This document shows positions 1 through 64,000 of a stretch of DNA of 64,000 bases, piece by piece (positions within the stretch are counted from its first letter, which is position 1; every line of letters starts with the position of its first letter). Below the pieces are notes generated by a model, which searched no databases, had not been told where the DNA came from, and saw only the letters and a list, made by a program, of their open reading frames with translations. The stretch is taken from contig NZ_JADFBX010000016.1 of the NCBI RefSeq assembly GCF_015223055.1, forward strand, positions 1 through 64,000, in the 5' to 3' direction. The DNA is from Pedobacter sp. MC2016-24. Lineage in GTDB: Bacteria > Bacteroidota > Bacteroidia > Sphingobacteriales > Sphingobacteriaceae. The position numbers were made by a program, and so were the translations under genes.

Positions 1-900
1 CAATACTTAAAAACTGGAAAACTAAATGTAAAAGAGCGCATCGACTGGGATACGAGAGCACCTATTGTGGAACAAAATAATACAAAAGATGATGAATTTT
101 TAGGTTACTCTTTACTTCGAAAAAGTAAGGGAGGAGCATCATTTAGTCAATCTGAAGAAAAAATATCTATAAGAGAGTTTGATTTTTTATGGCTATACAA
201 TATGGTTTTATCAATGGGTAGAAATAGCTATGTAGCTGGTGCATACAGAACAACTTTGGGAAATCCAAATTGGTTTGTTATAGAAATTAAGGGCAAAGAA
301 GTTTCTCCTACAAATTATTACGAGGAAAGGGAGCATCCCCGTGATTCATTGATTAACTGGCTCGCTGGAACTTTCTATGATTATGATATTAAAGTTCCAT
401 ATCCAGGCATTAAATCCGATAGTATTTTTTTTCGTGAATATATGCTGGTGGATTTGAATAGATTTTCACCTTATAAAGGAAAAATAGGAAAGCGAAAAGT
501 AAAGTCCTGGATAATCATAAAAAAAGATAACTCTTCATCTTTTCTTTCAAAATCGCCAATAAAAGACCAAGACCGGTTTGTTGAGTATCATGATAATTTA
601 ACTAAAGACCGACTTGAAAAAGTGAAGAATGTGACTTTTGGTCAATTTATTCAATGGTGTATGTATGACCAACATGTAATGATGCCACCAGTTTTTAACG
701 AAACCGGGTATAATAAGGAAAAAATATCGCTTAGTGATTTGAATTTGGATTTTTGTGCAAATAAGAGTAAAGCTTTTTACGATAAAGTAAATTTAAGTGA
801 GTGGAGGGCTGCCTTTAATCGCAATGGGCTCGATATTAAAGTCGAAGATAGGGAAGTTGAAGTCATGGTATTCAATAAAAAAGAAACTCCTTTTAAATAA
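1..900 (+). CDS. Unknown protein, 5' end missing
   Basis: The reading frame is open from base 1 to a TAA at 898-900, so this is the C-terminal 299 residues of a longer protein whose start lies outside the window; a GTG at 67 is in frame but nothing singles it out as a start. I recognise no family. The visible part is soluble, rich in Lys, Asp, Phe and Tyr, with no membrane segment or signal peptide and no obvious nucleotide-binding or catalytic motif. Base composition is AT-rich compared with the genes after 10 kb, which fits an accessory or transferred gene. A perfect hairpin follows 14 bp downstream. Function is left open. Confidence 0.7.
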   Translation, partial: QYLKTGKLNVKERIDWDTRAPIVEQNNTKDDEFLGYSLLRKSKGGASFSQSEEKISIREFDFLWLYNMVLSMGRNSYVAGAYRTTLGNPNWFVIEIKGKEVSPTNYYEEREHPRDSLINWLAGTFYDYDIKVPYPGIKSDSIFFREYMLVDLNRFSPYKGKIGKRKVKSWIIIKKDNSSSFLSKSPIKDQDRFVEYHDNLTKDRLEKVKNVTFGQFIQWCMYDQHVMMPPVFNETGYNKEKISLSDLNLDFCANKSKAFYDKVNLSEWRAAFNRNGLDIKVEDREVEVMVFNKKETPFK

Positions 901-913
901 ATAATGCTCACCT

Positions 914-939
914 GTTCCGCTCCAAAATTGGAGCGGAAC
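914..939 (+). terminator. Perfect hairpin after the left-edge gene
   Basis: Twelve-base arms (gttccgctccaa and its exact complement) surround a 2-base centre, 14 bp after the stop of the preceding gene. No T-run follows, so it may be a weak terminator or just a short palindrome. Confidence 0.35.
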
Positions 940-1049
940 TACTTAGGAAAAGAAAACGCAACACATATGAAACCATCATGATTTTTCAAACCACACAGTG
1001 AGATGAATAAATCTGGTAGCTTCATCACAAATAAAAACAAATTAAACAT

Positions 1050-1502
1050 ATGAAAAAACAACTGATCACGTTGCTGGTCCTGCCACTGCTTTGGGCAATT
1101 CATGCCAAAGCCCAGATCCTAAAACCCGTAAAATGGAGCTATGCAGCAAAGAAAATTTCAGATAACGAAGCAACAATAACGTTAAAAGCAGATATCGAAG
1201 AGAGTTGGCACATTTACTCTGCCTATCAAAAAGATGGCGGCCCATTGAAAACCAGTTTTAAGTTCAGTCCATCCAAAGAATATATCCTGGTTGGCCAAAT
1301 AGCAGAACCCAAACCACTAGCAGTGTTTGATAAAAACTTTGATATCCAGGTAGACTATTTTGAAAACACCGTCACCTTTCAGCAAAAGGTTAAACTCAAA
1401 ACCAAACAGACTACGGTAAAAGGAAAGCTGGAGTTTATGGCCTGTACCAAAGCACAATGCCTGCCACCTGATGAAGTTAATTTTTCCATCCCTATAAACT
1501 AG
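1050..1502 (+). CDS. Exported DsbD N-terminal-like (thiol-disulfide) domain protein
   Basis: A 150-residue protein with a signal peptide (MKKQLITLLVLPLLW, cleavage near AKA-Q at about residue 22) and a beta-rich domain resembling the periplasmic alpha domain of DsbD. The pair Cys132 and Cys137 in the stretch MACTKAQCLPP matches the redox cysteine region of that family, though the spacing is one residue shorter than in E. coli DsbD. The membrane and thioredoxin domains of full DsbD are absent, as is common for stand-alone copies in Bacteroidota. It is expected to act in the periplasm as an electron shuttle or disulfide-binding module; its partner is unknown. It is followed 2 bp later by an AraC-type gene and then a glycosidase, so the three are probably one operon. 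Confidence 0.75.
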   Translation: MKKQLITLLVLPLLWAIHAKAQILKPVKWSYAAKKISDNEATITLKADIEESWHIYSAYQKDGGPLKTSFKFSPSKEYILVGQIAEPKPLAVFDKNFDIQVDYFENTVTFQQKVKLKTKQTTVKGKLEFMACTKAQCLPPDEVNFSIPIN

Positions 1503-1504
1503 TT

Positions 1505-1882
1505 ATGATCAACGAAGAAAAAATATTGAAAGACCTGGACAGGTTGATCCAAAGACACTTTTTGGAAGAGCGGAGCGCCGCATTTTATGCAAAACTGTTG
1601 AATATTCCTGCAGGATTATTAAACAACATTACAGAAGAAAACCTGGGTAAACGGGTGCCGGGCCTGGTACGGCAATACTTGTTGAAGGAAGCCAAAATCC
1701 TGTTGTCCTGTACGGAGAATAATATGAGGCAAATTACCTTTCAGCTCAATTTTGCCTATCCGGCTTGCTTTACCCACTTTTTTAGAAGAGAAACCGGGTT
1801 GACACCGACCATGTTCAGGAAGTTACATGCCAAACTGGATGGTGTCACCCTGGAAGGCGGCAACTTAAAAGTGAATTTATAA
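1505..1882 (+). CDS. Short AraC-type DNA-binding protein
   Basis: A 125-residue protein whose residues about 50-110 look like an AraC/XylS DNA-binding domain, with the second helix-turn-helix around ITFQLNFAYPACFTHFFRRE followed by the typical GLTPTMFRK tail. There is no cupin or other sensory domain; the N-terminal 40 residues are helical and unrecognised. It starts 2 bp after the preceding stop, so translation is probably coupled. It may regulate the operon it sits in, but nothing in the sequence identifies its target. Full AraC regulators are usually 250-300 residues, so this is a minimal form. Confidence 0.7.
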   Translation: MINEEKILKDLDRLIQRHFLEERSAAFYAKLLNIPAGLLNNITEENLGKRVPGLVRQYLLKEAKILLSCTENNMRQITFQLNFAYPACFTHFFRRETGLTPTMFRKLHAKLDGVTLEGGNLKVNL

Positions 1883-1907
1883 CCCCATACATTTTAAGCA
1901 ACGAGAA

Positions 1908-3026
1908 ATGAAAAAACAGCTCATATTATTTTTATTCATGCTCTGTACAGCCGGGGTTTTTGCCCAGCAAAACACCCGATGGACGGAGGCACAGGCCAAT
2001 GCCTGGTACGCCAGGCAGCCCTGGCTGGTGGGCACCAATTATACCCCGGCCTATGCCATTAACCAACTGGAGTTTTGGCAGGAAGAAACTTTTGACCTGA
2101 AAGCCATAGAAAAAGAACTGGCCTGGGCAGAAGCCCTGGGCATGAATACCCAAAGGGTGTTTTTACACGACTTATTATATAAACAAGATAAAGAAGGTTT
2201 GTTCAGGCGCATGGATGCCTTTTTAAGCCTGTGTAAGATTCACCACATCAAACCCCTGTTTGTGCTGTTTGACAGCTGCTGGGACCCGGCACCAAAGCTG
2301 GGTAAACAAAATGTACCCAGGCCACATACCCACAATTCGGGCTGGCTGCAAAGTCCGGGCATTGCTGCCTTGCAAAATCCGGCCGAATATGCCAGGCTGG
2401 AAGATTACGTAAAAGGAGTAGTTGGCCACTTTAAAAACGACAAGCGGATATTGGGCTGGGACATCTGGAACGAGCCGGAACACAGCAGCAGGAAACTGTT
2501 TCCTGTTGAAGATTTAAGCGAAAAAGCTAAACTGGATTTGGTGCTGCCCTTGCTGGCGCAATCCTTTGCCTGGGCCAGGTCGGCTTCGCCGAGCCAGCCG
2601 CTAACGGCTGCGATCTGGCAGGATTCGAACTGGTCGGTGCGCGATAGTTTAACGACTTGTCAGAAGTTGATGTTAGACAACTCGGACATCATTACTTTCC
2701 ACAATTATAGGGGCGGGGATAAATTTGAAATGCGTGTGAAATGGCTGCAGCAGTACAACCGCCCGATCATTTGTACCGAGTATATGGCCAGGAATACCGG
2801 CAGCACTTTTGAAGCGGTATTGCCAATCGCGAAGAAGTACAAAGTAGGCGCGATCAACTGGGGTTTTGTAGCCGGTAAAACGCAGACCAATTATCCATGG
2901 CAGAGTTGGAGCGGTCAGTTTACGGCCGAGCCGAAGTTGTGGTTTCATGACATCTTGCGGCCGGATGGGACAGCCTTTGATGCGAAAGAAACGGATTTGA
3001 TCAAACAACTGACGAAGGAGAAGTGA
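1908..3026 (+). CDS. Secreted GH5-like glycoside hydrolase (cellulase superfamily)
   Basis: A 372-residue protein with a signal peptide ending near VFAQ (residue 19) and a TIM-barrel glycosidase body of the clan GH-A type. The acid/base glutamate is expected at Glu189 in WDIWNEPE and the nucleophile at Glu291 in ICTEYMAR; both motifs are intact. Conserved aromatic patches (FDSCWDP, SFHNY-like TFHNY, WGFVAGKTQT) match Bacteroidota proteins usually labelled 1,4-beta-xylanase or cellulase-family glycosylhydrolase. The true substrate is not evident. It acts in the periplasm or outside the cell. It is the last gene of a three-gene run and lies 25 bp after the AraC-type gene. The repeat block at 3031-3258 follows directly. 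Confidence 0.8.
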   Translation: MKKQLILFLFMLCTAGVFAQQNTRWTEAQANAWYARQPWLVGTNYTPAYAINQLEFWQEETFDLKAIEKELAWAEALGMNTQRVFLHDLLYKQDKEGLFRRMDAFLSLCKIHHIKPLFVLFDSCWDPAPKLGKQNVPRPHTHNSGWLQSPGIAALQNPAEYARLEDYVKGVVGHFKNDKRILGWDIWNEPEHSSRKLFPVEDLSEKAKLDLVLPLLAQSFAWARSASPSQPLTAAIWQDSNWSVRDSLTTCQKLMLDNSDIITFHNYRGGDKFEMRVKWLQQYNRPIICTEYMARNTGSTFEAVLPIAKKYKVGAINWGFVAGKTQTNYPWQSWSGQFTAEPKLWFHDILRPDGTAFDAKETDLIKQLTKEK

Positions 3027-3030
3027 CACT

Positions 3031-3258
3031 CGTCATTAGGGCGCTTGTGCTCGCGTCATTCCGGCGTTTACACTCGCGTCATTCCGACGCTAGTATTCGT
3101 CATTCCGGTGCTTACATCCGCGTCATTCCGGCGCAGGCCGGAAACTTACCTGAGGAGATCCTGAGATGAACTCAGGATGACGTTAGTGTTTATATTCGTC
3201 ATTCCGGCGCAGGCCGGAAACTTACCTGAGGAGACCCTGAGATAAACTCAGGATGACG
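3031..3258. repeat. Degenerate cgtcatt tandem units plus two REP-like 62-bp repeats
   Basis: The motif cgtcatt recurs at 3031, 3054, 3077, 3098 and 3121, a spacing of 21-23 bp. The last of these opens a 62-bp element at 3121-3182, and a near-identical copy lies at 3197-3258. Each element contains two hairpins, one built on ccggc/gccgg and one on cctgag/ctcagg, and its ends (cgtcat and atgacg) are complementary. This is the pattern of a dispersed intergenic palindromic element. No coding potential is seen. Confidence 0.8.
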
Positions 3259-3270
3259 ACAACAACAATA

Positions 3271-3297
3271 CAACAACAACAACAACAACAACAACAA
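3271..3297. repeat. (CAA)9 microsatellite before a start codon
   Basis: Nine uninterrupted CAA triplets end 8 bp before the ATG of the next gene, preceded by a shorter broken CAA run from 3259. The tract occupies the place of the ribosome-binding region and contains no Shine-Dalgarno-like sequence. Confidence 0.85.
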
Positions 3298-3305
3298 CAC
3301 ATAAA

Positions 3306-3683
3306 ATGAACAACGAATTTGCAAGATTAGGTCAATTGATTTTTGACCTCCACGCGGGCAAACAGTTTGACCTTAGCGAAGAAGAGAACTTTATTTTTTT
3401 AGAAGAAGAATACAAACGGATAACCATCCAACTGGGTGGAGTCTGGCATTATAAAGCCCTGGGCTGGACTTACGCCCTTGATTTTCACGCCGCCGAAGGC
3501 CAGCGCTTACTCACCAAACTCCGGATTGTAAAAGACGGAGATGAGTTACATGGCATGGATGAATTTGAGCGGGAGCGCTTGATCAGGGCTTACAAGAATC
3601 TGTTCATGGGCTTGACTGAGCTCATTAGAAGGATTGACATTTTGCGTTTAGGCAAGGGCGTAAATTTGGATGATGTTAATTAA
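3306..3683 (+). CDS. Small conserved-looking hypothetical protein
   Basis: A 125-residue acidic, soluble protein with no signal peptide or membrane segment. I do not recognise the family. It is mostly helical by appearance, with a charged segment rich in Asp and Glu at residues about 20-40 and a final helix carrying FERERLIRAYKNLFMGL. The unusual feature is its leader: the start codon follows a run of nine CAA triplets rather than a ribosome-binding site, and upstream of that lie REP-like repeats. Codon use looks like that of the core genes. It has no operon partner; a rho-independent terminator lies at 3819-3850. Confidence 0.6.
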   Translation: MNNEFARLGQLIFDLHAGKQFDLSEEENFIFLEEEYKRITIQLGGVWHYKALGWTYALDFHAAEGQRLLTKLRIVKDGDELHGMDEFERERLIRAYKNLFMGLTELIRRIDILRLGKGVNLDDVN

Positions 3684-3752
3684 ATGATGCTACATAGGCT
3701 CTTGAAGTAATTGTGTTGATCTTATAAACGTCGTGTCAATCGTATAAACGTC

Positions 3753-3773
3753 ATACTGAGTTTAGCTCAGTAT
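3753..3773. repeat. Perfect 8-bp-arm inverted repeat
   Basis: The arms atactgag and ctcagtat flank a 5-base loop. The tcatactgag...ctcagta layout resembles the second hairpin of the repeats at 3121-3258, so it may be a degenerate member of the same family. Confidence 0.5.
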
Positions 3774-3818
3774 CTTATGATATTAATGCTCTCTTTTTTT
3801 CATTAAGTTTTATTTGGT

Positions 3819-3850
3819 GCGGGGTAGCTGGTTACTGCCCCGCTTTTTTA
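3819..3850 (+). terminator. Rho-independent terminator
   Basis: A GC-rich stem (gcggggtag with ctgccccgc) around a 7-base loop is followed by six T residues. It ends transcription from the gene at 3306-3683. Confidence 0.75.
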
Positions 3851-3939
3851 TGTAAACTATTTTAAAATAAATACATCGAAACTTGGTTATTGTGGTTGAA
3901 ATTCTATTGATTCACACCAGGATTAAATAAAACCATTTT

Positions 3940-4869
3940 ATGATGAATGAGTATGCGATTGCATTACGAAAAAAGAGTGATGAATTGTTGAAGGGAGCAT
4001 TGGAAGCAAATTTTCCAGATTTTTTACGTTTTGTATATCCCGATGCAGATCAGGTTGTTGATTTTAGCAAGGGAATTCAATTTATGGACAAGGAGCTTTT
4101 CGCGATTATCCCTAACCGGGAGCGAAGAAGGGATGGTCGTAGAGCCGATTTGCTGGCTAAACTACATCTTAAAAACGGCACAGAAAAGTGGGTATTGCTC
4201 AATGTTGAAATTGAAGGGGGGAATGATGTTGATTTTGAAAAACGCGTTTATGAATATAACTATCGTATCCGTGATAAACACAAAGTATCAGTAGCTACCA
4301 TTGCTGTTTTTACAGGAGGTAAAAGTCAGCGCAAGCCGCGGGTCTATCGGGATGAACTGCTGGGAACGGTACTTTCATTTAGTTATTTAACTTACCATAT
4401 TTTTGACCACGATCAGGAAGCATTACTTAAAATGAATAATCCTTTTGCACTGATTGCGCTGGCTTGTCAAAAATCACTCCTGGAAGGCAAGATTCCGGAA
4501 AAACAACTTGGGGAGGAACGACTTATCATCGCTAAAGCATTGCTGAGTCATAATTATGACCATGACAGGATAACCAGCTTTCTGATTTTCATAAAAAACT
4601 TTATATACATTAACAATGAGGATATTAATTGTAAATTTGATCAGCTAATATCTGAACTAACAGGAGGAGAAATCAATATGGGAATTTTAGAGATAGTAAG
4701 AATGCAGGACAGGCGTGATGGCAGGCTGGAAGGAAAACTTGAAGGAAAGTTGGAAGGACAACATGAAGCAGCATTGAAAATTGCAGCTGAACTTAAAAAA
4801 GAAGGATTAACGGTTGATTTTATTGCAAAAACAACTAAGCTTTCCCTTGAAGAGATCGCATCATTATAG
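3940..4869 (+). CDS. Rpn-family PD-(D/E)XK nuclease, full length
   Basis: A 309-residue protein of the Rpn (recombination-promoting nuclease, transposase_31/PD-(D/E)XK) type. Residues 1-200 are the nuclease domain; Asp70 (GRRADLLAKL) and the acidic pair Glu90/Glu92 (NVEIEGG) sit where the family's metal-binding residues are expected, although the usual final Gln or Lys is not obvious. Residues about 260-272 are three LEG repeats, and the C-terminus is a helix-turn-helix-like segment (LKKEGLTVDFIAKTTKLSLE). Rpn proteins are DNA endonucleases that are toxic and implicated in phage defence in E. coli. An internal start at 4678, preceded by GGAGGAG, could make the C-terminal domain alone. The gene's 3' quarter is duplicated directly downstream. 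Confidence 0.8.
   Translation: MMNEYAIALRKKSDELLKGALEANFPDFLRFVYPDADQVVDFSKGIQFMDKELFAIIPNRERRRDGRRADLLAKLHLKNGTEKWVLLNVEIEGGNDVDFEKRVYEYNYRIRDKHKVSVATIAVFTGGKSQRKPRVYRDELLGTVLSFSYLTYHIFDHDQEALLKMNNPFALIALACQKSLLEGKIPEKQLGEERLIIAKALLSHNYDHDRITSFLIFIKNFIYINNEDINCKFDQLISELTGGEINMGILEIVRMQDRRDGRLEGKLEGKLEGQHEAALKIAAELKKEGLTVDFIAKTTKLSLEEIASL
4663..4669 (+). promoter_or_regulatory. Internal Shine-Dalgarno site inside the Rpn gene
   Basis: The perfect GGAGGAG lies 8 bases before an in-frame ATG at 4678. Strong Shine-Dalgarno sites are uncommon in Bacteroidota, and neither the full-length Rpn start at 3940 nor most genes here have one, so this site stands out. The same sequence occurs at 4901-4907 in the duplicated copy. 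Confidence 0.55.
4678..4869 (+). CDS. Possible internal-start product of the Rpn gene (RpnS-like)
   Basis: Translation from the in-frame ATG at 4678 (Met247 of the full protein) would give 63 residues: MGILEIVRMQDRRDG, three LEG repeats, then the C-terminal helix-turn-helix-like segment. In E. coli, rpn genes are known to make such a short C-terminal protein (RpnS) from an internal start, and it blocks the toxicity of the full-length protein. Here the evidence is the strong ribosome-binding site and the in-frame ATG; expression is inferred, not seen. Confidence 0.45.
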   Translation: MGILEIVRMQDRRDGRLEGKLEGKLEGQHEAALKIAAELKKEGLTVDFIAKTTKLSLEEIASL

Positions 4870-4875
4870 CGAAAA

Positions 4876-5181
4876 TGATCAGCTAATATCTGAATTAACA
4901 GGAGGAGAAATCAATATGGGAATTTTAGAGATAGTAAGAATGCAGGACAGGCGCGATGGCAGGCTGGAAGGAAAACTTGAAGGAAAGTTGGAAGGAAAGT
5001 TGGAAGGAAGGTTGGAAGGAAAACTTGAAGGAAAGTTGGAAGGAAAACTTGAAGGAAGGTTGGAAGGACAACATGAAGCAGCATTGAAAATTGCAGCTGA
5101 ACTTAAAAAAGAAGGATTAACTGTTGATTTTATTGCAAAAACAACTAAGCTTTCCCTTGAAGAGATCGCATCATTATAGCG
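4876..5181 (+). repeat. Tandem duplication of the Rpn gene 3' end
   Basis: This 306-bp segment repeats 4638-4871 (234 bp) almost base for base, including the stop codon and the tagcg that follows it; a 4-base spacer separates the copies. The only large difference is the 12-bp LEG array: three units in the first copy, nine in the second, which accounts for the 72-bp length difference. Confidence 0.9.
4916..5179 (+). CDS. Stand-alone copy of the Rpn C-terminal domain (candidate antitoxin)
   Basis: The duplicated segment keeps its own ribosome-binding site (GGAGGAG at 4901-4907) and ATG at 4916, giving an 87-residue protein that matches the Rpn C-terminus except for six extra LEG units (nine in total, Lys or Arg between them). 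The nuclease domain is absent, so it cannot be an Rpn enzyme. It is either a leftover of a duplication or, more interestingly, a separate RpnS-like inhibitor freed from the parent gene. An alternative reading that starts upstream at 4814 in another frame of the first copy is less convincing. It ends 35 bp before the convergent DUF1826-like gene. Confidence 0.5.
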   Translation: MGILEIVRMQDRRDGRLEGKLEGKLEGKLEGRLEGKLEGKLEGKLEGRLEGQHEAALKIAAELKKEGLTVDFIAKTTKLSLEEIASL

Positions 5182-5214
5182 TACAGGATAGTATGAATCG
5201 TGTTCGAAGGATAA

Positions 5215-5925
5215 CTAGCATATCAAAAGCAGACGATACTCGCCTTCATTTTCTACAGGTGCCCTGTGAACACAGGGCAAGACTGTTTGTTCGGGATGAT
5301 CTACAGCTAATTTCCAAAGATGACCCAATCCTAAATTTATTGGCCTGGCATTGACTTTAGGTCTATAATGCAGATCAAAATAATGTTCGCTCAGAAAGGT
5401 TTCGAACGTTGCATCTGGTCCATCATGTAGTTCTTTAAGCTTTTCCCGGATTTCCGGAACTAAAATCTTTTGCTCCACCTGATCATTCGGCAGGATCTCG
5501 CTTACCGCTCCGTAATAAGTACATAAGAAAGTATCCGCTGCAATGGCTGAACGGTCTATGTGATAAGAATATACATCTGTTGAAATGAAATCCAGTTCCT
5601 CATCTGTTTGATAAGCTTTGATCAGATTGAGGGAAGGAGAGGCTCCGCAATCAGTCAGGAGTCGCAAATCCTTCAAGATAATTTCCCTTGCAGCATTACC
5701 TTTTTCGGATAACCTGAGTGCTAAAAGTGTTTCGGCCTGCACCTCTGTAATATTTTGTACCAATTGAAGTTTAGATACAATTTCCTCAAAATCGCCTTCC
5801 AAATCCCTGTGCCAGCAAATTGCATTGACGGTTCCTTGAAAATGAGTAGCCACGAGCTCGGAAAAAGAGAAAACAACGCCAATTTGGGCGTTGTCCGAAA
5901 AATTATGTTCAGGTGTCCTAAGCAT
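5215..5925 (-). CDS. DUF1826-like protein
   Basis: A 236-residue soluble protein resembling DUF1826 family members. The C-terminal half carries the conserved-looking stretches SYHIDRSAI, FLCTYYGAVSEILP, NLGLGHLWKLAVDHPEQ and CVHRAPV. The H-x-D pair, a distant His and an Arg would fit an iron-binding cupin-type fold, but that is inference. I chose the ATG at 5925: a TATTTTTG promoter element lies at 5947-5954, inside the longer reading that starts at 5973, and the extra 16 residues look unrelated to the family. It converges on the duplicated Rpn copy. No function is known to me. Confidence 0.6.
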   Translation of the reverse strand: MLRTPEHNFSDNAQIGVVFSFSELVATHFQGTVNAICWHRDLEGDFEEIVSKLQLVQNITEVQAETLLALRLSEKGNAAREIILKDLRLLTDCGASPSLNLIKAYQTDEELDFISTDVYSYHIDRSAIAADTFLCTYYGAVSEILPNDQVEQKILVPEIREKLKELHDGPDATFETFLSEHYFDLHYRPKVNARPINLGLGHLWKLAVDHPEQTVLPCVHRAPVENEGEYRLLLIC

Positions 5926-5946
5926 ATGGCAATCAATAATTCGATA

Positions 5947-5973
5947 CAAAAATAACCAACAAACAGAAAACAA
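5947..5973 (-). promoter_or_regulatory. Candidate promoter of the DUF1826-like gene
   Basis: On the minus strand TATTTTTG (5947-5954) fits the Bacteroidota -7 consensus TAnnTTTG. A TTG lies at 5971-5973, a spacing of 16, which is short of the ideal. The predicted transcript starts about 18 bases before the ATG at 5925. Confidence 0.4.
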
Positions 5974-6160
5974 CCATAGAATTATGGCAAATATGAATTA
6001 CCGGCTTAACTTAGTCCGCAAATCATGAAATCTTGTTTACATTTATATGAAATCAACTTAACGCAGATAATGACAACGCTTCTCATCCTACTGTCCCTAA
6101 TCGATAATCAAGTTTGCGCATTTGCAATGAGTCCGGATTACACCACTTCTAAGTTATTTT

Positions 6161-6904
6161 ATGCCAACGATTAGAGAAAGTTTCTTAAAAGGAGTCACTG
6201 TTATTTTAATTTTAGGTTGCGGTTTTGAAGGCAAAACGATTATGTCGGGCCCTGTTGCCATTAAAATCAATATGGTGGTTCAGTCTGTGAAGCATGAAGG
6301 AGATTCCTTAGTGCTGCTTACTAATAAAGACCACGCCGAGCTCATAAACGTTGAAAATATCAATATTCTTAAGGATCCCATGTATACAGAAAGGGGCGAA
6401 GTAAAGAACTCAAATGAGGGTTTTGTCGATGGCGAAGTTGTGCAGGAGATAGCTTATGAAGATCATGTATTTTATGTTAATGCCAAATACGGAATTAAGT
6501 TTCATCCAAAAAACCAAAGTAAAGGAATTGAGTTTAAAGTTGACTCTCTTTTAAAGCCATATGGTTACAATGGGGTTAACAATGGTAATTTTAGGCTCGA
6601 CAAGGAAATTGCCACAAAAAACTTATCGTATGAGTTTTACACGCCAAAGGTGAAAAATCCGAACTCAGCAGATTCATTGATCCTAAAATACGATCTTGAT
6701 CTAAAAAAAATAACATTCTTCACCTTTTCGAGCACGCTCGATGCTACAAAAAAAGGTAAGTTGTCCGGGGTTTATTATGTTTTGAATAAAACTGCCGACA
6801 GACCAAGAATCCAGATCTCTAGTGAAATAGCATTATCAGTCCCTGAAAACCCCTTAGAGATTCAAAAATTAATCTCGCGGTTTAAAGAACAGAAAGAAAA
6901 GTGA
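6161..6904 (+). CDS. Hypothetical lipoprotein-like protein, paralogue of the next gene
   Basis: A 247-residue protein of unknown function. A hydrophobic N-terminus ending ILILGCG could be a lipoprotein signal with Cys20, though the box is not ideal. The rest is beta-rich with many Lys and Asn. Residues about 150-247 can be aligned by eye with the C-terminal part of the protein at 7050-7808 (a Ser/Asp-Ser-Leu block, a KKGKL/KKSKL block and a closing RFK segment), so the two look like diverged copies. Composition is AT-rich. Its last codons and the overlapping TGATG match the end of HigB at 8557-8569. Confidence 0.5.
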   Translation: MPTIRESFLKGVTVILILGCGFEGKTIMSGPVAIKINMVVQSVKHEGDSLVLLTNKDHAELINVENINILKDPMYTERGEVKNSNEGFVDGEVVQEIAYEDHVFYVNAKYGIKFHPKNQSKGIEFKVDSLLKPYGYNGVNNGNFRLDKEIATKNLSYEFYTPKVKNPNSADSLILKYDLDLKKITFFTFSSTLDATKKGKLSGVYYVLNKTADRPRIQISSEIALSVPENPLEIQKLISRFKEQKEK

Positions 6905-6939
6905 TGAGCAAAAGTCAATATTTCCTACGGAGGTACTGA
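6904..6939 (+). pseudogene. Fossil of a HigA antitoxin start
   Basis: The sequence from about 6896 to 6929 nearly repeats the higB-higA junction at 8560-8592: gaaaagtgatgagcaa, three changed bases, then tcaatatttcc in both. The ATG at 6904 would read MSKSQYFLRRY and stop, against MSNNQYFPQSR in HigA. This looks like the remaining 5' tip of a second higA-like gene. Confidence 0.45.
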
Positions 6940-7049
6940 GATAGTAGTTCTCTATGGAGTTTGAAAAAATAAAAATTGGGCTTCTTGAATTTCTCAGGAA
7001 GGTGCCTGGTCAAAGGCCGATGTAAAATTGTATGATATCAAGTAAAACT

Positions 7050-7808
7050 ATGAGTTTCAAAAAAATAATTCCTTATTTGATAATCCTGTTGATGGGAGCA
7101 TGCTCATCTCAAAAAAAACTTAAAGTTATCCAATTTCTTACTGTGGAAAGAAATTTTCATGGACAATCAGTAGACTCGGATAGCAGTAGTTTCAAAATTG
7201 CTCATTACAACAACTGTACATTATACGAGGTGCAAAGTATCAAAGGAAATGTAACTACAGAATTTGTAGGAGATAGCCTTGTAAATAAAGTCTATCCCTC
7301 AAAAGATTTTATTACCCGATATTTTGTTGTCAAAAATGGAGCTAAAACCGGAATAAAGTATGATAGCCTTGTGACCAACTTACCTCGGAAATTCCCACTT
7401 GACTCGCTCTTGGAAATGTTGACTATAAATGAAGGGAATTTGAAAGGGCTTGGAATGGATCTGGGACGCCCCGCTAAAGTAAAAATTGAAGGCGCAAATG
7501 ATGATGTGCTAATTGAGCATTACTTCGCTAAAGAAGGTTCAAGCACTATAGATTCAATTTATAGATTTTACGACAAAAGGCTAAATGATATTGGCTTTTC
7601 ATTTTCTAAAAAATTAGATAGCGAAAAAAAGAGTAAACTACATAAAATTTCATATATCTTTTTGCCGACCAAAAATAAAAATGGTGTTTTGTCTGCTAGG
7701 TCGAAAATAGATTTTGAGATTAAAAAAATTAGCTTCGAACGCAGAGATCAAGAAAAGCTTATAGAGGTTTTCGGTAGATTTAAATACGACAGCAAAAATC
7801 AGTTGTAA
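7050..7808 (+). CDS. Hypothetical lipoprotein
   Basis: A 252-residue protein with a clear lipoprotein signal: MSFKKIIPYLIILLMGACSS, with the lipidated Cys at residue 18. I chose the ATG at 7050 because it gives a normal signal length; an ATG at 7032 would add six residues. The mature part is hydrophilic and Lys/Ser-rich, with no recognised domain. The C-terminal half resembles the protein at 6161-6904, so the two may be paralogues. It is expected at the cell envelope. No operon partner is evident, and the gene is followed by 387 bp with only a broken remnant. Confidence 0.6.
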   Translation: MSFKKIIPYLIILLMGACSSQKKLKVIQFLTVERNFHGQSVDSDSSSFKIAHYNNCTLYEVQSIKGNVTTEFVGDSLVNKVYPSKDFITRYFVVKNGAKTGIKYDSLVTNLPRKFPLDSLLEMLTINEGNLKGLGMDLGRPAKVKIEGANDDVLIEHYFAKEGSSTIDSIYRFYDKRLNDIGFSFSKKLDSEKKSKLHKISYIFLPTKNKNGVLSARSKIDFEIKKISFERRDQEKLIEVFGRFKYDSKNQL

Positions 7809-7995
7809 GTATTTTAGGCGGACTAACGGGAGATGTCTCCCCTTCGTAAGATTTTAATAAGTAAAAGTAGAAAGGCAAATGCTTGCAGTGCTGCTGTAAA
7901 TTCGCAAAATTCTGCATTATAATACAATATTTTTCTTTATAGTTTTTTTGTTGTCTTTATTTGATAATTTCAGGCCAATATCTTAGATTTGGGAT

Positions 7996-8156
7996 ATGAA
8001 TAAGGAGTCTTATCAAATTCAGGCTGAACGGATGGAAATGTAATTTTCATTGTCGATAAGAGAGCTGGAAACGCTGAAGTTTTGACGGAGATTTCTGTAC
8101 CTAATGCAAAGAAATTTTTTGAAAATAAACGAGTTTTTTACGACGTCATCTTATGA
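7996..8156 (+). pseudogene. Frameshifted remnant of a small gene
   Basis: An ATG at 7996 opens MNKESYQIQAER and then runs into a stop at 8041. In the neighbouring frame, from 8031 to the stop at 8154-8156, 41 codons read DGNVIFIVDKRAGNAEVLTE and on without a start of their own. One base gained or lost near 8030 would join the two into a 53-residue protein. Parent family not recognised. The remainder of the 7809-8195 gap shows nothing else I can support. Confidence 0.35.
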
Positions 8157-8215
8157 AATAACGACTAATCGCGTCCTTGTTTTTATTTACATTTAATGTT
8201 AATTAAAAAATCACA

Positions 8216-8223
8216 TATATTTG
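8216..8223 (+). promoter_or_regulatory. -7 promoter element touching the higB start
   Basis: TATATTTG fits TAnnTTTG exactly and ends 2 bases before the GTG at 8226. Transcription would start at or next to the start codon, so the toxin mRNA is probably leaderless. No good TTG is found at the expected -33 distance. Confidence 0.5.
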
Positions 8224-8225
8224 CA

Positions 8226-8567
8226 GTGGAGATTACTTTTACAGATGGCAAGTTCGAAAGCCTCGCTAATGATGATAAAAAATTAGCTAAGGAATTTGGT
8301 GCTTTAAGGGCAAAAAAGATAAGGGCAAGGCTGATACAACTGCGAGATGCAGTTACTTTAGAAGATGTACGGAACTTGCCCGGAAATTATCATGAATTGC
8401 TGTATAACAGAAAAGGGCAGTGGGGGTGTGATCTCGATCAGCCTTATCGACTGATTTTTACTCCTGATGCAAGGCCTATTCCTCAGAATGAGGATGGACA
8501 ATATATCTGGCTGGCAATTAATGGTGTAGAAGTAATTGAAGTTGTAAACTACCATAAAGAAAAGTGA
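8226..8567 (+). CDS. higB: HigB-type toxin (RelE/ParE superfamily mRNA interferase)
   Basis: A 113-residue protein with the HigB pattern: EITFTDGKFESLANDDK at the N-terminus, RLIQLRDAVTLEDVRNLPG, then YHELLYNRKGQWGCDLDQPY and the RLIF strand, closing with a conserved VIEVVNYHKE. HigB toxins cleave mRNA on the ribosome and stop growth unless bound by the antitoxin. I chose the GTG at 8226 because family members begin at this point; an ATG at 8196 would place the promoter element inside the gene. The stop overlaps the ATG of higA in TGATG, so toxin and antitoxin are translated together, toxin first as usual for HigBA. Confidence 0.8.
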   Translation: MEITFTDGKFESLANDDKKLAKEFGALRAKKIRARLIQLRDAVTLEDVRNLPGNYHELLYNRKGQWGCDLDQPYRLIFTPDARPIPQNEDGQYIWLAINGVEVIEVVNYHKEK

Positions 8568-9652
8568 TGAGCAATAATCAATATTTCCCGCAATCAAGAC
8601 CGCATCCGGGTGAAACTTTAGAAGATAAACTTGAGGAAATGGGGATGGGGCCAAAGGAATTTGCTTTACGTACCGGCAAACCTGAAAAAACGATAACGGC
8701 CGTTCTTAAGGGAGAGAGTTCCATTACATCGGATATGGCCGTACAGTTTGAAAATGTGACAAAAATTCCAGCACATTTTTGGATGAGCCATCAGAGAGGT
8801 TACGATGAATATATATCCCGCTTAAAACATCAGGAAGTGATTGATGCAGCGTTAACTTGGGCTAAATTATTTCCATTAGCAGCAATGATTAAACAACAAT
8901 GGTTGCCATTTACAAATAATGAAACTGAGAAAACAGCATCATTGCTCGCCTTTTTCGGTTTTGCCAACCACACAGCATGGGAAGACTACTACTTTAATCA
9001 ACAACTTAAAGTTGCTTTCCGTATCTCTCTTTCGAGCATCAATGAACCTTATTCAATTTCTGCATGGTTAAGAAGGGGGGAGTTACAAGCTACTGAATTA
9101 AAGACGCCGGAATACTCGGCGAAAAAGTTTAAAGCAGCGTTGCCTGAATTAAAAACGCTAATGGTAAAACATCCAAAGGATTTTTTTAAACAACTTCAAA
9201 GTATTTGTTTCCAGGCTGGTGTAAAGGTAGTGCATACCCCTTGCCTGCCAAAGGCTATGATAAGTGGAAGTACACGTTGGATTAACGACACGCCATTTAT
9301 TCAATTAACGGGCAGATATAATCGTAATGACAGTTTTTGGTTTACGTTTTTCCATGAAGCCGGCCATATTTTATTGCATGGCAAAAAGGATATTTTTTTA
9401 GAAAAGATAGAATACTCTGATAAAGATAAAATAAAGGAAGATCAGGCTGATAAATTTGCGGAGACATGGTTATTAACGGAACAGGAAGAAGCCGAAATAC
9501 TAAGGGCTGATCAGCTGAATGAGCAAGTTATTAGAGATTTTGCTCTTAAATTTAATACACATCCGGCTATTATAATCGGTAGATTACAGTATAAAAAAAT
9601 AATCCCCTATTCTTTAGGTAGGGAATATCTGGAGCCTGTTGTATTTGAATAA
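8567..9652 (+). CDS. higA: HigA antitoxin fused to an ImmA/IrrE-type metallopeptidase
   Basis: A 361-residue protein. Residues about 10-75 form the HigA/XRE helix-turn-helix (HPGETLEDKLEEMGMGPKEF then TGKPEKTITAVLKG), which binds the operon promoter and, in family members, neutralises HigB. Residues about 190-330 look like an ImmA/IrrE peptidase with the zinc motif HEAGH at 263-267 (FFHEAGHILLHGK) and a helical end. ImmA-like peptidases cleave repressors, so the fusion could tie antitoxin loss to a signal; that is inference. It begins 1 bp inside the higB stop. Length is about three times that of a plain HigA, as expected for the fused class. Confidence 0.8.
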   Translation: MSNNQYFPQSRPHPGETLEDKLEEMGMGPKEFALRTGKPEKTITAVLKGESSITSDMAVQFENVTKIPAHFWMSHQRGYDEYISRLKHQEVIDAALTWAKLFPLAAMIKQQWLPFTNNETEKTASLLAFFGFANHTAWEDYYFNQQLKVAFRISLSSINEPYSISAWLRRGELQATELKTPEYSAKKFKAALPELKTLMVKHPKDFFKQLQSICFQAGVKVVHTPCLPKAMISGSTRWINDTPFIQLTGRYNRNDSFWFTFFHEAGHILLHGKKDIFLEKIEYSDKDKIKEDQADKFAETWLLTEQEEAEILRADQLNEQVIRDFALKFNTHPAIIIGRLQYKKIIPYSLGREYLEPVVFE

Positions 9653-9678
9653 CTACTGTGCTAATCATTTCCACCTGT

Positions 9679-10065
9679 CTAAGACACGTCTTTCTTTTTT
9701 CTCATACTTTCGCGGATCATATCCCGGTGCTGGGTACCCCACAGGTATAACTCATGCAGTACGCTTTTTAAGGTATCACTATAGGGAGTAATTTCATAAA
9801 TAACTGTTACCGGAGTTGTAGGATAGACACATCTTTTTACAAAACCATTTTCTTCCAAATCTTTAAGTTCTTTAGATAGGATTTTCGGGGTGATGCCCTG
9901 CACGGACTGCTGGATTTCGTTAAAACGTTGTGACCGTTCCAACAGGGTAAATATCAATGGGAGCTTCCACTTTCCGTTCAAAACAAATAGTGCATCACGG
10001 ATAGCATTTACGTTTGATAGGCACTTTTCCCTATTGGGAATCTGTTCATCTACAATGGCTTTCAT
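9679..10065 (-). CDS. HxlR-family transcriptional regulator
   Basis: A 128-residue winged helix protein of the HxlR/MarR-like group: NGKWKLPLIFTLLERSQRFNEI, GITPKILSKELKDLEENGFV and RCVYPTTPVTVIYEITPYS are the family's recognition helix and wing. Such regulators often sense electrophiles or redox state and control an adjacent reductase. It is divergent from an azoreductase gene, and the shared 101-bp region holds a perfect palindrome at 10081-10116. This layout suggests it controls azoR and itself. Cys15 and Cys79 are candidates for a redox switch but are not proven. Confidence 0.85.
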   Translation of the reverse strand: MKAIVDEQIPNREKCLSNVNAIRDALFVLNGKWKLPLIFTLLERSQRFNEIQQSVQGITPKILSKELKDLEENGFVKRCVYPTTPVTVIYEITPYSDTLKSVLHELYLWGTQHRDMIRESMRKKKDVS

Positions 10066-10080
10066 GCCGCCAAGATAAGG

Positions 10081-10116
10081 ACTTTCCCAAAGGATAGCAC
10101 TATCCTTTGGGAAAGT
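10081..10116. promoter_or_regulatory. Perfect palindrome, likely HxlR operator
   Basis: Two exact 17-base arms (actttcccaaaggatag and its complement) are separated by the dinucleotide ca. The site lies 16 bp upstream of the regulator start and about 27 bp upstream of the azoR -7 element. Extra copies of aaggata/tatcctt flank it at 10075-10080 and 10119-10125, so more than one dimer could bind. Confidence 0.7.
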
Positions 10117-10142
10117 AGTATCCTTATTATACCTAAGGGAGA

Positions 10143-10150
10143 TACCTTTG
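10143..10150 (+). promoter_or_regulatory. -7 element of the azoreductase promoter
   Basis: TACCTTTG matches TAnnTTTG and lies 16 bp before the ATG of azoR. No TTG is found near -33, which would fit a promoter that needs an activator bound at the upstream palindrome. Confidence 0.45.
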
Positions 10151-10166
10151 AAGAAAAATAATAGAC

Positions 10167-10766
10167 ATGAAAAAGATACTTCATTTGATATCCAGTTTTA
10201 GAAACGGCGACTCTGTCAGCATCAAGTTAGGTCGTGAAATAGTAGCTAAACTTCAACAAGCAAATCCGGGAGCGGTCGTACAGGAAGTGAACCTGGTGAC
10301 TGAAAACTATCCCCACCTGGATGCCCCTCATTTTCAAGCCTTTTTAACGCCCGTACAGGAGCTTACCGATGTTGATCTCGAGGCGATAAAATATTCTGAA
10401 ACGGCTATCAACCAGCTCATGGATGCAGACTACATTGTTATCGGGTCTCCATTCTACAATTTCGGGATCCACTCGGCACTCAAAGCATGGATCGATCACA
10501 TCGTTCGGCCAGGTATCACGTTCCGCTATACCGAAAACGGGCCTGAAGGATTGGTAAAAGGCAAAAAGGTGTACGTTGCCCTAACCTCTGGAGGTGTTTA
10601 CGCTGAAGGTCCATCTCAGGCCATGGACTTCAATGGGCCATATCTGAAAGGTGTGCTGGGAATTATGGGTATGACCGATCTCAAGATCTTTCGTGCCGAG
10701 GGGCTTAAAATTCCCGGTTTGCAGGAACAGGCCCTGAATAAGGCTATTGAAAGCATTGTACTTTAA
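10167..10766 (+). CDS. azoR: FMN-dependent NADH-azoreductase (AzoR)
   Basis: A 199-residue flavodoxin-fold quinone/azo reductase. It shows the FMN-binding start (LHLISSFRNGDSVSIKLG), the central DADYIVIGSPFYNFGIHSALKAWIDHI block and TSGGVYAEGPSQAMDF, all typical of AzoR. These enzymes use NADH to reduce quinones and azo compounds in two-electron steps and protect against electrophiles. Length is normal for the family. It is a single gene, divergent from an HxlR regulator, and presumably induced when the regulator meets a toxic quinone-like signal. Cytoplasmic. Confidence 0.9.
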   Translation: MKKILHLISSFRNGDSVSIKLGREIVAKLQQANPGAVVQEVNLVTENYPHLDAPHFQAFLTPVQELTDVDLEAIKYSETAINQLMDADYIVIGSPFYNFGIHSALKAWIDHIVRPGITFRYTENGPEGLVKGKKVYVALTSGGVYAEGPSQAMDFNGPYLKGVLGIMGMTDLKIFRAEGLKIPGLQEQALNKAIESIVL

Positions 10767-10851
10767 AGTCGAATAATTGAGTAAAATTTCTCCATCACAA
10801 TGAGGACAGCTGCTTACAATAAACGCCGAAACCCGAAGAAATATTAACGCA

Positions 10852-10885
10852 TAAAAAAAGAGGCCGTATCAAACGGCCTCTTTTA
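10852..10885. terminator. Bidirectional rho-independent terminator
   Basis: An 8-bp perfect stem (gaggccgt/acggcctc) with a 5-base loop has seven A on its left and four T on its right. It ends the minus-strand tRNA transcript well and may also stop azoR transcription. Confidence 0.75.
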
Positions 10886-10890
10886 AACGG

Positions 10891-10967
10891 TGGTGGAGAA
10901 TATCGGATTCGAACCGATCACCTCTTCACTGCCAGCGAAGCGCTCTAGCCAAATGAGCTAATCCCCC
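10891..10967 (-). tRNA. tRNA-Ala (anticodon GGC)
   Basis: On the minus strand the 77-base sequence folds into a standard cloverleaf: acceptor stem GGGGGAT/ATTCTCC, D-arm with GCTC...GAGC, anticodon arm CTTCG-CTGGCAG-TGAAG with anticodon GGC, and T-arm ATCGG-TTCGAAT-CCGAT. The 3' CCA is encoded (10891-10893). It reads GCC (and by wobble GCU) alanine codons. A terminator follows at 10852-10885. Confidence 0.93.
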
Positions 10968-11071
10968 GTTTCTTGGGCAAAAGTAATTAAAAGTTCGGCA
11001 CCTGCAAATTAAATGTTAAAATAGATGTATTTACCTCAATGACCCTAAATACTCAAATCTCTTAAAGCCAT

Positions 11072-11746
11072 TTAAATCAGGTTGAAAGCCTGTGCAAACC
11101 TGGTAAAATCATAATTGGACTGGGCATTTAGCTTTGCCCTGATGTTCCTGCGGTGTGTAATGGCCGTTTGTTCGGCAATGTGCAGGCGGTTAGCAATTTC
11201 TGCGGAAGTCTCTCCAAGGGCCGTGAATTTTAAGATCTCTTTTTCCCTTTTGGTTAAGGATGCAAATACCGCCTGGTTCTTTCGCAGAAAAGAATTTTCA
11301 TCCAGGAGCCGGTTCATTTTACTGGTAATCTGGTGCTTTGGGCCAATGGGGGCGGCACAGGTAATGATGTGTGTGGCATTGCTGTTGGCGTCACGCAGAA
11401 AGATTTTGGAACTGCTCAGGTACCAGGTCCAGTCTTCATCTGCAGAGCTGCGGGCCTGCTGAAAATAGGTGAGGATCTTGTCTTCTTCAGTCGAATTGAG
11501 CAGGTCAGGTAACAGGGAAGAGTAGTCTGCAATTTCATCCTTGTTAAAATATTTTTCCTGGTAAGCAGCGCCCAGGTTGATCAGTTCCGGAAGGGTTGTC
11601 TTTAATGTTTTCAACCCATAATCTGACATGTATGCTATCGATTTATCTTCTAATTTGTGGACAACAACGATTATTGGAAGCCGGTGCTCAATTCCCTGCA
11701 GTAATTTAATCTGTTCCTGCAATAAGTGATGATATGTCTGATCCAT
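11072..11746 (-). CDS. LuxR-type transcriptional regulator with PAS-like N-terminus
   Basis: A 224-residue protein. The C-terminal 60 residues are a LuxR/GerE helix-turn-helix: LTKREKEILKFTALGETSAE, then a recognition helix with TAITHRRNIRAKL. Residues about 20-130 resemble a PAS-like sensor (IAYMSDYGLKTL, DWTWYLSSSKIFLRD) without an obvious ligand signature. There is no receiver domain, so it is not a classical response regulator. It is divergent from a single-domain receiver gene, with 200 bp between them. Target genes are unknown. Cytoplasmic. Confidence 0.8.
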   Translation of the reverse strand: MDQTYHHLLQEQIKLLQGIEHRLPIIVVVHKLEDKSIAYMSDYGLKTLKTTLPELINLGAAYQEKYFNKDEIADYSSLLPDLLNSTEEDKILTYFQQARSSADEDWTWYLSSSKIFLRDANSNATHIITCAAPIGPKHQITSKMNRLLDENSFLRKNQAVFASLTKREKEILKFTALGETSAEIANRLHIAEQTAITHRRNIRAKLNAQSNYDFTRFAQAFNLI

Positions 11747-11946
11747 GTGAACTAGATGTTGCTTTGTCCTGATTTACACGCCCTTAAATCCCAATGCAAT
11801 GTTACTTAAAATTTACATATTATTATATAAAATGTGATCTTGAGCATATTCGTTAAATAAATGAAATAAATCACAAGCTTATTGAATTTATGGCAAAATT
11901 GTTGCTAATCAAAACGCAGAAGTTGAATTTCAAAACTAAAAATAAT

Positions 11947-12312
11947 ATGATTAAAAGAATACATGTACTTGAAGATGATGAGGATATCAGATACATTATC
12001 GGTGTTTTGTTAAAAGACGAGGGTTATGAATTGCAGCTTTCATCTACTTTTAGTGAACTAAAAGAGAAACTAAAAGATTCTGTACCTGATTTATTTATTC
12101 TGGATGTAATGCTGCCAGATGGAGACGGTTCTGATATCTGTACAGATCTGAAAACGGATATGTTTACCAAACACATTCCCATTATTGTCATGTCTGCAAA
12201 TGATCAAAACAAAGAGCGTAGTATAGCTGCGGGGGCAAATGACTACATCAGTAAGCCATTTGACATTGATTATATTGTAAAAAGGATTAATAACCTACTC
12301 GAAAAAAAGTAG
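11947..12312 (+). CDS. Single-domain response regulator (REC)
   Basis: A 121-residue stand-alone receiver. The acidic pocket is Asp10/Asp11, the phosphorylation site is Asp53 in FILDVMLPDG, the Thr/Ser position is Ser83 in VMSAND, and Lys103 in ISKPF completes the active site. No output domain is present, so it probably passes phosphate or binds a partner. I use the ATG at 11947 (MIKRIHVLEDDED) because receivers start here; the earlier ATG at 11890 would add 19 unusual residues. Its stop abuts the stop of the convergent LytTR gene with no spacing. Confidence 0.85.
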   Translation: MIKRIHVLEDDEDIRYIIGVLLKDEGYELQLSSTFSELKEKLKDSVPDLFILDVMLPDGDGSDICTDLKTDMFTKHIPIIVMSANDQNKERSIAAGANDYISKPFDIDYIVKRINNLLEKK

Positions 12313-13068
12313 CTATTGGTTTAACCAATTCTTAAATGCTTCAGCCCGTTCTTCGCTTACAATGACTTCAATGCCATTGCCTGGTGCGGGTTGAAGCAAA
12401 ATTTTTAACCGGTTTCTGGATAGTTTATACATCTCCCTGATGGCGTCAATGTTAATGATGAACTTCCTGTTGATTCGGAAAAAAGCAGCTGGATCCAGTT
12501 GCGGCTCTAAACTGCCTATCGTTTCTTCAATAATGTAATTCTGCTGATCCTTCGTCACCAGGAACAGGTATTTGTCTTCGGCCATAAAATAGGCCACATC
12601 TTCTGAATGGACTGTCCGGATCAGCTGACCCATCTTAACCATAAAACGGCTGCGCTGTTTTCCTGAAAATAATGCGGTACGCTGCTGGTTCTGCGATAAA
12701 ATCAAATCCGGACTTTTACGCAGGTTATGCAGTTTATCTAAGGCTGATCGTACGTCATCTTCGTCAAAAGGTTTCAGCAGATAATCGATACCCTGATTTT
12801 TAAACGCCTTTAAAGTGTATTGATCGTAAGCGGTAGTGAAGATCACCGGACTGGCTACCTGGATCTGCCGGAAAATTTCAAAGCTTTCCCCATCACCCAG
12901 GTGTATGTCCATAAACAACAGGTCCGCCGTGTTCTTCTGTAACCAGGCTACTGCAGATTCTACAGTGCCCAGTATCGCCAATACCTGGATTTTAGGGTCA
13001 ATATGGATGAGAATTTTCTGCAGCGTGTCTGCAGCCAGTTCTTCATCTTCAATTATTAATACCCTCAT
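12313..13068 (-). CDS. LytTR response regulator (LytR/AlgR family)
   Basis: A 251-residue response regulator: receiver domain at residues 1-120 with acceptor Asp54 (LLFMDIHLGDG) and Lys100 (LLKPFDEDD), then a LytTR DNA-binding domain at about 150-250 (FFRINRKFIINIDAIREM). It is the natural partner of a LytS-type histidine kinase; the nearest is at 20629-22245 on the same strand, with the SusD, SusC and protease genes lying between. A terminator at 13096-13135 separates it from SusD, so it has its own promoter. It likely controls the uptake locus beside it, by inference from position. Confidence 0.85.
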   Translation of the reverse strand: MRVLIIEDEELAADTLQKILIHIDPKIQVLAILGTVESAVAWLQKNTADLLFMDIHLGDGESFEIFRQIQVASPVIFTTAYDQYTLKAFKNQGIDYLLKPFDEDDVRSALDKLHNLRKSPDLILSQNQQRTALFSGKQRSRFMVKMGQLIRTVHSEDVAYFMAEDKYLFLVTKDQQNYIIEETIGSLEPQLDPAAFFRINRKFIINIDAIREMYKLSRNRLKILLQPAPGNGIEVIVSEERAEAFKNWLNQ

Positions 13069-13095
13069 GGCTTTTCTTGCTTGAGGCGTAAAAGT

Positions 13096-13135
13096 AAAAA
13101 AAAACTCCGGTCTGCGAAAACACAGACCGGAGTTT
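13096..13135 (-). terminator. Rho-independent terminator after susD
   Basis: A 13-bp perfect stem (aaactccggtctg with its complement) and 8-base loop is followed on the minus strand by a T-run. It ends the SusC-SusD transcript before the LytTR gene. Confidence 0.8.
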
Positions 13136-13158
13136 GAAAAAATTAAGAAAATGAATGC

Positions 13159-14481
13159 CTATTTCAGCTCCGGGTTATTGGCCAGGGCCTCCTGTGGAAA
13201 CTTAATGGTATACCTTGGATCATTTTTAAGCAACAAGTAGTCTTTTCCGCTTACCGTATGTTTGATTTGCGGTTGTCCGTATCGTCTCAGGTCATACCAC
13301 CTGTGGCCTTCAATAGCCAGTTCACGCTCGCGTTCTGCAAGGATTTCTGTCATCAAATCTGCAGACGATAAAGCAGAAATCCTGCTTTGTTCCGTTTGGT
13401 AATAAGCCGGTTTTAAGCGTTTTGCCTTCAGAGCAAGCAGGCGCTGTAAAGCCAGGTCTTTGTTGTTGGTCTGCAATGCAGCCTCTGCAGCAATCAGGTA
13501 CATTTCGCCGTTGCGGAAGGTGATTTTTAAAGCATTGGAATTGCCTTTTACAGATACATAGTCCGGACCGGATTTACTGAAGTATTTTGAAAAACGAAGG
13601 TCGTTTGCCTGGTTGTAAATGCCCAGTAAATGCGCAGAAATTAAAGCGATGTTGGACGATCTGGAATCCATTACATCTTCCATCGACATGATGTTTTCTT
13701 TAGACAGGTAGTTGTTTGGCAACACACTTCCGGTAGCATTCAGGTCTTCCAGGGCACTGTTGGTTTGCAGTACGCCCTGAGCAGCAGCAAGGGCTTTATC
13801 CCATTCGCCCCTGAACTCATAGATCCTGGCATAAAGTGCTTGTGTTGCTATTTTTCCGAAACGGTAGTTTTTTCCGCTATCCCATTTATCCACGGTCAGT
13901 AATTTTTCGCCGGCAGCAAGGTCGGAGAAAATCTGTGTATAAACCGCTTCTGTTGTAGACACCGGGAATTTTTGTTCAATGTCTATCGTAGTAGAAATCG
14001 GTACGCCACGGTCTGTAGCAGCAGTCGCCTTGTCATAAGGTTTAGCGTATAAATTGAGCAGTTCAAAGTGCGAATATGCCCTTAAGATATAGGCCTCAGC
14101 TTTGATCTGACTGGTTTCTGCGGTAACGCCTACTTTATTGTCAATATCTGCAATGACCTGGTTGGCATAAAAAATGGTTTTGTAAAATTGCACATACGGA
14201 AATGGGGCCGTAAGTCCATCCGGGTTTGCATCCTGCCAGGTATAAATGTCACGTACAGTTTGAAAATCCTGGCTGGTTTCATCTAAGTTTACCTCATCTG
14301 TGCGCAAAGCCAGCAGGGCTTTATGCTTCGGAAAGTTGGCATATGCCGAGGTCATCAAAGCCCTGAAATCTTCTACAGTAGTTGGGATGACTTTACCTGT
14401 AGGTTCTACTTCCAGGAATTTCTTGCAGCTGCTTACACTCAGGGTAAGTAATACTGCGCTTAATATAATTAATTTCTTCAT
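13159..14481 (-). CDS. SusD/RagB-family surface lipoprotein
   Basis: A 440-residue lipoprotein with signal MKKLIILSAVLLTLSVSSC (lipidated Cys19). The body shows SusD features: an N-terminal helical region with FLEVEPTGKV, TPR-like helices (AEAYILRAYSHFELLNLYA), RNGEMYLIAAEAAL and the closing EILAERERELAIEGHRWYDLRRY. SusD proteins lid the SusC channel and capture the substrate at the cell surface. I take the ATG at 14481 because it begins the signal peptide; the upstream ATG at 14493 overlaps the susC stop. It forms a pair with susC, and the protease upstream suggests a peptide substrate rather than a glycan. Confidence 0.9.
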   Translation of the reverse strand: MKKLIILSAVLLTLSVSSCKKFLEVEPTGKVIPTTVEDFRALMTSAYANFPKHKALLALRTDEVNLDETSQDFQTVRDIYTWQDANPDGLTAPFPYVQFYKTIFYANQVIADIDNKVGVTAETSQIKAEAYILRAYSHFELLNLYAKPYDKATAATDRGVPISTTIDIEQKFPVSTTEAVYTQIFSDLAAGEKLLTVDKWDSGKNYRFGKIATQALYARIYEFRGEWDKALAAAQGVLQTNSALEDLNATGSVLPNNYLSKENIMSMEDVMDSRSSNIALISAHLLGIYNQANDLRFSKYFSKSGPDYVSVKGNSNALKITFRNGEMYLIAAEAALQTNNKDLALQRLLALKAKRLKPAYYQTEQSRISALSSADLMTEILAERERELAIEGHRWYDLRRYGQPQIKHTVSGKDYLLLKNDPRYTIKFPQEALANNPELK

Positions 14482-14492
14482 TTGATTTAACA

Positions 14493-17400
14493 TTAAAAAG
14501 TTGCATTTAAACCAATAGATATGCTCTTGGTGATGGGCTGGGCATAAATATTTCCATAAGTCTCCGGATCGAAATAACCTTTGTAATCAGATCCGAATAC
14601 GAACATGTTTCTGCCCTCAACGCTGATTCTCAAAGAATTTGCTTTCACTTTTCCGGCGATTTTAGCTGGAAGGCTATAGCCCATACGGATGCTGTTGATC
14701 CGCACATAGCTCATCTTTTTTGCCCAGATGTCCAGGTTGTTGTAAGAATAACCCGGGTCATTGCCATTTAGCCAGCTGTAAGCCATCCAACGGCTGCCAT
14801 CACCTGTATCGCTCCCGATAATTGCAGGTAAAGTACTGCCGGTATTGCCAGGGCTCCATGCATTTAACACTTGTCTGTTGTAATTCTGGCCACGGTCTAA
14901 CGAAGCCGGGTTGTACGGCGGCGTTGCCAAAACCCACTGACTTAAGTTAAAATTCGCAGCAACAGCCAGGTCAAAGTTGCCGTAACGGAAACGGTTTACC
15001 AAACCTCCTGTATATTTCGGATCGCGGTCTCCAACATAAGTAAACAAGTTCTGGTACTCTTTATCGGTCAGGTTACTTTGTGCCAGCTGCCCAGGGAAGA
15101 AATCTGCATAAGGATCATACAGTTTGTAGAAATCTTCCATGGAAACCACTTTGCCATTTTGAACAAACTGGGGAATGCCATTGGCATCTAACCCGGATGT
15201 TTTGATGACAAACAAAGGATTGATCGAATAACCTTCTTTGGAAGGCGTCAGTGATTTTAAGCTCACCTTTTCCCTGATCACTTTGCTCTTGTTGTGCGCA
15301 AAGTTAAAATCTGTCCACCACTGGAAGTTCTTAGTACTGATGTTCCGGGTAGAGATGGTCAGTTCAAATCCCCTGTTTCTAACTTGTGCCCAGTTTGCAT
15401 TGGTAAAATCGAATCCGTTTTCTAAAGACAGTTCCTGAATGCCAATCAGATCTTTACTGGATCTGTTGTAGTATTCTGCCGTAACCTGTACCGCATTGTT
15501 GAAAATGCCCAGGTCTACCGCCGCATTAAACGTTGCTGTTTTTTCCCAGCGCAGTTTTTGATTTGGCGGGTTGCTTACATTGATGGATGATTCTGAGTTT
15601 CCAGGTAAAATGGTACTGTTGTCATATACACCCACCACATATGGAGACGTGTTTTTGTCAATGTTTCCCTGGATACCATATGATGATCTTACGCGCAGGT
15701 TAGAGATCCATTTAACATCTTTAATGAAGTTTTCTTCTTTAGCATTCCATGCACCGGAAATGGAGTAAATAGGTAAGTATTTGTATTTAGGGTCTACACC
15801 AAACAGGTCAGATCCATCGTAACGAACACTTCCGTAAAGTGTATATTTTCGATCATATGTATAAGAAAGGGTACCGTAAAAAGAAGCGTAGGCGTTTTCA
15901 AGAAAGGTTTTTTGATAAGTTCTGTACGGGCTGTTTGCACCGCTGGTGTAATTGGAATTTGGGAATATAATCTCCTGACTGGTTAAGGTACGGTCATTAT
16001 AACCAAAACCCCTGGTCATAATGCCCTGGTTCCTGGTTCTGCGGAACTCAGCACCTGCCAAAGCTTCAATCTCATGCTTCTCGTTAATCACTTTGTTAAA
16101 CTCAAAGATGTTTTTCCAGTTGTACTGGAAGAAAGAAGTATTTTGATTTTGGATCATGCCGCCTTGTGGCAGGAAGTATTCGTATTTTTTAGTTGTTGAG
16201 TTGTAAAAACGCGTACCTTCACGGAACTTCCTTACGTAATAGGTATCCGGACTGCCGTATTTTTCTGAACCGTTTTCTTCAAACTGCAAACCAATTTCTG
16301 AACGGAAATTCAGTTCTTTAATGATTTTATAGTTGACATCAAAGATGCCTTTAAAGCTTTTGGCGCTCAGGTTGTACCTGGTGTTTTCACGTTCTTCAAT
16401 AATGTTGAAAGGCACAAAAACATCGCCGTTTAAAGTAGATGATCCCTGGATATCCGGGTCATAAATGTACGCGCCGTTCGCATCTTTGATGCCCAGGTAT
16501 GGGTTTACATTTCTCACATATCTGGATGGACTGGTGAAGGCGCTGGTTTCTGTCAGGTAGTTTTTCTGATTGGTTACAGATCCGAATAAGGCTGCGCCGA
16601 ATTTTAGTTTCGGAGAAACGGTGAAATCGGTTTTTAAGGTGGTATTGTACCTTCTTAATCCGGTACCAATGGTAGATCCTTTTTCGTCATAAAAACCTCC
16701 GGAGAAATAGTAATTGGCTTGTTCTGTTCCGCCAGACAATCCCAGTGTGTACTGCTGGTTTACCGGCGACTGGTACAGTTCTTTACCCCAATCGGTATTC
16801 GTGTTTTTTAAGGCATTGATCTGGTCTTGTGTGCTGGTTTTAAGGCCTGAAAAGCCTTTGCTGCGGTAAGTTGCCAGTTCGCCTGTCTGGTTCAATATTC
16901 TGGAAACTGCACCCAGGTTATCCCGGTAGGTCAGATCTGATCTGGAAGCCAGCCCAAGTTCAAAGTCTACTTTTTCTGCTGCATTCATCAGGTTCAGCTT
17001 GCTGAAATCCGGACGTTCTCCAATAAAGGTATTGGCGCTGAAGTTGATGGCTGTAGGCCCTTTTTTACCTTTTTTGGTGGTAATCACAATCACACCGTTT
17101 GCTGCTCTGGCTCCATAAATGGCAGTGGCTGCAGCATCTTTTAAAATCGTGATGTCTTCAATATCATCGGGGTTTAAACCGGCTATGGGTAAATTGCGAA
17201 GCTGATCGATATTGTCCTTGTCCATGATGTTCTTTGGCAGGTCGGTGCCTTCTAATGGCAAACCGTCCAAAACCCACAATGGATCTTGTGAACCATTTAA
17301 AGATACGGTACCCCGGATGCGGATTTTAGGTGCGGCGGAAGGACCACCGTTTAAACTGGTTACAGATACACCCGCAACTTGTCCCTGTAACATCTGGTCG

Positions 17401-17855
17401 ATACCCGAAACCCCGGTCTGGCGGATCTTATCATATTCCAGCTTGGCTACTGATGTGGTATTTTTGCGTTTGGCAATGTCGGTATAACCGTTAACAATCA
17501 CTTCTGTCAGCACGTTATTGTCGCTAACCAGGGAAACGCTAACCTTGGTTTTATTTTTAATGTTCACCATGGCTGTGGCATAGCCTAAATAACTTACTTT
17601 TAAATAAGTTGTTCCCGCCGGAACTTTCAGGGTAAAGTGTCCATCGGCATCGGTAACGGCTCCGATTACGGAGTTCTGAATAACGCCGGGGGTAGACTGC
17701 TCGCCGATGGCGGGCTTGTCGACAAAAACGGAAGCCCCCGGTATCGGCTTTCCATCTTCTTCAGCCAGTACCGTCCCGGTTACTGTGCTTTGTTCCTGAC
17801 TATAGCCTTGAAGACCAGATACGAGCAGGAATAGAAATATTAGAAATTTCTTCAT
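14493..17855 (-). CDS. SusC/RagA-family TonB-linked outer membrane protein
   Basis: A 1120-residue TonB-dependent transporter. It has a signal peptide (MKKFLIFLFLLVSGLQGYSQ), a carboxypeptidase-regulatory-like domain at about 25-110, the plug with the SusC signature (GVSGIDQMLQGQVAGVSVTS and DPLWVLDGLP, then AATAIYGARAANGVIVITTK) and a 22-strand-type barrel ending in the aromatic SIGLNATF. It imports material across the outer membrane together with SusD, powered by TonB-ExbBD. There is no FecR-interacting N-terminal extension, so an anti-sigma switch is not expected. A candidate promoter lies at 17861-17868. The gene follows the metalloprotease gene by 28 bp. Confidence 0.95.
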   Translation of the reverse strand: MKKFLIFLFLLVSGLQGYSQEQSTVTGTVLAEEDGKPIPGASVFVDKPAIGEQSTPGVIQNSVIGAVTDADGHFTLKVPAGTTYLKVSYLGYATAMVNIKNKTKVSVSLVSDNNVLTEVIVNGYTDIAKRKNTTSVAKLEYDKIRQTGVSGIDQMLQGQVAGVSVTSLNGGPSAAPKIRIRGTVSLNGSQDPLWVLDGLPLEGTDLPKNIMDKDNIDQLRNLPIAGLNPDDIEDITILKDAAATAIYGARAANGVIVITTKKGKKGPTAINFSANTFIGERPDFSKLNLMNAAEKVDFELGLASRSDLTYRDNLGAVSRILNQTGELATYRSKGFSGLKTSTQDQINALKNTNTDWGKELYQSPVNQQYTLGLSGGTEQANYYFSGGFYDEKGSTIGTGLRRYNTTLKTDFTVSPKLKFGAALFGSVTNQKNYLTETSAFTSPSRYVRNVNPYLGIKDANGAYIYDPDIQGSSTLNGDVFVPFNIIEERENTRYNLSAKSFKGIFDVNYKIIKELNFRSEIGLQFEENGSEKYGSPDTYYVRKFREGTRFYNSTTKKYEYFLPQGGMIQNQNTSFFQYNWKNIFEFNKVINEKHEIEALAGAEFRRTRNQGIMTRGFGYNDRTLTSQEIIFPNSNYTSGANSPYRTYQKTFLENAYASFYGTLSYTYDRKYTLYGSVRYDGSDLFGVDPKYKYLPIYSISGAWNAKEENFIKDVKWISNLRVRSSYGIQGNIDKNTSPYVVGVYDNSTILPGNSESSINVSNPPNQKLRWEKTATFNAAVDLGIFNNAVQVTAEYYNRSSKDLIGIQELSLENGFDFTNANWAQVRNRGFELTISTRNISTKNFQWWTDFNFAHNKSKVIREKVSLKSLTPSKEGYSINPLFVIKTSGLDANGIPQFVQNGKVVSMEDFYKLYDPYADFFPGQLAQSNLTDKEYQNLFTYVGDRDPKYTGGLVNRFRYGNFDLAVAANFNLSQWVLATPPYNPASLDRGQNYNRQVLNAWSPGNTGSTLPAIIGSDTGDGSRWMAYSWLNGNDPGYSYNNLDIWAKKMSYVRINSIRMGYSLPAKIAGKVKANSLRISVEGRNMFVFGSDYKGYFDPETYGNIYAQPITKSISIGLNATF

Positions 17856-17860
17856 TTGTA

Positions 17861-17868
17861 CAAAATTA
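17861..17868 (-). promoter_or_regulatory. Candidate -7 element of susC
   Basis: On the minus strand TAATTTTG fits TAnnTTTG and ends 5 bases before the susC ATG. If used, SusC and SusD can be made without the protease and from an almost leaderless mRNA. No TTG is found at the -33 distance. Confidence 0.35.
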
Positions 17869-17883
17869 TTGATAGTTTATGGT

Positions 17884-20547
17884 TTAATTGATTTTTAAGC
17901 TTTGTTTGATCCTCAAAATGAGATCTGTATGATGATTCTGTGTCTCCTGGTCGCCCTTTCGCTTGTTGGTTTCCAGTAGGTTAAGGATTTTAAGGAGCTC
18001 GCCACGTTTGGCAGCAGCCACATCAGATGTGCGCGTCATGCCATTCACATAGATGTTTCTGAGTTCATTCGACTGAAGCGCCTGCTCTTGCTGTTTAAAA
18101 GCGCGTGGCGTAAGGTCACACAGTTCCGGAAGATTGCTCTTTAAAGTCTTTTCAGGCAATAATGCTTTCTTATTGATTTTCTCCATCAACTTATCGGTGC
18201 TCACCAGCAGCACATCTACATAGTTCTGCTCGGTCATGCGCTCGTCCAGCGACAGCGATTTTCCTTTCTTTGTGTATTGGAAGGCCGATGCGCTGATTTC
18301 CTGAAGCAATTGGGATACTGTGTATACTTTGTCTTTGCCATAAATGGACTCCATTTCAAATAACCGCAGCAAACGCTCATCACTAACAAGGCTGTACATT
18401 AAGCTATACTGTTGCTCGCGTTTCAGGTTATATGGGCCGTACTCAAAGGGGCCAAGTGGGGTGTCTTTAATCGCAAAGGTGCTGGATAACAATGCCGGAT
18501 TGAACAACCATTGCGGCAGGTCAAACAATTCCTTTTTCAGGTAAGTCATGGCTTCTTCCTGCGTAGCTTTCGGAACCGGGGTATAAGCTTTTTTGCCATC
18601 GCCGGCTACCGGGTTTTCCAGATAGTAGCCACCTACGTTAGCCATCACATGCTCGGCATAGGTATTCCATTGCCAGATGGCCGCCATGTATAACTTTCCG
18701 GCCTGCAGGTAGGAATCACCAGGTTCGGCCGACCAGCTCAGGATCTGTGGAATCAAACGTTGCAAGTTCTTCAATCCGTAAGTGCTGGCTTTCATGGCAT
18801 TGTCGCCGATGTCTTCCGATTGTGCCCGTGGATCAACCACGTTCAGCGCACTTTGCTGTTCTCCATAGTGGTACAGCGGATCGTTCTGGTGTTTCGCGAT
18901 CCAGGTTTTTTGTGTTTCCAGGTCCTTGCGCGGATCTTCGGTGTCTAACCAGCGGTAGCCCCAGGCAATGGCATATTTATCGTATACGCCAATTTGAGGG
19001 GTGATGTTGGTTACCTGATCTTCTGGTTGTGCAACGTAATTGAAACGGGCATAATCCATAATGGAAGGTGCTGTTCCGCCCATGCGGGAAGTATAAGCCG
19101 GCGAACGCAGGGAATCAACAGGGTAGGCCACTGAGGCACCCATATTGTGTTTTAAACCCAGGGTATGCCCGATTTCATGTGAAGACACGAAACGGATGGC
19201 ATGGCCCATTTGCGCTGCGCTGAAATTGTTCTTTCTGGCGCCTGTATCAATAACCCCGGTTTGTACGCGCATCCAGTACTGCAGAGAGGTCATCACATTG
19301 TGCCACCAGATCACATCTGATTCCAGGATTTCTCCTGAACGTGGATCGACAACAGCAGGGCCCATGGCATTTGATTTTGGTGAAGCTGCATACGTCACCA
19401 CAGAGTAACGGACATCATCGCCATCAAAATCAGCCGTATCGGTAACCAGTTTGGCTTGTATCGCGTTTTTGAAACCTGCGGCTTCAAATGCTTTTTGCCA
19501 GTCGTGTATCCCGTCGATGATGTATGGTCTCCATTGTTTTGGTGTCGATGGATCGATGTAAAATACGATCGGCTTAACGGGTTCTACCAGTTCTCCTTTC
19601 AGGTACCTTGCCCGGTCTTCCGGTTTAGGTTCCAGTTTCCATTTGGTGATCAGTTCCCGGGTTTCCAGTTTTTGCTGTACATCTGAAAAATACCATCTTG
19701 GGGTGGTAAAATAGCCAACCCTGTCATCCGCAAAACGTGGCTTCATCGGTTTTTCAGGGAGCAGCAACAAATTGGTAGTCACCACCACGCTGATTGGAAT
19801 GGTCGTCTGGCCTTCGGTTACGGAGGTGCTCAGCAAGGAACGCACCACCAGGTTTTGAGGGAAGCTTTTGATGTGTTCAATGGCAGAAAGGGCAGTTTTT
19901 GCGCTGGTACCCAGTCCGATACCGTTAAATACATCGTTGAAACTTTTCTCTGTGCCGTCAAATACCTTGTTTACTTTAATCAGCACTGCAGAAGAGTCGG
20001 GGGAATAAGCCTCGATTTTAAAGGTTTCAATGACCGAGCCTACGAAATTGTCTTTTACAGACTGCGTAATGGCATCGCCAGCAGGTGATTCCACTTGTGG
20101 TACAATGGTTTTTACCCAGACTGTTTTGGCCAGTTTGTTGGGATAAAAGCGGATTACTTTGTTCTCGTAATTCATGCCTTTGTTTACACCCGCTTCATTG
20201 ATGGCCATGGGCACGGAGGAGATTTTGTTGACCAGCAAAAAATCTTTCTCCATCAGCTTCAACGGAATTTCAAAATAGTAATCCGTTTCTACCTGGTGCA
20301 CTTTGAAAATGCCATTGGTAGTTTTTGCTTTCTTTAAAAGGGTTTTGTAATCCTTTAAAGTGTTTTTCCTGGTGGTATCCTGATCTGCTTTCTTTTTCAG
20401 CGAATCCGTATTTTTTTTGTTAACGCTTATTTTTGGCAGCGTTTTCTGAGGCGTTTTAGGAAGTTGTTTTTTAGGTGTTTGCGCATTTATACCAATCGCG
20501 GAGATAAGAATAAATAAAGCTACAAGCGAAGTCTTATTTAAAATCAT
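17884..20547 (-). CDS. Secreted zinc metalloprotease (DUF5117/DUF5118 type)
   Basis: An 887-residue exported metalloprotease. The signal peptide (MILNKTSLVALFILISAIGI) is followed by a Lys/Pro-rich linker to residue 50, the DUF5118-like and DUF5117-like regions, and the metzincin zinc motif HEIGHTLGLKH with ligands His457, His461 and His467 and catalytic Glu458; SIMDYARFNY about 50 residues later is the Met-turn. It should cut proteins in the periplasm or at the cell surface. It lies directly upstream of susC and susD, so it probably supplies peptides for import. The C-terminal 250 residues are helical, as in the family. Confidence 0.88.
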   Translation of the reverse strand: MILNKTSLVALFILISAIGINAQTPKKQLPKTPQKTLPKISVNKKNTDSLKKKADQDTTRKNTLKDYKTLLKKAKTTNGIFKVHQVETDYYFEIPLKLMEKDFLLVNKISSVPMAINEAGVNKGMNYENKVIRFYPNKLAKTVWVKTIVPQVESPAGDAITQSVKDNFVGSVIETFKIEAYSPDSSAVLIKVNKVFDGTEKSFNDVFNGIGLGTSAKTALSAIEHIKSFPQNLVVRSLLSTSVTEGQTTIPISVVVTTNLLLLPEKPMKPRFADDRVGYFTTPRWYFSDVQQKLETRELITKWKLEPKPEDRARYLKGELVEPVKPIVFYIDPSTPKQWRPYIIDGIHDWQKAFEAAGFKNAIQAKLVTDTADFDGDDVRYSVVTYAASPKSNAMGPAVVDPRSGEILESDVIWWHNVMTSLQYWMRVQTGVIDTGARKNNFSAAQMGHAIRFVSSHEIGHTLGLKHNMGASVAYPVDSLRSPAYTSRMGGTAPSIMDYARFNYVAQPEDQVTNITPQIGVYDKYAIAWGYRWLDTEDPRKDLETQKTWIAKHQNDPLYHYGEQQSALNVVDPRAQSEDIGDNAMKASTYGLKNLQRLIPQILSWSAEPGDSYLQAGKLYMAAIWQWNTYAEHVMANVGGYYLENPVAGDGKKAYTPVPKATQEEAMTYLKKELFDLPQWLFNPALLSSTFAIKDTPLGPFEYGPYNLKREQQYSLMYSLVSDERLLRLFEMESIYGKDKVYTVSQLLQEISASAFQYTKKGKSLSLDERMTEQNYVDVLLVSTDKLMEKINKKALLPEKTLKSNLPELCDLTPRAFKQQEQALQSNELRNIYVNGMTRTSDVAAAKRGELLKILNLLETNKRKGDQETQNHHTDLILRIKQSLKIN

Positions 20548-20628
20548 AAATCTAAAATGCCGCTATATTTATGGATTAAGAAGCGACAGAGAGTGGACTG
20601 CCATGATCAGGCAGATGAATCCGCAGTT

Positions 20629-22245
20629 TTAAGGAGTGAAGTGAATGAGGGGTAGGTAGCATTTATAGGTATTGCCCTCCACGCCATAGCGTATTTTCTC
20701 TGCACCAAGGTAGGCATAGGTGCTTTGCAGGTAATTCAAACCTTGCCTGCCCGAACCCTTCACATCATTGCGCAGCTGGAGGTTATTGGTCACCACAATC
20801 GTATCGCCCGCACTTTCTATTTTGATGTGTAAAGGCTTGGTTTTGGAAATCATATTGTGCTTCACCGCATTTTCAATCAGGGTCTGCAAACTCATAAATG
20901 GAATCTTCTCCTGCAGCTGTGCCTCAGAAATCTGGATTTCCAGCGGTTGCAAGGCGTCCCCAAACCTGATTTTCATTAAAAAGAAATACTCTTTTACAAA
21001 TGTAAGCTCCTCGGCAACAGTGGCCAGTCCGTTCGGGTACGATTCCAGCACATAACGGTAAACCCTGGATAATTTCACAACAAAGGATTTGGCCAGGTCT
21101 GGATTTTGGGCAATCAGCGCGTTCAAAGAACTTAAGGAATTGAACAGAAAATGCGGGTTCACCTTCTCTTTTAGCGTATTCAACTGCAATAAAGCATTTT
21201 CTTTTTGCTGACGTTCGGCAACGATACTCAGCGCCTGCTTCTCGATGGAAACCTCCTGACGCTTCATTTCGGCCTGCTGCCTCAGCATAAATTCCTTTTG
21301 CCATTTGGTCTGGGCCCAGGCAATTAACAGCAAAATGAGTACGGCCGCACTGACAAACAGCATGGTGACATATCTTTCAATGATCTTGGTGTCTTCATCT
21401 ATAACGAATACCGGCGTATCTACAACCATGGTCCATTTCATGGATGCGATGTGCAAAGGGGTGTAATACCGTACAACGGGCACTTGCAGGTAAGCCGAAT
21501 TGACCATTTCATAACTGCTGACACTGTCGGCCAGAAAGGTTCTTTTCGAAGAGATCGCCGTATCTGCCTGTACCCTGGTGCCGATCAGTTCTTCATTGGG
21601 ATTGCTGATGTAACGTCCCTGCTCGTCTATAACGAGTGCGGTAGCCCGGCCGACCGAATCCACACCCCAGAAATAACGCTGCAGCTTCTGCAGGTTGATG
21701 TCCAGGCCAAAGATTAAAACAGAAGAGTCTGCCAATCGGTGCCTGGAAGCAACCAGCCAGTGCAGGGAATCTTTTACAGCAACAATTCCGGCAGTTCTTG
21801 TCAGGCTGTCTTTTGAACGGAGTTGTTTGGAAATCCAGGTTTTCTGAAAATCCTGAATGGGTTGATGCTGATATAGCGCCCCATTTTTCTGAACGGATTG
21901 GTACACCGTATCTCCCCGGCTTACCATCGCATACCAGCCACTGTTGATTTTAGCATGACTCAACAGGAGCACTTCCATCGTAGATTTCATATCCTTAAAA
22001 TCATTGCCGGAATTCACTGTAGTCATAATGGTTTCGGCAGCATTTAAGCCCTGGATCAATCCGTTGAATTCGTTCCGTATAATGGTTGATTTTAACTGAA
22101 AGGTTTTGGTTGCCAGTTCAACACTGATTTGCGCTGTTCTTTTACTGAGCTTCCCCGACATGAATAGCCCGATCCCAGTGAAACACAGGAATATAAAAAT
22201 TCCCATGATGATGAAATACTTGGAACTGTAAAGGGGGCTTTTCAT
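20629..22245 (-). CDS. LytS-type sensor histidine kinase with extracellular sensor domain
   Basis: A 538-residue membrane kinase. A first membrane helix (about 11-31) and a second (about 290-312, MLFVSAAVLILLLIAWA) bracket a 260-residue periplasmic domain of Cache-like appearance (GRYISNPNEELIGT, WTMVVDTPVFVIDED). A short coiled linker leads to the His_kinase domain with His365 in VNPHFLFNSL and an ATPase domain with QTLIENAVKHN. It phosphorylates a LytTR-type regulator, most plausibly the one at 12313-13068 on the far side of the uptake locus. Its start codon lies 11 bp from the first of three 98-bp tandem repeats. Confidence 0.88.
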   Translation of the reverse strand: MKSPLYSSKYFIIMGIFIFLCFTGIGLFMSGKLSKRTAQISVELATKTFQLKSTIIRNEFNGLIQGLNAAETIMTTVNSGNDFKDMKSTMEVLLLSHAKINSGWYAMVSRGDTVYQSVQKNGALYQHQPIQDFQKTWISKQLRSKDSLTRTAGIVAVKDSLHWLVASRHRLADSSVLIFGLDINLQKLQRYFWGVDSVGRATALVIDEQGRYISNPNEELIGTRVQADTAISSKRTFLADSVSSYEMVNSAYLQVPVVRYYTPLHIASMKWTMVVDTPVFVIDEDTKIIERYVTMLFVSAAVLILLLIAWAQTKWQKEFMLRQQAEMKRQEVSIEKQALSIVAERQQKENALLQLNTLKEKVNPHFLFNSLSSLNALIAQNPDLAKSFVVKLSRVYRYVLESYPNGLATVAEELTFVKEYFFLMKIRFGDALQPLEIQISEAQLQEKIPFMSLQTLIENAVKHNMISKTKPLHIKIESAGDTIVVTNNLQLRNDVKGSGRQGLNYLQSTYAYLGAEKIRYGVEGNTYKCYLPLIHFTP

Positions 22246-22256
22246 CCGACAAAGAT

Positions 22257-22548
22257 GAAAAAATAACCGTTCTCTTCAAAGACTGGAACCTTTTGCGCTG
22301 AAGAAGCGCAAAAATTCCTAGGTCTTTTCTGAGAAGGTGATTTTTAAGAGAAAGGAAAAAATAACCGTTCTCTTCAAAGACTGGAACCTTTTGCGCTGAA
22401 GAAGCACAAAAATTCCTAGGTCTTTTCTGAGAAGGTGATTTTTAAGGGAAAGGAAAAAATAACGGTTCTCTTCAAAGACTGGAACCTTTTGCGCTGAAGA
22501 AGCACAAAAATTCATAGGTCTTTTCTGAGAAGGTGATTTTTAAGGGAA
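22257..22548. repeat. Three 98-bp tandem repeats upstream of the kinase gene
   Basis: Units start at 22257, 22355 and 22453 and follow each other with no spacer; the last lacks its final few bases. Copies differ by only a few substitutions. Each carries the hairpin ttttgcgc-tgaagaa-gcgcaaaa (perfect in unit 1; one arm changed to gcac in units 2 and 3) and the hexamer cctagg (ctaggt region altered to catagg in unit 3). Because 98 is not a multiple of 3, short reading frames across the array are not conserved as protein. Confidence 0.92.
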
Positions 22549-22567
22549 TAGCATGTCGGGCGTGTCG

Positions 22568-22674
22568 GTGGCAAAATTGGGTTCTTCGAAGAGTCCTGGT
22601 GTCCTATTTCGTCCTTCTTCCGAATGGTTTGAATATTTGGTAGCAAAATTGGGTTCTTCGAAGAGGCCTAGCGT
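22568..22674. repeat. Two 35-bp direct repeats, 72 bp apart
   Basis: The stretches 22568-22602 and 22640-22674 share gcaaaattgggttcttcga and continue agag-cct-g-gt. Their second half resembles the cctagg/tcttc core of the 98-bp units and of the element at 40046-40090, so all appear related. The gap 22246-22786 is made almost wholly of such repeats; I see no gene in it. Confidence 0.7.
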
Positions 22675-22786
22675 TCTTTCGGACCTTTTTCTGGGCCGAA
22701 TTAATGCAGCCTCAGAGAAGAATCCCTATTTTGCCCTTTATGGAATACAAACTTTTTCCGCATCATCATGTTGTAAAAACACAAAA

Positions 22787-23482
22787 ATGAAAAGTATCAT
22801 GATGAAAAATATCGCTTCAAAATTGATTTTAACGCTTGGGTTAATTGTTGGAATCTCAATGGTCAGCAAAGCTGATTTAATCAGGCTGGTGGTTAAAGAA
22901 GATCTGGCCAGTTGTACTGGCATGGCCCCTATGACCTGTATGCAGGTGAAATATAAGAACAGCAAAGACTGGGAGATGTTTTATACTGAAATCTCTGGTT
23001 TTAAATATCAGCCGGGTTACCGTTACGTCCTGCTGGTCGATAGAACCAAACGTAAAAACGTTCCTGCAGATGCCTCAGCTTATGTGTATAAATTGAAAAA
23101 AGTAGTCAAAAAAGTGAAAATGAAAACCAATACTACAGTCTGGGATTATGTACTGAAGCACAAATGGAAACTGATCCAGATGGATGGCGTAACACAGGAA
23201 AATTCGCCGGTGTACATGGTGTTTGACGCTGTGAAGAAAAGTGTGCATGGTAAATCCGGATGTAATGGCTTTTTCGGAGGCTTTGAAAGAACCGAAGGCA
23301 AATTGAGTTTCAAACAAATGGCCGGAACAATGATGGCTTGCAGTGATGAACGGAATAAATTGGAACATCAGTTTCTGACTACGATTGGCGATAAGGCTTT
23401 CCGTTATGATGTGGCAGACCAGACCTTGAACCTATATGCAGGCGACAAGCTGGTGCTGATGTTTGGCGCTGCGGATTTGTAG
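22787..23482 (+). CDS. Exported DUF4377 plus META domain protein
   Basis: A 231-residue protein. A signal peptide (MKSIMMKNIASKLILTLGL, to about residue 28) leads to a DUF4377-like domain (VVKEDLASCTGMAPMTCMQV, then YTEISGFKYQPGYRY) and a C-terminal META/HslJ domain (GKSGCNGFFGGFERTEGKLS, then GTMMACSD and the closing LNLYAGDKLVLMF). The META domain is found in heat-shock lipoprotein HslJ and in secreted proteins; its biochemical role is unclear. The start is set at 22787; earlier in-frame starts would include repeat sequence. A terminator follows at 23513-23550. Confidence 0.8.
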   Translation: MKSIMMKNIASKLILTLGLIVGISMVSKADLIRLVVKEDLASCTGMAPMTCMQVKYKNSKDWEMFYTEISGFKYQPGYRYVLLVDRTKRKNVPADASAYVYKLKKVVKKVKMKTNTTVWDYVLKHKWKLIQMDGVTQENSPVYMVFDAVKKSVHGKSGCNGFFGGFERTEGKLSFKQMAGTMMACSDERNKLEHQFLTTIGDKAFRYDVADQTLNLYAGDKLVLMFGAADL

Positions 23483-23512
23483 TTATCGCTAAGTAAATTT
23501 TAAAATACTTCA

Positions 23513-23550
23513 GGCTGTACTGACATAAGGTTGTCAGTGCAGCCTTTTTT
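23513..23550 (+). terminator. Rho-independent terminator
   Basis: A 13-bp stem with one mismatch (ggctgtactgaca with tgtcagtgcagcc), a 6-base loop and six T residues, 30 bp after the META gene. Confidence 0.8.
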
Positions 23551-23590
23551 ATTTGTATCCAAATTCACCATTCACCTTAAACTTGTCATC

Positions 23591-24043
23591 ATGACCGCAA
23601 ACCAGACCGCCAGAACCCGTAAATTAGTTCAAAGTTTTTATCAGGCATTAGCCACCCGCAACCTGGATGTGCTGGTGTCCCTGTTCTCGGAAACGGTAGA
23701 CTGGGACATTCCCGGGAATGAAGATCTGGCTCCATGGTTGGGAAAGCGGAGGGGTAGGGTGGAAATCAGGGCCTTTTTTGAACTCTTGTGGTCTAGCATA
23801 GACCCCATTCAGGCACACATTGACCACATTTTAGTGGAGGATGAATTTGCCATTGCCACCGGGATGTTTAGCTCCAGAATGTTGAGGACAGGATCTGTGT
23901 ATAACTCCATGTTTTCTGCACATTTTACGGTGCTCGATGGGCAAATTGTCCGGTATCGCTTACAGGAAGATAGTTATGGCCTGGTCGAAGCGCTTAGCTT
24001 GCCCAGGCCAGAAGTTGGCATTCCGATCTTTTGCCTGGGTTAA
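23591..24043 (+). CDS. SnoaL-like (NTF2-fold) protein
   Basis: A 150-residue protein with the SnoaL/NTF2-like pattern: a leading helix (RKLVQSFYQALATRNLDVLV), the SLFSETVDWDIPGN strand and WLGKRRGRVEIRAFFELLW, then a four-strand sheet. Members are small ketosteroid-isomerase-like proteins with varied or unknown ligands. I place the start at the ATG 23591 (MTANQTART), since the longer reading from 23531 adds an unlikely hydrophobic stretch overlapping the upstream terminator. Single gene; it ends close to a convergent TPR gene with a shared hairpin. Confidence 0.75.
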   Translation: MTANQTARTRKLVQSFYQALATRNLDVLVSLFSETVDWDIPGNEDLAPWLGKRRGRVEIRAFFELLWSSIDPIQAHIDHILVEDEFAIATGMFSSRMLRTGSVYNSMFSAHFTVLDGQIVRYRLQEDSYGLVEALSLPRPEVGIPIFCLG

Positions 24044-24065
24044 AAACCCGGTTGATCCTGGAAGG

Positions 24066-24100
24066 TATCAGGGCAATTGACATCGTCAATTACCCTGATA
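24066..24100. terminator. Hairpin between convergent genes
   Basis: Arms of 16 bases with one mismatch (tatcagggcaattgac and gtcaattaccctgata) around the loop atc. It overlaps the last codons of the minus-strand TPR gene, and no long T-run follows on either strand, so termination is likely but not certain. Confidence 0.45.
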
Positions 24101-24610
24101 AGCATAAGTCATGCGTTTTGCAGCATTTTTCTTTTCTTCAATGCGTTTCAGGTGATCTTGAATCAAAGTATGATCAGTCTGACTTGATGTGGCTAAGGCT
24201 GCAGCGCTGTAATGTGCTTTAGCCTTGTCAAATTGATGCTGTTCTTCCTGATATACGCCCAGGCTTTCGTAGATGTTGGCTTTACAAACACCAGGAATGC
24301 TGAGCGCTTTTTCGGCCGCAGTTTCAATGCTTTTGTCCAGTTTCAGCAAAATCAGCAGTCGCAGGTAATGCTCGTAAACGTCCGGAAATTCGGCTTCGAG
24401 TTCAATACACTTCTTATAGTAATAACCTGCGGTTTGATAATTTTTAAATTGGTAATGATAAAAACAACCAAGTTGGTAATAAGCGCGGGCATAACCAGGC
24501 GCTATCTCAATGATTTCATTGAAATAGTGTAATGCCTTAGGTAGTTCACCGTAATGTAACTCCTCGATTGCCTGTAAATATTTTTCTTCTACAGTATATA
24601 AAATGTCCAT
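24086..24610 (-). CDS. TPR-repeat protein
   Basis: A 174-residue soluble protein made of about four tetratricopeptide repeats (for example LPKALHYFNEIIEIAPGYAR and QTAGYYYKKCIELEAEFPD). There is no signal peptide, so it is probably a cytoplasmic scaffold. The partner is unknown. A minus-strand TATATTTG at 24827-24834 is the nearest promoter-like site, which would give a leader of about 215 bases. Confidence 0.75.
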   Translation of the reverse strand: MDILYTVEEKYLQAIEELHYGELPKALHYFNEIIEIAPGYARAYYQLGCFYHYQFKNYQTAGYYYKKCIELEAEFPDVYEHYLRLLILLKLDKSIETAAEKALSIPGVCKANIYESLGVYQEEQHQFDKAKAHYSAAALATSSQTDHTLIQDHLKRIEEKKNAAKRMTYAYQGN

Positions 24611-24834
24611 TAGGATCTATGTTGTTTCGCTAAGGGTTCAATACTCCTTAACAAATGGGTGATGTAAAATGATTAAATGATGTTGTCTGTGTAAGACGTT
24701 GTCTAGCTAAAAGTGCTTGGCTTGGAACCAGGAAAATTGCCCATATCCAGCCGCATTAACCAATAAGACGGGCTAATGTGTGATTTTTGGATATGTTTAA
24801 TCAGTTGCATGACAATAATATTTCCGCAAATATA
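24611..24834 (-). other. Possible long leader of the TPR gene with imperfect inverted repeats
   Basis: On the minus strand a TATATTTG promoter element (24827-24834) points at the TPR gene. Between them, catatcca (about 24749) pairs with tggatatg (about 24788), and the inner cgcattaacc/gggctaatgtg can extend the stem imperfectly. No open reading frame of note is present. Confidence 0.3.
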
Positions 24835-24862
24835 AGGATAAAGTTTTTACCTTCACCATCTT

Positions 24863-25198
24863 ATGATATTTTATGTAAAAAAGGCAGCCTATCCTGCAAC
24901 AGAAAAATGGACTGAAGGTATGCTTATTGACCTGGTTGCAGAAAATGGCAATCATATTTGTTTGTCTGCCGCCATGACTGATGCAGCGTTCCGTATCGAA
25001 TGGCCCCAGCAATCCAGGTACCTGACTTGCCTGAAAAAAGACCTGAGTTATTTTGAACTTCCCGAACAATTGGTCTTAAAAGTAAGGAGCAGCACTGGGA
25101 ACAATGGCATGAATGCCGAGCCGATTGTGCTGGAACTCCCGGCCGATTTTGATGTGGCACAATTGATTAAGGCCTTAAAGGTGCTTACCCTTCATTAA
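24863..25198 (+). CDS. Hypothetical protein
   Basis: A 111-residue soluble protein with no family I recognise. It has alternating beta-strand patterns (MIFYVKKAAYP, GMLIDLVAENGNHICLS, QLVLKVRSSTG) and a final helix. No signal peptide, no catalytic motif. It lies 35 bp before an exported esterase gene on the same strand, so the two may share a transcript. Codon use is like the core genes. Confidence 0.6.
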   Translation: MIFYVKKAAYPATEKWTEGMLIDLVAENGNHICLSAAMTDAAFRIEWPQQSRYLTCLKKDLSYFELPEQLVLKVRSSTGNNGMNAEPIVLELPADFDVAQLIKALKVLTLH

Positions 25199-25232
25199 CA
25201 GATTATGGTTATCTTGTTTAAAAAATATAGCC

Positions 25233-26054
25233 ATGTCTAGATATCTGTATATATTGATATTATTGGTTTTGCCCTGGTTTACCAGGGCGCAGGTTAAACC
25301 GACCCGCTCCCCAAATGTGCAGGTGATCGATACTGCCTTTAAAATGCCCCAATTAAATAAGCAGCGCAGGATCTGGATTTATTTGCCGCAGGGCTATGCA
25401 GCATCAGCTAAAAAATATCCTGTGCTTTACATGCATGACGGGCAAAATGTATTTGATGCAAAGACTTCCGCTTATGGGGAGTGGAATGTAGACGAGATTT
25501 TAGACAGTTTGTATCAGACCAATATTCAACAGGCCATTGTGGTTGGCATTGACCACGGCGGGGAAGATCGGCTGAAAGAGTACAATCCGTACGACAGTAA
25601 GTATGGTAAAGGAGCGGGGAAAGCCTATGTAGCGTTCCTGGTGGAAACCTTAAAACCTTACATTGATGCGCATTACAGAACTTTAAGGGATGCGAAACAT
25701 ACCAGCATTGCGGGCAGTTCAATGGGTGGATTGATTTCTATGTACGCCCTGGCCAGGTATCCTAAGGTATTTGGCAATGCAGGGGTGTTTTCTGCAGCCT
25801 TCTGGATTGCACCTGAGGTGTATAAAGAGGTTGCTGCCTTGTTGCCAAAAGGGACAAAAGCAAAGGTCTATTTTGTGACGGGAGGAATGGAAGGCGGGAG
25901 CATGTCAACAGACATGGAGCAGATGTACCAGCTTTTAAATCCCAAAGGAAAGCTGAAGAACATCCGGATGCTGGAACCTGCCGATGGTAAACACAGTGAA
26001 TGGTTTTGGCACCGGGAATTTCCGGAATTTTATAAATTCATTTTCCAGCCGTAA
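25233..26054 (+). CDS. Exported alpha/beta-hydrolase (putative esterase, Fes/D family)
   Basis: A 273-residue secreted esterase: signal peptide MSRYLYILILLVLPWFTRA, strand RRIWIYLPQGY, the segment YPVLYMHDGQNVFD, and the nucleophile Ser in AGSSMGGLISMY (GxSxG type). His of the catalytic triad is expected in GKHSEWFWHREF. Family members hydrolyse esters such as enterobactin, feruloyl or acetylated sugars; the substrate is not set by sequence here. It is expected in the periplasm or at the outer membrane. It is followed 39 bp later by a NUDIX gene on the same strand. Confidence 0.85.
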   Translation: MSRYLYILILLVLPWFTRAQVKPTRSPNVQVIDTAFKMPQLNKQRRIWIYLPQGYAASAKKYPVLYMHDGQNVFDAKTSAYGEWNVDEILDSLYQTNIQQAIVVGIDHGGEDRLKEYNPYDSKYGKGAGKAYVAFLVETLKPYIDAHYRTLRDAKHTSIAGSSMGGLISMYALARYPKVFGNAGVFSAAFWIAPEVYKEVAALLPKGTKAKVYFVTGGMEGGSMSTDMEQMYQLLNPKGKLKNIRMLEPADGKHSEWFWHREFPEFYKFIFQP

Positions 26055-26092
26055 TTTAATGCTAAATTGCCCCGCTCATACGTTACTGTAAT

Positions 26093-26668
26093 ATGATTGA
26101 TCAACTGAAGATTTTAGAGACAGAAGTACTGTCTGACAACTGGTATACCCTACGGAAAGTTACTTATGAATATTTCAAGGCTGGCAAGCGGGAAGTGCAG
26201 AGCCGTGAAGCCTATGACAGGGGAAACGGTGCGGTAATTTTATTGTATCATAAAGTAAAGAAAACCGTAATTCTGACCCGTCAGTTCCGATTGCCCACGT
26301 ATTTGAATGGAAACCCATCCGGCATGCTGATCGAGGCTTGCGCAGGCTTGCTGGACAAAGATAATCCTGAAGACTGCATCCGGAGGGAAACAGAAGAGGA
26401 AACCGGTTACCGCATCACTGAGGTGAAAAAAGTTTTTGAGGCTTACATGTCGCCGGGTTCAGTCACCGAAATTCTGTATTTCTTTATTGCAGAATATAGT
26501 GCCTCCATGAAAGTAAACGAGGGTGGAGGTGTTGAACATGAACAGGAAAACATTGAAGTCTTGGAGCTTGATTTTACCCGGGCGATGGAAATGGTTGCCA
26601 ACGGTGAAATCAAAGATGCCAAAACCATAATGCTAATCCAGTATCTAAGGTTAAATCAGATTCTTTAG
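26093..26668 (+). CDS. NUDIX hydrolase (NudK / ADP-sugar pyrophosphatase-like)
   Basis: A 191-residue NUDIX protein of the GDP-mannose/ADP-ribose pyrophosphatase type. The NUDIX box is visible as [20 protein letters not shown] followed by GY, with the REUxEExGU core intact. The leading [25 protein letters not shown] and [15 protein letters not shown], and the later [15 protein letters not shown], are typical of NudK. It hydrolyses nucleotide-sugars to the sugar phosphate and NMP. Cytoplasmic, a single gene after the esterase. Confidence 0.85.
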
Positions 26669-26755
26669 CTGCTGGGGTAGTTTAGCCCGTATTGCTAATG
26701 GCATCCGCATTTGTTAATTTAGCAAATCCAATACAGGAAAACAGGATCAAAAGAT

Positions 26756-27733
26756 ATGCAGGAAATTAAATGGGGCATTTTAGGATGCGGAGATGTAACA
26801 GAGGTAAAAAGCGGACCCGCATTTAATAAGGTAGCCAATTCTTCACTGGTTGCGGTGATGCGCAGAGATGCCGCAAAAGCTGCCGATTATGCAGCCAGGC
26901 ATGGCGTGCCGAAATGGTATAGCGATGCAGCGGAATTGATCAATGATCCTGAAGTCAATGCCATCTATATTGCCACACCACCGCTGCAGCATGAAGCCTA
27001 TACCATCATGGCCCTGGCGGTTGGTAAGCCTGTTTATGTGGAAAAACCCATGGCGTTGAATGCTGCGGCCGCACAGCGGATGAAGGAAGCTGCGGAACAA
27101 TATCTGACCAAATTGAGTGTAGCGCATTACAGGCGCGCCCAGCCCATGTTTTTGAAAGTCAAACAGCTGATTGATGCACAGGTTATTGGCGACATTCGTT
27201 TTGCCCAGTTGAAGATGTTGCAACCCGCAGATTCCAATATCATCGCCAATTCGGCAACCAATTGGCGTTTAGATCCTGCCATATCCGGTGGTGGCCTGTT
27301 TCACGATCTGGCTCCGCACCAGCTGGATTTGATGGTCTATTTTTTTGGCGATCCTCAGTCCGCTTCCGGATTAGGCGCCAGTCAGGGGCAGGTTGCCCAG
27401 GTAGACGACCTGGTGATCGGGCATATTTTATTCAAAAATGGGGTGGTTTTTAATGGAACCTGGTGTTTCACGGTCGCAAAGGCTGATCAGGCCGACCGCT
27501 GTGAGATTTATGGCAGTCAGGGTAAAATCAGCTTCCCGATATTCGGAAACAAAGTTACCCTGAGTAAGGACGGGGATGAAGAGGAGTTTATCTTTGATCC
27601 GATCCCGCACGTAGAGCAACCCATGATTGAAAAGGTAACGCAGTATTTCTTAGGCCGGGCAGAAAATCCATGTACAGCAGATGAGGCCATTTTGTCAATG
27701 CGCTTAATGGACAGCTTTACCGCCAAAGCCTGA
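26756..27733 (+). CDS. Gfo/Idh/MocA-family NAD(P)-dependent oxidoreductase
   Basis: A 325-residue dehydrogenase of the Gfo/Idh/MocA family. The Rossmann start (IKWGILGCGDVTEVKSGPAF), the EKP motif (GKPVYVEKPMALN) and the HYRRAQPMF region are intact; the C-terminal half is the alpha/beta substrate domain (SGGGLFHDLAPHQLDLMVYF). Members oxidise or reduce sugar alcohols and related compounds. No signal peptide, so cytoplasmic. It is convergent with the next gene, with 8 bp between stops. Confidence 0.88.
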   Translation: MQEIKWGILGCGDVTEVKSGPAFNKVANSSLVAVMRRDAAKAADYAARHGVPKWYSDAAELINDPEVNAIYIATPPLQHEAYTIMALAVGKPVYVEKPMALNAAAAQRMKEAAEQYLTKLSVAHYRRAQPMFLKVKQLIDAQVIGDIRFAQLKMLQPADSNIIANSATNWRLDPAISGGGLFHDLAPHQLDLMVYFFGDPQSASGLGASQGQVAQVDDLVIGHILFKNGVVFNGTWCFTVAKADQADRCEIYGSQGKISFPIFGNKVTLSKDGDEEEFIFDPIPHVEQPMIEKVTQYFLGRAENPCTADEAILSMRLMDSFTAKA

Positions 27734-27741
27734 TTGCCGGA

Positions 27742-28335
27742 TCAATCATCCAGCAAGGTCACACAGTCTGCTCCTTTTTCTTTCAAACGCGTGCTCAGCG
27801 TACTAAATAGTCCGGGTTCTTTAATGCTTTTATACAGATTGGTAATGGTCTGAAGTGTGCGTTCGTCTGCATCGCAGGCCTGCGATTTTTCCAGGTATGG
27901 AAGTAAAGCCAGGATCTGCTTTTTGTAGGCCTTAAAGCTTTCTGCATGCAAAGTGGCATTTTTTGCTTTTGCTGCTGCAGTAACTTTATTGGCCAGAACA
28001 TTAGATTTTTCGAGTAATAAAAAGCCCAGTGCACGTTGTGCTACATAATATCCGGGTACCATTTTGATTACCTTTTCATAATGTGGAATGGCCAGATCGG
28101 GCTGCTTTTGTTCTTCATAAATGCGGGCCATGTGGTAATTGACATTGGCAACCTGCTTTTCGTTGAGCTCTGCGGAACGGGCCAGTAAAGCCTGGGTTTT
28201 TTCTTTTGCAGCTTTTTGATCCGGTGAATTCCGAACCGTGGTATAATCCAGGTATAAATCTTCAATTTTACCGGACTGAGAAAAAGCAGTTTGAAAGCTT
28301 GCTGTTAAAAGCAATGCGAGGATAATTCTGTGCAT
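27742..28335 (-). CDS. Exported protein with TPR-like helices
   Basis: A 197-residue exported protein: signal peptide MHRIILALLLTASFQTAFSQ, then helical repeats (YHMARIYEEQKQPDLAIPHY, then MVPGYYVAQRALGFLLLE) of TPR type. It is probably a periplasmic scaffold; function unknown. I start it at the ATG 28335 because it opens the signal peptide and a TACATTTG promoter element lies at 28359-28366, inside the longer reading from 28371. Confidence 0.7.
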   Translation of the reverse strand: MHRIILALLLTASFQTAFSQSGKIEDLYLDYTTVRNSPDQKAAKEKTQALLARSAELNEKQVANVNYHMARIYEEQKQPDLAIPHYEKVIKMVPGYYVAQRALGFLLLEKSNVLANKVTAAAKAKNATLHAESFKAYKKQILALLPYLEKSQACDADERTLQTITNLYKSIKEPGLFSTLSTRLKEKGADCVTLLDD

Positions 28336-28358
28336 AGAGTCGTTAATTTTTACAAAGC

Positions 28359-28366
28359 CAAATGTA
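28359..28366 (-). promoter_or_regulatory. -7 element for the exported TPR-like gene
   Basis: Minus-strand TACATTTG fits TAnnTTTG; the transcript would start about 20 bases before the ATG at 28335. The -33 region is not clear. Confidence 0.4.
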
Positions 28367-28414
28367 GGCATATTTATAAATTTTGTAATCTAAATCTAAA
28401 ATTTATTGCGAAAG

Positions 28415-28441
28415 GTATGATGTTTGTTTTAAACATCATAC
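28415..28441. promoter_or_regulatory. Perfect inverted repeat, candidate FadR-type operator
   Basis: Arms gtatgatgttt and aaacatcatac (11 bases, exact) flank gtttt. The site lies 58 bp upstream of the FadR-type gene and is well placed for autoregulation of the regulator-TSUP-DUF1634 operon. Confidence 0.6.
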
Positions 28442-28499
28442 GTTTGTCTCCTGTAATGGCTGATGATTTAATCAGTTTATGCAAAAAAAATAAGCAACA

Positions 28500-29147
28500 A
28501 TGAGCGGAAAACTGTCTGACCGGGTAACGGAACAAATTAAAAAAGACATTGCTTCGGGAGTTTACCTGGAGGGACAAAAGATCCCTGCTGAACCTGAGCT
28601 GATGAAGCAATATGCGGTAGGGAGGTCGACCATACGGGAGGCCATCAAATCACTCGCCATCTCTGGCGTATTAAAGGTGCAGCAGGGCTCTGGTACTTTT
28701 GTAGCCACTGCGGATACCACTGAGAGCATTGATCAAAAGCTCATCAGGGCGGATTTTGAAGAGGTGAACAGCGTGCGCCGCTTGCTGGAAAATGAACTGG
28801 TCAGATTGGCTGCCATTCACCACAACGAAAGTCAGCTTGCCGAGGTATCCAGGCACCTCGATGCCAGAAAACTGGCCATCCATAGCGCTGCACAGCAGGA
28901 CTGCATCGATGCAGATATTGCCTTTCACTCCGCCATTGCCCAGGCCGCTGCAAATTCGGCACTGGCAGAACTTTACATCAGCTTCACCTCAATCATCCGT
29001 AAGTTCTTTTCAGAAAGGGAGCAATCCGGCATCCAGCATTTTGCCATGAGCCACCACCTGCATGAACAATTGTTCAGGGCGATAAAAAGCAGGAAGCCGA
29101 AACAGGCACAGCAGGTACTTCAACAGATTCTCGACAATAATTATTAA
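28500..29147 (+). CDS. FadR-subfamily GntR transcriptional regulator
   Basis: A 215-residue regulator. Residues about 5-70 are the GntR winged helix (LEGQKIPAEPELMKQYAVGR, STIREAIKSLAISGVLKVQQ, GSGTFV), and residues about 90-210 form the all-helical FCD ligand domain (DADIAFHSAIAQAAANSALA, with likely metal-binding His residues). It senses a small acid, unknown here, and represses neighbouring genes when unliganded. It starts a three-gene operon (regulator, TSUP permease, DUF1634) with 2-6 bp gaps. A candidate operator is at 28415-28441. Confidence 0.88.
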   Translation: MSGKLSDRVTEQIKKDIASGVYLEGQKIPAEPELMKQYAVGRSTIREAIKSLAISGVLKVQQGSGTFVATADTTESIDQKLIRADFEEVNSVRRLLENELVRLAAIHHNESQLAEVSRHLDARKLAIHSAAQQDCIDADIAFHSAIAQAAANSALAELYISFTSIIRKFFSEREQSGIQHFAMSHHLHEQLFRAIKSRKPKQAQQVLQQILDNNY

Positions 29148-29149
29148 CC

Positions 29150-29983
29150 ATGAGCATACTCATATTTACTTTAATTTTACTGGCCGGCGCCTATTTAGCC
29201 GGTTTATTGGGTTCTTTAACCGGCCTCGGCGGCGGAGTTGTCGTAATTCCCTTGTTGACCCTGGTTTTTCACGTCGACATCAGGTATGCGATCGGGGCGG
29301 CACTGCTCGCGTCCATCGCGACTTCCTCCGGGGCAGCCAGCGCCTATGTCAAGGAAGGGATTACCAATATCCGCCTGGGCATGTTCCTGGAAATTGCGAC
29401 GACCATCGGTGCTGTAATTGGTGCTTTAATTGCAGTATATACCCCAACCAATACCATTGCCATCCTCTTTGGCCTGATCCTGATTTTTTCAGCAGCAATG
29501 ACCTTAAGAAAAAAAAATACGGAAGCTTTAACGGAAGGCAGCAGGCTGGCAGCTTTGCTGAAACTCAACAATAACTATCCTGTCAATGGCGCATTGGTCG
29601 AGTACAAACTGACCAACGTCATCGGCGGCTTTTCGATGATGACGGTAGCGGGTGTCGTGTCCGGTCTGCTGGGAATTGGTTCTGGTGCGCTGAAGGTATT
29701 GGCTATGGATACGACCATGAAAATCCCCTTCAAAGTGAGTACCACCACCAGTAATTTCATGATCGGTGTAACCGCTGCGGCCAGTGCCGTGGTGTATCTA
29801 CAAAGGGGATATATGGATCCCGGCATTGCATTTCCGGTGATCCTGGGCGTTTTGGCCGGTGCTTTTACAGGCTCGAAACTGTTAACGCGCATCAATCCCA
29901 AAGTACTCCGCATCATCTTTTGTGTCGCCATTACCTTTGTGGCCATCGAAATGATTTACAACGGTTATCACCATAAATTTTAA
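29150..29983 (+). CDS. TSUP-family (TauE/SafE) permease
   Basis: A 277-residue polytopic inner membrane protein with about eight membrane segments and the repeated Gly-rich motif of the family (GSLTGLGGGVVVIPLL and SGLLGIGSGALKVLAMD). TauE/SafE proteins move sulfonates, sulfite or other organic anions, mostly outward. The gene is 2 bp after the FadR-type regulator and 6 bp before the DUF1634 gene, a frequent trio in which DUF1634 is thought to assist the permease. The substrate is probably the same acid sensed by the regulator. Confidence 0.88.
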   Translation: MSILIFTLILLAGAYLAGLLGSLTGLGGGVVVIPLLTLVFHVDIRYAIGAALLASIATSSGAASAYVKEGITNIRLGMFLEIATTIGAVIGALIAVYTPTNTIAILFGLILIFSAAMTLRKKNTEALTEGSRLAALLKLNNNYPVNGALVEYKLTNVIGGFSMMTVAGVVSGLLGIGSGALKVLAMDTTMKIPFKVSTTTSNFMIGVTAAASAVVYLQRGYMDPGIAFPVILGVLAGAFTGSKLLTRINPKVLRIIFCVAITFVAIEMIYNGYHHKF

Positions 29984-29989
29984 GAAAAG

Positions 29990-30391
29990 ATGAAAAAGAT
30001 ATTGTCAAAAAGCTTTTGGGCAGATAAAGATGTAGAACAGCTGGTGGGCCGGATCCTGATCATCGGGGTGGTTACAGCCAGTATTGTGGTGCTCATTGGT
30101 GGGGTTTTATACCTCAACCAGCATGGTCAGCTGGCCGTTCCGGATTACCGGGTATTTAAGGGTGAAGGCGCCGGTTACACCACTTTTAACGGAATTTTTA
30201 AAGGCGCATTCCAGTTCAGTACCACTGAAATTATCCAGCTGGGGGTGCTGATACTCATCGCAACGCCGATATTGAGAATCATCTGCTCTTTATTTGCTTT
30301 TGTACTGGAACGCGATAAATTGTATATTTTCATCACACTGATTGTGCTCTGTATCATCATGTTCAGTATTTTCGGTGGGATCAAAGGCTAA
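29990..30391 (+). CDS. DUF1634 membrane protein
   Basis: A 133-residue inner membrane protein with three membrane segments (about 25-47, 83-102 and 108-128). It has the DUF1634 pattern: DVEQLVGRILIIGVVTAS near the start, IIQLGVLILIATPILRIICS and the closing FITLIVLCIIMFSIFGG. It almost always accompanies a TSUP permease, as here (6 bp gap), and is probably its accessory subunit. Last gene of the FadR operon. Confidence 0.85.
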   Translation: MKKILSKSFWADKDVEQLVGRILIIGVVTASIVVLIGGVLYLNQHGQLAVPDYRVFKGEGAGYTTFNGIFKGAFQFSTTEIIQLGVLILIATPILRIICSLFAFVLERDKLYIFITLIVLCIIMFSIFGGIKG

Positions 30392-30452
30392 GTACATTTT
30401 GTAATGTCCACAGATGTATTTACCTTCAAATTGTTAATGAAGGAGGAGTATT

Positions 30453-31046
30453 TTGGAAGATGAGATAAAAGGACTGGTACCACATGTACTCAGTTTTATT
30501 ATTAGTGAGTACTGTAAGTATGGCTTCTTACTGGCCTATGAGCGCGATTTGTCTGATTTAAAGGGCCTGATCCCCGCAGATTCTATTGCCGCTGAGGATT
30601 TTGAATTGTTAGATGCGGTAGATGATCCGGTCGTGCAATGGTTATTGAATTCGATAGACAAGGTCATTGATTGTTCCAAAACCTATCTGATGATCAATAA
30701 CCTGGATGAACTGGAAGTGATGGAAAATGAAACTTACAATGAGCTGGCCTCTTCTAACTTTTTTGTCTACATCATCGATTGGGAAAACAAAAGCTACCGC
30801 GATATGCTGACGAACTTGAATGCGGTATATTTTTCAATCGCCAATCTGCTATACCATACCGCTTCACAGCTCCGTACCAGGGAACTGGAATTGCCGGATG
30901 AGTTTTATGACAACAATGAATTCCTGGAAGTATACACCCACATCTTAAACCGGGAATTACCGGCTGATGATAAGAATGTCAGTCTGATTTATGAGCTCAT
31001 TGCCGATTTAAACCAGGATCTTTTGGCAATAGACCGATTGTCATAA
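30453..31046 (+). CDS. Hypothetical helical protein, TTG start
   Basis: A 197-residue acidic, soluble, all-helical-looking protein of unknown family (low Lys, many Leu, Asp and Glu). Translation most likely starts at the TTG 30453, because an AAGGAGGAG ribosome-binding site lies 5 bases upstream at 30439-30447 and no ATG is near in frame. No signal peptide. It lies 61 bp after the DUF1634 gene and before a cupin gene that has its own promoter. Confidence 0.6.
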   Translation: MEDEIKGLVPHVLSFIISEYCKYGFLLAYERDLSDLKGLIPADSIAAEDFELLDAVDDPVVQWLLNSIDKVIDCSKTYLMINNLDELEVMENETYNELASSNFFVYIIDWENKSYRDMLTNLNAVYFSIANLLYHTASQLRTRELELPDEFYDNNEFLEVYTHILNRELPADDKNVSLIYELIADLNQDLLAIDRLS

Positions 31047-31073
31047 ATGCTTATCGATTTAATTCAGATTAAT

Positions 31074-31081
31074 TATATTTG
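31074..31081 (+). promoter_or_regulatory. -7 element before the cupin gene
   Basis: TATATTTG matches TAnnTTTG; a near-TTG (tta, 31051-31053) lies 20 bp upstream. The transcript would start about 20 bases before the ATG at 31108. Confidence 0.45.
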
Positions 31082-31107
31082 AAAAATTAATCAAGACCAA
31101 AAAATAA

Positions 31108-31605
31108 ATGTCAGATCAAAAAAAAGAAATTTTCGACGGCGTTGCACAACGCTTAAAAATTGAAGGATTTAATGTTGTAAACAGGGATGAAACCAGACCA
31201 TGGGGCGGTTTCTTTGTAATTGATGAGGCTCAGGCACAGCAATTCGCCAATATCTATTTTGAGAAGTTAAATGTGGATGATTTGAAGATCTCAGGTAAAC
31301 TGAGTCCGAAAATTTTAATAGTAGCACCGGATACCCGCTTATCATGGCAGTACCACCACCGTCGCGCAGAAATCTGGAGAGTAGTGAATGGTACGGTAGG
31401 TGTAATCACCAGCGATACCGACGAACAAGGTGAAGTACAAAAACTTTCTGCCGGTCAGACCATCAAATTGAAACAAGGTGAAAGACACCGTCTGATTGGT
31501 TTAGACGACTGGGGTATTGTTTCTGAAATCTGGCAACATACCGATCCGGAAAATCCTTCAAACGAAGATGATATCGTTAGGGTACAGGATGATTTTGGAA
31601 GATAA
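31108..31605 (+). CDS. Cupin, type-II mannose-6-phosphate isomerase-like
   Basis: A 165-residue single-domain cupin resembling the C-terminal domain of mannose-6-phosphate isomerase/ManC. The metal-binding histidines are in SWQYHHRRAEIWRVVNGTVG, and GERHRLIGLDDWGIVSEIWQ closes the barrel. The leading TRPWGGFFVIDE is also typical. It could isomerise a sugar phosphate or bind one; a stand-alone cupin of this kind is often annotated phosphoheptose isomerase by name only. It lies 35 bp before the desaturase gene. Confidence 0.8.
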   Translation: MSDQKKEIFDGVAQRLKIEGFNVVNRDETRPWGGFFVIDEAQAQQFANIYFEKLNVDDLKISGKLSPKILIVAPDTRLSWQYHHRRAEIWRVVNGTVGVITSDTDEQGEVQKLSAGQTIKLKQGERHRLIGLDDWGIVSEIWQHTDPENPSNEDDIVRVQDDFGR

Positions 31606-31640
31606 GAACTAAATACCTATAAAATTCGTTATTACCTTAT

Positions 31641-32369
31641 ATGGTTATTTTACTTTTCTTTCTTTTACATTGGTTTCTTTCCCTTTTTTCACAAACTTTC
31701 TTTTTACACCGTTATGCATCGCATAAGATGTTTAAAATGAATACTTTCTGGGAGAAATTCTTTTATATCATTACTTTTCTTTCGCAGGGCTCCTCGTTTT
31801 TAAACCCGAGGGCCTATGCAATTTTACACCGGATGCACCATGCATTCAGTGATACGGAAAAAGACCCGCATTCCCCACACTTTGTTAAAGATGTATGGGG
31901 CATGATGATCCAGACGAAAAATATTTATCTGAACTACTCCAAATACAATGTAGAGCCGGAGGAGCAGTTCAGGGACAATTATCCGTCCTGGCCGATCATC
32001 GATAAAATCGGTGATTCCTGGATTACCCGGATCATTTTCATCAGTTTTTATGTTTGGTTCTATGTCACTTTCGCTACGGCATGGTGGATGTTTTTATTGT
32101 TGCCGATTCACTTTTTAATGGGGCCGATTCACGGAGCCATTGTGAACTGGTGTGGTCATAAATATGGCTATTCCAACCACGACAACAATGACCACAGTAA
32201 AAATTCATTGCCATTGGATTTTTTAATGCTGGGCGAACTGTTTCAAAACAACCACCATAAAAAGCCGAATAATCCGAACTTTGCTTCAAAGTGGTTTGAG
32301 TTTGATCCAACCTATCCATTGATGAAAGTGATGCATTGGATGCGCATCATCACCATTAGAAAAACCTAA
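31641..32369 (+). CDS. Acyl-CoA/lipid desaturase (stearoyl-CoA 9-desaturase family)
   Basis: A 242-residue membrane di-iron desaturase. The three histidine boxes are HRYASH (residues 23-28), HRMHH (about 64-68) and NNHHKKP near the end; an extra GHKYGYSNHDNNDH cluster fits the family's additional ligands. About four hydrophobic segments anchor it in the inner membrane. It inserts a double bond into a fatty acyl chain, which supplies the substrate for cyclopropane-type methyltransferases. It is the first gene of a block of lipid genes and is followed 5 bp later by the DUF1295 gene. Confidence 0.9.
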   Translation: MVILLFFLLHWFLSLFSQTFFLHRYASHKMFKMNTFWEKFFYIITFLSQGSSFLNPRAYAILHRMHHAFSDTEKDPHSPHFVKDVWGMMIQTKNIYLNYSKYNVEPEEQFRDNYPSWPIIDKIGDSWITRIIFISFYVWFYVTFATAWWMFLLLPIHFLMGPIHGAIVNWCGHKYGYSNHDNNDHSKNSLPLDFLMLGELFQNNHHKKPNNPNFASKWFEFDPTYPLMKVMHWMRIITIRKT

Positions 32370-32374
32370 AGCCT

Positions 32375-33160
32375 ATGAACCCGCTATCTCTTGTACTCAT
32401 TAGTTTAGCGGCATGCTGCATCGTCATGACCCTGGTTTGGCTTTGGGCAACGCGCATTAAAAATGCAGGGGTAGTAGATGTTTTCTGGGCTTTCAATTTT
32501 CCATTAATTGCCTGTTTGCTGTACTTCCTGGCCGATGGCTGGGAAGTACGGAAAACTTTAATCTGTTCCATGGTGGTCATAGCCGGACTCCGGTTGGGCC
32601 TCCACCTCTATGCCCGTGTCATTGGGCACCTGCAGGAAGAAGAAGGACGTTATAAACAATTGCGCCTGGAATGGGCAGGTCATGAAAACCGGAATTTCTT
32701 CTGGTTCTTTCAGTTTCAGGCCATCTCCAATGTGGTGCTCGCCATTCCATTTTTCCTGATCGCACTGCATAAAAACCCGGTTTTGCAACTGGTCGAACAG
32801 ATTGGAATCGGCCTTTGGCTGATTGCTGTAATCGGTGAAGGGCTGGCCGACTGGCAACTGTCTGCCTTTAAAAAAGATCCCCGCAATAAGGGGAAGGTCT
32901 GCGATGCCGGCCTCTGGAATTATTCGAGACACCCCAACTATTTTTTTCAGTCGCTGATGTGGTTCGCCTATTTTCTTTTTGCCCTTACGGCGCCCTGGGG
33001 CTTGCTGGCCATCATCAGTCCCCTGATCATTTGTTACCTGCTTTTCAAAGTAACGGGGATCCCTGCCACAGAAGAACAGGCGCTGCGTTCCAAAGGCGAT
33101 TTGTACCGCAAATATCAGCAAACCACCAGCGTATTCGTTCCCTGGTTTAAAAAAGCTTAA
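32375..33160 (+). CDS. DUF1295 (steroid 5-alpha-reductase-like) membrane protein
   Basis: A 261-residue inner membrane protein with about seven membrane segments and the DUF1295 signature near the C-terminus: CDAGLWNYSRHPNYFFQSLM, then VTGIPATEEQALRSKGDLYR. Related eukaryotic enzymes use NADPH to reduce double bonds, and bacterial DUF1295 genes often sit beside CFA synthases. It is probably a lipid reductase. It lies 5 bp after the desaturase gene and 169 bp before the first CFA-like gene. Confidence 0.85.
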   Translation: MNPLSLVLISLAACCIVMTLVWLWATRIKNAGVVDVFWAFNFPLIACLLYFLADGWEVRKTLICSMVVIAGLRLGLHLYARVIGHLQEEEGRYKQLRLEWAGHENRNFFWFFQFQAISNVVLAIPFFLIALHKNPVLQLVEQIGIGLWLIAVIGEGLADWQLSAFKKDPRNKGKVCDAGLWNYSRHPNYFFQSLMWFAYFLFALTAPWGLLAIISPLIICYLLFKVTGIPATEEQALRSKGDLYRKYQQTTSVFVPWFKKA

Positions 33161-33329
33161 GTTTTCGAAAATTATCCTACTGATAATTAGGTTGAAGCCC
33201 TCTTTTTAGGACTTTGCAGCATCTGTATGTTTAAAAATAACGTATGCTATTGTAAATGGATTCCGGGCTTTTTGGAATAATATTGATACCTTAATATAAC
33301 ATTAGACAATAACCTAATTGATACGCTGC

Positions 33330-34361
33330 ATGTGGTACGACAGTTTAATAGAAAAAGATAAATTACCCGACACGCTTTTGCGCATGGGCATTCAAAGATT
33401 ATTAAAACAACGCCTGGCTGATGAGCAAAGCGACGATGCCGAACTGCAGCAATTGAAGTTTAATGAACTGATCCTGGAGCTGAAAAATTCAGAGATAGCC
33501 ATACACACCGCAGATGCCAATCAGCAACATTATGAAGTGCCAACGGAATTTTACCGCTATTGTTTGGGTAAACACCTAAAATATTCAAGTGCCTACTGGA
33601 ATCCCGGCGTAACGGCCCTGGATACCGCAGAAGCAGACATGCTGGCTTTGACTTGTGAGCGGGCGGAGTTGGCCGATGGGCAGGAAGTGCTGGAGCTGGG
33701 CTGCGGCTGGGGTTCTCTTTCGCTGTACATGTCGTCCAGGTATCCTTCAAGCCAATTTACGGTCGTATCCAATTCCGCTACACAAAAGACTTATATCGAT
33801 GAAGCTGCACGGACACGCGGCATCAGCAACCTCAGGGTCATTACCGCAGATATCAATACTTTTGAAATTGCACAAAAGTTTGACCGGGTGGTCTCCGTTG
33901 AAATGTTTGAGCACATGCGCAACTACAAATTGCTGTTGAAAAAGATCTCGGGCTTTCTAAAGGATGAAGGTAAATTGTTTGTCCATATTTTTACCCACCA
34001 GACCCTCGCATACAAGTTCGAAGTAAAAGATGAAAGCGATTGGATGAGCAAGTACTTTTTTACCGGTGGGATCATGCCCTCCAATCATTTGCTGTTTTAC
34101 TTCAATGATGATCTGAGCGTCAGCAAACACTGGGTGGTCAATGGCAGGCATTATGCGAAAACCGCCGAAGCCTGGCTGCAAAATATGGATGCACACAGGA
34201 AAGAGATCATGCCCATTTTTGAGCAAACGTATGGTGCCGGTCAGGCGGTGAAATGGTGGGTATACTGGCGCTTGTTTTACATGGCCTGTGCCGAGCTGTT
34301 TGGCTATCGCAATGGCAATGAATGGATGGTTTGTCATTATTTGTTTAAAAAGAACGCCTGA
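33330..34361 (+). CDS. CFA-synthase-like SAM methyltransferase (coclaurine N-MT-like)
   Basis: A 343-residue SAM-dependent methyltransferase of the CFA/coclaurine N-methyltransferase group. It carries HYEVPTEFYRYCLGKHLKYS, the SAM motif VLELGCGWGSLSLYMSS and SVEMFEHMRNYKLLLKKI; the iron/bicarbonate region differs from true CFA synthase, so the product may not be a cyclopropane. I use the ATG at 33330; a TTG at 33318 would add four residues. The gene stop overlaps the start of the FAD protein gene by 1 bp (TGATGG), so they are translationally coupled. Confidence 0.85.
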   Translation: MWYDSLIEKDKLPDTLLRMGIQRLLKQRLADEQSDDAELQQLKFNELILELKNSEIAIHTADANQQHYEVPTEFYRYCLGKHLKYSSAYWNPGVTALDTAEADMLALTCERAELADGQEVLELGCGWGSLSLYMSSRYPSSQFTVVSNSATQKTYIDEAARTRGISNLRVITADINTFEIAQKFDRVVSVEMFEHMRNYKLLLKKISGFLKDEGKLFVHIFTHQTLAYKFEVKDESDWMSKYFFTGGIMPSNHLLFYFNDDLSVSKHWVVNGRHYAKTAEAWLQNMDAHRKEIMPIFEQTYGAGQAVKWWVYWRLFYMACAELFGYRNGNEWMVCHYLFKKNA

Positions 34362-35605
34362 TGGAAAAAATGGCCATTATAGGTACCGGTATTGCCGGGA
34401 TGGGCTGCGGCCATCTGTTGAAGGACAAATATGAGCTTACTTTTTACGAATCTGCGGACTATATTGGCGGTCATACCAATACGGTGGTGATCGAAGAGCA
34501 GGGAAAACCGGTTTACATAGACACGGGTTTTATGGTTTTCAATTACCAGACCTATCCCCATTTGTGCCAGTTGTTTGAAGAATTGAAAGCTCCGGTTAAA
34601 AAGACGGACATGTCTTTCAGTGTGCAATACCTTTCCAGTAAGCTGGAATACAGCGGATCAAGTTTAAACCATCTTTTTGCCCAGCGCAGGAATATCCTCA
34701 ATCCTTCTTTTTTAAAAATGCTGTTGCAAATCAACCGCTTCAATAAGCAAAGTGTAGAGATCTTGGATGATCCGGCCTATGCCGATTACTCCATCGGCCG
34801 TTTCATCAAAACCTTTGGCTACAGCGAAGACATGTTGTGGAAATACCTGATTCCCATGAGTGCTGCGGTATGGTCGGCCCCAATGGAGCAGATCCTCGAT
34901 TTTCCGGCAGTGTCCTTAATCCGGTTTTTTAAAAATCATGGTTTTTTAGGGTTAAACAGCCAGCATCAGTGGTATACCCTGCACCAGGGGAGCCAGGCTT
35001 ACCGCCTATTGTTGATCAAACCTTTTAAGGACCGGATTAAACTGAATACGCCAGTCCATTCCGTATTGAGGCAGGATGACGGCCGCGTACAGGTCCGTAC
35101 AGCCGATGGTACTGTAGCGATGTTTGATAAGGTGATTATGGCTTGCCACGCCGACCAGGCTTACCGGATTGTCGATCGGCAGACAAAAGATGAAGAAAGA
35201 CTGTTGTCTAAATTTAAATATCAGCCCAACAAAGCCGTGTTACACACCGATGAAAGTTTAATGCCGAAAAAGAAACTGGCCTGGAGCAGTTGGAACTACC
35301 GCGTGGAAAAAGATGGCGATCGGTTGGTGCCCAGCACCATCTATTGGATGAACAGGTTACAGCAGGTATCTGATCAGCAGAATTATTTTGTGTCGATTAA
35401 TCCCTCTCAGGCCCTGGATCCGGCAAAGGTGATTAAAGAGATTGCCTATGAGCATCCGCTTTTTGATGTCGCGGCCATGCAGGCCCAGGCCGAATTGCCG
35501 CTGTTAAATGTAAATGGCCCGGTATATTATTGCGGTAGTTACTTTAAATATGGTTTTCATGAAGATGCTTACGCCAGTGCAGTGGCGCTGTGCAAAAATT
35601 TATAA
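34361..35605 (+). CDS. FAD-dependent amine-oxidase-like oxidoreductase
   Basis: A 414-residue flavoprotein. The N-terminal dinucleotide fold is MAIIGTGIAGMGCGHLL with the ExxxxxGG motif in YESADYIGGHTNT; the rest resembles flavin amine oxidase/NAD(P)-binding proteins that regularly accompany CFA synthases (annotated as cyclopropane fatty acid-associated oxidoreductases). A C-terminal YYCGSYFKYGFHEDAYASA closes the FAD site. It likely oxidises or desaturates a lipid-bound chain. It overlaps the preceding methyltransferase gene by one base and precedes DUF1365 by 24 bp. Confidence 0.88.
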   Translation: MEKMAIIGTGIAGMGCGHLLKDKYELTFYESADYIGGHTNTVVIEEQGKPVYIDTGFMVFNYQTYPHLCQLFEELKAPVKKTDMSFSVQYLSSKLEYSGSSLNHLFAQRRNILNPSFLKMLLQINRFNKQSVEILDDPAYADYSIGRFIKTFGYSEDMLWKYLIPMSAAVWSAPMEQILDFPAVSLIRFFKNHGFLGLNSQHQWYTLHQGSQAYRLLLIKPFKDRIKLNTPVHSVLRQDDGRVQVRTADGTVAMFDKVIMACHADQAYRIVDRQTKDEERLLSKFKYQPNKAVLHTDESLMPKKKLAWSSWNYRVEKDGDRLVPSTIYWMNRLQQVSDQQNYFVSINPSQALDPAKVIKEIAYEHPLFDVAAMQAQAELPLLNVNGPVYYCGSYFKYGFHEDAYASAVALCKNL

Positions 35606-35629
35606 ATCAATATAGCTAAATATCAGACC

Positions 35630-36424
35630 TTGAATTCTTGCTTGTACATATGTCATGTGATGCACCACCGGCTTGCTCCAAAAAAGCATGGTTTCTGGTA
35701 TAAGGTGTATCTGTTCTATGTGGATTTGGATGAAATGGATTTACTGAGCCGCAAGTTTCGCTGGCTGGGGCACAATCGCTTCAATTTGTTTAATTTCAGG
35801 GACCGCGATCACCTCCAGCTGCCCAAAGATCAGCCTGATCAGCAAAAAACTGTGCGGGAGCATTTAACCACCTACCTGGCTGAAAAAGACATTGTGCTTG
35901 GCAATGGCAGGGTCATGCTGCTGACCAACCTGGCGGTACTGGGTTATAACTTTAACCCGGTGTCTTTTTATTTCTGTTATGATGAAAACCAGGAACCGCT
36001 TTGTGCAGTAGCAGAGATCAGCAATACTTTCAGGGAAATGAAAATGTTTTTTATTGGAAAGCAGGACCTGCATGGTGATCGTTTCAGGCAGCGCGCCCAA
36101 AAATATTTTTACGTGTCCCCCTTCACGGATCTGGATACGTTTTTTGATTTTAACCTGCAGATTCCAACCGAAAATCTGGACATAAAAATTGACGACTATG
36201 ACCAGGAAGGAAAACGCTTTTTCATCAGCACACTAAAAGGACAACGAAAAGGATTGACTAATGGCAATCTGCTCCGCTGTTTTTTCTCCATTCCGTTGAT
36301 TCCATTGCGGGTGATGATATTAATTCACTGGCAGGCTTTTTTATTATGGAAGAAAAACTTATCTTTTCATAAAAAAGCTTCAAACCGAAATCTTCAGAAA
36401 GACGTATATAAACCATATCAATAA
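35630..36424 (+). CDS. DUF1365 protein
   Basis: A 264-residue protein of the DUF1365 family. The start MNSCLYICHVMHHRLAPKKH is the family's typical N-terminus, which supports the TTG at 35630 as the initiation codon; there is no ATG before it in frame. NPVSFYFCYDENQEPLCAVA and KYFYVSPFTDLDTFFDF are also conserved-looking. No catalytic mechanism is known to me. It regularly sits between the FAD protein and a CFA synthase, as here, and its absence of a signal peptide suggests a cytoplasmic or membrane-associated role in lipid modification. Confidence 0.85.
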   Translation: MNSCLYICHVMHHRLAPKKHGFWYKVYLFYVDLDEMDLLSRKFRWLGHNRFNLFNFRDRDHLQLPKDQPDQQKTVREHLTTYLAEKDIVLGNGRVMLLTNLAVLGYNFNPVSFYFCYDENQEPLCAVAEISNTFREMKMFFIGKQDLHGDRFRQRAQKYFYVSPFTDLDTFFDFNLQIPTENLDIKIDDYDQEGKRFFISTLKGQRKGLTNGNLLRCFFSIPLIPLRVMILIHWQAFLLWKKNLSFHKKASNRNLQKDVYKPYQ

Positions 36425-36437
36425 ATACTAGAGTATC

Positions 36438-37676
36438 ATGTCATCGCTTTCCATAGTTAAAAGTAGAACCGGATTTTATGAGCATGCTGTTTTAAACGCG
36501 CTGGCCAGGATGACTTGCGGCAGTTTGAGCCTGACCTTGCCCAGTGGCGAGCGGATTCAGATTGGAACTGAAGGCGCAAAAAATGAAGCGCATATCGAGA
36601 TTAAGGACCCGATGTTTTTTAAAAGACTGGTTTTGTACGGGGATATTGGTTTCGGAGAAGCTTACGTAGATGGCATGTGGGAAACGGACAACATCACCAA
36701 TGTGATCAAATGGGTCTTGCTGAACATCGAAAATGCGCCCTCTGTTTCCGGAAGTAAAGCAAAAGGTTTGGCTTTAAACCTGTTCAAGTGGTTAAACCGC
36801 TTGTATCATAATGGCAGGGCCAACAGCATCTCCGGTTCCCAAAAGAATATTGCGGAGCATTATGACCTCAACAATGATTTCTTTGCGACTTTCCTGGATC
36901 CCAGCATGACGTATTCCAGCGGTTATTTTTATCGTGACGACCTATCCTTGCTGGAATCTCAATATGCTAAATATGAAAGGTTGTGCCGGCAGCTTAAACT
37001 TCAATCGACAGACCATGTGCTGGAGATTGGTAGCGGCTGGGGAGGGAATGCAATATATATGGCTAAAAACTACGGTTGCCGGGTGACTTCTGTAACCATT
37101 TCCGTAGCACAACAAAAGCTTGCAGTAGCCAGGGTAGAAGCAGCAGGTTTGTCGGCACTGGTCGATATTGTGATCTGTGATTACCGTGACCTGCAAGGTA
37201 AATACGATAAAATTGTCTCCATCGAAATGCTGGAAGCAGTAGGGCATAACTATTATGAAACCTATTTTGCCAAGTGTGATGAACTGTTGAAGCAGGATGG
37301 GATTTTAGCTTTTCAGGTAATAACAAGTCCGGATTCCAGGTATGATCATTTGAGAAAAGGGGTCGACTGGATTCAGAAACACATTTTTCCAGGCTCCTTA
37401 TTGCCCTCCGTTGCCAAAATTAATGACGCGGTTAACAAAACGGGCGATCTGACCCTGGTAGATCTTAAAGATATGGGGCTGGATTATGCCAGGACCCTGA
37501 AATTGTGGTTCGAGCAGTTCAATGTCAATCTCAATGCGGTAAAAGCACTCGGATTCGACGAACGCTTCATCCGTAAATGGCAATATTATTTAAATTATTG
37601 TGAAGCGGCATTTGCGATGCGAAACATCAATGTGATGCAAATGGTCTATGTCCGGCCGAATAATACCGCGCGGTAA
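36438..37676 (+). CDS. cfa: Cyclopropane-fatty-acyl-phospholipid synthase
   Basis: A 412-residue CFA synthase with both parts of the family: an N-terminal lipid-binding domain (about 1-130) and the SAM-methyltransferase domain. It shows HYDLNNDFFATFLDPSMTYS, the SAM motif VLEIGSGWGGNAIYM, SIEMLEAVGHNYYETYF, QVITSPDSRY and KHIFPGSLLPS, where the bicarbonate-binding and active-site residues are expected. It adds a methylene to cis double bonds of phospholipid chains at the inner membrane. Last gene of the lipid block; a 15-bp-stem hairpin follows 14 bp after the stop. Confidence 0.9.
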   Translation: MSSLSIVKSRTGFYEHAVLNALARMTCGSLSLTLPSGERIQIGTEGAKNEAHIEIKDPMFFKRLVLYGDIGFGEAYVDGMWETDNITNVIKWVLLNIENAPSVSGSKAKGLALNLFKWLNRLYHNGRANSISGSQKNIAEHYDLNNDFFATFLDPSMTYSSGYFYRDDLSLLESQYAKYERLCRQLKLQSTDHVLEIGSGWGGNAIYMAKNYGCRVTSVTISVAQQKLAVARVEAAGLSALVDIVICDYRDLQGKYDKIVSIEMLEAVGHNYYETYFAKCDELLKQDGILAFQVITSPDSRYDHLRKGVDWIQKHIFPGSLLPSVAKINDAVNKTGDLTLVDLKDMGLDYARTLKLWFEQFNVNLNAVKALGFDERFIRKWQYYLNYCEAAFAMRNINVMQMVYVRPNNTAR

Positions 37677-37689
37677 GGAGGATATTTAA

Positions 37690-37724
37690 GCTCGTCCTGC
37701 TGAAATGAATTCAGCAGGACGAGC
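37690..37724. terminator. Strong hairpin between convergent genes
   Basis: A perfect 15-bp stem (gctcgtcctgctgaa with its complement) and 5-base loop. The run aaattttt lies a few bases beyond on the right. It probably ends both the lipid block and the minus-strand SH3 gene. Confidence 0.6.
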
Positions 37725-37735
37725 GAAACAAATTT

Positions 37736-38158
37736 TTACCCAATTGGCGTCAGGTACTGCGTATACGCATAGCCCTGTTCGCCATCGGCCGTTTTGACCA
37801 CCCACCATTGGTCGTTTTCTTTAGACACCAGGGTAACCACCTCATGTCTGGCAGCTTTCCCGACAATCTCGTCGTTGGTACTCGGGCCTTTGCGGATATT
37901 CAGGTTTGAACTGTTGGTGGTCACTTTCAGTTGAGCACCTTCAACAACACCAGCAACACTGTTGATATTCATGACCAGGTCTCCGGATGCATAATTTGGA
38001 TCCAGGCGTTCATAAGTATCCCAAAGTTGTTGTTTAACCGTTCCGTTGGTCGTTCCGTCAATGTACAAAACGCCATCTTGTTCCCGCACGCTCAGGTTGC
38101 CGACGCCTGCAGTATTTGCTGCATCTATCAGTTCCTTATATTTCTCTTGTAAAGCCAT
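37736..38158 (-). CDS. SH3-domain protein with BON-like N-terminus
   Basis: A 140-residue protein. Residues about 1-70 resemble a BON or LysM-associated domain (LSVREQDGVLYIDGTTNGTV), and residues about 80-140 form a bacterial SH3 domain (NLNIRKGPSTNDEIVGKAAR and DGEQGYAYTQYL). SH3b domains often bind cell wall peptides. No signal peptide is visible, so its location is uncertain. It starts 7 bp after the BON lipoprotein gene and is probably co-transcribed with it. Confidence 0.75.
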   Translation of the reverse strand: MALQEKYKELIDAANTAGVGNLSVREQDGVLYIDGTTNGTVKQQLWDTYERLDPNYASGDLVMNINSVAGVVEGAQLKVTTNSSNLNIRKGPSTNDEIVGKAARHEVVTLVSKENDQWWVVKTADGEQGYAYTQYLTPIG

Positions 38159-38165
38159 TTTGTTC

Positions 38166-38663
38166 TTATTTAACAGTTAAACCAGCAGTTTCCACTTTTT
38201 TAGGTTTTAAAGCCTGTAGGGTCATCATTAATTTCTGCAGATTGGCTTTCTGGATTTCTCCTTTCAAGCTGATTACACCGTCTGCAACTGTTCCCGTTAC
38301 GGTAGGATAATCCTTGGTTGCATCCTTCACTGCAGCAGCCAATGGGTCATCCATGCTTACGCTCACCGGCGTAGCTGGGGTAATGGTCAGGTTGTTGATG
38401 ACTGATTTTACGCCTGCAACTGCTGCAGCTGTTTTTTCCAGACTATCTTTACTGCCCTGATCTGGGACCTGCCCTGTCAGCGTAGCAATGCCCTGGTCAA
38501 CAGATACCGTTACGTTGGTTGCAGTGGGACTGGATTGAATGGCGGTTTCAACCCCGGCCTTTACGTCCGAATCTTTTGGTGTACTTTTACAGCCCGTAAA
38601 AGCCGCAGTCATAACGGCAGCAGCCATTATCAAAGCCATCATTTTGTTTTTTGTGTTTTTCAT
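38166..38663 (-). CDS. BON-domain lipoprotein
   Basis: A 165-residue envelope lipoprotein: signal MKNTKNKMMALIMAAAVMTA ending FTGC (lipidated Cys25), then two BON domains (about 30-90 and 95-160; for example TVSVDQGIATLTGQVPDQGS and ISLKGEIQKANLQKL). BON domains bind phospholipid or envelope surfaces and help with osmotic stress. It is the first gene of a two-gene unit with the SH3 protein. No clear promoter element was found upstream. Confidence 0.8.
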   Translation of the reverse strand: MKNTKNKMMALIMAAAVMTAAFTGCKSTPKDSDVKAGVETAIQSSPTATNVTVSVDQGIATLTGQVPDQGSKDSLEKTAAAVAGVKSVINNLTITPATPVSVSMDDPLAAAVKDATKDYPTVTGTVADGVISLKGEIQKANLQKLMMTLQALKPKKVETAGLTVK

Positions 38664-38844
38664 AGATTTTGTTGTTTAACTTATATAAGCCATATACAAG
38701 ATATTAAAATTAAATAACAAAAGAAACGGAATTTAGTTGCTGGGACTGCCTGAAAATTTGAATTAAACTGGCCGGTTATTTGCAATGCATGAATCCATAA
38801 AGAATCACATTTACTAAATTTAATCAACCCCTTATTTAAATTTT

Positions 38845-39324
38845 ATGGAATTAAAATCAGCAGCAGACGTTTTAAAGGAAGAAGGCATTTATGTCGGACA
38901 GGATGTCATTGGCGGAATTAACTGTTCAATCGGCTATCAGAAAGTTTTCAAATGGTCCTGGTTAGCGACACAATTGAACACATTTGTGATCATCGGCTCA
39001 ACGGATCAATTGATAGACCAGGCTTTCATTGAACATTTTTCAAAAGCATGTTTTGAGTATTCCACCCGAAATAACCAGGGCTGGCCACGTGGTTTACAGT
39101 CTGGCGTAGGCTCTGTGGCTATTTTGCAGGGAAGCAACATCGATCGGAGCGGAGCTGCATTTTGTGAAAAATTAACTAAAAAACACTGGTCAGCATTCGA
39201 AATACCGGTCTTGTATTACACCCCTGAAAAAAGAACCGTCCGTTTTTTAAGCCGTCCTTTATGGGGTACCATTTATTTCCCATACTTTACCCAGCTGATT
39301 GATTCGGTCACCAGCCGTTTTTAA
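38845..39324 (+). CDS. Hypothetical protein
   Basis: A 159-residue protein without a family I recognise. It has no signal peptide and looks alpha/beta: strands NTFVIIGSTDQLIDQ and QSGVGSVAILQGSN and a C-terminal WGTIYFPYFTQLIDSV. A single gene between two exported-protein genes. Codon use is like the core genes, so it is probably real and expressed. Confidence 0.6.
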   Translation: MELKSAADVLKEEGIYVGQDVIGGINCSIGYQKVFKWSWLATQLNTFVIIGSTDQLIDQAFIEHFSKACFEYSTRNNQGWPRGLQSGVGSVAILQGSNIDRSGAAFCEKLTKKHWSAFEIPVLYYTPEKRTVRFLSRPLWGTIYFPYFTQLIDSVTSRF

Positions 39325-39409
39325 TCTCATTTTGCCCTCACCGCATACATTTCAGTTGTTGTAGTATCCGATGATAATCTTTAAATTGCAGGCCTAGAAT
39401 AATAGTACG

Positions 39410-39865
39410 ATGAAAACATATATTTTAATGGCCTTCATGTTGCTTGGATTTGTTCAATTCAGCAATGCGCAATCCAATCCAAAAATGCCTACTCCACAAG
39501 AAATGGCAACTAAAAGCGTCGATGAACTGGAAAAGCGTCTGAAATTAAATCCAACGCAAAAAAGTGTAATCTATAATTACACCTTTGACATGTGCAAACA
39601 CCAGCTCGACCTGATTAAAAAGCAGCAGGCCGGTACCTCCAATGAAGATGAGGTTACCAAGTTCTACAAAATGCAAAATGACACCAACAACAGCATTAAA
39701 ACCGTCCTGAAAGGCGATCAGATTGCTGAATTTGATAAAGTACTTGAAGAACGCCTGAGCGGAGGTGATAAAAAGAAGAAAAAGAAAGGCAAACGCAACA
39801 AAGACGAAGCAGAAGAAGTAAGTGTAGGTATTGAAGGCTTAAAATCCGTACCGCCTGCCCAATAA
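39410..39865 (+). CDS. Exported hypothetical protein with Lys-rich tail
   Basis: A 151-residue exported protein: signal peptide MKTYILMAFMLLGFVQFSNA, a helical domain (DELEKRLKLNPTQKSVIYNY to about residue 115) and a Lys-rich stretch GGDKKKKKKGKRNKDE at 122-137. The helical part resembles small periplasmic Spy/CpxP-like proteins in Bacteroidota, but that is only by appearance. A terminator is at 39984-40018. Confidence 0.6.
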   Translation: MKTYILMAFMLLGFVQFSNAQSNPKMPTPQEMATKSVDELEKRLKLNPTQKSVIYNYTFDMCKHQLDLIKKQQAGTSNEDEVTKFYKMQNDTNNSIKTVLKGDQIAEFDKVLEERLSGGDKKKKKKGKRNKDEAEEVSVGIEGLKSVPPAQ

Positions 39866-39892
39866 CCACCACTCATCCAAATCAACAAGATA

Positions 39893-39985
39893 TCAGGTAA
39901 ACGATAAACAAGTAATCAAGTAACAAATACTCAAGATATCAAGTAACCAATAAAAAATAATCAAGTAACAAATATCAAGTAACAA
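39893..39985. repeat. AT-rich degenerate repeats of tcaagtaacaaat
   Basis: Variants of (a)tcaagtaac(c/a)aat occur four times between the end of the preceding gene and the terminator. The spacing is irregular. No coding potential. Confidence 0.55.
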
Positions 39986-40018
39986 AAAAGGAAGCCTTCG
40001 TTCAAGGCTTCCTTTTTT
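39984..40018. terminator. Bidirectional rho-independent terminator
   Basis: Stem aaaaaaggaagcctt with its full complement, 5-base loop cgttc, and T-run on both strands. It serves the plus-strand gene ending at 39865 and the helicase gene on the minus strand. Confidence 0.8.
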
Positions 40019-40045
40019 GTTTTACTCACTAAAAATTCAGTGTCT

Positions 40046-40090
40046 GGAAGAGGGCCTAGGCGTCTTTTGCGCTTCTTCAGCGCAAATTAT
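40046..40090. repeat. Copy of the tttgcgc-hairpin repeat family
   Basis: Read on the minus strand, this segment shares the cctagg hexamer and the tttgcgctgaagaagcgcaa hairpin with the 98-bp units at 22257-22548 and lies 22 bp beyond the helicase stop. Confidence 0.65.
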
Positions 40091-40111
40091 GCCAGCCCGA
40101 AAACAGATCAC

Positions 40112-41440
40112 TTAATTTTTACCCCACCGCCTGTTACCACTATTAGCACTCCTTTTCGCTCCGCTCAAATTCGGTTGTCTTTCCGTTTTCTCTGTTCTCG
40201 GCCCTTTCTCTGTTCTTGCAGGTCTGTCTGGTCTGGCGCCCCTTGCAGGTTTCGCTTTTCCTTTTGACTTTGCAGCAGCAGCACCTGAAAGCAGGCTTTG
40301 CCAGCTCATCGCATAAGGATGATCTTCTGTAACCGGAATTTTAAGACCGATCAGTTTCTCAATATCATCTAAAAACTCTTTTTCTTCCGGATCGCAGAAT
40401 GAAAATGCAGTACCACTTAAACCTGCGCGACCGGTACGGCCGATACGGTGTACATAAGTTTCAGGAATGTTCGGCAATTCGTAATTGATTACATGTGCCA
40501 GCTCATCCACATCAATACCACGGGCTGCAATGTCTGTGGCGACAAGGATCCGTGTGGTTTTAGCTTTGAAATTGGTCAATGCCCTTTGTCTGGCATTTTG
40601 CGACTTATTACCATGAATGGCTTCCGCTTTAACACCAACTTTGATCAGATCTTTAACGATCCGGTCTGCGCCATGTTTGGTACGTGAAAATACCAGTGCA
40701 GTTTCAATGGTTTTATCTTTTAAAATATGGTGCAATAAATCTTTCTTGTCGTGTTTCTCTACAAAGAAGATCTGTTGCTGAATTTTTTCAGCGGTAGAAG
40801 AAACCGGGGTAACCTCTACTTTGATTGGATCTGTTAAAATGGTATTGGCCAGTACCTGGATTTCTTTAGGCATGGTAGCCGAGAAAAATAAAGTCTGACG
40901 CTTGGCTGGTAATTTAGCAATCACTTTTTTTACATCGTGGATAAAACCCATGTCCAGCATCCTGTCGGCCTCATCCAGTACAAAAAGTTCAATATCGCGC
41001 AGACTGACAAAACCCTGGTTCATCAAGTCTAACAAACGACCTGGCGTTGCGACCAGGATATCCACACCACGGTGTAATGCATCGGTTTGTGCTTTTTGTC
41101 CAACACCACCAAAGATCACCAGATGCTTGATTGGCAAGTTCCGGCCATAAGCTTTAAAACTCTCTTCAATTTGAATGGCAAGTTCACGCGTAGGCGTTAA
41201 AACCAATGCTTTAATGGTTTTGTGTACTTTCGTATTGATGTGTGGTTTACTCAGCAATTGAAGCATTGGAATGGCAAATGCTGCGGTTTTTCCGGTACCA
41301 GTTTGCGCACAGCCCAATAAATCTCGGCCTTGTAATATAGATGGAATGGATTGCTCTTGTATGGGGGTAGGTTGTGTGTAACCTTCTGTTTGGAGCGCTT
41401 TTAAAATGGGCTCAATCAGGTTTAATTCTTCGAATAACAA
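40112..41440 (-). CDS. DEAD-box RNA helicase (RhlE-like)
   Basis: A 442-residue ATP-dependent RNA helicase with all motifs in order: Q-motif PTPIQEQSIP, motif I ACAQTGTGKTAAF (read CAQTGTGKT), PTRELA, DEAD (VLDEADRMLDMGF), SAT (FFSATMP) and the C-terminal domain with RGIDVDELAHVINYELP and HRIGRTGR. The tail from about residue 385 is basic and disordered (KSKGKAKPARGARPDRPART), typical of cold-induced RhlE proteins. The start is TTG at 41440; the upstream frame closes within five codons, so no ATG is possible. A TACCTTTG promoter element is at 41496-41503. Confidence 0.92.
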   Translation of the reverse strand: MLFEELNLIEPILKALQTEGYTQPTPIQEQSIPSILQGRDLLGCAQTGTGKTAAFAIPMLQLLSKPHINTKVHKTIKALVLTPTRELAIQIEESFKAYGRNLPIKHLVIFGGVGQKAQTDALHRGVDILVATPGRLLDLMNQGFVSLRDIELFVLDEADRMLDMGFIHDVKKVIAKLPAKRQTLFFSATMPKEIQVLANTILTDPIKVEVTPVSSTAEKIQQQIFFVEKHDKKDLLHHILKDKTIETALVFSRTKHGADRIVKDLIKVGVKAEAIHGNKSQNARQRALTNFKAKTTRILVATDIAARGIDVDELAHVINYELPNIPETYVHRIGRTGRAGLSGTAFSFCDPEEKEFLDDIEKLIGLKIPVTEDHPYAMSWQSLLSGAAAAKSKGKAKPARGARPDRPARTEKGPRTEKTERQPNLSGAKRSANSGNRRWGKN

Positions 41441-41495
41441 TGTATCTGTAATTTAATGTGTAATATAAGTTGAAACCAATAATTTTGTTTCGTCA

Positions 41496-41503
41496 CAAAG
41501 GTA
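41496..41503 (-). promoter_or_regulatory. -7 element of the helicase promoter
   Basis: Minus-strand TACCTTTG fits TAnnTTTG. The leader to the TTG start would be about 50 bases, which leaves room for cold-dependent folding; that is inference. Confidence 0.45.
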
Positions 41504-41553
41504 CATATAACTATTGGCTTTTGCTTATTTCCTTTGCTTCATGTAAGTGTCTG

Positions 41554-42900
41554 TTAATTAGTGGTTTTTGATTCTTTAAAGCGGGAGAAAAACAAGAAGG
41601 CCAGGATACAGAGTACAAAGCCCACCGCACCATTTAAACGAAGCCCGTAATCGTTTCCCGGATCTTTTCCATAGACCGTTAGCATGGCAAAAACGGCAAT
41701 ACCCAATGTTTGTCCGAGTTTCACGAACAGGTATTTGACGGCAAAAAACATCCCTTCATGATTCTCCTTGGTTTCCTCTGTATCTTTCTGGGCGATGTCG
41801 GCCAGAATTGCATTGGGCAAAATACCCAGGGCCGCCAGGGGAAAGGAAGCTGAACACACCAGGATATACATTTGCATGGTAGGAGAAAAAGGCAGTTTGC
41901 CGAGAAAATAGATCGTCACAAAAATGAGGCTCAAAATGAAAAAAGCCACCAAAACCAATGGTTTTTTACCATATCGCTTAGCGCCATAATTGATGAACGG
42001 ATAAAATACCAATGAAAGCACCACCATAATGCCCATAAACTTACCCCCATCAGAATCCGGTAAGCCAAGCAGTACGGTTACAAAGAATAACAGTCCGCTG
42101 GAAATGATGCTGAGTGCAATGTAGTAGGAGAAATCTGAGATCAGGTAATATTTGAAATTGGAATTTCTGAAGGTGTTCTTGATTGCCGGAATCAAGGCGA
42201 TGTGCGTTGGCTTGGCTTCTGTATATTCCTTTTCATTGATAAAGGCAATGGGCAATACCATGACCAGTCCGGCAAAAATACTCAAACCCCACATGGTATA
42301 TTGCAGGGCCTGCATCCTTTCGCTGATGCCAAATACCTGCTGAATCAGGTCCGCATAGTTGTTACACAAGGCCGCGATGATCATACCCAGTACAAAACCA
42401 ACCTGCTGATAGGTGGACAGTTTTACTTTCTGCTCAGCGCTATGTGTCAGCTCGGCCAGCAAGGCATTGTATGGAATGATATAGGTGGTTACTGAAATGA
42501 AAAATCCAGCCAGTACAAAACTCAGCCACCAGGCATTGGTGATACTCTCATGTCTGACCAGGGGATAAAATACCAAGGCGCAGAATACCACAGCCGGAAC
42601 GATCGCATATTTCATGATCGGAATTCTGCGGCCTTTGGGATTGGTACTCGCATCACTTTTTGAAGCAATAAATGGGTCATAGAGCGCGTCGAACAGTCGG
42701 CCCGAAGCGGCAATCAGCGACAGGATGTTAAATGCGCCAAATACCAGTAACTGGGGTACCAGTGGTGTCAGGCCCGAATTGTTTGGCGGCAGGTAAAAGT
42801 AAGGCAGCATCACGATGATGATATTGGTCATGATGCTCCAGCCCATCATTCCTGAAGCGTAAGCGATTTCTTTTCGTAAGGGTAGTTGTTTAATCGGCAT
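41554..42900 (-). CDS. MFS transporter, GPH (glycoside/cation symporter)-like
   Basis: A 448-residue inner membrane carrier with about 12 membrane helices. The N-terminus (EIAYASGMMGWSIMTNIIIV), the RLFDALYDPFIASKSDAS loop and GRRIPIMKYAIVP are those of the melibiose-carrier-like GPH group. These proteins usually move sugars with sodium or protons; no substrate can be read from the sequence. Single gene, divergent from parE with 122 bp between start codons. Confidence 0.85.
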   Translation of the reverse strand: MPIKQLPLRKEIAYASGMMGWSIMTNIIIVMLPYFYLPPNNSGLTPLVPQLLVFGAFNILSLIAASGRLFDALYDPFIASKSDASTNPKGRRIPIMKYAIVPAVVFCALVFYPLVRHESITNAWWLSFVLAGFFISVTTYIIPYNALLAELTHSAEQKVKLSTYQQVGFVLGMIIAALCNNYADLIQQVFGISERMQALQYTMWGLSIFAGLVMVLPIAFINEKEYTEAKPTHIALIPAIKNTFRNSNFKYYLISDFSYYIALSIISSGLLFFVTVLLGLPDSDGGKFMGIMVVLSLVFYPFINYGAKRYGKKPLVLVAFFILSLIFVTIYFLGKLPFSPTMQMYILVCSASFPLAALGILPNAILADIAQKDTEETKENHEGMFFAVKYLFVKLGQTLGIAVFAMLTVYGKDPGNDYGLRLNGAVGFVLCILAFLFFSRFKESKTTN

Positions 42901-42987
42901 CGGTCATCAGGGGCTAATACAAAATTGGCTCTGGCTAATTTATTTGTTGAATATACGTGAAAATGTGTATTTGTTGAAACTTTGTGA

Positions 42988-43017
42988 TTGATTATACAGC
43001 TTATTCAGCTAAATTTG
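42988..43017 (+). promoter_or_regulatory. parE promoter, full consensus
   Basis: TTG (42988-42990), a 19-base spacer and TAAATTTG (43010-43017) match the Bacteroidota promoter exactly. Transcription would begin 1-3 bases before the ATG at 43023, so the mRNA is almost leaderless. Confidence 0.7.
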
Positions 43018-43022
43018 TAATT

Positions 43023-44927
43023 ATGGCAGAACCTATTTATAACGATGATAGTATACGGTCGCTCGACTGGAAAGAACACATCAGGCTGCGGCCTGGTATG
43101 TATATCGGAAAGTTGGGAGATGGATCCGCACAGGATGATGGTATTTATGTATTGCTCAAAGAGATTGTAGACAATTCGATTGATGAATTTGTCATGGGCT
43201 CTGGCCGCATCATAGACATTACCGTATCCGATCAAAAAGTAAATGTGAGAGACTACGGGCGTGGAATTCCTTTGGGAAAAGTGATCGACTGTGTGTCTAA
43301 AATCAATACCGGTGGTAAATACGACAGCAAGGCCTTCCAGAAATCGGTAGGTTTGAACGGGGTAGGTACCAAGGCCGTAAATGCGTTGTCTACTAATTTT
43401 GTGGTGCAGGCTTACCGCGATAACAAAACCAAGAAAGTAGAGTTCTCAAAAGGGGAGATTGTGCTGGAGCATCCCATCATTGATACCACACAAAGAAATG
43501 GTACCGCCATTACTTTTTATCCGGATGAAAGCATTTTCAGAAATTACCACTACATCTCTGATTTTGTGGAAAGCATGATCTGGAACTACGTGTTCCTGAA
43601 TGCGGGACTGACCATAAACTTCAACGGACAAAAATATTTATCCGAAAGGGGACTGTATGATCTTTTGCATAAAGTGGCCGATGTGGAAAGCATCCGTTAC
43701 CCGATTATCCATTTGAAAGGAAATGATATCGAAATCGCCATGACACACGGACAGCAGTATGGTGAGGATTACTACTCTTTTGTAAACGGACAGCATACTA
43801 CCCAGGGTGGTACCCATCAGGGGGCATTCAGAGAGGCTGTGGTGAAAACCATCCGTGAGTTTTATAAAAAAGAATACGATGCTTCGGATATCCGGTCGTC
43901 GATCATCGCCGCAATCTCGGTGCGGGTTCAGGAGCCTGTGTTTGAATCGCAGACCAAAACCAAACTGGGTTCTCAGAATATGGGACCTGACGGGCCATCG
44001 GTACGTACTTTCATCAACGACTTTGTCAAAAAAGAACTCGACGATTACCTGCACAAACATACCGATGTGGCAGATGCGCTTTTAAAGCGCATCCTGCAAT
44101 CGGAACGGGAACGTAAAGACATTGCCGGAATTAAGAAACTGGCCAATGACCGGGCTAAAAAAGCATCTTTGCACAATAAAAAACTGCGCGACTGTAAAGT
44201 ACACTTCAACAGTACACACGATAAAAGATACGAGACCACTTTGTTCATCACCGAGGGGGACTCTGCTTCGGGATCAATTACCAAATCGCGCGACGTAGAT
44301 TGCCAGGCCGTTTTCAGTTTAAAAGGTAAGCCCTTAAACTGTTATGAGCTGACCAAGAAAGTCGTGTACGAAAATGAAGAGTTTAACTTGTTGCAACATG
44401 CTTTAAACATTGAGGACGGCTTAGACGGTCTGCACTATAACAACATTGTGATTGCTACGGATGCCGATGTGGACGGGATGCACATCCGCCTGTTGATGAT
44501 GACTTTCTTTTTGCAGTTTTTCCCGGACCTGGTGCGTTCAGGTCACGTTTATATCCTGCAAACGCCTTTGTTCAGGGTGCGTAATAAGAAGGAAACCATT
44601 TACTGCTATAGCGATGATGAGCGGAAAAGAGCCATTGAGAAATTAGGCAATAAACCGGAAATTACCAGGTTCAAAGGGCTGGGTGAAATCTCTCCGGACG
44701 AATTTGGTTTGTTCATTGGAAAAGATATCCGCCTGGACCCTGTGATCTTAAAGGACCAGACGATTAAAAGCTTGCTGGAATATTACATGGGTAAAAATAC
44801 GCCGGACAGGCAACAGCACATCATCAGGAACCTGAGAATAGAAAAAGATGAGGTGACTGAAGAACTGGCTAAAATACTGGAAGCCCCTGAAAGCCCTGAG
44901 GTTGAAGATACTTTAGATGTAGCTTAA
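43023..44927 (+). CDS. parE: DNA topoisomerase IV subunit B
   Basis: A 634-residue type IIA topoisomerase ATPase subunit. The GHKL ATPase shows [30 protein letters not shown] and [13 protein letters not shown]; the transducer follows, then the TOPRIM domain with [17 protein letters not shown] and [20 protein letters not shown]. With ParC it decatenates chromosomes and relaxes supercoils. I use the ATG at 43023 because the promoter at 42988-43017 lies inside the longer GTG reading from 42984. parC is 9 kb downstream. Its stop overlaps that of the convergent YihY gene by 4 bp. Confidence 0.93.
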
Positions 44928-45904
44928 TCGGCTATCTTAGTATCTTCAGGATGCTGGGGCGGTAAGACAGCTACATTTTTTTCGACCACCACAATTTTGG
45001 TATGTACCGCGTATTTACTTGGCCTGATGGCCTCATCGTATTTTTCGGCATAGGCTTGTGTAAATTCTGCCCCGAAATAAAGGATAATTGCCGTATAGTA
45101 GATCCAGAGTAAGATCACGATGATGGATCCTGCGGCGCCAAAAGCGGAGCCGGGATTGCCCACTTCAATGTAAATCCCAATCAGGTACTTGCCCAAACTG
45201 AACAGCAATGCCGTAAACAATGCCCCGATAATTGCAGGTTTCCATCTCAGATCCACATCAGGAAGGACCTTGAAGATGACAGCGAAAATGATCGTTACAA
45301 CGGATAAGGTTAAGGCATTCGTCACCACAAGCATCATCAGTTCAGAAACTTCCTCTACGCGGATGTATGCGGCGATCTTATGGCCCAGTCCGACCACAAT
45401 GCTATTCACGACCAGGGAAACCAGCAATAAAAATCCCAATGAAGCAATCAAAGAGAAGGACAGAAGCCTGTTCGTAATTAGTTTTTTCCATCCCTTTTTG
45501 GGTACGGCTTTTACCTTCCAGATCAGGTTGATGCTATCCTGGATTTCTATAAAGATTGCTGTTGCACCCAGAATCAGGGTGACAATTCCTATAACCAGGC
45601 CTAAATTGCTTTTGCCGGAGTAGTTGGCATTGTTGACAAAGCTGCGCAATTGGTTGGCCGCATCATTGCCCACCAGTTCACTGATTTCTCCGAACAGCTT
45701 GGTATTGGGATCCATGTTGTCGCCCAGAAAAATGCTGGCTGCCGAAAGTACAATGATGATCAATGGTGTCAGTGAGAAGATGGTATAATAGGCTAAAGCT
45801 GCGCTCAGCTTCATCACCCGGTCATCAATAAAGCCTTTTCCAGCCGCAATGAATAAATGTGCTACCGCTTTAACAAAGCTGAATATTTTCTTTACAAACT
45901 TCAT
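44924..45904 (-). CDS. YihY/virulence factor BrkB family membrane protein
   Basis: A 326-residue inner membrane protein with six to seven membrane segments and the family core [20 protein letters not shown] plus [16 protein letters not shown]-like [20 protein letters not shown]. It was once called RNase BN but has no nuclease motif; a transport role is likely. I use the ATG at 45904 ([12 protein letters not shown]); the longer reading from 46015 would overlap tamL by 104 bp. It lies 7 bp after tamL, the last gene of a tamB-tamL-yihY run. Confidence 0.88.
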
Positions 45905-45911
45905 AGTCAGA

Positions 45912-48227
45912 TTAAAATGGGTATCCAATTCCAATATTGTACACCAGGTTCTCTTTCCGCCAGCCGCTGCTGCCAAAATCGATTTGATCAAATACCCAAC
46001 GTTTACCTTCCTCATTATAAGGTTTGCGGATTGGGAAGGCTACATCCAGACGGATCACAAAGATAGAAGCATCTACACGTAATCCGGCTCCGGTACCAAC
46101 AGCAAACTCACTGATCGCATTTTTTAACTTAAATCCTGAGCCTGGTCTGTCAGGGTCTTCTTTTCTCAGCCACACATTACCCGCATCTACAAACAGCGCA
46201 CCATAAAGCCGGCTAACCAGCTTTTGTCGCAACTCTGTACTCACCAAAGCTTTGATGTCGCCACTTTGATCCAGGAAATTGGAGTTGATCGACTTCGGAT
46301 CGTTTTTAACATAGTAAGAACCTGGTCCAATGATTCTTGCTGCCCAGGCCCGGATGTCGTTGGTTCCGCCTGCAAAAAACTGACGTACATAAGGTAAGGT
46401 ACTCTGGTTGCCATAAGCATAGCCGTATCCTAAATCAATTCTACTGGCCCAGGTCAGGTTTTTGGTGATTTTAAAATAATCTCTGAAATCAGCCTCTAAA
46501 CGGACAAATTGATTCAATGCTACACCGGCTATCGATTTTTCACCCGCACTATTTTTCCCTGCAAATAAGCCCCATAGGTTACCGCCGGTTTCTAAAGTTC
46601 CGTTGAAATAGAAGTTGTTCCTGCGGTAATCCTCAAACTGGTTGGTATAGGTAAAGCCATAGGTACTTCCAATGATAAATTGTTTTTCCAGTACATTTCT
46701 CAGTCCCGGCGTTACATTCAGGATGCTGTCTCGTTTTACAGTATCACGGGTGAGATTAGAGGTCACAAAATTAATCGATATCGGGTTAAAGGAATGTTCC
46801 TTGTATTTGTCTTCATTCCATTTATAGCCATATTGTGCCTTGAAGGAGTTTAGGCTGTATAAAGACCCGCGGTTTAGCAATTGGTAGGAGAGTAAGGCCA
46901 CGGTTTTGGGAATATAGGCATTGGTACTGTTGATGCCTTTAAATGGGGTAATGAACCTCGGGAACGTGAGCTTACCCTCGGCAGTAAAGGAATAAGAATT
47001 CAAGCCCTTTGAGGTGCCGCCGCCAAACTGGCTTTCAAAACCACCACTGGCACTGACATCCAGTTGCTCCGCACCTCTGAATAGGTTTCTGGTCGTCTGC
47101 GTCAGTTTGACTTCCGATCCTACAAAATTGTTGGACTTGCTGGTTCCGGTAACCGAAAAGGTCAGGGAGTTTTTCTTCAGCGGCGTGAGGTATACATTCA
47201 GGTCCAGTTGATTGTTTTTGACAGTATCTATCGGTATAAACTCTGCTTTTACGGCCTGAAAAGAACCAATGTTTACCATCCGGTTCAAGGATTGGTTGTG
47301 GTCTTTTCTATTGTACAATTCACCTTTTTTAAAAAATATCAGGCGGTTAAACAGGGGAGATTTAAAAGTATGCTGCGGATCGTAAATCTTGAAATCATTG
47401 TAGATTTCCGGAGTTGCTTGCCTTAAAGCACTGTCCCTTCTTAAACTGTAATTGGGATAGATTTTGATGTCCCTGATGGTATAAGGCTTTAAACCGGCAT
47501 CGGGTGCAATTTCTTTTACCCGGATGCGGATGTCGACCAGGTTTTTACCAACGGTACTGTCTACCTGTAAAATCAGATAATCCGGCGCAAAATAAAAATA
47601 ACCTACCTCTTTCAAATCGGCATCAATGCGTTCTCTTTCCCGTTTAAAGACATCCAGGTCATAGTAATCACCTGCCTTTAACAATGTGTTTTCTTTGTGC
47701 TGGTTGACAATACTGGTCAGCGCCCCGCTGTCCGGCGGAGAAGAAACCTGGTTGATCTTGTAGCGAATGCCTGTGTTGGCCGTGTATATTGCCTTGCCTT
47801 TTTTACCTTTAACGATGGTATCGCCAACTACGGTAGATTGCAGGTAACCCTGACTGATCAGATAACTGGTCAGTACCGCATTGTTGTACGGTAACTTGAC
47901 CTCACTCAGCAATACCGGTGCCTGTCCTTTTTTTCTCAGCCAATTGCGGAGCCCGCCCTTTGGTTTTTTTGGTTCACCAGCAAGGTTATAAATCATTAAA
48001 CCAAATTTCACACCAAGGATAGCGCTGTTTGGCTTAGGCCTGGTTTTATCCACTAGGGCTTCTTTTACTGCTTTTTGATCCTCAATTTTTACTGTGGAAT
48101 CCGGATTGATTTTTACTTCGGCACCTGTGTATAAAATCTGCCCCGGCTTTAAACTTTTGGTTGTACTGCAGGCGGCCCAAATTAAACAGGCAGTTATAAA
48201 TAAGCTGAATCTAATTAGTCTGTTCAT
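45912..48227 (-). CDS. tamL: TamL: lipidated TamA/BamA-like outer membrane protein
   Basis: A 771-residue Omp85-family protein with a lipoprotein signal (MNRLIRFSLFITACLIWAAC, lipidated Cys20). Residues about 35-370 contain POTRA-like domains (YTIRDIKIYPNYSLRRDSAL and NIGSFQAVKAEFIPIDTVKN); the rest is a 16-strand-type beta barrel with FAGGTNDIRAWAAR in the position of the family's conserved loop and a terminal aromatic strand ending GIGYPF. Bacteroidota use this lipidated form in place of TamA. It acts with TamB in envelope assembly or lipid movement. The gene starts 17 bp inside the 3' end of tamB, so they are coupled. Confidence 0.88.
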   Translation of the reverse strand: MNRLIRFSLFITACLIWAACSTTKSLKPGQILYTGAEVKINPDSTVKIEDQKAVKEALVDKTRPKPNSAILGVKFGLMIYNLAGEPKKPKGGLRNWLRKKGQAPVLLSEVKLPYNNAVLTSYLISQGYLQSTVVGDTIVKGKKGKAIYTANTGIRYKINQVSSPPDSGALTSIVNQHKENTLLKAGDYYDLDVFKRERERIDADLKEVGYFYFAPDYLILQVDSTVGKNLVDIRIRVKEIAPDAGLKPYTIRDIKIYPNYSLRRDSALRQATPEIYNDFKIYDPQHTFKSPLFNRLIFFKKGELYNRKDHNQSLNRMVNIGSFQAVKAEFIPIDTVKNNQLDLNVYLTPLKKNSLTFSVTGTSKSNNFVGSEVKLTQTTRNLFRGAEQLDVSASGGFESQFGGGTSKGLNSYSFTAEGKLTFPRFITPFKGINSTNAYIPKTVALLSYQLLNRGSLYSLNSFKAQYGYKWNEDKYKEHSFNPISINFVTSNLTRDTVKRDSILNVTPGLRNVLEKQFIIGSTYGFTYTNQFEDYRRNNFYFNGTLETGGNLWGLFAGKNSAGEKSIAGVALNQFVRLEADFRDYFKITKNLTWASRIDLGYGYAYGNQSTLPYVRQFFAGGTNDIRAWAARIIGPGSYYVKNDPKSINSNFLDQSGDIKALVSTELRQKLVSRLYGALFVDAGNVWLRKEDPDRPGSGFKLKNAISEFAVGTGAGLRVDASIFVIRLDVAFPIRKPYNEEGKRWVFDQIDFGSSGWRKENLVYNIGIGYPF

Positions 48228-51200
48228 CTTTAGGCTTTTGTTCTTGTCTTAATCTTCTTTTTTTAGAGAAATTCCTGAAAACTTCCCTGAATTTGTTATA
48301 ATCTACCACCAATGCGAAACCTACACCAGTTTCTATAATTTGTCCTTCTATGACACCCTCGTTTTGATTGCGTCGATAGGCCCGGAGTCTGTATTTGCCA
48401 TCTTTAGATAATAAATACTCAATATTGATGTTCCCCGCAATATTGGTCGAGTTTTGCCCGGCGGTTTGACCCTCAAGTCCAAATGAACTTCCTACCGTGA
48501 CAATCAGCCTGTCGCTCAATAACTTTTTAGACAGGCCAACTTCCAATTGGGATTTGTTCTGGAAGCCATTCTCGGAGTAATCTTCTGAAGAGTTGATCCC
48601 GAAATTGATATCTACACCCTTAATCAGGTCAGAGGCCAGTTTGTTCAGTTGTTCGGTTAACAAATTACTCACACTTGATCTGGCAAAATTGGTAACCAGG
48701 CCATTTCCACTTCCGGCCAGACTTTCAAATGGATTGTCGGCAATGAAACGCTGCAAGACCAATAAGGCAAATACCTGTTTGTTGACCTGGCCTTCATCGC
48801 TGTTAATCTGTTGTAATTTTCCGTACACCAATCCTCCCTCAGCACCACGGTTATTCTCCGGCAAATCTATTTTGAATTTGATGATTGGCTTTAACAATTC
48901 TCCGGTCATCATGAGGTATACCTGGAAAGGTAATTTGTTTTTAGCGGTGGCAGAGCCGATATCTCCGGTTAAATCAATCGGCGCAGTGTTCACCTCGATC
49001 ATGGCAGTCAGGTCGACTGTCGCGCTGGTTGGCTCCCCGGTCCACACAATATTGCTTCCCTGCTGTAACTTAAATTCACGTTTAACCGGACCTACAGATA
49101 AATTATAACTGCCACTGGATACATTGTACCGTCCTGTTAAACTCGTTTTTCCACTCGGATCCATGGTTGCGGTTAAGTTCGCATCACCTTTAATGTTCAG
49201 GTTATCTCCGTTCTGCGGGTCAACCACCACATTCAGTTCTGCTCCCGGATCGATGACGATAGTCGCACTCAGGTTGATGCCTTTAATCGGCGCTTTGCTG
49301 ACCGAGTCAGAAACCGATAGCGCTTTTTTGCCGTTAAATGGTGGCGCATTGAAATCTACAAACTGAACGATACCTTCCTGGTCAATGATGGTCGGATCAT
49401 CTGCCGGCATGGCAAAGAAGAATTTCGTTTTATCTTCGATTTTAATGTTCATGTTCACATCAGGCTGGTTCAAGTCTCCGCGGACACGGATGTCGCTGGT
49501 TAAATAAACTGTTCCGTAGATCATTTCATTGTCCTCAGAAGTGGAGTTTAAAGCCCTGAAGTTATTGGTACGGATGTCCATGTTGAACTTGAAGTCGCGG
49601 TAAGTTTTAGTCAGGATGCCTCCTGTGATGACTGCTTTTTGATTCAGTGAATCCAGGATCGTGAAGCTGTTGAAATTAATTCCGGTATCGGTAAAACTGA
49701 TGGTTTCATTCGGCATCCTGAAAAATGAGTTCACATAGGCCACATTGAAGCCAGCCTGGTTAAATTTCAAATCTCCCAGTACTTTCGGGGCATCTAAGCT
49801 GCCTTTTACAGAGAGCGCTCCGCTTACAGTACCGGTTCCTTTTCTGATCTGTCCCATCGACAGGCTTTCTACTGCTTTCAGGTCAATCTTGTCGATATTC
49901 AGGGTCATGTCCAACGCGCTTTGCGGAGCTGTATAGTAAAATCCGCTTGCCCGCAGTTCATGAACGCCGGATAAAGCGATATTGGTTTCAAAGGCATTTG
50001 CTGTATTGTTATTTACCGCGATCCGAAGCGTACCCAGCATGTCTTTTTGGTAACGCAACTGGTCAACCGTCAGGTTGGCTTCAAATTTAGGGCTCGCCGC
50101 CAGGTCTTTCACCTGCACCGTACCATTAATCGAGCCACCGGCAAGGGCGGTATCTGCTTCTGCAAACCGGGTCAGTGTCTCAATACGGAAATCTTTAAAT
50201 TTCACTTCCAGCGGCGCATTTGGCGTTTGCGTCTCGCTGTTGATGCTCAACAGCTGTCCGCCATTACTCAGGTTAAATTGATTGGCCAGGATGCCCGAAG
50301 CACCAAATTGCAGGTAGTTGTCTGGCGAAACCACCCATTTTTCATAGTTTAAAAATAATTTCTGCGGGTCAAAGCTAAACCTGAAATCTTTATTTATTGA
50401 TTTAAAGATACCTCCCAATACGTATTTGTCTTTCCGCTTACTGTCGCGCAAATAGATGTTCAGCCCCAGGTCGTTGTTCACTGCCGCACCGCTGATCTCA
50501 TTGTTAAAGAAGGCCAGCGAAGGGCTTTGCAAGCTCTTAATGGTCAGTTTATAATTCAGTTTCTGATCGTTGTTGTTGATGTTCAGGCGTGTGCTGTCTA
50601 CCCGGTAACTGCCATAAGTGACCTGCGGAAATACGGCATTCATCACCAGGCTGTCTTTTTGGGTATCCAGTAAACCAAACATGCGGGAAGGGGCGAAGTT
50701 GCTCAGTTCCGGTACAAAGTTTTTTAAGATTTTAGGATTGTAAAAGTTGACAAAGAACCTGAAACGCTGGTCAGGGATTTTGGTGACTGTACCAAACTGG
50801 TAATATTTATTGATCTGGTTGATCATGGCAGATGCCAGGTGGGTCAGCTGGTATTTACCGTCAATTTTAGCACGTAAAAATTCAGACCTCAGCGTGAGCA
50901 TGTTGTGGTCTGCGGTAGCCTCAGAGTGGACCATGATCGTGTCTACGTTAAAACGCTGACCTTCCTTAACCACTTGTAAGCCATTGATGTTAATATCGCC
51001 GTTCAGGTAATCCGGATCAGCAGTTTTGATATCCGCTTTAATCAGACCTGCAATTTTAAATTCTGTGGCACTGAAATTCAACTTCTGTAAATCAATCTGT
51101 TTCAGGTCTGCATTGGCACGTACTGCCGGGTATTTACCCGAAATGTCTGCATGCAGGGTTAAATTAAAATTGGCATTGCTATCCGCCATATTGCTTTTCA

Positions 51201-53334
51201 GATCAAGCTTTTGCTGCGCATACGTACCGCTTAAAATTAAATTGCGATAGGTGTATTTGTTGTAATAAGCACTGATCACCTGCCCGTTGATTGTGGCAGC
51301 AGCTTTTTTGGCATCCAGGCCTGTACCCTTAACATGAGCTTTCAGGGTAATCCTGCCCAGTTGAGGTGCCATTTGGATCAGGCGGCCTACATTGAAATTG
51401 TTCAGGTTCAGATCTGCAGTATAACTTTCCTTTCCTTTGGGGCCCTTCATATTCGCCAGCAACTTAGCCGAACCCATATCGGTATTGATGTTGAAGCCGG
51501 TGTTGAAATTGGTCATCGATCCTTTAAATTTACCGGTAGCATTGATGCTGTTTGGCAAGGTGATATTTGAGGGTAAACTCTTTTTAGGTATCACCACCAG
51601 CAGGTCGGCCTTGGTTAAAGAGAATTTTTTAATGTTCAGGTCTAAAACGGTTTTCTCTACATCAGGCAGCCCTTTGGCGGTACCACTGATGTCGATATGT
51701 GTCTGCTTCAAGCCATCAACCTGCAGTTTTGGAATCACCAGGTTATTCATGTAGCCATGCGCCAGGGCGCTTACCCTGATCTTTTCATTGCGGTAGTTTG
51801 CCGGTACAGCATCGCTAAAATAACCGGCATCTTTCAAACCAATGGTGGTATTTTTAACCTCTAAAAAGATTTTTACCCTTTCCGGATGTTTGGTCAAATC
51901 TTCCATCGAGGTGTAGTCCAGTTGTGTATTGTTGGCAATACTGGTATTTGGCGTTTTTAACACCAGGTTATTGATCTTGATTTGTTTTTCAGAATAGCGC
52001 ACATCACCTTTCAGCTGGTTCAATACAAAGCCGCTCTTTTCCTGTAACTTTCCGTCTTTGACATTCACTTTGATACCCGCATCGCTGTACGTAAGTTTTT
52101 CTGCCAGTAATGCCAGTCCGTTAATGTTCAGGTGGTTAAAGTCCATGCCCTTACCTGGTTTTGCGCCCAGATGATCAAATTTAACTTTATTGTCGGCCAG
52201 GCTTAAGCTGTTCACCAGTAAGGAAATGCCTGGTGTTTTAACGGTTGCCGTGTCTGCCTTTGGAGTGGTCTGATTTGCTGCTGCCGGTTTAAAAGCAAAA
52301 TCAATTGCTGATTGATTCAATTTGGCATCGTCCAGCTGGTATTTGTTGTTTTTGACATCCGCAATCAGTTTAGTCAACGAGAATGCTTTCAAATCAACTT
52401 TTGCCCGCATGTCTGATGCAGCGGTCTTAAAATCAACCTTACTGTCGTTGATTTTAGCTGTTTCAACTTTGTAATTGCTATTGGTCAGGTCTACGAAAAG
52501 TTTGGTCAGGGCCAGGCTGTTTAAATCTACATCTGCACTGGTCTTAGACAGGCGGTCGTCAAATCCTATTTTGACATTGTTGAAAGCAAAATCTTCAATT
52601 TCAACCAGCGGTAATTTACCGGATTCAGTTTTCGCGGTATCTATGCTGTTTTGTAAATGTGCCTGAAGCTGCGTCAAAGGTTTTTGCTGCAGGTATTTTA
52701 AGAAAGTGTTTTTTAAGGCCAGTGAGCGGATCACATAATGCTGTTTGTCCAGGTCAAAATCTTTAATATTCGCTTTAAATTCGCCTAAATTCAATTTCAC
52801 ATCGTTACCAGCTACATCATCACGGTATACGATACCGATGTCTTCCAGATCCACTTTTCCGACAGAAAATTTAAGCGTAGAAGTGGTGTCTTTTTGTACC
52901 TTTTCTTCTGGCTTTTTCTGTTCCGACATAAAAGCGTCTACTAAAAAGGAGAAGTTAAATGTCGTATCGGGATTGATGCGGGTGACATTTGCCCTGATTT
53001 TTTGCAGACTGATGCTGTTAATTTCTACTTTATTGTTGAGCAATTTGAATAAACTGATGTCTACTGCCAGTTTTTGCGCATACAAAAGGGTATCTCCTTT
53101 TTTATCTTCGATGTAGAATTTATTGAGGATGATGTCTTTAGGTAAGCCTATTTTGATGCTTTCCAGCCTGACCTCGGTATGCGTTTTGTTTTTTAAATAG
53201 TTTATAGCCTTGTCCTTGACAAAGTTTTGGACTGCCGGAATATTTAAAGACAGCGCGATGAGTACAACCAGCAGGATGACACTGCCCAGTACCCACAGAA
53301 TAATTTTAAGACTTTTGCGTATATATTTATTCAA
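48211..53334 (-). CDS. tamB: TamB, translocation and assembly module / AsmA-like bridge protein
   Basis: A 1707-residue protein with one N-terminal membrane helix (about 9-30, IILWVLGSVILLVVLIALSL) and a very long periplasmic beta-rich part made of repeated AsmA/DUF490-type strands. The C-terminal 400 residues are the TamB/DUF490 domain (PFQVYLMMTGELLKPIIKFK and VFALLVLQRFIADNPFESL). TamB spans the periplasm and, with an Omp85 partner, carries lipids or helps insert outer membrane proteins. It is the first gene of the operon with tamL and yihY and is divergent from cdd. Length is above the 1260 residues of E. coli TamB, as usual for Bacteroidota. Confidence 0.9.
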   Translation of the reverse strand: MNKYIRKSLKIILWVLGSVILLVVLIALSLNIPAVQNFVKDKAINYLKNKTHTEVRLESIKIGLPKDIILNKFYIEDKKGDTLLYAQKLAVDISLFKLLNNKVEINSISLQKIRANVTRINPDTTFNFSFLVDAFMSEQKKPEEKVQKDTTSTLKFSVGKVDLEDIGIVYRDDVAGNDVKLNLGEFKANIKDFDLDKQHYVIRSLALKNTFLKYLQQKPLTQLQAHLQNSIDTAKTESGKLPLVEIEDFAFNNVKIGFDDRLSKTSADVDLNSLALTKLFVDLTNSNYKVETAKINDSKVDFKTAASDMRAKVDLKAFSLTKLIADVKNNKYQLDDAKLNQSAIDFAFKPAAANQTTPKADTATVKTPGISLLVNSLSLADNKVKFDHLGAKPGKGMDFNHLNINGLALLAEKLTYSDAGIKVNVKDGKLQEKSGFVLNQLKGDVRYSEKQIKINNLVLKTPNTSIANNTQLDYTSMEDLTKHPERVKIFLEVKNTTIGLKDAGYFSDAVPANYRNEKIRVSALAHGYMNNLVIPKLQVDGLKQTHIDISGTAKGLPDVEKTVLDLNIKKFSLTKADLLVVIPKKSLPSNITLPNSINATGKFKGSMTNFNTGFNINTDMGSAKLLANMKGPKGKESYTADLNLNNFNVGRLIQMAPQLGRITLKAHVKGTGLDAKKAAATINGQVISAYYNKYTYRNLILSGTYAQQKLDLKSNMADSNANFNLTLHADISGKYPAVRANADLKQIDLQKLNFSATEFKIAGLIKADIKTADPDYLNGDININGLQVVKEGQRFNVDTIMVHSEATADHNMLTLRSEFLRAKIDGKYQLTHLASAMINQINKYYQFGTVTKIPDQRFRFFVNFYNPKILKNFVPELSNFAPSRMFGLLDTQKDSLVMNAVFPQVTYGSYRVDSTRLNINNNDQKLNYKLTIKSLQSPSLAFFNNEISGAAVNNDLGLNIYLRDSKRKDKYVLGGIFKSINKDFRFSFDPQKLFLNYEKWVVSPDNYLQFGASGILANQFNLSNGGQLLSINSETQTPNAPLEVKFKDFRIETLTRFAEADTALAGGSINGTVQVKDLAASPKFEANLTVDQLRYQKDMLGTLRIAVNNNTANAFETNIALSGVHELRASGFYYTAPQSALDMTLNIDKIDLKAVESLSMGQIRKGTGTVSGALSVKGSLDAPKVLGDLKFNQAGFNVAYVNSFFRMPNETISFTDTGINFNSFTILDSLNQKAVITGGILTKTYRDFKFNMDIRTNNFRALNSTSEDNEMIYGTVYLTSDIRVRGDLNQPDVNMNIKIEDKTKFFFAMPADDPTIIDQEGIVQFVDFNAPPFNGKKALSVSDSVSKAPIKGINLSATIVIDPGAELNVVVDPQNGDNLNIKGDANLTATMDPSGKTSLTGRYNVSSGSYNLSVGPVKREFKLQQGSNIVWTGEPTSATVDLTAMIEVNTAPIDLTGDIGSATAKNKLPFQVYLMMTGELLKPIIKFKIDLPENNRGAEGGLVYGKLQQINSDEGQVNKQVFALLVLQRFIADNPFESLAGSGNGLVTNFARSSVSNLLTEQLNKLASDLIKGVDINFGINSSEDYSENGFQNKSQLEVGLSKKLLSDRLIVTVGSSFGLEGQTAGQNSTNIAGNINIEYLLSKDGKYRLRAYRRNQNEGVIEGQIIETGVGFALVVDYNKFREVFRNFSKKRRLRQEQKPKDEQTN

Positions 53335-53486
53335 TTGACCTATATTGAAAGTTTATGTATTGTCTGTTATCAACCAAAACCATGCCATTGGGGTGATTAA
53401 TCGGCTTTATTATATTACAATCTATTGAATTAATTGTTTAAAACAATGAACAAAAAAATGTGGTTTGTTCAGTTATATAAAAATAA

Positions 53487-53981
53487 ATGAATATGAGTTA
53501 CCGGAATTTAAACATCAGTTATGAAGTTTTTGATAACATTAAAGCCTTGAACGGAGCAGACCATGCACTGTGTTTAAAGGCAGAAGAAGCGCTGTTAAAT
53601 TCCTATTCGCCGTATTCGCGCTTTAAGGTGGGCACAGCGATCCGTTTAAAAGACCAGCGGGTGCTATTGGGCAGTAACCAGGAAAATGTAGCTTATCCTT
53701 CGGGTTTGTGTGCAGAAAGGGTCGCTTTATTTGCAATCGGCGCTGCCGATCCAAATGCGGTGATAGAAAGTATGGCAATTACCGCAAAAACTGATAACTT
53801 TGTCATCGAAAAACCGGTGACATCCTGCGGGGCCTGTTTGCAGGTCATGGCAGAATTTGAACAAAAGCAAAAACAGGAAATAGAAGTCCTTTTTTATTGC
53901 ATCGGTGGTGAAATTATCAAAGTTAAGGGGATTAAGAACCTATTACCTTTTGTGTTTGTAGAAGCACGTCTGGAAGGCTAG
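53487..53981 (+). CDS. cdd: Cytidine deaminase
   Basis: A 164-residue tetrameric-type cytidine deaminase. It has NSYSPYSRFKVGTAIRLK, the zinc-binding CAERVAL (Cys-Ala-Glu) and SCGACLQVM motifs in the expected places, and the NVAYPSGLCAER substrate loop. It converts cytidine or deoxycytidine to uridine in pyrimidine salvage. Two ATGs (53487, 53493) are possible; the first is used. Single gene between divergent tamB and downstream parC. Cytoplasmic. Confidence 0.93.
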   Translation: MNMSYRNLNISYEVFDNIKALNGADHALCLKAEEALLNSYSPYSRFKVGTAIRLKDQRVLLGSNQENVAYPSGLCAERVALFAIGAADPNAVIESMAITAKTDNFVIEKPVTSCGACLQVMAEFEQKQKQEIEVLFYCIGGEIIKVKGIKNLLPFVFVEARLEG

Positions 53982-54050
53982 GAATGTTCAAAATTCAAGC
54001 TTAATATTTCAACCTCAACTCTTATATTTACAGCATACAATCCTTTTTTG

Positions 54051-57000
54051 ATGAGCGAAGAAATAGAAAAAAACGTAAACGATGAAAACAAACATACCGT
54101 AATTCCAATCAACGGACTTTACGAAAACTGGTTCCTCGATTATGCTTCTTACGTCATTCTTGATCGGGCGGTACCTCACATCAATGATGGGTTAAAGCCT
54201 GTTCAACGACGAATCATGCATTCTTTGAAAGAGATGGATGACGGGCGTTTCAATAAAGCGGCCAACGTAATCGGGAATACCATGAAATATCACCCCCATG
54301 GGGATGCTTCCATTGGTGATGCGATGGTGCAGATCGGGCAAAAGGATTTACTGATCGATTGCCAGGGTAACTGGGGTGATCCCGTAACTGGCGACAGTGC
54401 TGCGGCACCGCGTTATATCGAAGCCCGCTTGTCAAAATTTGCCAACGAGGTGGTTTTCAATGCAGATACCACGATTTGGCAATTGAGTTATGACGGCCGT
54501 AACAATGAGCCGCTTACTTTACCGGTTAAATTTCCATTGTTGCTGGCACAGGGTGCTGAAGGTATTGCTGTAGGCTTGGCAACCAAGGTGATGCCCCATA
54601 ACTTTGTGGAACTGATTGATGCTTCTATTGAAGTTTTACAAGGGCAACGTCCCAATATTTTACCCGATTTCTTTACCGGCGGTATGGCTGATTTTTCGGC
54701 TTATAATGAAGGTATGCGTGGCGGAAAAGTGCGGGTCCGGGCTAAAATCACAGAAAAAGATAAAAAAACACTGGTCATCACCGAAATTCCCTTCAGTACA
54801 ACTACAGGGTCGGTCATCGATAGCATCTTGTCTGCCAACGATAAGGGCAAGATCAAAATCAAGAAAATTGAAGACAATACTGCAGCAAATGTAGAAATCG
54901 TTGTGCAGCTGGCACCGGGCATTTCGCCCGATGTAACCATTGATGCGCTTTATGCTTTCACCTCCTGCGAGGTATCCATCTCTCCGAATACCTGCATCAT
55001 TAAGGACGACAAACCTCAGTTTCTGAGTGTGAACGACATCCTGATTGAAAACACGAAAAATACCAAGGCCCTGTTAAAAAAGGAGCTCGAAATCAGGTTG
55101 CATGAACTTCAGGAAAAGATCTTCTTCAGCTCATTGCTCAAGATCTTCATTCAGGAAGGGATGTACAAAAATGCAGAATATGAAAACTCCGGCAATTTTG
55201 ATACGGTAGTAGAGGTATTGAACCTGTTGTTTGAACCTTTTAAAGCCCAGCTGTACCGCGAAATCTTACCTGAAGATTTTAAAAAGCTGATCGATAAACC
55301 CATGAGTAGCATTACCCGCTTTGATGTTAAAAAAGCGGATGAGCAGATGAATTCATTGGCCGAAGACATTAAAGTGGTTAAAAACCATTTAAGGCACCTG
55401 ACCGATTACGCCATTGCCTGGTACCAGAAATTGAAAGATAAGTATGGCAAAGGCAGGGAGCGTAAAACTGAAATCCGTTTGTTTGATCGGGTTGAGGCTT
55501 CTAAAGTGGCCCTGGCCAATGTGAAATTGTATCTGAACCGTGAAGATGGTTTTATTGGTACCGGCCTTAAAAAAGACGAATTTGTGGCCGATTGTTCGGA
55601 CATCGACGAAGTCATCGTATTCAGAGAGGATGGAAAGTGTATCATCACCAAAGTAGCCGATAAAACCTTTGTCGGTAAAGGGATCTTGCATGCGCAGGTG
55701 TTTAAAAAAGGCGACGAGCGTACCATTTACAACATGATCTATAAAGATGGTGCCAGTGGCGTCTCTTACATCAAACGCTTTGCTGTAGTGGGGGTAACCC
55801 GCGATAAGGAGTACGACCTGACCAAGGGTAGTAAGGGTTCTAAAGTCCTGTATTTTACAGCCAATCCAAACGGAGAGGGAGAAGTGGTAACGGTACAGCT
55901 AAAACCACATACCAAATTAAAGAAATTACAATTCGATCTGGATTATGCCGATATTGCCATTAAAGGCCGGGGTTCGCAGGGAAATATTGTTTCTAAATAT
56001 CCAATCAAAAAAGTCTTGTTCAAAAGCAAGGGCGTATCCACTTTATCCGGTCTGAAGATCTGGTATGATGAGCTGCTCAGACGCCTGAATGTAGACGGAC
56101 GTGGTAAATACCTGGGCGAATTTGACGGCGACGATAAAATCCTGCAGGTGCATAAAGACGGATGGTATGAACTGAGTACTTTTGAGCTCAGTAACCACTT
56201 TGATGCAGACCTGGTACTGATCCAGAAATTTGATCCGGAAAAACCTTTTGCGGTGGTACAGTATGAGGGTAAAGCTAAAAATTATTTCATCAAGCGATTC
56301 GTATTTGAAGCGATTGGTGTGGGTAAAAAAATGAGCCTGATTAGTGAGGAGGCGGGGTCTAAATTCCACCACCTGACCAGTAATCCTGAAGCTGTGCTGA
56401 AGGTCGATGTCCTGAAAGGAAAAACCCAGATTCCGGAAACCCTGGAGATCCTGCTGTCCGAATTTATCGATGTGAAAGGAATCCGTGCCAATGGAAACCG
56501 CTTGACACAGCATGATGTGCAGCATATCGAAATCTTTAACCATGAAGAGATTGAGCTGGAAGAGCTCAGTAAAGCTGAGGTAAACCCGGATGAAGAGGCT
56601 ACGGTTACTGACGATGCCAACGCTGACGATACCAGCACTGACGATACCAGTACAAACGATGAGGGGAATCAAGACGATGAAGGTCGCGACGATGAAGAGG
56701 GGCCTGCAAACGGAGCCGATGACGATGATGACCCGATCCCGCCTGCTCCCGAAGCTCCGGTAAAAAAGGTTTCGGCGAAATCTGATCCGGAAGTCGTAAA
56801 GGAAACTGCTCCGGAAGAACCAGTTGTGGAAAAACTGTTGGTAAAAGAAGAAATCAATAATCCTGATGTGGATAACCCTGTGGAGAAACCGAAAAAGTCC
56901 GCTTCGAAAAAGCCTTTTCATGTACCTGTTAAAGAGGTAGTTAAACCTGCTGTGCCAGATGTGGAGAAACCTAAAGAAACAGCGGCATCTGCAACAGAAA

Positions 57001-57113
57001 CTAAGGAAGACAATGCTCCTGAAACTTCATCAGAAAAGGAAAAGCCTAAAAAGGCCTGGAATACCAAGGTTCCCTTAGAGATTACCAATCCCGACCAGCT
57101 GGATTTATTTTAA
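54051..57113 (+). CDS. parC: DNA topoisomerase IV subunit A with long acidic tail
   Basis: A 1020-residue type IIA topoisomerase cleavage subunit. Catalytic Tyr122 lies in AAPRYIEARLSKFA; the winged-helix, tower and coiled-coil segments fill residues up to about 480 and the six-bladed beta-pinwheel domain follows to about 830. Residues about 845-1015 are a disordered tail rich in Asp, Glu, Pro and Lys (for example NGADDDDDPIPPAPEAP). The last ten residues are ITNPDQLDLF, and QLDLF fits the bacterial beta-clamp-binding consensus QL(S/D)LF. The start is ATG 54051. With ParE it separates daughter chromosomes. A strong terminator is at 57150-57190. Confidence 0.93.
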   Translation: MSEEIEKNVNDENKHTVIPINGLYENWFLDYASYVILDRAVPHINDGLKPVQRRIMHSLKEMDDGRFNKAANVIGNTMKYHPHGDASIGDAMVQIGQKDLLIDCQGNWGDPVTGDSAAAPRYIEARLSKFANEVVFNADTTIWQLSYDGRNNEPLTLPVKFPLLLAQGAEGIAVGLATKVMPHNFVELIDASIEVLQGQRPNILPDFFTGGMADFSAYNEGMRGGKVRVRAKITEKDKKTLVITEIPFSTTTGSVIDSILSANDKGKIKIKKIEDNTAANVEIVVQLAPGISPDVTIDALYAFTSCEVSISPNTCIIKDDKPQFLSVNDILIENTKNTKALLKKELEIRLHELQEKIFFSSLLKIFIQEGMYKNAEYENSGNFDTVVEVLNLLFEPFKAQLYREILPEDFKKLIDKPMSSITRFDVKKADEQMNSLAEDIKVVKNHLRHLTDYAIAWYQKLKDKYGKGRERKTEIRLFDRVEASKVALANVKLYLNREDGFIGTGLKKDEFVADCSDIDEVIVFREDGKCIITKVADKTFVGKGILHAQVFKKGDERTIYNMIYKDGASGVSYIKRFAVVGVTRDKEYDLTKGSKGSKVLYFTANPNGEGEVVTVQLKPHTKLKKLQFDLDYADIAIKGRGSQGNIVSKYPIKKVLFKSKGVSTLSGLKIWYDELLRRLNVDGRGKYLGEFDGDDKILQVHKDGWYELSTFELSNHFDADLVLIQKFDPEKPFAVVQYEGKAKNYFIKRFVFEAIGVGKKMSLISEEAGSKFHHLTSNPEAVLKVDVLKGKTQIPETLEILLSEFIDVKGIRANGNRLTQHDVQHIEIFNHEEIELEELSKAEVNPDEEATVTDDANADDTSTDDTSTNDEGNQDDEGRDDEEGPANGADDDDDPIPPAPEAPVKKVSAKSDPEVVKETAPEEPVVEKLLVKEEINNPDVDNPVEKPKKSASKKPFHVPVKEVVKPAVPDVEKPKETAASATETKEDNAPETSSEKEKPKKAWNTKVPLEITNPDQLDLF

Positions 57114-57149
57114 TACCAGTAGTCTTATACAATAGCAATATAGAATAGC

Positions 57150-57190
57150 AATGGGCCCAAAGTTCAACTTTGGGCCCATTTTTTATTTTT
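57150..57190. terminator. Rho-independent terminator after parC
   Basis: A perfect 14-bp stem (aatgggcccaaagt and its complement), 3-base loop tca and a T-rich run. It overlaps the last codons of the convergent peptidase gene. Confidence 0.85.
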
Positions 57191-59510
57191 GTCGTGATTG
57201 CTGCATCGGGTTCGCTCCATTTGAACTCCCTCTGGGTAGCTGTTGTTGTTTAAACAATTCAAACCTGGACGTTTGCGCTTTTCTTGGCCAGGAATTGTTG
57301 GCCTCGTCAATGTCCGCAGTTTCCCGATAAGGATCCAATTGTACGGAAACAACGGCTTTGTCTTTGGCAAATACTTTAGTCACCTGATTTTCGTTTTTGC
57401 GCCAGATATAAGCCGGTATGCGCTCTATTTCTTTTGTGCCATCGGTAAATGTCCATTCCAGGATAATTGGCATCACCAGCCCACCTTCATTGCTGAATGA
57501 AAGCTCGTAGAAATGCTTCTTGCTTTCATACAATTTGCGTTCAGCCTCAGATAGTGCGTTGTAATAATGCTGAAAATCCTGATCTGCGGTTTTACTCACC
57601 TCAAAACGCTTAAACTTATTGTAGAAATCCAGTAAACTGGTGTCTTGCTCCACTGCAAACTTCAAGCCTTCTTTGCGGTTGCGTTCGCGGCCAATGTTAT
57701 ACAGGTCCTTGTCGTAGCTTTTTTGTAAAGTTTCATTTTCTACGGCCGGATTCATGCTGTTCATCCGGTAATACTTGACATCGTTTAAGGCAATGTCAAC
57801 CGGTTCTGTGCCAAAAAACCAACCTCTCCAAAACCAGTCCAGGTCTACTGCCGAAGCATCTTCCATCGTTCTGAAGAAGTCCGCAGGCGTAGGATGTTTA
57901 AATGCCCATCTTCTCGCATATTCCTTAAATGCATAATCGAACAGTTCCCGGCCCATCACGGTTTCGCGTAATATATTTAATGCTGTGGCGGGCTTGGCAT
58001 AAGCATTGGGGCCAAAATTGATGATGTTCTCCGAATTGGTCATGATGGGCTCCAATTGATCTTTGGGCATTTTCATGTAATCGGTTATTTTGTGCGCCGG
58101 ACCGCGTTGGGATGGGTAATTGTTATCCCAGGCCTGTTCGGTGAGGTATTGGCAAAAGGTGTTCAGGCCTTCGTCCATCCAGGACCACTGCCTTTCATCA
58201 GAATTCACAATCATCGGAAAGAAATTATGACCCACTTCGTGGATGATCACACTGATCATTCCGTATTTAATGGCCTCGGTATACGTTCCATCTTTTTCTG
58301 CACGCCCGTAATTGAAGCAGATCATCGGGTATTCCATTCCATTTGCCGCTTCTACAGAAATGGCGACAGGATATGGGTAGGGGATGGTATGTTTGGAGTA
58401 CGTCTGCAGGGTATGTGCCACAACCTTGGTTGAATATTTATGATAAAGTGGGTAAGCTTCCGGACCATAGTAAGACATGGCCATGATCTTTTTTCCGTTG
58501 ATATACGTTCCCATGGCATCCCAAACCAATCTTCTTGAGGAGATCCAGGCAAAATCGCGAACGTTTTCAGCAACATAAGTCCAGGTCTTTTTTGCAGTAG
58601 ATTTTTGCTGCATGGCTGCCTTTGCCGCTTTAAGATCCACAATTTCAACCGGGCTTTTTGCCGTTTGTGCCGCATTCCAGCGCTTTAAATTGCCGGCACC
58701 TAGTACCTGTGCATAATTCTGACACTCGCCGGTTGCACCCACCACATGGTCTGCCGGAACAGTCATGTTTACCTTATAATTGCCAAAAGCCAGGGCAAAT
58801 TCGCCCCTTCCTTCAAACTGCTTATTTTGCCATCCCTGGAAGTCGGAATAAACCGCCATTCTAGGAAACCATTGGGTAATGGTAAACAGGTAGTTGTCAT
58901 CTTCCGGAAAGTACTCGTATCCACCCCGGCCACCGTCAACCATCCGGTTTGCGATTTTATAATTCCAGGTAATTTTGAGTACATATTTTTGCTTCGGCAA
59001 TAAGGTTTGCGGCAAATCTATGCGCATCATCGTATTGTTGATGGTATAGGGCAGGGCTGTGCCCTTTTCATCGGTTACCTTAAGTATTTTTACACCCAGC
59101 TCATTTGGCAGATTCATGATGTCGGACAAAGCCTTGTAGTTCATCTGATCTGTTATTTTACTGCCCTCGGTGAGCTTATTGTCACTTGTTGATTTGTGCT
59201 GGTTTTCATCCAGTTGAACCCATAAATAGCTGAGCGGATCGGGAGAGTTGTTGTGGTAAGTGATGGTTTCAGCACCATTCAATTGCAGGTTCTTTTCGTC
59301 CAGTTCTGCATTGATCAGGTAGTCTGCGCGTTGCTGCCAGTAAGCCGGCCCGGGCGCTCCAGACGCTGAGCGGTAGCTGTTGGGATCAGTTAAGATCGTT
59401 CCCAGTTGTTCAAACTTATTTCCGTGGTTGGAGCCCGGGTTGTTTGGATATTGACCGAACGCGGAGATACTGAAAATCAGCGTAAGGACAAAAAGTAGGG
59501 TTTTCTTCAT
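57183..59510 (-). CDS. M1-family aminopeptidase-like metallopeptidase
   Basis: A 775-residue exported peptidase: signal peptide MKKTLLFVLTLIFSISAFGQ, an M1 N-terminal beta domain, and the zinc motif VIIHEVGHNFFP with WSWMDEGLNTF carrying the third ligand Glu 19 residues later. The GxMEN motif of typical M1 enzymes is replaced by NGMEYPM. It likely trims peptides in the periplasm. I use the ATG at 59510, which begins the signal peptide, not the longer reading from 59585 that overlaps the HupE gene. The HupE/UreJ-like and DUF6702 genes are adjacent, a frequent neighbourhood in Bacteroidota. Confidence 0.88.
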   Translation of the reverse strand: MKKTLLFVLTLIFSISAFGQYPNNPGSNHGNKFEQLGTILTDPNSYRSASGAPGPAYWQQRADYLINAELDEKNLQLNGAETITYHNNSPDPLSYLWVQLDENQHKSTSDNKLTEGSKITDQMNYKALSDIMNLPNELGVKILKVTDEKGTALPYTINNTMMRIDLPQTLLPKQKYVLKITWNYKIANRMVDGGRGGYEYFPEDDNYLFTITQWFPRMAVYSDFQGWQNKQFEGRGEFALAFGNYKVNMTVPADHVVGATGECQNYAQVLGAGNLKRWNAAQTAKSPVEIVDLKAAKAAMQQKSTAKKTWTYVAENVRDFAWISSRRLVWDAMGTYINGKKIMAMSYYGPEAYPLYHKYSTKVVAHTLQTYSKHTIPYPYPVAISVEAANGMEYPMICFNYGRAEKDGTYTEAIKYGMISVIIHEVGHNFFPMIVNSDERQWSWMDEGLNTFCQYLTEQAWDNNYPSQRGPAHKITDYMKMPKDQLEPIMTNSENIINFGPNAYAKPATALNILRETVMGRELFDYAFKEYARRWAFKHPTPADFFRTMEDASAVDLDWFWRGWFFGTEPVDIALNDVKYYRMNSMNPAVENETLQKSYDKDLYNIGRERNRKEGLKFAVEQDTSLLDFYNKFKRFEVSKTADQDFQHYYNALSEAERKLYESKKHFYELSFSNEGGLVMPIILEWTFTDGTKEIERIPAYIWRKNENQVTKVFAKDKAVVSVQLDPYRETADIDEANNSWPRKAQTSRFELFKQQQLPRGSSNGANPMQQSRQK

Positions 59511-59535
59511 TTGGATTGGCTGTTTGGTTATGCTT

Positions 59536-60120
59536 TTAAAATAGCGCAGCAAATCGTTCTGCAGCCATGATAAAGGATATCCCAAATATAGCTGATGAAA
59601 GAAAGAAATTCCAGTCCCATCGCTTTATTTTTACAAAGTGGATCAGGACGAATGACAGGAGCAGTGTTGCCAGGACAATGATCAGCTGGCCAAATTCCAG
59701 TCCCAGGTTAAAGGACAGCAATTCCACCGCAATGCTTTTACTTTTCCCAAGCAGGCTTTTGAGGTAATTGGAAAAGCCCAGGCCATGGATCAATCCGAAA
59801 AATACCGCCATAAGGTATTTGAAACGCATGTTTTTAGGTTTCATTCGCTTACTGAGGATGTTACTTAAGGTGGTGATGAGAATGGTCATGGGAATTAGAA
59901 ATTCGATCCAGGCCGTGTTTACAGTGAGCAGGTTAAACACACTTAAAGCCAGGGTGATGCTGTGGCCAATTGTAAATGCAGTAACCAGGACCAGCATTTT
60001 TTTCCATTCGGTAAGGGTATACATGCTGCAAAGTGCCATGACAAATAGAATGTGATCGTAACCTTGCCAATCTAAAATGTGCTGCCAGCCCAGTTCAAAA
60101 TAAAGCGGAAAATCTTGCAT
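59536..60120 (-). CDS. HupE/UreJ-like membrane protein
   Basis: A 194-residue inner membrane protein with six to seven membrane segments and the HupE/UreJ pattern: WQHILDWQGYDHILFVMALC, TAFTIGHSITLALS and FFGLIHGLGFSNY, with conserved His residues that may bind metal. HupE and UreJ carry nickel, but the role of this widespread Bacteroidota form is unproven. It lies 25 bp before the M1 peptidase gene and is divergent from the DUF6702 gene. Confidence 0.82.
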   Translation of the reverse strand: MQDFPLYFELGWQHILDWQGYDHILFVMALCSMYTLTEWKKMLVLVTAFTIGHSITLALSVFNLLTVNTAWIEFLIPMTILITTLSNILSKRMKPKNMRFKYLMAVFFGLIHGLGFSNYLKSLLGKSKSIAVELLSFNLGLEFGQLIIVLATLLLSFVLIHFVKIKRWDWNFFLSSAIFGISFIMAAERFAALF

Positions 60121-60146
60121 TTCGTTTTAAACTTGTAATTATTGGT

Positions 60147-60154
60147 TAAATTTG
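60147..60154 (+). promoter_or_regulatory. -7 element before the DUF6702 gene
   Basis: TAAATTTG fits TAnnTTTG, with a predicted start about 30 bases before the ATG at 60190. The -33 region is weak. Confidence 0.4.
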
Positions 60155-60189
60155 CAGCAATATCTTGATTTACCTTAAGAAAACCAATT

Positions 60190-60666
60190 ATGTGGCCATC
60201 CGTATTGCTGATCTTTCTGCATCTTTTTCATCCCTTCTATGTCAGCGTTACTGAGATTGAGCAAAACCAGAAGCATAAGACGGTACAGGTGAGTGTCCGC
60301 ATCTTTTTTGACGACTTTGAAAAAGCGCTGGACAAGAAATATAAAACCAAAGTGAACATTTTAAATCCGGCAGACCGCAAACAACTGGATCTTTTAATGG
60401 CGTCTTACATTAAGGATCACCTGAAAATTAATGCCAACGGTAAAAATCTGGAGCTCAAGTATCAAGGTTACGAAATTGAAGAAGATGCCGCCTGGTGTTA
60501 TTTTGAAACCGCTGAAATTGCTCCTGTCAAAGAATTGAAAGTGAAGAACGACATTTTGTTCGAGCAACATGCCGGGCAGAGCAATATGGTTCATGCCATA
60601 ATTAACGGACTGAGGAAAAGCACCAAGCTGGACAATCCTAAAAGTCAGGCTTCGTTTTCGTATTAG
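60190..60666 (+). CDS. DUF6702 protein
   Basis: A 158-residue protein with a short hydrophobic N-terminus (MWPSVLLIFLHLFHPFYVSV, likely a signal peptide) and a body with VSVRIFFDDFEKALDKKY and ENADILF-like KVKNDILFEQHAGQSNMVHA, typical of DUF6702. Function unknown. It is divergent from the HupE/UreJ-like gene with 69 bp between starts; both genes and the M1 peptidase are often found together in Bacteroidota. Confidence 0.78.
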   Translation: MWPSVLLIFLHLFHPFYVSVTEIEQNQKHKTVQVSVRIFFDDFEKALDKKYKTKVNILNPADRKQLDLLMASYIKDHLKINANGKNLELKYQGYEIEEDAAWCYFETAEIAPVKELKVKNDILFEQHAGQSNMVHAIINGLRKSTKLDNPKSQASFSY

Positions 60667-60712
60667 ATGTCCTTCGGACTGAGTGCACCCTGAGACAATG
60701 TTTAATCCAGGC

Positions 60713-60782
60713 TGAGTCCACGTATTTCCCGTAAAAACGTGGACTCACCGTGGACTCACCGTGGACTCACTGTGGACTCACT
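60713..60782. repeat. Four 11-bp tandem units gtggactcac(c/t) with an inverted copy
   Basis: Units start at 60739, 60750, 60761 and 60772. Ten bases of the reverse complement (tgagtccacg) lie at 60713-60722 and can pair with the first unit across a 15-base loop. A terminator follows directly. Confidence 0.8.
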
Positions 60783-60790
60783 CCAAAGGA

Positions 60791-60819
60791 AAAGCCTCCG
60801 GTTGTAAGGCGGAGGCTTT
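60791..60819. terminator. Hairpin terminator between convergent genes
   Basis: A perfect 10-bp stem (aaagcctccg with cggaggcttt) and 9-base loop, flanked by short A and T runs. It serves the DUF6702 gene and the minus-strand lipoprotein gene. Confidence 0.7.
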
Positions 60820-60838
60820 CTGTAAATCTTTAAATGTC

Positions 60839-61885
60839 CTATTGATATTGGATATAAATCGGAATTGGTTTCAACTTCATCAGATCTTCAGGGGTCATCA
60901 ATTTATTAGGTGCTTTTTTCAAATCGTTTTTATAGAACAATTTAAATCCTGTAAACTGAACCGGCTCTGAATAGATAAAGTGGCGGTAAGTGCCTTTTTT
61001 CAATTCAGGTTCGCCCCATCCGTCCATATGCATCACGATCTGAACTTCCGGACGCAATTTGATGTTCTGGTAATTGGTTACCATTTTTTTAGTAAAACGG
61101 TGAATGGTAAATACCTTTGGAGGCAGGTTGTATTTTTTTACCAGGTCAGCCAGGTATTGAGATACATAATTGATATCTGCAGCATCATAGGTCCCAATTT
61201 TTTTACCTGGAAGGGATCCATCTTTCATGGAGAATTCCGGATCGATACCTAAATGTACAAAAGGCAATTGTAAATATTTTTCGATGTGCGGAAGTTCTGC
61301 TTTAATGTTACTTAAAGCTACTTGTAAATCTAAAAATACGATGGTATTCGGACGCATTTTAGCGATGGCCAGTACCGAGTCAATTTGGCTGTTAGCCATG
61401 CGGTTGATGTATTTGCCATCTCTGCCCGGTGTTCCGCTCGCTACCGCTGCAATATAGTGTAAACCTGGTTGTACCGGGGTAGAAGGATCTACCTTTTCCC
61501 AGTGCTTAACTTCTGCATCCAGTCTTCTCCACATCTCTTTTGGTGCATATTCGCCAAGTGCGCCCATTTTTTTAGAGTGCAGGTTACCGTAATATACCAC
61601 AATGCGTTTAAATGGAAGGATTGCACCAGCCAGTGGGTAAGGCTGTTTTTTTACCGGCCATTTTCCGGTTGTATCGCCATTGGCCAGTTTTTTTAACAAG
61701 GCATCGTATTTGGCAGTGTCGACTGGTTTTCTTAAGTCTTCCACTTCAGTAACGGTACTATCTCCAGCTGCTGTTGTCTTCGTTTTTCCGTTTACTTTCT
61801 TTGCATCGGAAGCACAGCTGACAAATAAGCCCATAGATGTGGCAGCTCCGATTAAAATGACGCCTGCCAGATGAGGTAATTTCAT
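60839..61885 (-). CDS. Conserved-looking lipoprotein of unknown function
   Basis: A 348-residue lipoprotein with signal MKLPHLAGVILIGAATSMG ending LFVSC (lipidated Cys24). After a Thr/Lys-rich linker, residues about 85-348 look like an alpha/beta TIM-barrel-type domain (AILPFKRIVVYYGNLHSKKM, NTIVFLDLQVALSNIKAELP, LPFVHLGIDPEFSMKDG and VQIVMHMDGWGEPE), with acidic residues at strand ends as in glycosidases. I do not recognise the family and make no activity claim. Single gene. Confidence 0.7.
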   Translation of the reverse strand: MKLPHLAGVILIGAATSMGLFVSCASDAKKVNGKTKTTAAGDSTVTEVEDLRKPVDTAKYDALLKKLANGDTTGKWPVKKQPYPLAGAILPFKRIVVYYGNLHSKKMGALGEYAPKEMWRRLDAEVKHWEKVDPSTPVQPGLHYIAAVASGTPGRDGKYINRMANSQIDSVLAIAKMRPNTIVFLDLQVALSNIKAELPHIEKYLQLPFVHLGIDPEFSMKDGSLPGKKIGTYDAADINYVSQYLADLVKKYNLPPKVFTIHRFTKKMVTNYQNIKLRPEVQIVMHMDGWGEPELKKGTYRHFIYSEPVQFTGFKLFYKNDLKKAPNKLMTPEDLMKLKPIPIYIQYQ

Positions 61886-62024
61886 AGATTATAATTGTTT
61901 TTTAAGGTAAGATACAAAAACTGGTGTTGTTTAATCTTGCTTGACTAAAATTATACAAGTATACCAAATCAAATGGATATAGAAGCCCTTTCCGGGAGGA
62001 TTATGTAAAATATTTTCAATTTGT

Positions 62025-62056
62025 TTGGAATTATTCTAAATAAGTTACTATACTTG
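62025..62056 (+). promoter_or_regulatory. Candidate promoter in a gene-free gap
   Basis: TTG (62025-62027), 21-base spacer and TATACTTG (62049-62056), one mismatch from TAnnTTTG. It points away from the lipoprotein gene into a gap with two terminators and no gene. Confidence 0.35.
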
Positions 62057-62062
62057 CATTGT

Positions 62063-62239
62063 TATTTAAAACGGTTCTAAATAATGGTTTTAAATTTAAG
62101 ATTTACCGTTTTAAATTAGCCTGAAACAGGTTATGAGGTAGAATTTTTGACAAGATAAACGATTGGATAATCAAGATACTATTTGGTTTAGTTTAGTTGA
62201 TAAGACCGCTTCCGGTGGATTCCGGAAGCTTTCTTTTTT
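62063..62239 (+). ncRNA. Candidate small RNA
   Basis: Between the promoter-like site and the first terminator (62208-62239) lie about 145 bases with no open reading frame. The exact inverted repeat atttaaaacggt (62064-62075) and accgttttaaat (62105-62116) could form a 5' stem-loop. A T-tract ends the unit. The gap 61886-62352 otherwise shows no gene. Confidence 0.3.
62208..62239 (+). terminator. Rho-independent terminator 1 in the gene-free gap
   Basis: Perfect stem gcttccgg/ccggaagc, 6-base loop and a run of T broken by one C, on the plus strand. Confidence 0.7.
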
Positions 62240-62319
62240 GAAGAAAGAAACGGGCAGCTAAGCAACCAGATTAAAGAAGCTTAGGCAGTATTGTGTTACT
62301 GGATTAGGTGTGTTTTAGA

Positions 62320-62350
62320 GGCGTCGGCTTGAGTAACCGACGCCTTTTTA
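62320..62350 (+). terminator. Rho-independent terminator 2 in the gene-free gap
   Basis: Perfect 8-bp stem ggcgtcgg/ccgacgcc, 9-base loop and a T-run on the plus strand. On the minus strand, where the methyltransferase gene ends 3 bp away, there is no T-run, so it mainly serves a plus-strand transcript. Confidence 0.65.
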
Positions 62351-62352
62351 TC

Positions 62353-63237
62353 TTATTTAAAGGAATTGAATTTTCCGAAAACACCAAGGGGTAATTTGAT
62401 GCCAGAGGTTGCCTGCAGATAAAGCTCTCCGGTTTCCAGGTTTTTAACCTGTGGAAATGAGGTTTTGATCAGGTTTTCCACAATCACCGAGGAGAAGCCT
62501 AAGGAATAGGTATTCAGGATCAGGAAGTGTTCTTCCGGATCGAGCAATTGGACCACTTCGGTCATCATTTCCTGGATATGGTCTTCCAGTTTCCATTTCT
62601 CGCCATTCGGTCCGTGGCCAAATGCAGGTGGGTCAAGGATGATCCCGTTGTATTTTTTACCGCGTTTCAGTTCTCTTTTTACAAATTTCAAGGCATCTTC
62701 CACTACCCAGCGTACATCCTGCAGTTTAGAAAGTTCCTGGTTCTCGTTGGCCCAGTTTACGACTTGTTTGATGGAGTCTACGTGGGTGGTATCTGCTCCG
62801 GCTGCTTTCGCAATTAATGAAGCGGCACCAGTGTAGGCAAAGAGGTTCAATACTTTCGGGACCGGGGTTTTGAATTTTTTAATGCAACCGGAGATGTAAT
62901 CCCAGTTTACAGCTTGCTCTGGAAATACACCAACATGTTTAAAAGAGGTTAATCCCAGTCGTAAATTGATGGTCACATCATCATTGGTGTAGGCTACATT
63001 CCAGCGATCGGGCAGTTGAGCTGTGCTTTTGATCCATTCACCCGAAGTAGCAGAGCGGCCTTTAAAGCGGATATGGGTTTTCTTTTTCCATTCGTTGTCC
63101 GACAATGTCTTTTTCCATACAGCCTGAGGCTCTGGTCTGGAAAGTACTAAATTTCCAAAACGTTCTAATTTTTCAAAATCACCACAATCAATCAACTCAT
63201 AATCTTTCCAGTGTGTGGGTGTTAACAGGCTTATCAT
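62353..63237 (-). CDS. Class I SAM-dependent RNA methyltransferase (RlmI/RlmK-like)
   Basis: A 294-residue methyltransferase. It shows the RlmI-type insert strands (TNDDVTINLRLGLTSFKHVG), the SAM motif KVLNLFAYTGAASLIAKAAG, VDSIKQVVNWANENQELSKL and the catalytic-loop motif IILDPPAFGHG (DPP). RlmI-type proteins methylate cytosines of 23S rRNA; this form lacks the N-terminal PUA domain, so its exact target is uncertain. It lies 15 bp after the ABC ATPase gene on the same strand. Confidence 0.85.
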   Translation of the reverse strand: MISLLTPTHWKDYELIDCGDFEKLERFGNLVLSRPEPQAVWKKTLSDNEWKKKTHIRFKGRSATSGEWIKSTAQLPDRWNVAYTNDDVTINLRLGLTSFKHVGVFPEQAVNWDYISGCIKKFKTPVPKVLNLFAYTGAASLIAKAAGADTTHVDSIKQVVNWANENQELSKLQDVRWVVEDALKFVKRELKRGKKYNGIILDPPAFGHGPNGEKWKLEDHIQEMMTEVVQLLDPEEHFLILNTYSLGFSSVIVENLIKTSFPQVKNLETGELYLQATSGIKLPLGVFGKFNSFK

Positions 63238-63252
63238 AAAAATGGGTATATA

Positions 63253-64000
63253 TTAAAATTTGTCTTTTGCAGCTTTCATGAAACGGCTGGCAAAAACAAA
63301 ATCATTTAGTTCTTGAACATCAGTGTGGGCGATCTCTTTGTTGGAGCCTTCCCAGAATTTTTTTCCTTCGTGTAAGAAAAGGATATAATCGCCAATACCC
63401 ATTACCGAGTTCATGTCGTGGGTAACTACAATGGTGGTGGTATTGTATTCTTCGGTCAGTTCTTTAATCAATTCATCAATAACGATGGAAGTTTTAGGAT
63501 CCAGACCAGAGTTGGGCTCATCAACAAATAAGTATTTCGGGTTCATGGCAATGGCGCGGGCAATGCCTACACGCTTTTTCATCCCGCCGGACAATTCGGC
63601 CGGAAACAATTTATTTTTACCTTCCAGGTTTACCCTTTCCAGGCAAAAGTTAACGCGCTCCAGTTTTTCTTTGCGGCTCTGCTCGGTAAACATGTTTAAA
63701 GGGAACATGATGTTCTCTTCAACGCTCATGGAATCGAATAGGGCAGATCCCTGAAAAAGCATCCCGATTTCTTTACGGATTTCGATCTTCTCTTCAAAAT
63801 TCATCGTGGTGAATTCGCGGCCATCGTATTCAACGCTACCTTGTTCAGGATGGTGTAAACCGATCATGCATTTGAGTAAGGTTGTTTTTCCTGAGCCTGA
63901 ACCACCAATGATCAAATTGGTTACACCAGGTTTAAACTCACCTGAGATCCCTTTAAGTACCTCATTGTCGCCAAACGATTTGTGAATGTCTTTAATCTCG
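63253..64000 (-). CDS. ABC transporter ATPase (MlaF-like), N-terminus cut
   Basis: At least 249 residues, open to the right edge, so the start is outside the window. It has Walker A (GGSGSGKTTLLKCM), the signature LSGGMKKRVGIARA, Walker B (YLFVDEPNSGLDP), a D-loop and the switch His (VVTHDM). The sequence and the C-terminal FLHEGKKFWEGSNKEI fit MlaF-type ATPases that drive Mce phospholipid transport at the inner membrane. The permease (MlaE-like) gene is expected just beyond the edge. Confidence 0.85.
   Translation of the reverse strand, partial: EIKDIHKSFGDNEVLKGISGEFKPGVTNLIIGGSGSGKTTLLKCMIGLHHPEQGSVEYDGREFTTMNFEEKIEIRKEIGMLFQGSALFDSMSVEENIMFPLNMFTEQSRKEKLERVNFCLERVNLEGKNKLFPAELSGGMKKRVGIARAIAMNPKYLFVDEPNSGLDPKTSIVIDELIKELTEEYNTTTIVVTHDMNSVMGIGDYILFLHEGKKFWEGSNKEIAHTDVQELNDFVFASRFMKAAKDKF

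Follow-up and report, generated by a model that had tools for sequence, protein, structure and literature searches.

This work describes a tandem duplication at the 3' end of an rpn-type gene in a 64,000-nt stretch of the genome of Pedobacter sp. MC2016-24, referred to here as the window. The duplicated segment begins a short distance upstream of a conserved internal start codon with its Shine-Dalgarno (SD) site, and parent and copy differ in the number of 4-aa repeat units that they carry. On this basis, we judge it probable—roughly three chances in four—that the locus is an Rpn toxin-antitoxin gene, which would encode a full-length protein (RpnL) together with an RpnS made from the internal start, and that tandem duplication of its 3' end has given rise to a free-standing rpnS gene. 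The arrangement is of a known kind; what is special is the size of the length change, the recurrence of such copies at the internal start in Bacteroidota, and an SD site conserved at the level of codons.

In E. coli, the RpnL proteins tested inhibit growth, and the RpnS tail, made from an internal start, counteracts RpnL, as described by Zhong et al. 2023 (PMC10327210); this agrees with what an earlier note on this DNA had stated of an internally started RpnS that neutralizes the full-length protein. According to the same study, rpnS also exists as a gene of its own, located downstream of rpnE (ypaA) and, in a subset of strains, of rpnC. The suggestion of the earlier note that the step from an overlapping antitoxin to an independent gene was undescribed is therefore wrong, and the claim to novelty for a separate antitoxin gene falls, because rpnE-ypaA and rpnC already have such copies. 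As in the window, the rpnS gene of rpnE-ypaA and of rpnC-rpnCS lies downstream of its parent and derives from the parent's own tail. In MG1655, ypaA begins directly after the rpnE stop codon, and the stretch common to both, which includes AAGGAG, starts 12 nt before the internal ATG. Here too, the copy begins from the internal start and includes its SD site; ypaA has just one 4-aa unit more than the rpnE tail. The window differs from both E. coli cases in belonging to Bacteroidota, in encoding a protein below the curated Rpn cutoff, in a gain of six units, and in having an SD site in a phylum that rarely uses one. In the RefSeq record, ypaA (positions 7817 to 8002 of our locus L255) is a pseudogene, yet a tagged product has been detected (PMC10327210).

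Layout of the locus and identity of its product

Table 1. Features of the rpn-type locus, with positions in the window
Feature	Position	Strand	Remarks
rpn-type gene (RpnL), 309 aa	3940..4869	+	probable PD-(D/E)XK nuclease core (D70, E90) and C-terminal helical tail; 71-member alignment
GGAGGAG, SD-like site of the internal start	4663..4669	+	8-nt spacer to ATG 4678
Intragenic rpnS-like ORF, 63 aa	4678..4869	+	ATG is Met247 of the full protein
Three 4-aa (12-nt) units of the intragenic tail, RLEG-KLEG-KLEG	4723..4758	+	sequence
Parental segment of the tandem duplication, 232 nt	4638..4869	+	begins 40 nt before ATG 4678
Downstream copy of the parental segment, 304 nt	4876..5179	+	sequence comparison
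GGAGGAG of the copy	4901..4907	+	upstream of ATG 4916
Separate rpnS-like ORF, 87 aa	4916..5179	+	homologous to the parental tail
Nine 4-aa units in the copy	4961..5068	+	six more than the parent; sequence
Stretch common to the window and a single-tailed paralogue	3779..5216	+	95% identity, copy excepted; paralogue G000:C1:879410-880324

The features that the earlier note had read from the letters, namely, a gene with an in-frame internal ATG and a GGAGGAG 8 nt upstream of it, and a tandem repeat of the tail segment with its own GGAGGAG and ATG, are present in the sequence (Table 1). The parental segment and its copy differ in length by 72 nt, which corresponds to the six additional 12-nt units, and differ at three sites outside the repeat. 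The paralogue, located on another contig of the same genome, has one tail with two units and, by sequence, resembles the state before duplication. When the three differences are polarized by this paralogue, one change falls in the copy and two fall in the parent. Both segments thus seem to have changed after duplication, which argues against a simple assembly artifact; the exact unit count is what an error in assembly would most readily affect.

The window protein matches TIGR01784 at 30.8 bits (curated cutoff, 52.1), with the match confined to the tail; a Pfam search with the protein gave no match, and PADLOC assigned it to no family. For comparison with relatives, we used a 71-member alignment comprising the window protein, its paralogue, and 69 proteins (270 to 345 aa, no X) from the best 80 of 278 window-type loci. 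TIGR01784 is matched by 58 of these members at an E value of ≤0.001, and PF04754 by 20 at an E value of ≤0.01. D70 and E90, which we take to be the catalytic residues of the Rpn/PD-(D/E)XK nucleases (COG5464), are invariant in all 71 members and fit the D...E-x-(Q/E) pattern; as read from the sequence, their spacing in the window protein is the same as in E. coli RpnE.

In an AlphaFold model of the window protein (mean pLDDT, 82.9), the succession of strands and helices is compatible with the PD-(D/E)XK core. VIA-align, in which a Z score of <8, or of less than ~13 for helical pieces, may reflect merely a common arrangement, returned EndoMS/NucS nucleases as the top rows for residues ~7 to 155 of the model (Z of 7.3 to 7.5, middling) and superposed the predicted tail (residues 263 to 308) on 46 of 46 residues of E. 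coli RpnA-S (PDB entry 7TH0) with an rmsd of 1.1, a Z score of 7.4, and an identity of 30%. A Foldseek search with the model gave nothing at an E value of ≤0.001 (best E value, 0.023). While a Z score of 7.4 is weak alone for a short helical piece, the coverage is complete and the identity reaches 30%, and we therefore take the product of the window gene to be an Rpn protein.

In the model, the tail helix spans residues 249 to 287 and carries the variable number of 4-aa repeats. The model of the 87-aa copy product, which is of low confidence (mean pLDDT, 73.6; pTM, 0.41), has helices at residues 3 to 65, 70 to 77, and 81 to 86, and its predicted first helix of ~63 residues sets it apart from RpnA-S. 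Against PDB sequences, the copy product gave low-complexity and repeat-type matches and none to Rpn, and the profile of the 71-member alignment gave three matches, all with E values of 0.25 or worse.

The internal start and its Shine-Dalgarno site

Bacteroidota are a phylum that hardly uses SD sites. Met247 is nevertheless invariant in 71 of 71 aligned members, one of 15 invariant columns in the alignment, and the residues preceding it vary. A strong SD-like stretch is found at this start in 17 of the 71; most of the others are mostly A-rich there. The members with Gly-Gly at this place invariably encode the first Gly by GGA (14 of 14, compared with 25% elsewhere in those genes; p = 4e-9; the codon-bias p values ignore shared descent), and the second codon is unbiased (GGA in 4 of 14). 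With GGA fixed at the first position and no bias at the second, what is retained is GGAGG. A second Pedobacter rpn group was picked by the motif L(S/T/N)(K/R/P/Q/E)EE before the internal start. Here, Lys is encoded by AAG in 19 of 19 cases (32% elsewhere), the first Glu by GAG in 25 of 26 (29% elsewhere), and the second Glu by GAA in 25 of 26; with the wider motif, the SD site is present in 27 of 31 genes. The remaining Pedobacter rpn groups have no strong SD site at the internal start. Judged from codon usage, then, two rpn groups keep a strong SD site at the internal start by synonymous codon choice, and such codon-conserved sites within the rpn genes of Bacteroidia may constitute a new set of SD-dependent starts in bacteria for which rpsU is a well-studied example.

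Pairing strengths were estimated with a 14-nt anti-SD sequence that we presume to apply here (two patterns for the 16S 3' end were unmatched in 1 and 21 genomes). This comparison covered the 111 of 130 rpn genes that have an in-frame ATG 56 to 87 codons before the end; the other 19 went uncounted. At −9 kcal/mol or better, pairing was found for 36 of the 111 internal tail ATGs (75 fell below that strength). A site 30 nt upstream reached this value in 1 of 111 cases, and other in-frame ATGs did so in 18 of 475; none of the 105 rpn gene starts and none of the 40 window ORFs did. When the motifs GGAGG and AGGAG were sought at positions −18 to −4, they preceded the first ATG in none of the 40 window ORFs of ≥180 aa, so the earlier remark that this is a strong signal in a phylum that seldom uses one describes something beyond chance. 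Among the copies of strong-SD parents, 4 of 10 keep the strong site and 6 of 10 have lost it; in one locus (L100), the copy has a strong SD site that is absent from the parent.

Tail copies in related genomes

A TIGR01784 search covered 145 genomes of the genus, 48 of which gave a match; loci were drawn from the matches listed and from 75 fetched stretches, leaving out matches with stops, partial matches, and those at contig ends. Two loci that are pieces of the window itself (L003 and L004) and loci with ORFs of <200 aa were dropped from the Pedobacter count. The earlier note had proposed looking in related genomes for rpn genes followed by copies of their 3' ends, and such downstream tail matches do recur: among the matches listed, 24 of 134 Pedobacter rpn loci have one within 1,500 nt (23 of them without an N-terminal match), where the 134 include at least three repeats of the same gene (L007/L060, L025/L038, and L026/L044) and the frequency is biased upward because it was the tails that led to some of the early loci. 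Two of these tail-found loci, L007 and L025, were recovered again by the family search. Setting aside two repeats (L038 and L060), an array (L090), a longer piece (L098), a remnant (L047), and two weak matches (L075 and L121) leaves 17 clear copies. An upstream tail match was found in 1 of 53 Pedobacter loci tested, and this one is a full-gene array.

For the window-type rpn group, a downstream tail match was found in 11 of 79 loci tested, drawn from the best 80 of 278, in records of Sphingobacterium, Dyadobacter, Pedobacter, Chitinophagales, and Chitinophagaceae. One of the 11 (L184) has an N-terminal match as well and is probably a second full gene; upstream tail matches were found in three window-type loci (L179, L241, and L247). 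A phylum sample outside the genus comprised 27 usable loci of 29 (L162 and L169 were without an ORF), many from one family. It contained no full downstream tail copy, one short piece (L171), and two upstream partial tail matches (L151 and L153), which speaks, at the level of sequence matches, against a phylum-wide habit of tail copying.

Several loci have more elaborate arrangements. In L063 (G018:C3), the rpn gene is followed by three tandem tail copies and a fragment; the first copy is frameshifted, and the intact ones have one unit fewer and one unit more than the parent. L039 (G034:C2) has a pair of tail copies downstream; AAAGGAGGAAAGGAATATG is present in both, and the first has a rewritten repeat (LIKGELKG type). 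L047 and L051 (G056 and G106) contain a near-identical rpn gene, with the separate tail copy intact in L051 and reduced to a deletion remnant in L047. In the window's own genome, two rpn pieces are neighbors at a distance of 2.8 kb (L005 at C1:329995 and L006 at C1:332795); in both, the tail is intact and the N-terminal part is broken.

For 22 of 28 parents, an in-frame ATG follows the 5' edge of the copy at a distance of 0 to 40 nt, compared with a permutation mean of 8.6 (p < 1e-4; maximum of 19 in 20,000 draws), the 40-nt limit having been set after the window's own value of 40 was known. The 28 parents consist of 18 Pedobacter loci and 10 window-type loci; L185 was excluded as the same gene as L014, and L047 (remnant), L075 and L121 (weak), and L090 (full-gene array) were excluded as well. 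Thirteen edges lie within 13 nt of the ATG: L063 at 0 nt, L051 at 3, L210 at 4, L179 and L181 at 5, L014 and L095 at 6, L111 at 8, L100 and L203 at 10, L189 and L209 at 11, and L247 at 13. Two loci are among the 22 by way of another ATG, L098 solely via one far upstream of the tail and L017 via one that is not the counterpart of Met247. The edges beyond the limit are those of L007 (a second upstream piece), L043, L077, L134, L184, and L213; the L134 copy rebuilds an ATG at its junction. In a second phylum, rpn genes thus repeatedly shed their tail as a separate gene, with the break at the internal start, and breaks at this place provide independent genomic support for genes within genes beyond E. 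coli and C. difficile.

Possible roles of the copy and of its Shine-Dalgarno site

If the E. coli proteins are a guide, RpnS from the internal start would dimerize via its long first helix and inhibit the nuclease, and the nine-unit RpnS would be a variant in length, probably pairing either with itself or with a different RpnL. One additional 4-aa unit stops E. coli RpnC-S from counteracting RpnC and breaks its pairing with RpnC-L (PMC10327210). Because one extra unit abolished neutralization there, and the copy has nine units to the parent's three, the copy is probably no inhibitor of its neighbor. The second antitoxin-like copy proposed by the earlier note stands insofar as it has its own ORF for a predicted small protein; that it neutralizes the neighboring protein is doubtful. 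The small products of parent and copy are identical at 63 of 63 aa outside the added units, and the copy retains GGAGGAG and its spacing, as would be expected if it were a further cognate antitoxin, increasing the dosage of RpnS and neutralizing the adjacent RpnL; given the mismatch of six units and the RpnC-S result, we consider such a role unlikely.

Copies could be located for 23 of the 28 parents, 26 or 27 in all, and among 27, three are broken (the first copy of L063, L181, and L203). Compared with the parental tail, 16 of the 24 intact copies differ by whole 4-aa units, 7 differ by other lengths, and 1 (L103) does not differ. As a counterpoint to the preferred reading, this repeat-length mismatch is not special to copies and may be neutral turnover: tail length differs in 20 of 26 related rpn gene pairs at ≥95% identity and in 136 of 151 at 85 to 95%, in pairs that are not independent and with length measured from a crude anchor. 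Since related rpn genes differ as readily, the differences in repeat number show fast turnover and not selection, and we do not take the mismatch as evidence that a new specificity was selected. A comparison of synonymous with other codon changes in copies and parents was uninformative; selection on the copy is not separable from drift.

The copy might instead be a functionless, passing by-product of repeat-driven duplication that is heading for decay. The window copy is indeed young, with its three differences outside the repeat, and broken copies occur elsewhere (the L047 remnant, the first copy of L063, L181, L203, and L077). However, of the 27 copies in which the homologous ATG could be located, 24 are intact, where the neutral expectation would be ~16.5 of 27 (a rough figure for ATG-selected copies), and copies recur downstream with their edges at start codons; we hold decay to be somewhat unlikely. 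In the preferred reading, tail copies have arisen repeatedly, with a 5' edge that is probably dictated by the need for a start codon.

In the polymorphic toxins Rhs and CdiA, orphan tips are displaced C-terminal pieces that lie downstream. As in the rpn copies, a short parent-like stretch precedes the displaced piece. By analogy, recombination in the conserved 5' part of the tail would give the nuclease a new tail and leave the old one behind as a free antitoxin. In L051, L100, and L134 (first copy), the copy is 97 to 100% identical to the parent over its first 20 codons and only 45 to 64% over its last 30, and toward the C terminus, the L051 copy resembles the tails of L012 (63%) and L068 (61%) more than that of its parent. 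The window copy, by contrast, is alike at both ends (98 and 99%); the closest tail found for the L100 copy is that of its parent, and for L134 (first copy) the parent is about as close as any other tail. The latter two cases fit fast divergence, and a tail exchange is possible for L051. Rpn also differs from Rhs/CdiA in that the tail itself is the antitoxin part, and only a small number of loci, not including the window, hint at a swap. We consider displacement unlikely.

The SD site of the internal start may bear on control. The ribosomes of Flavobacterium johnsoniae have their anti-SD masked by bS21, bS18, and bS6, and a strong-SD reporter (AGGAGGU), still expressed in the wild type, increases by 40% to just over twofold upon bS21 mutation or depletion, a modest effect (McNutt et al. 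2023, PMC9976891); genes for bS21 also occur in phages whose predicted hosts are Bacteroidetes (PMC9723584). Like the rpn internal start, rpsU (bS21) of Bacteroidia has a strong SD site though the ribosomes mask the anti-SD (PMC9976891). In the window genome, rpsU carries GAGAGGAGG ending 12 nt before its ATG, with a pairing of −17.3 kcal/mol. The strong rpn sites, which differ from it in lying inside a gene, are weaker, at an estimated −9 to −12 kcal/mol or thereabouts, within the range given for rpsR (PMC9976891).

Because bS21 helps mask the anti-SD in Bacteroidia, RpnS synthesis may depend on bS21. RpnS would then be made via a strong SD site that is poorly read by bS21-bearing ribosomes, RpnL would start without an SD site, the supply of antitoxin would track bS21-less ribosomes, and a phage-encoded bS21 would cut that supply and free the nuclease. 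By analogy with F. johnsoniae, such a chain may operate in Pedobacter and some related Bacteroidia, but we hold it to be doubtful: most members of the window group are without a strong SD site, the rpn sites are weaker than that of rpsU, and the reporter effect is modest. If true, rpn would be a defense system that senses ribosome takeover, and the downstream copies without an SD site (6 of 10) would be versions released from bS21 control. The internal SD site allows a direct test of whether specialized ribosomes control a defense system. Literature searches, mostly outside the subscription literature, listed no paper that connects bS21 with the synthesis of an Rpn antitoxin; "rpn" does not occur in the main text of PMC9976891.

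A mobile cassette with defined ends was considered for the locus and set aside; the stretch common to window and paralogue (Table 1) showed no clear ends. Within this genome, the palindrome at the 3' end of this stretch was found solely at the two rpn loci; 3' of the paralogue (L002) it is long, and the window retains one arm only (positions 5180 to 5216). Approximately 3 kb from the rpn gene, positions 8196 to 9652 (plus strand) contain a small ORF (8196 to 8567) followed by an ORF (8564 to 9652) whose protein matches PD-Lambda-2_B of PADLOC (E value, 3e-34) and PF06114; by these matches, the two are likely a second defense or toxin-antitoxin pair.
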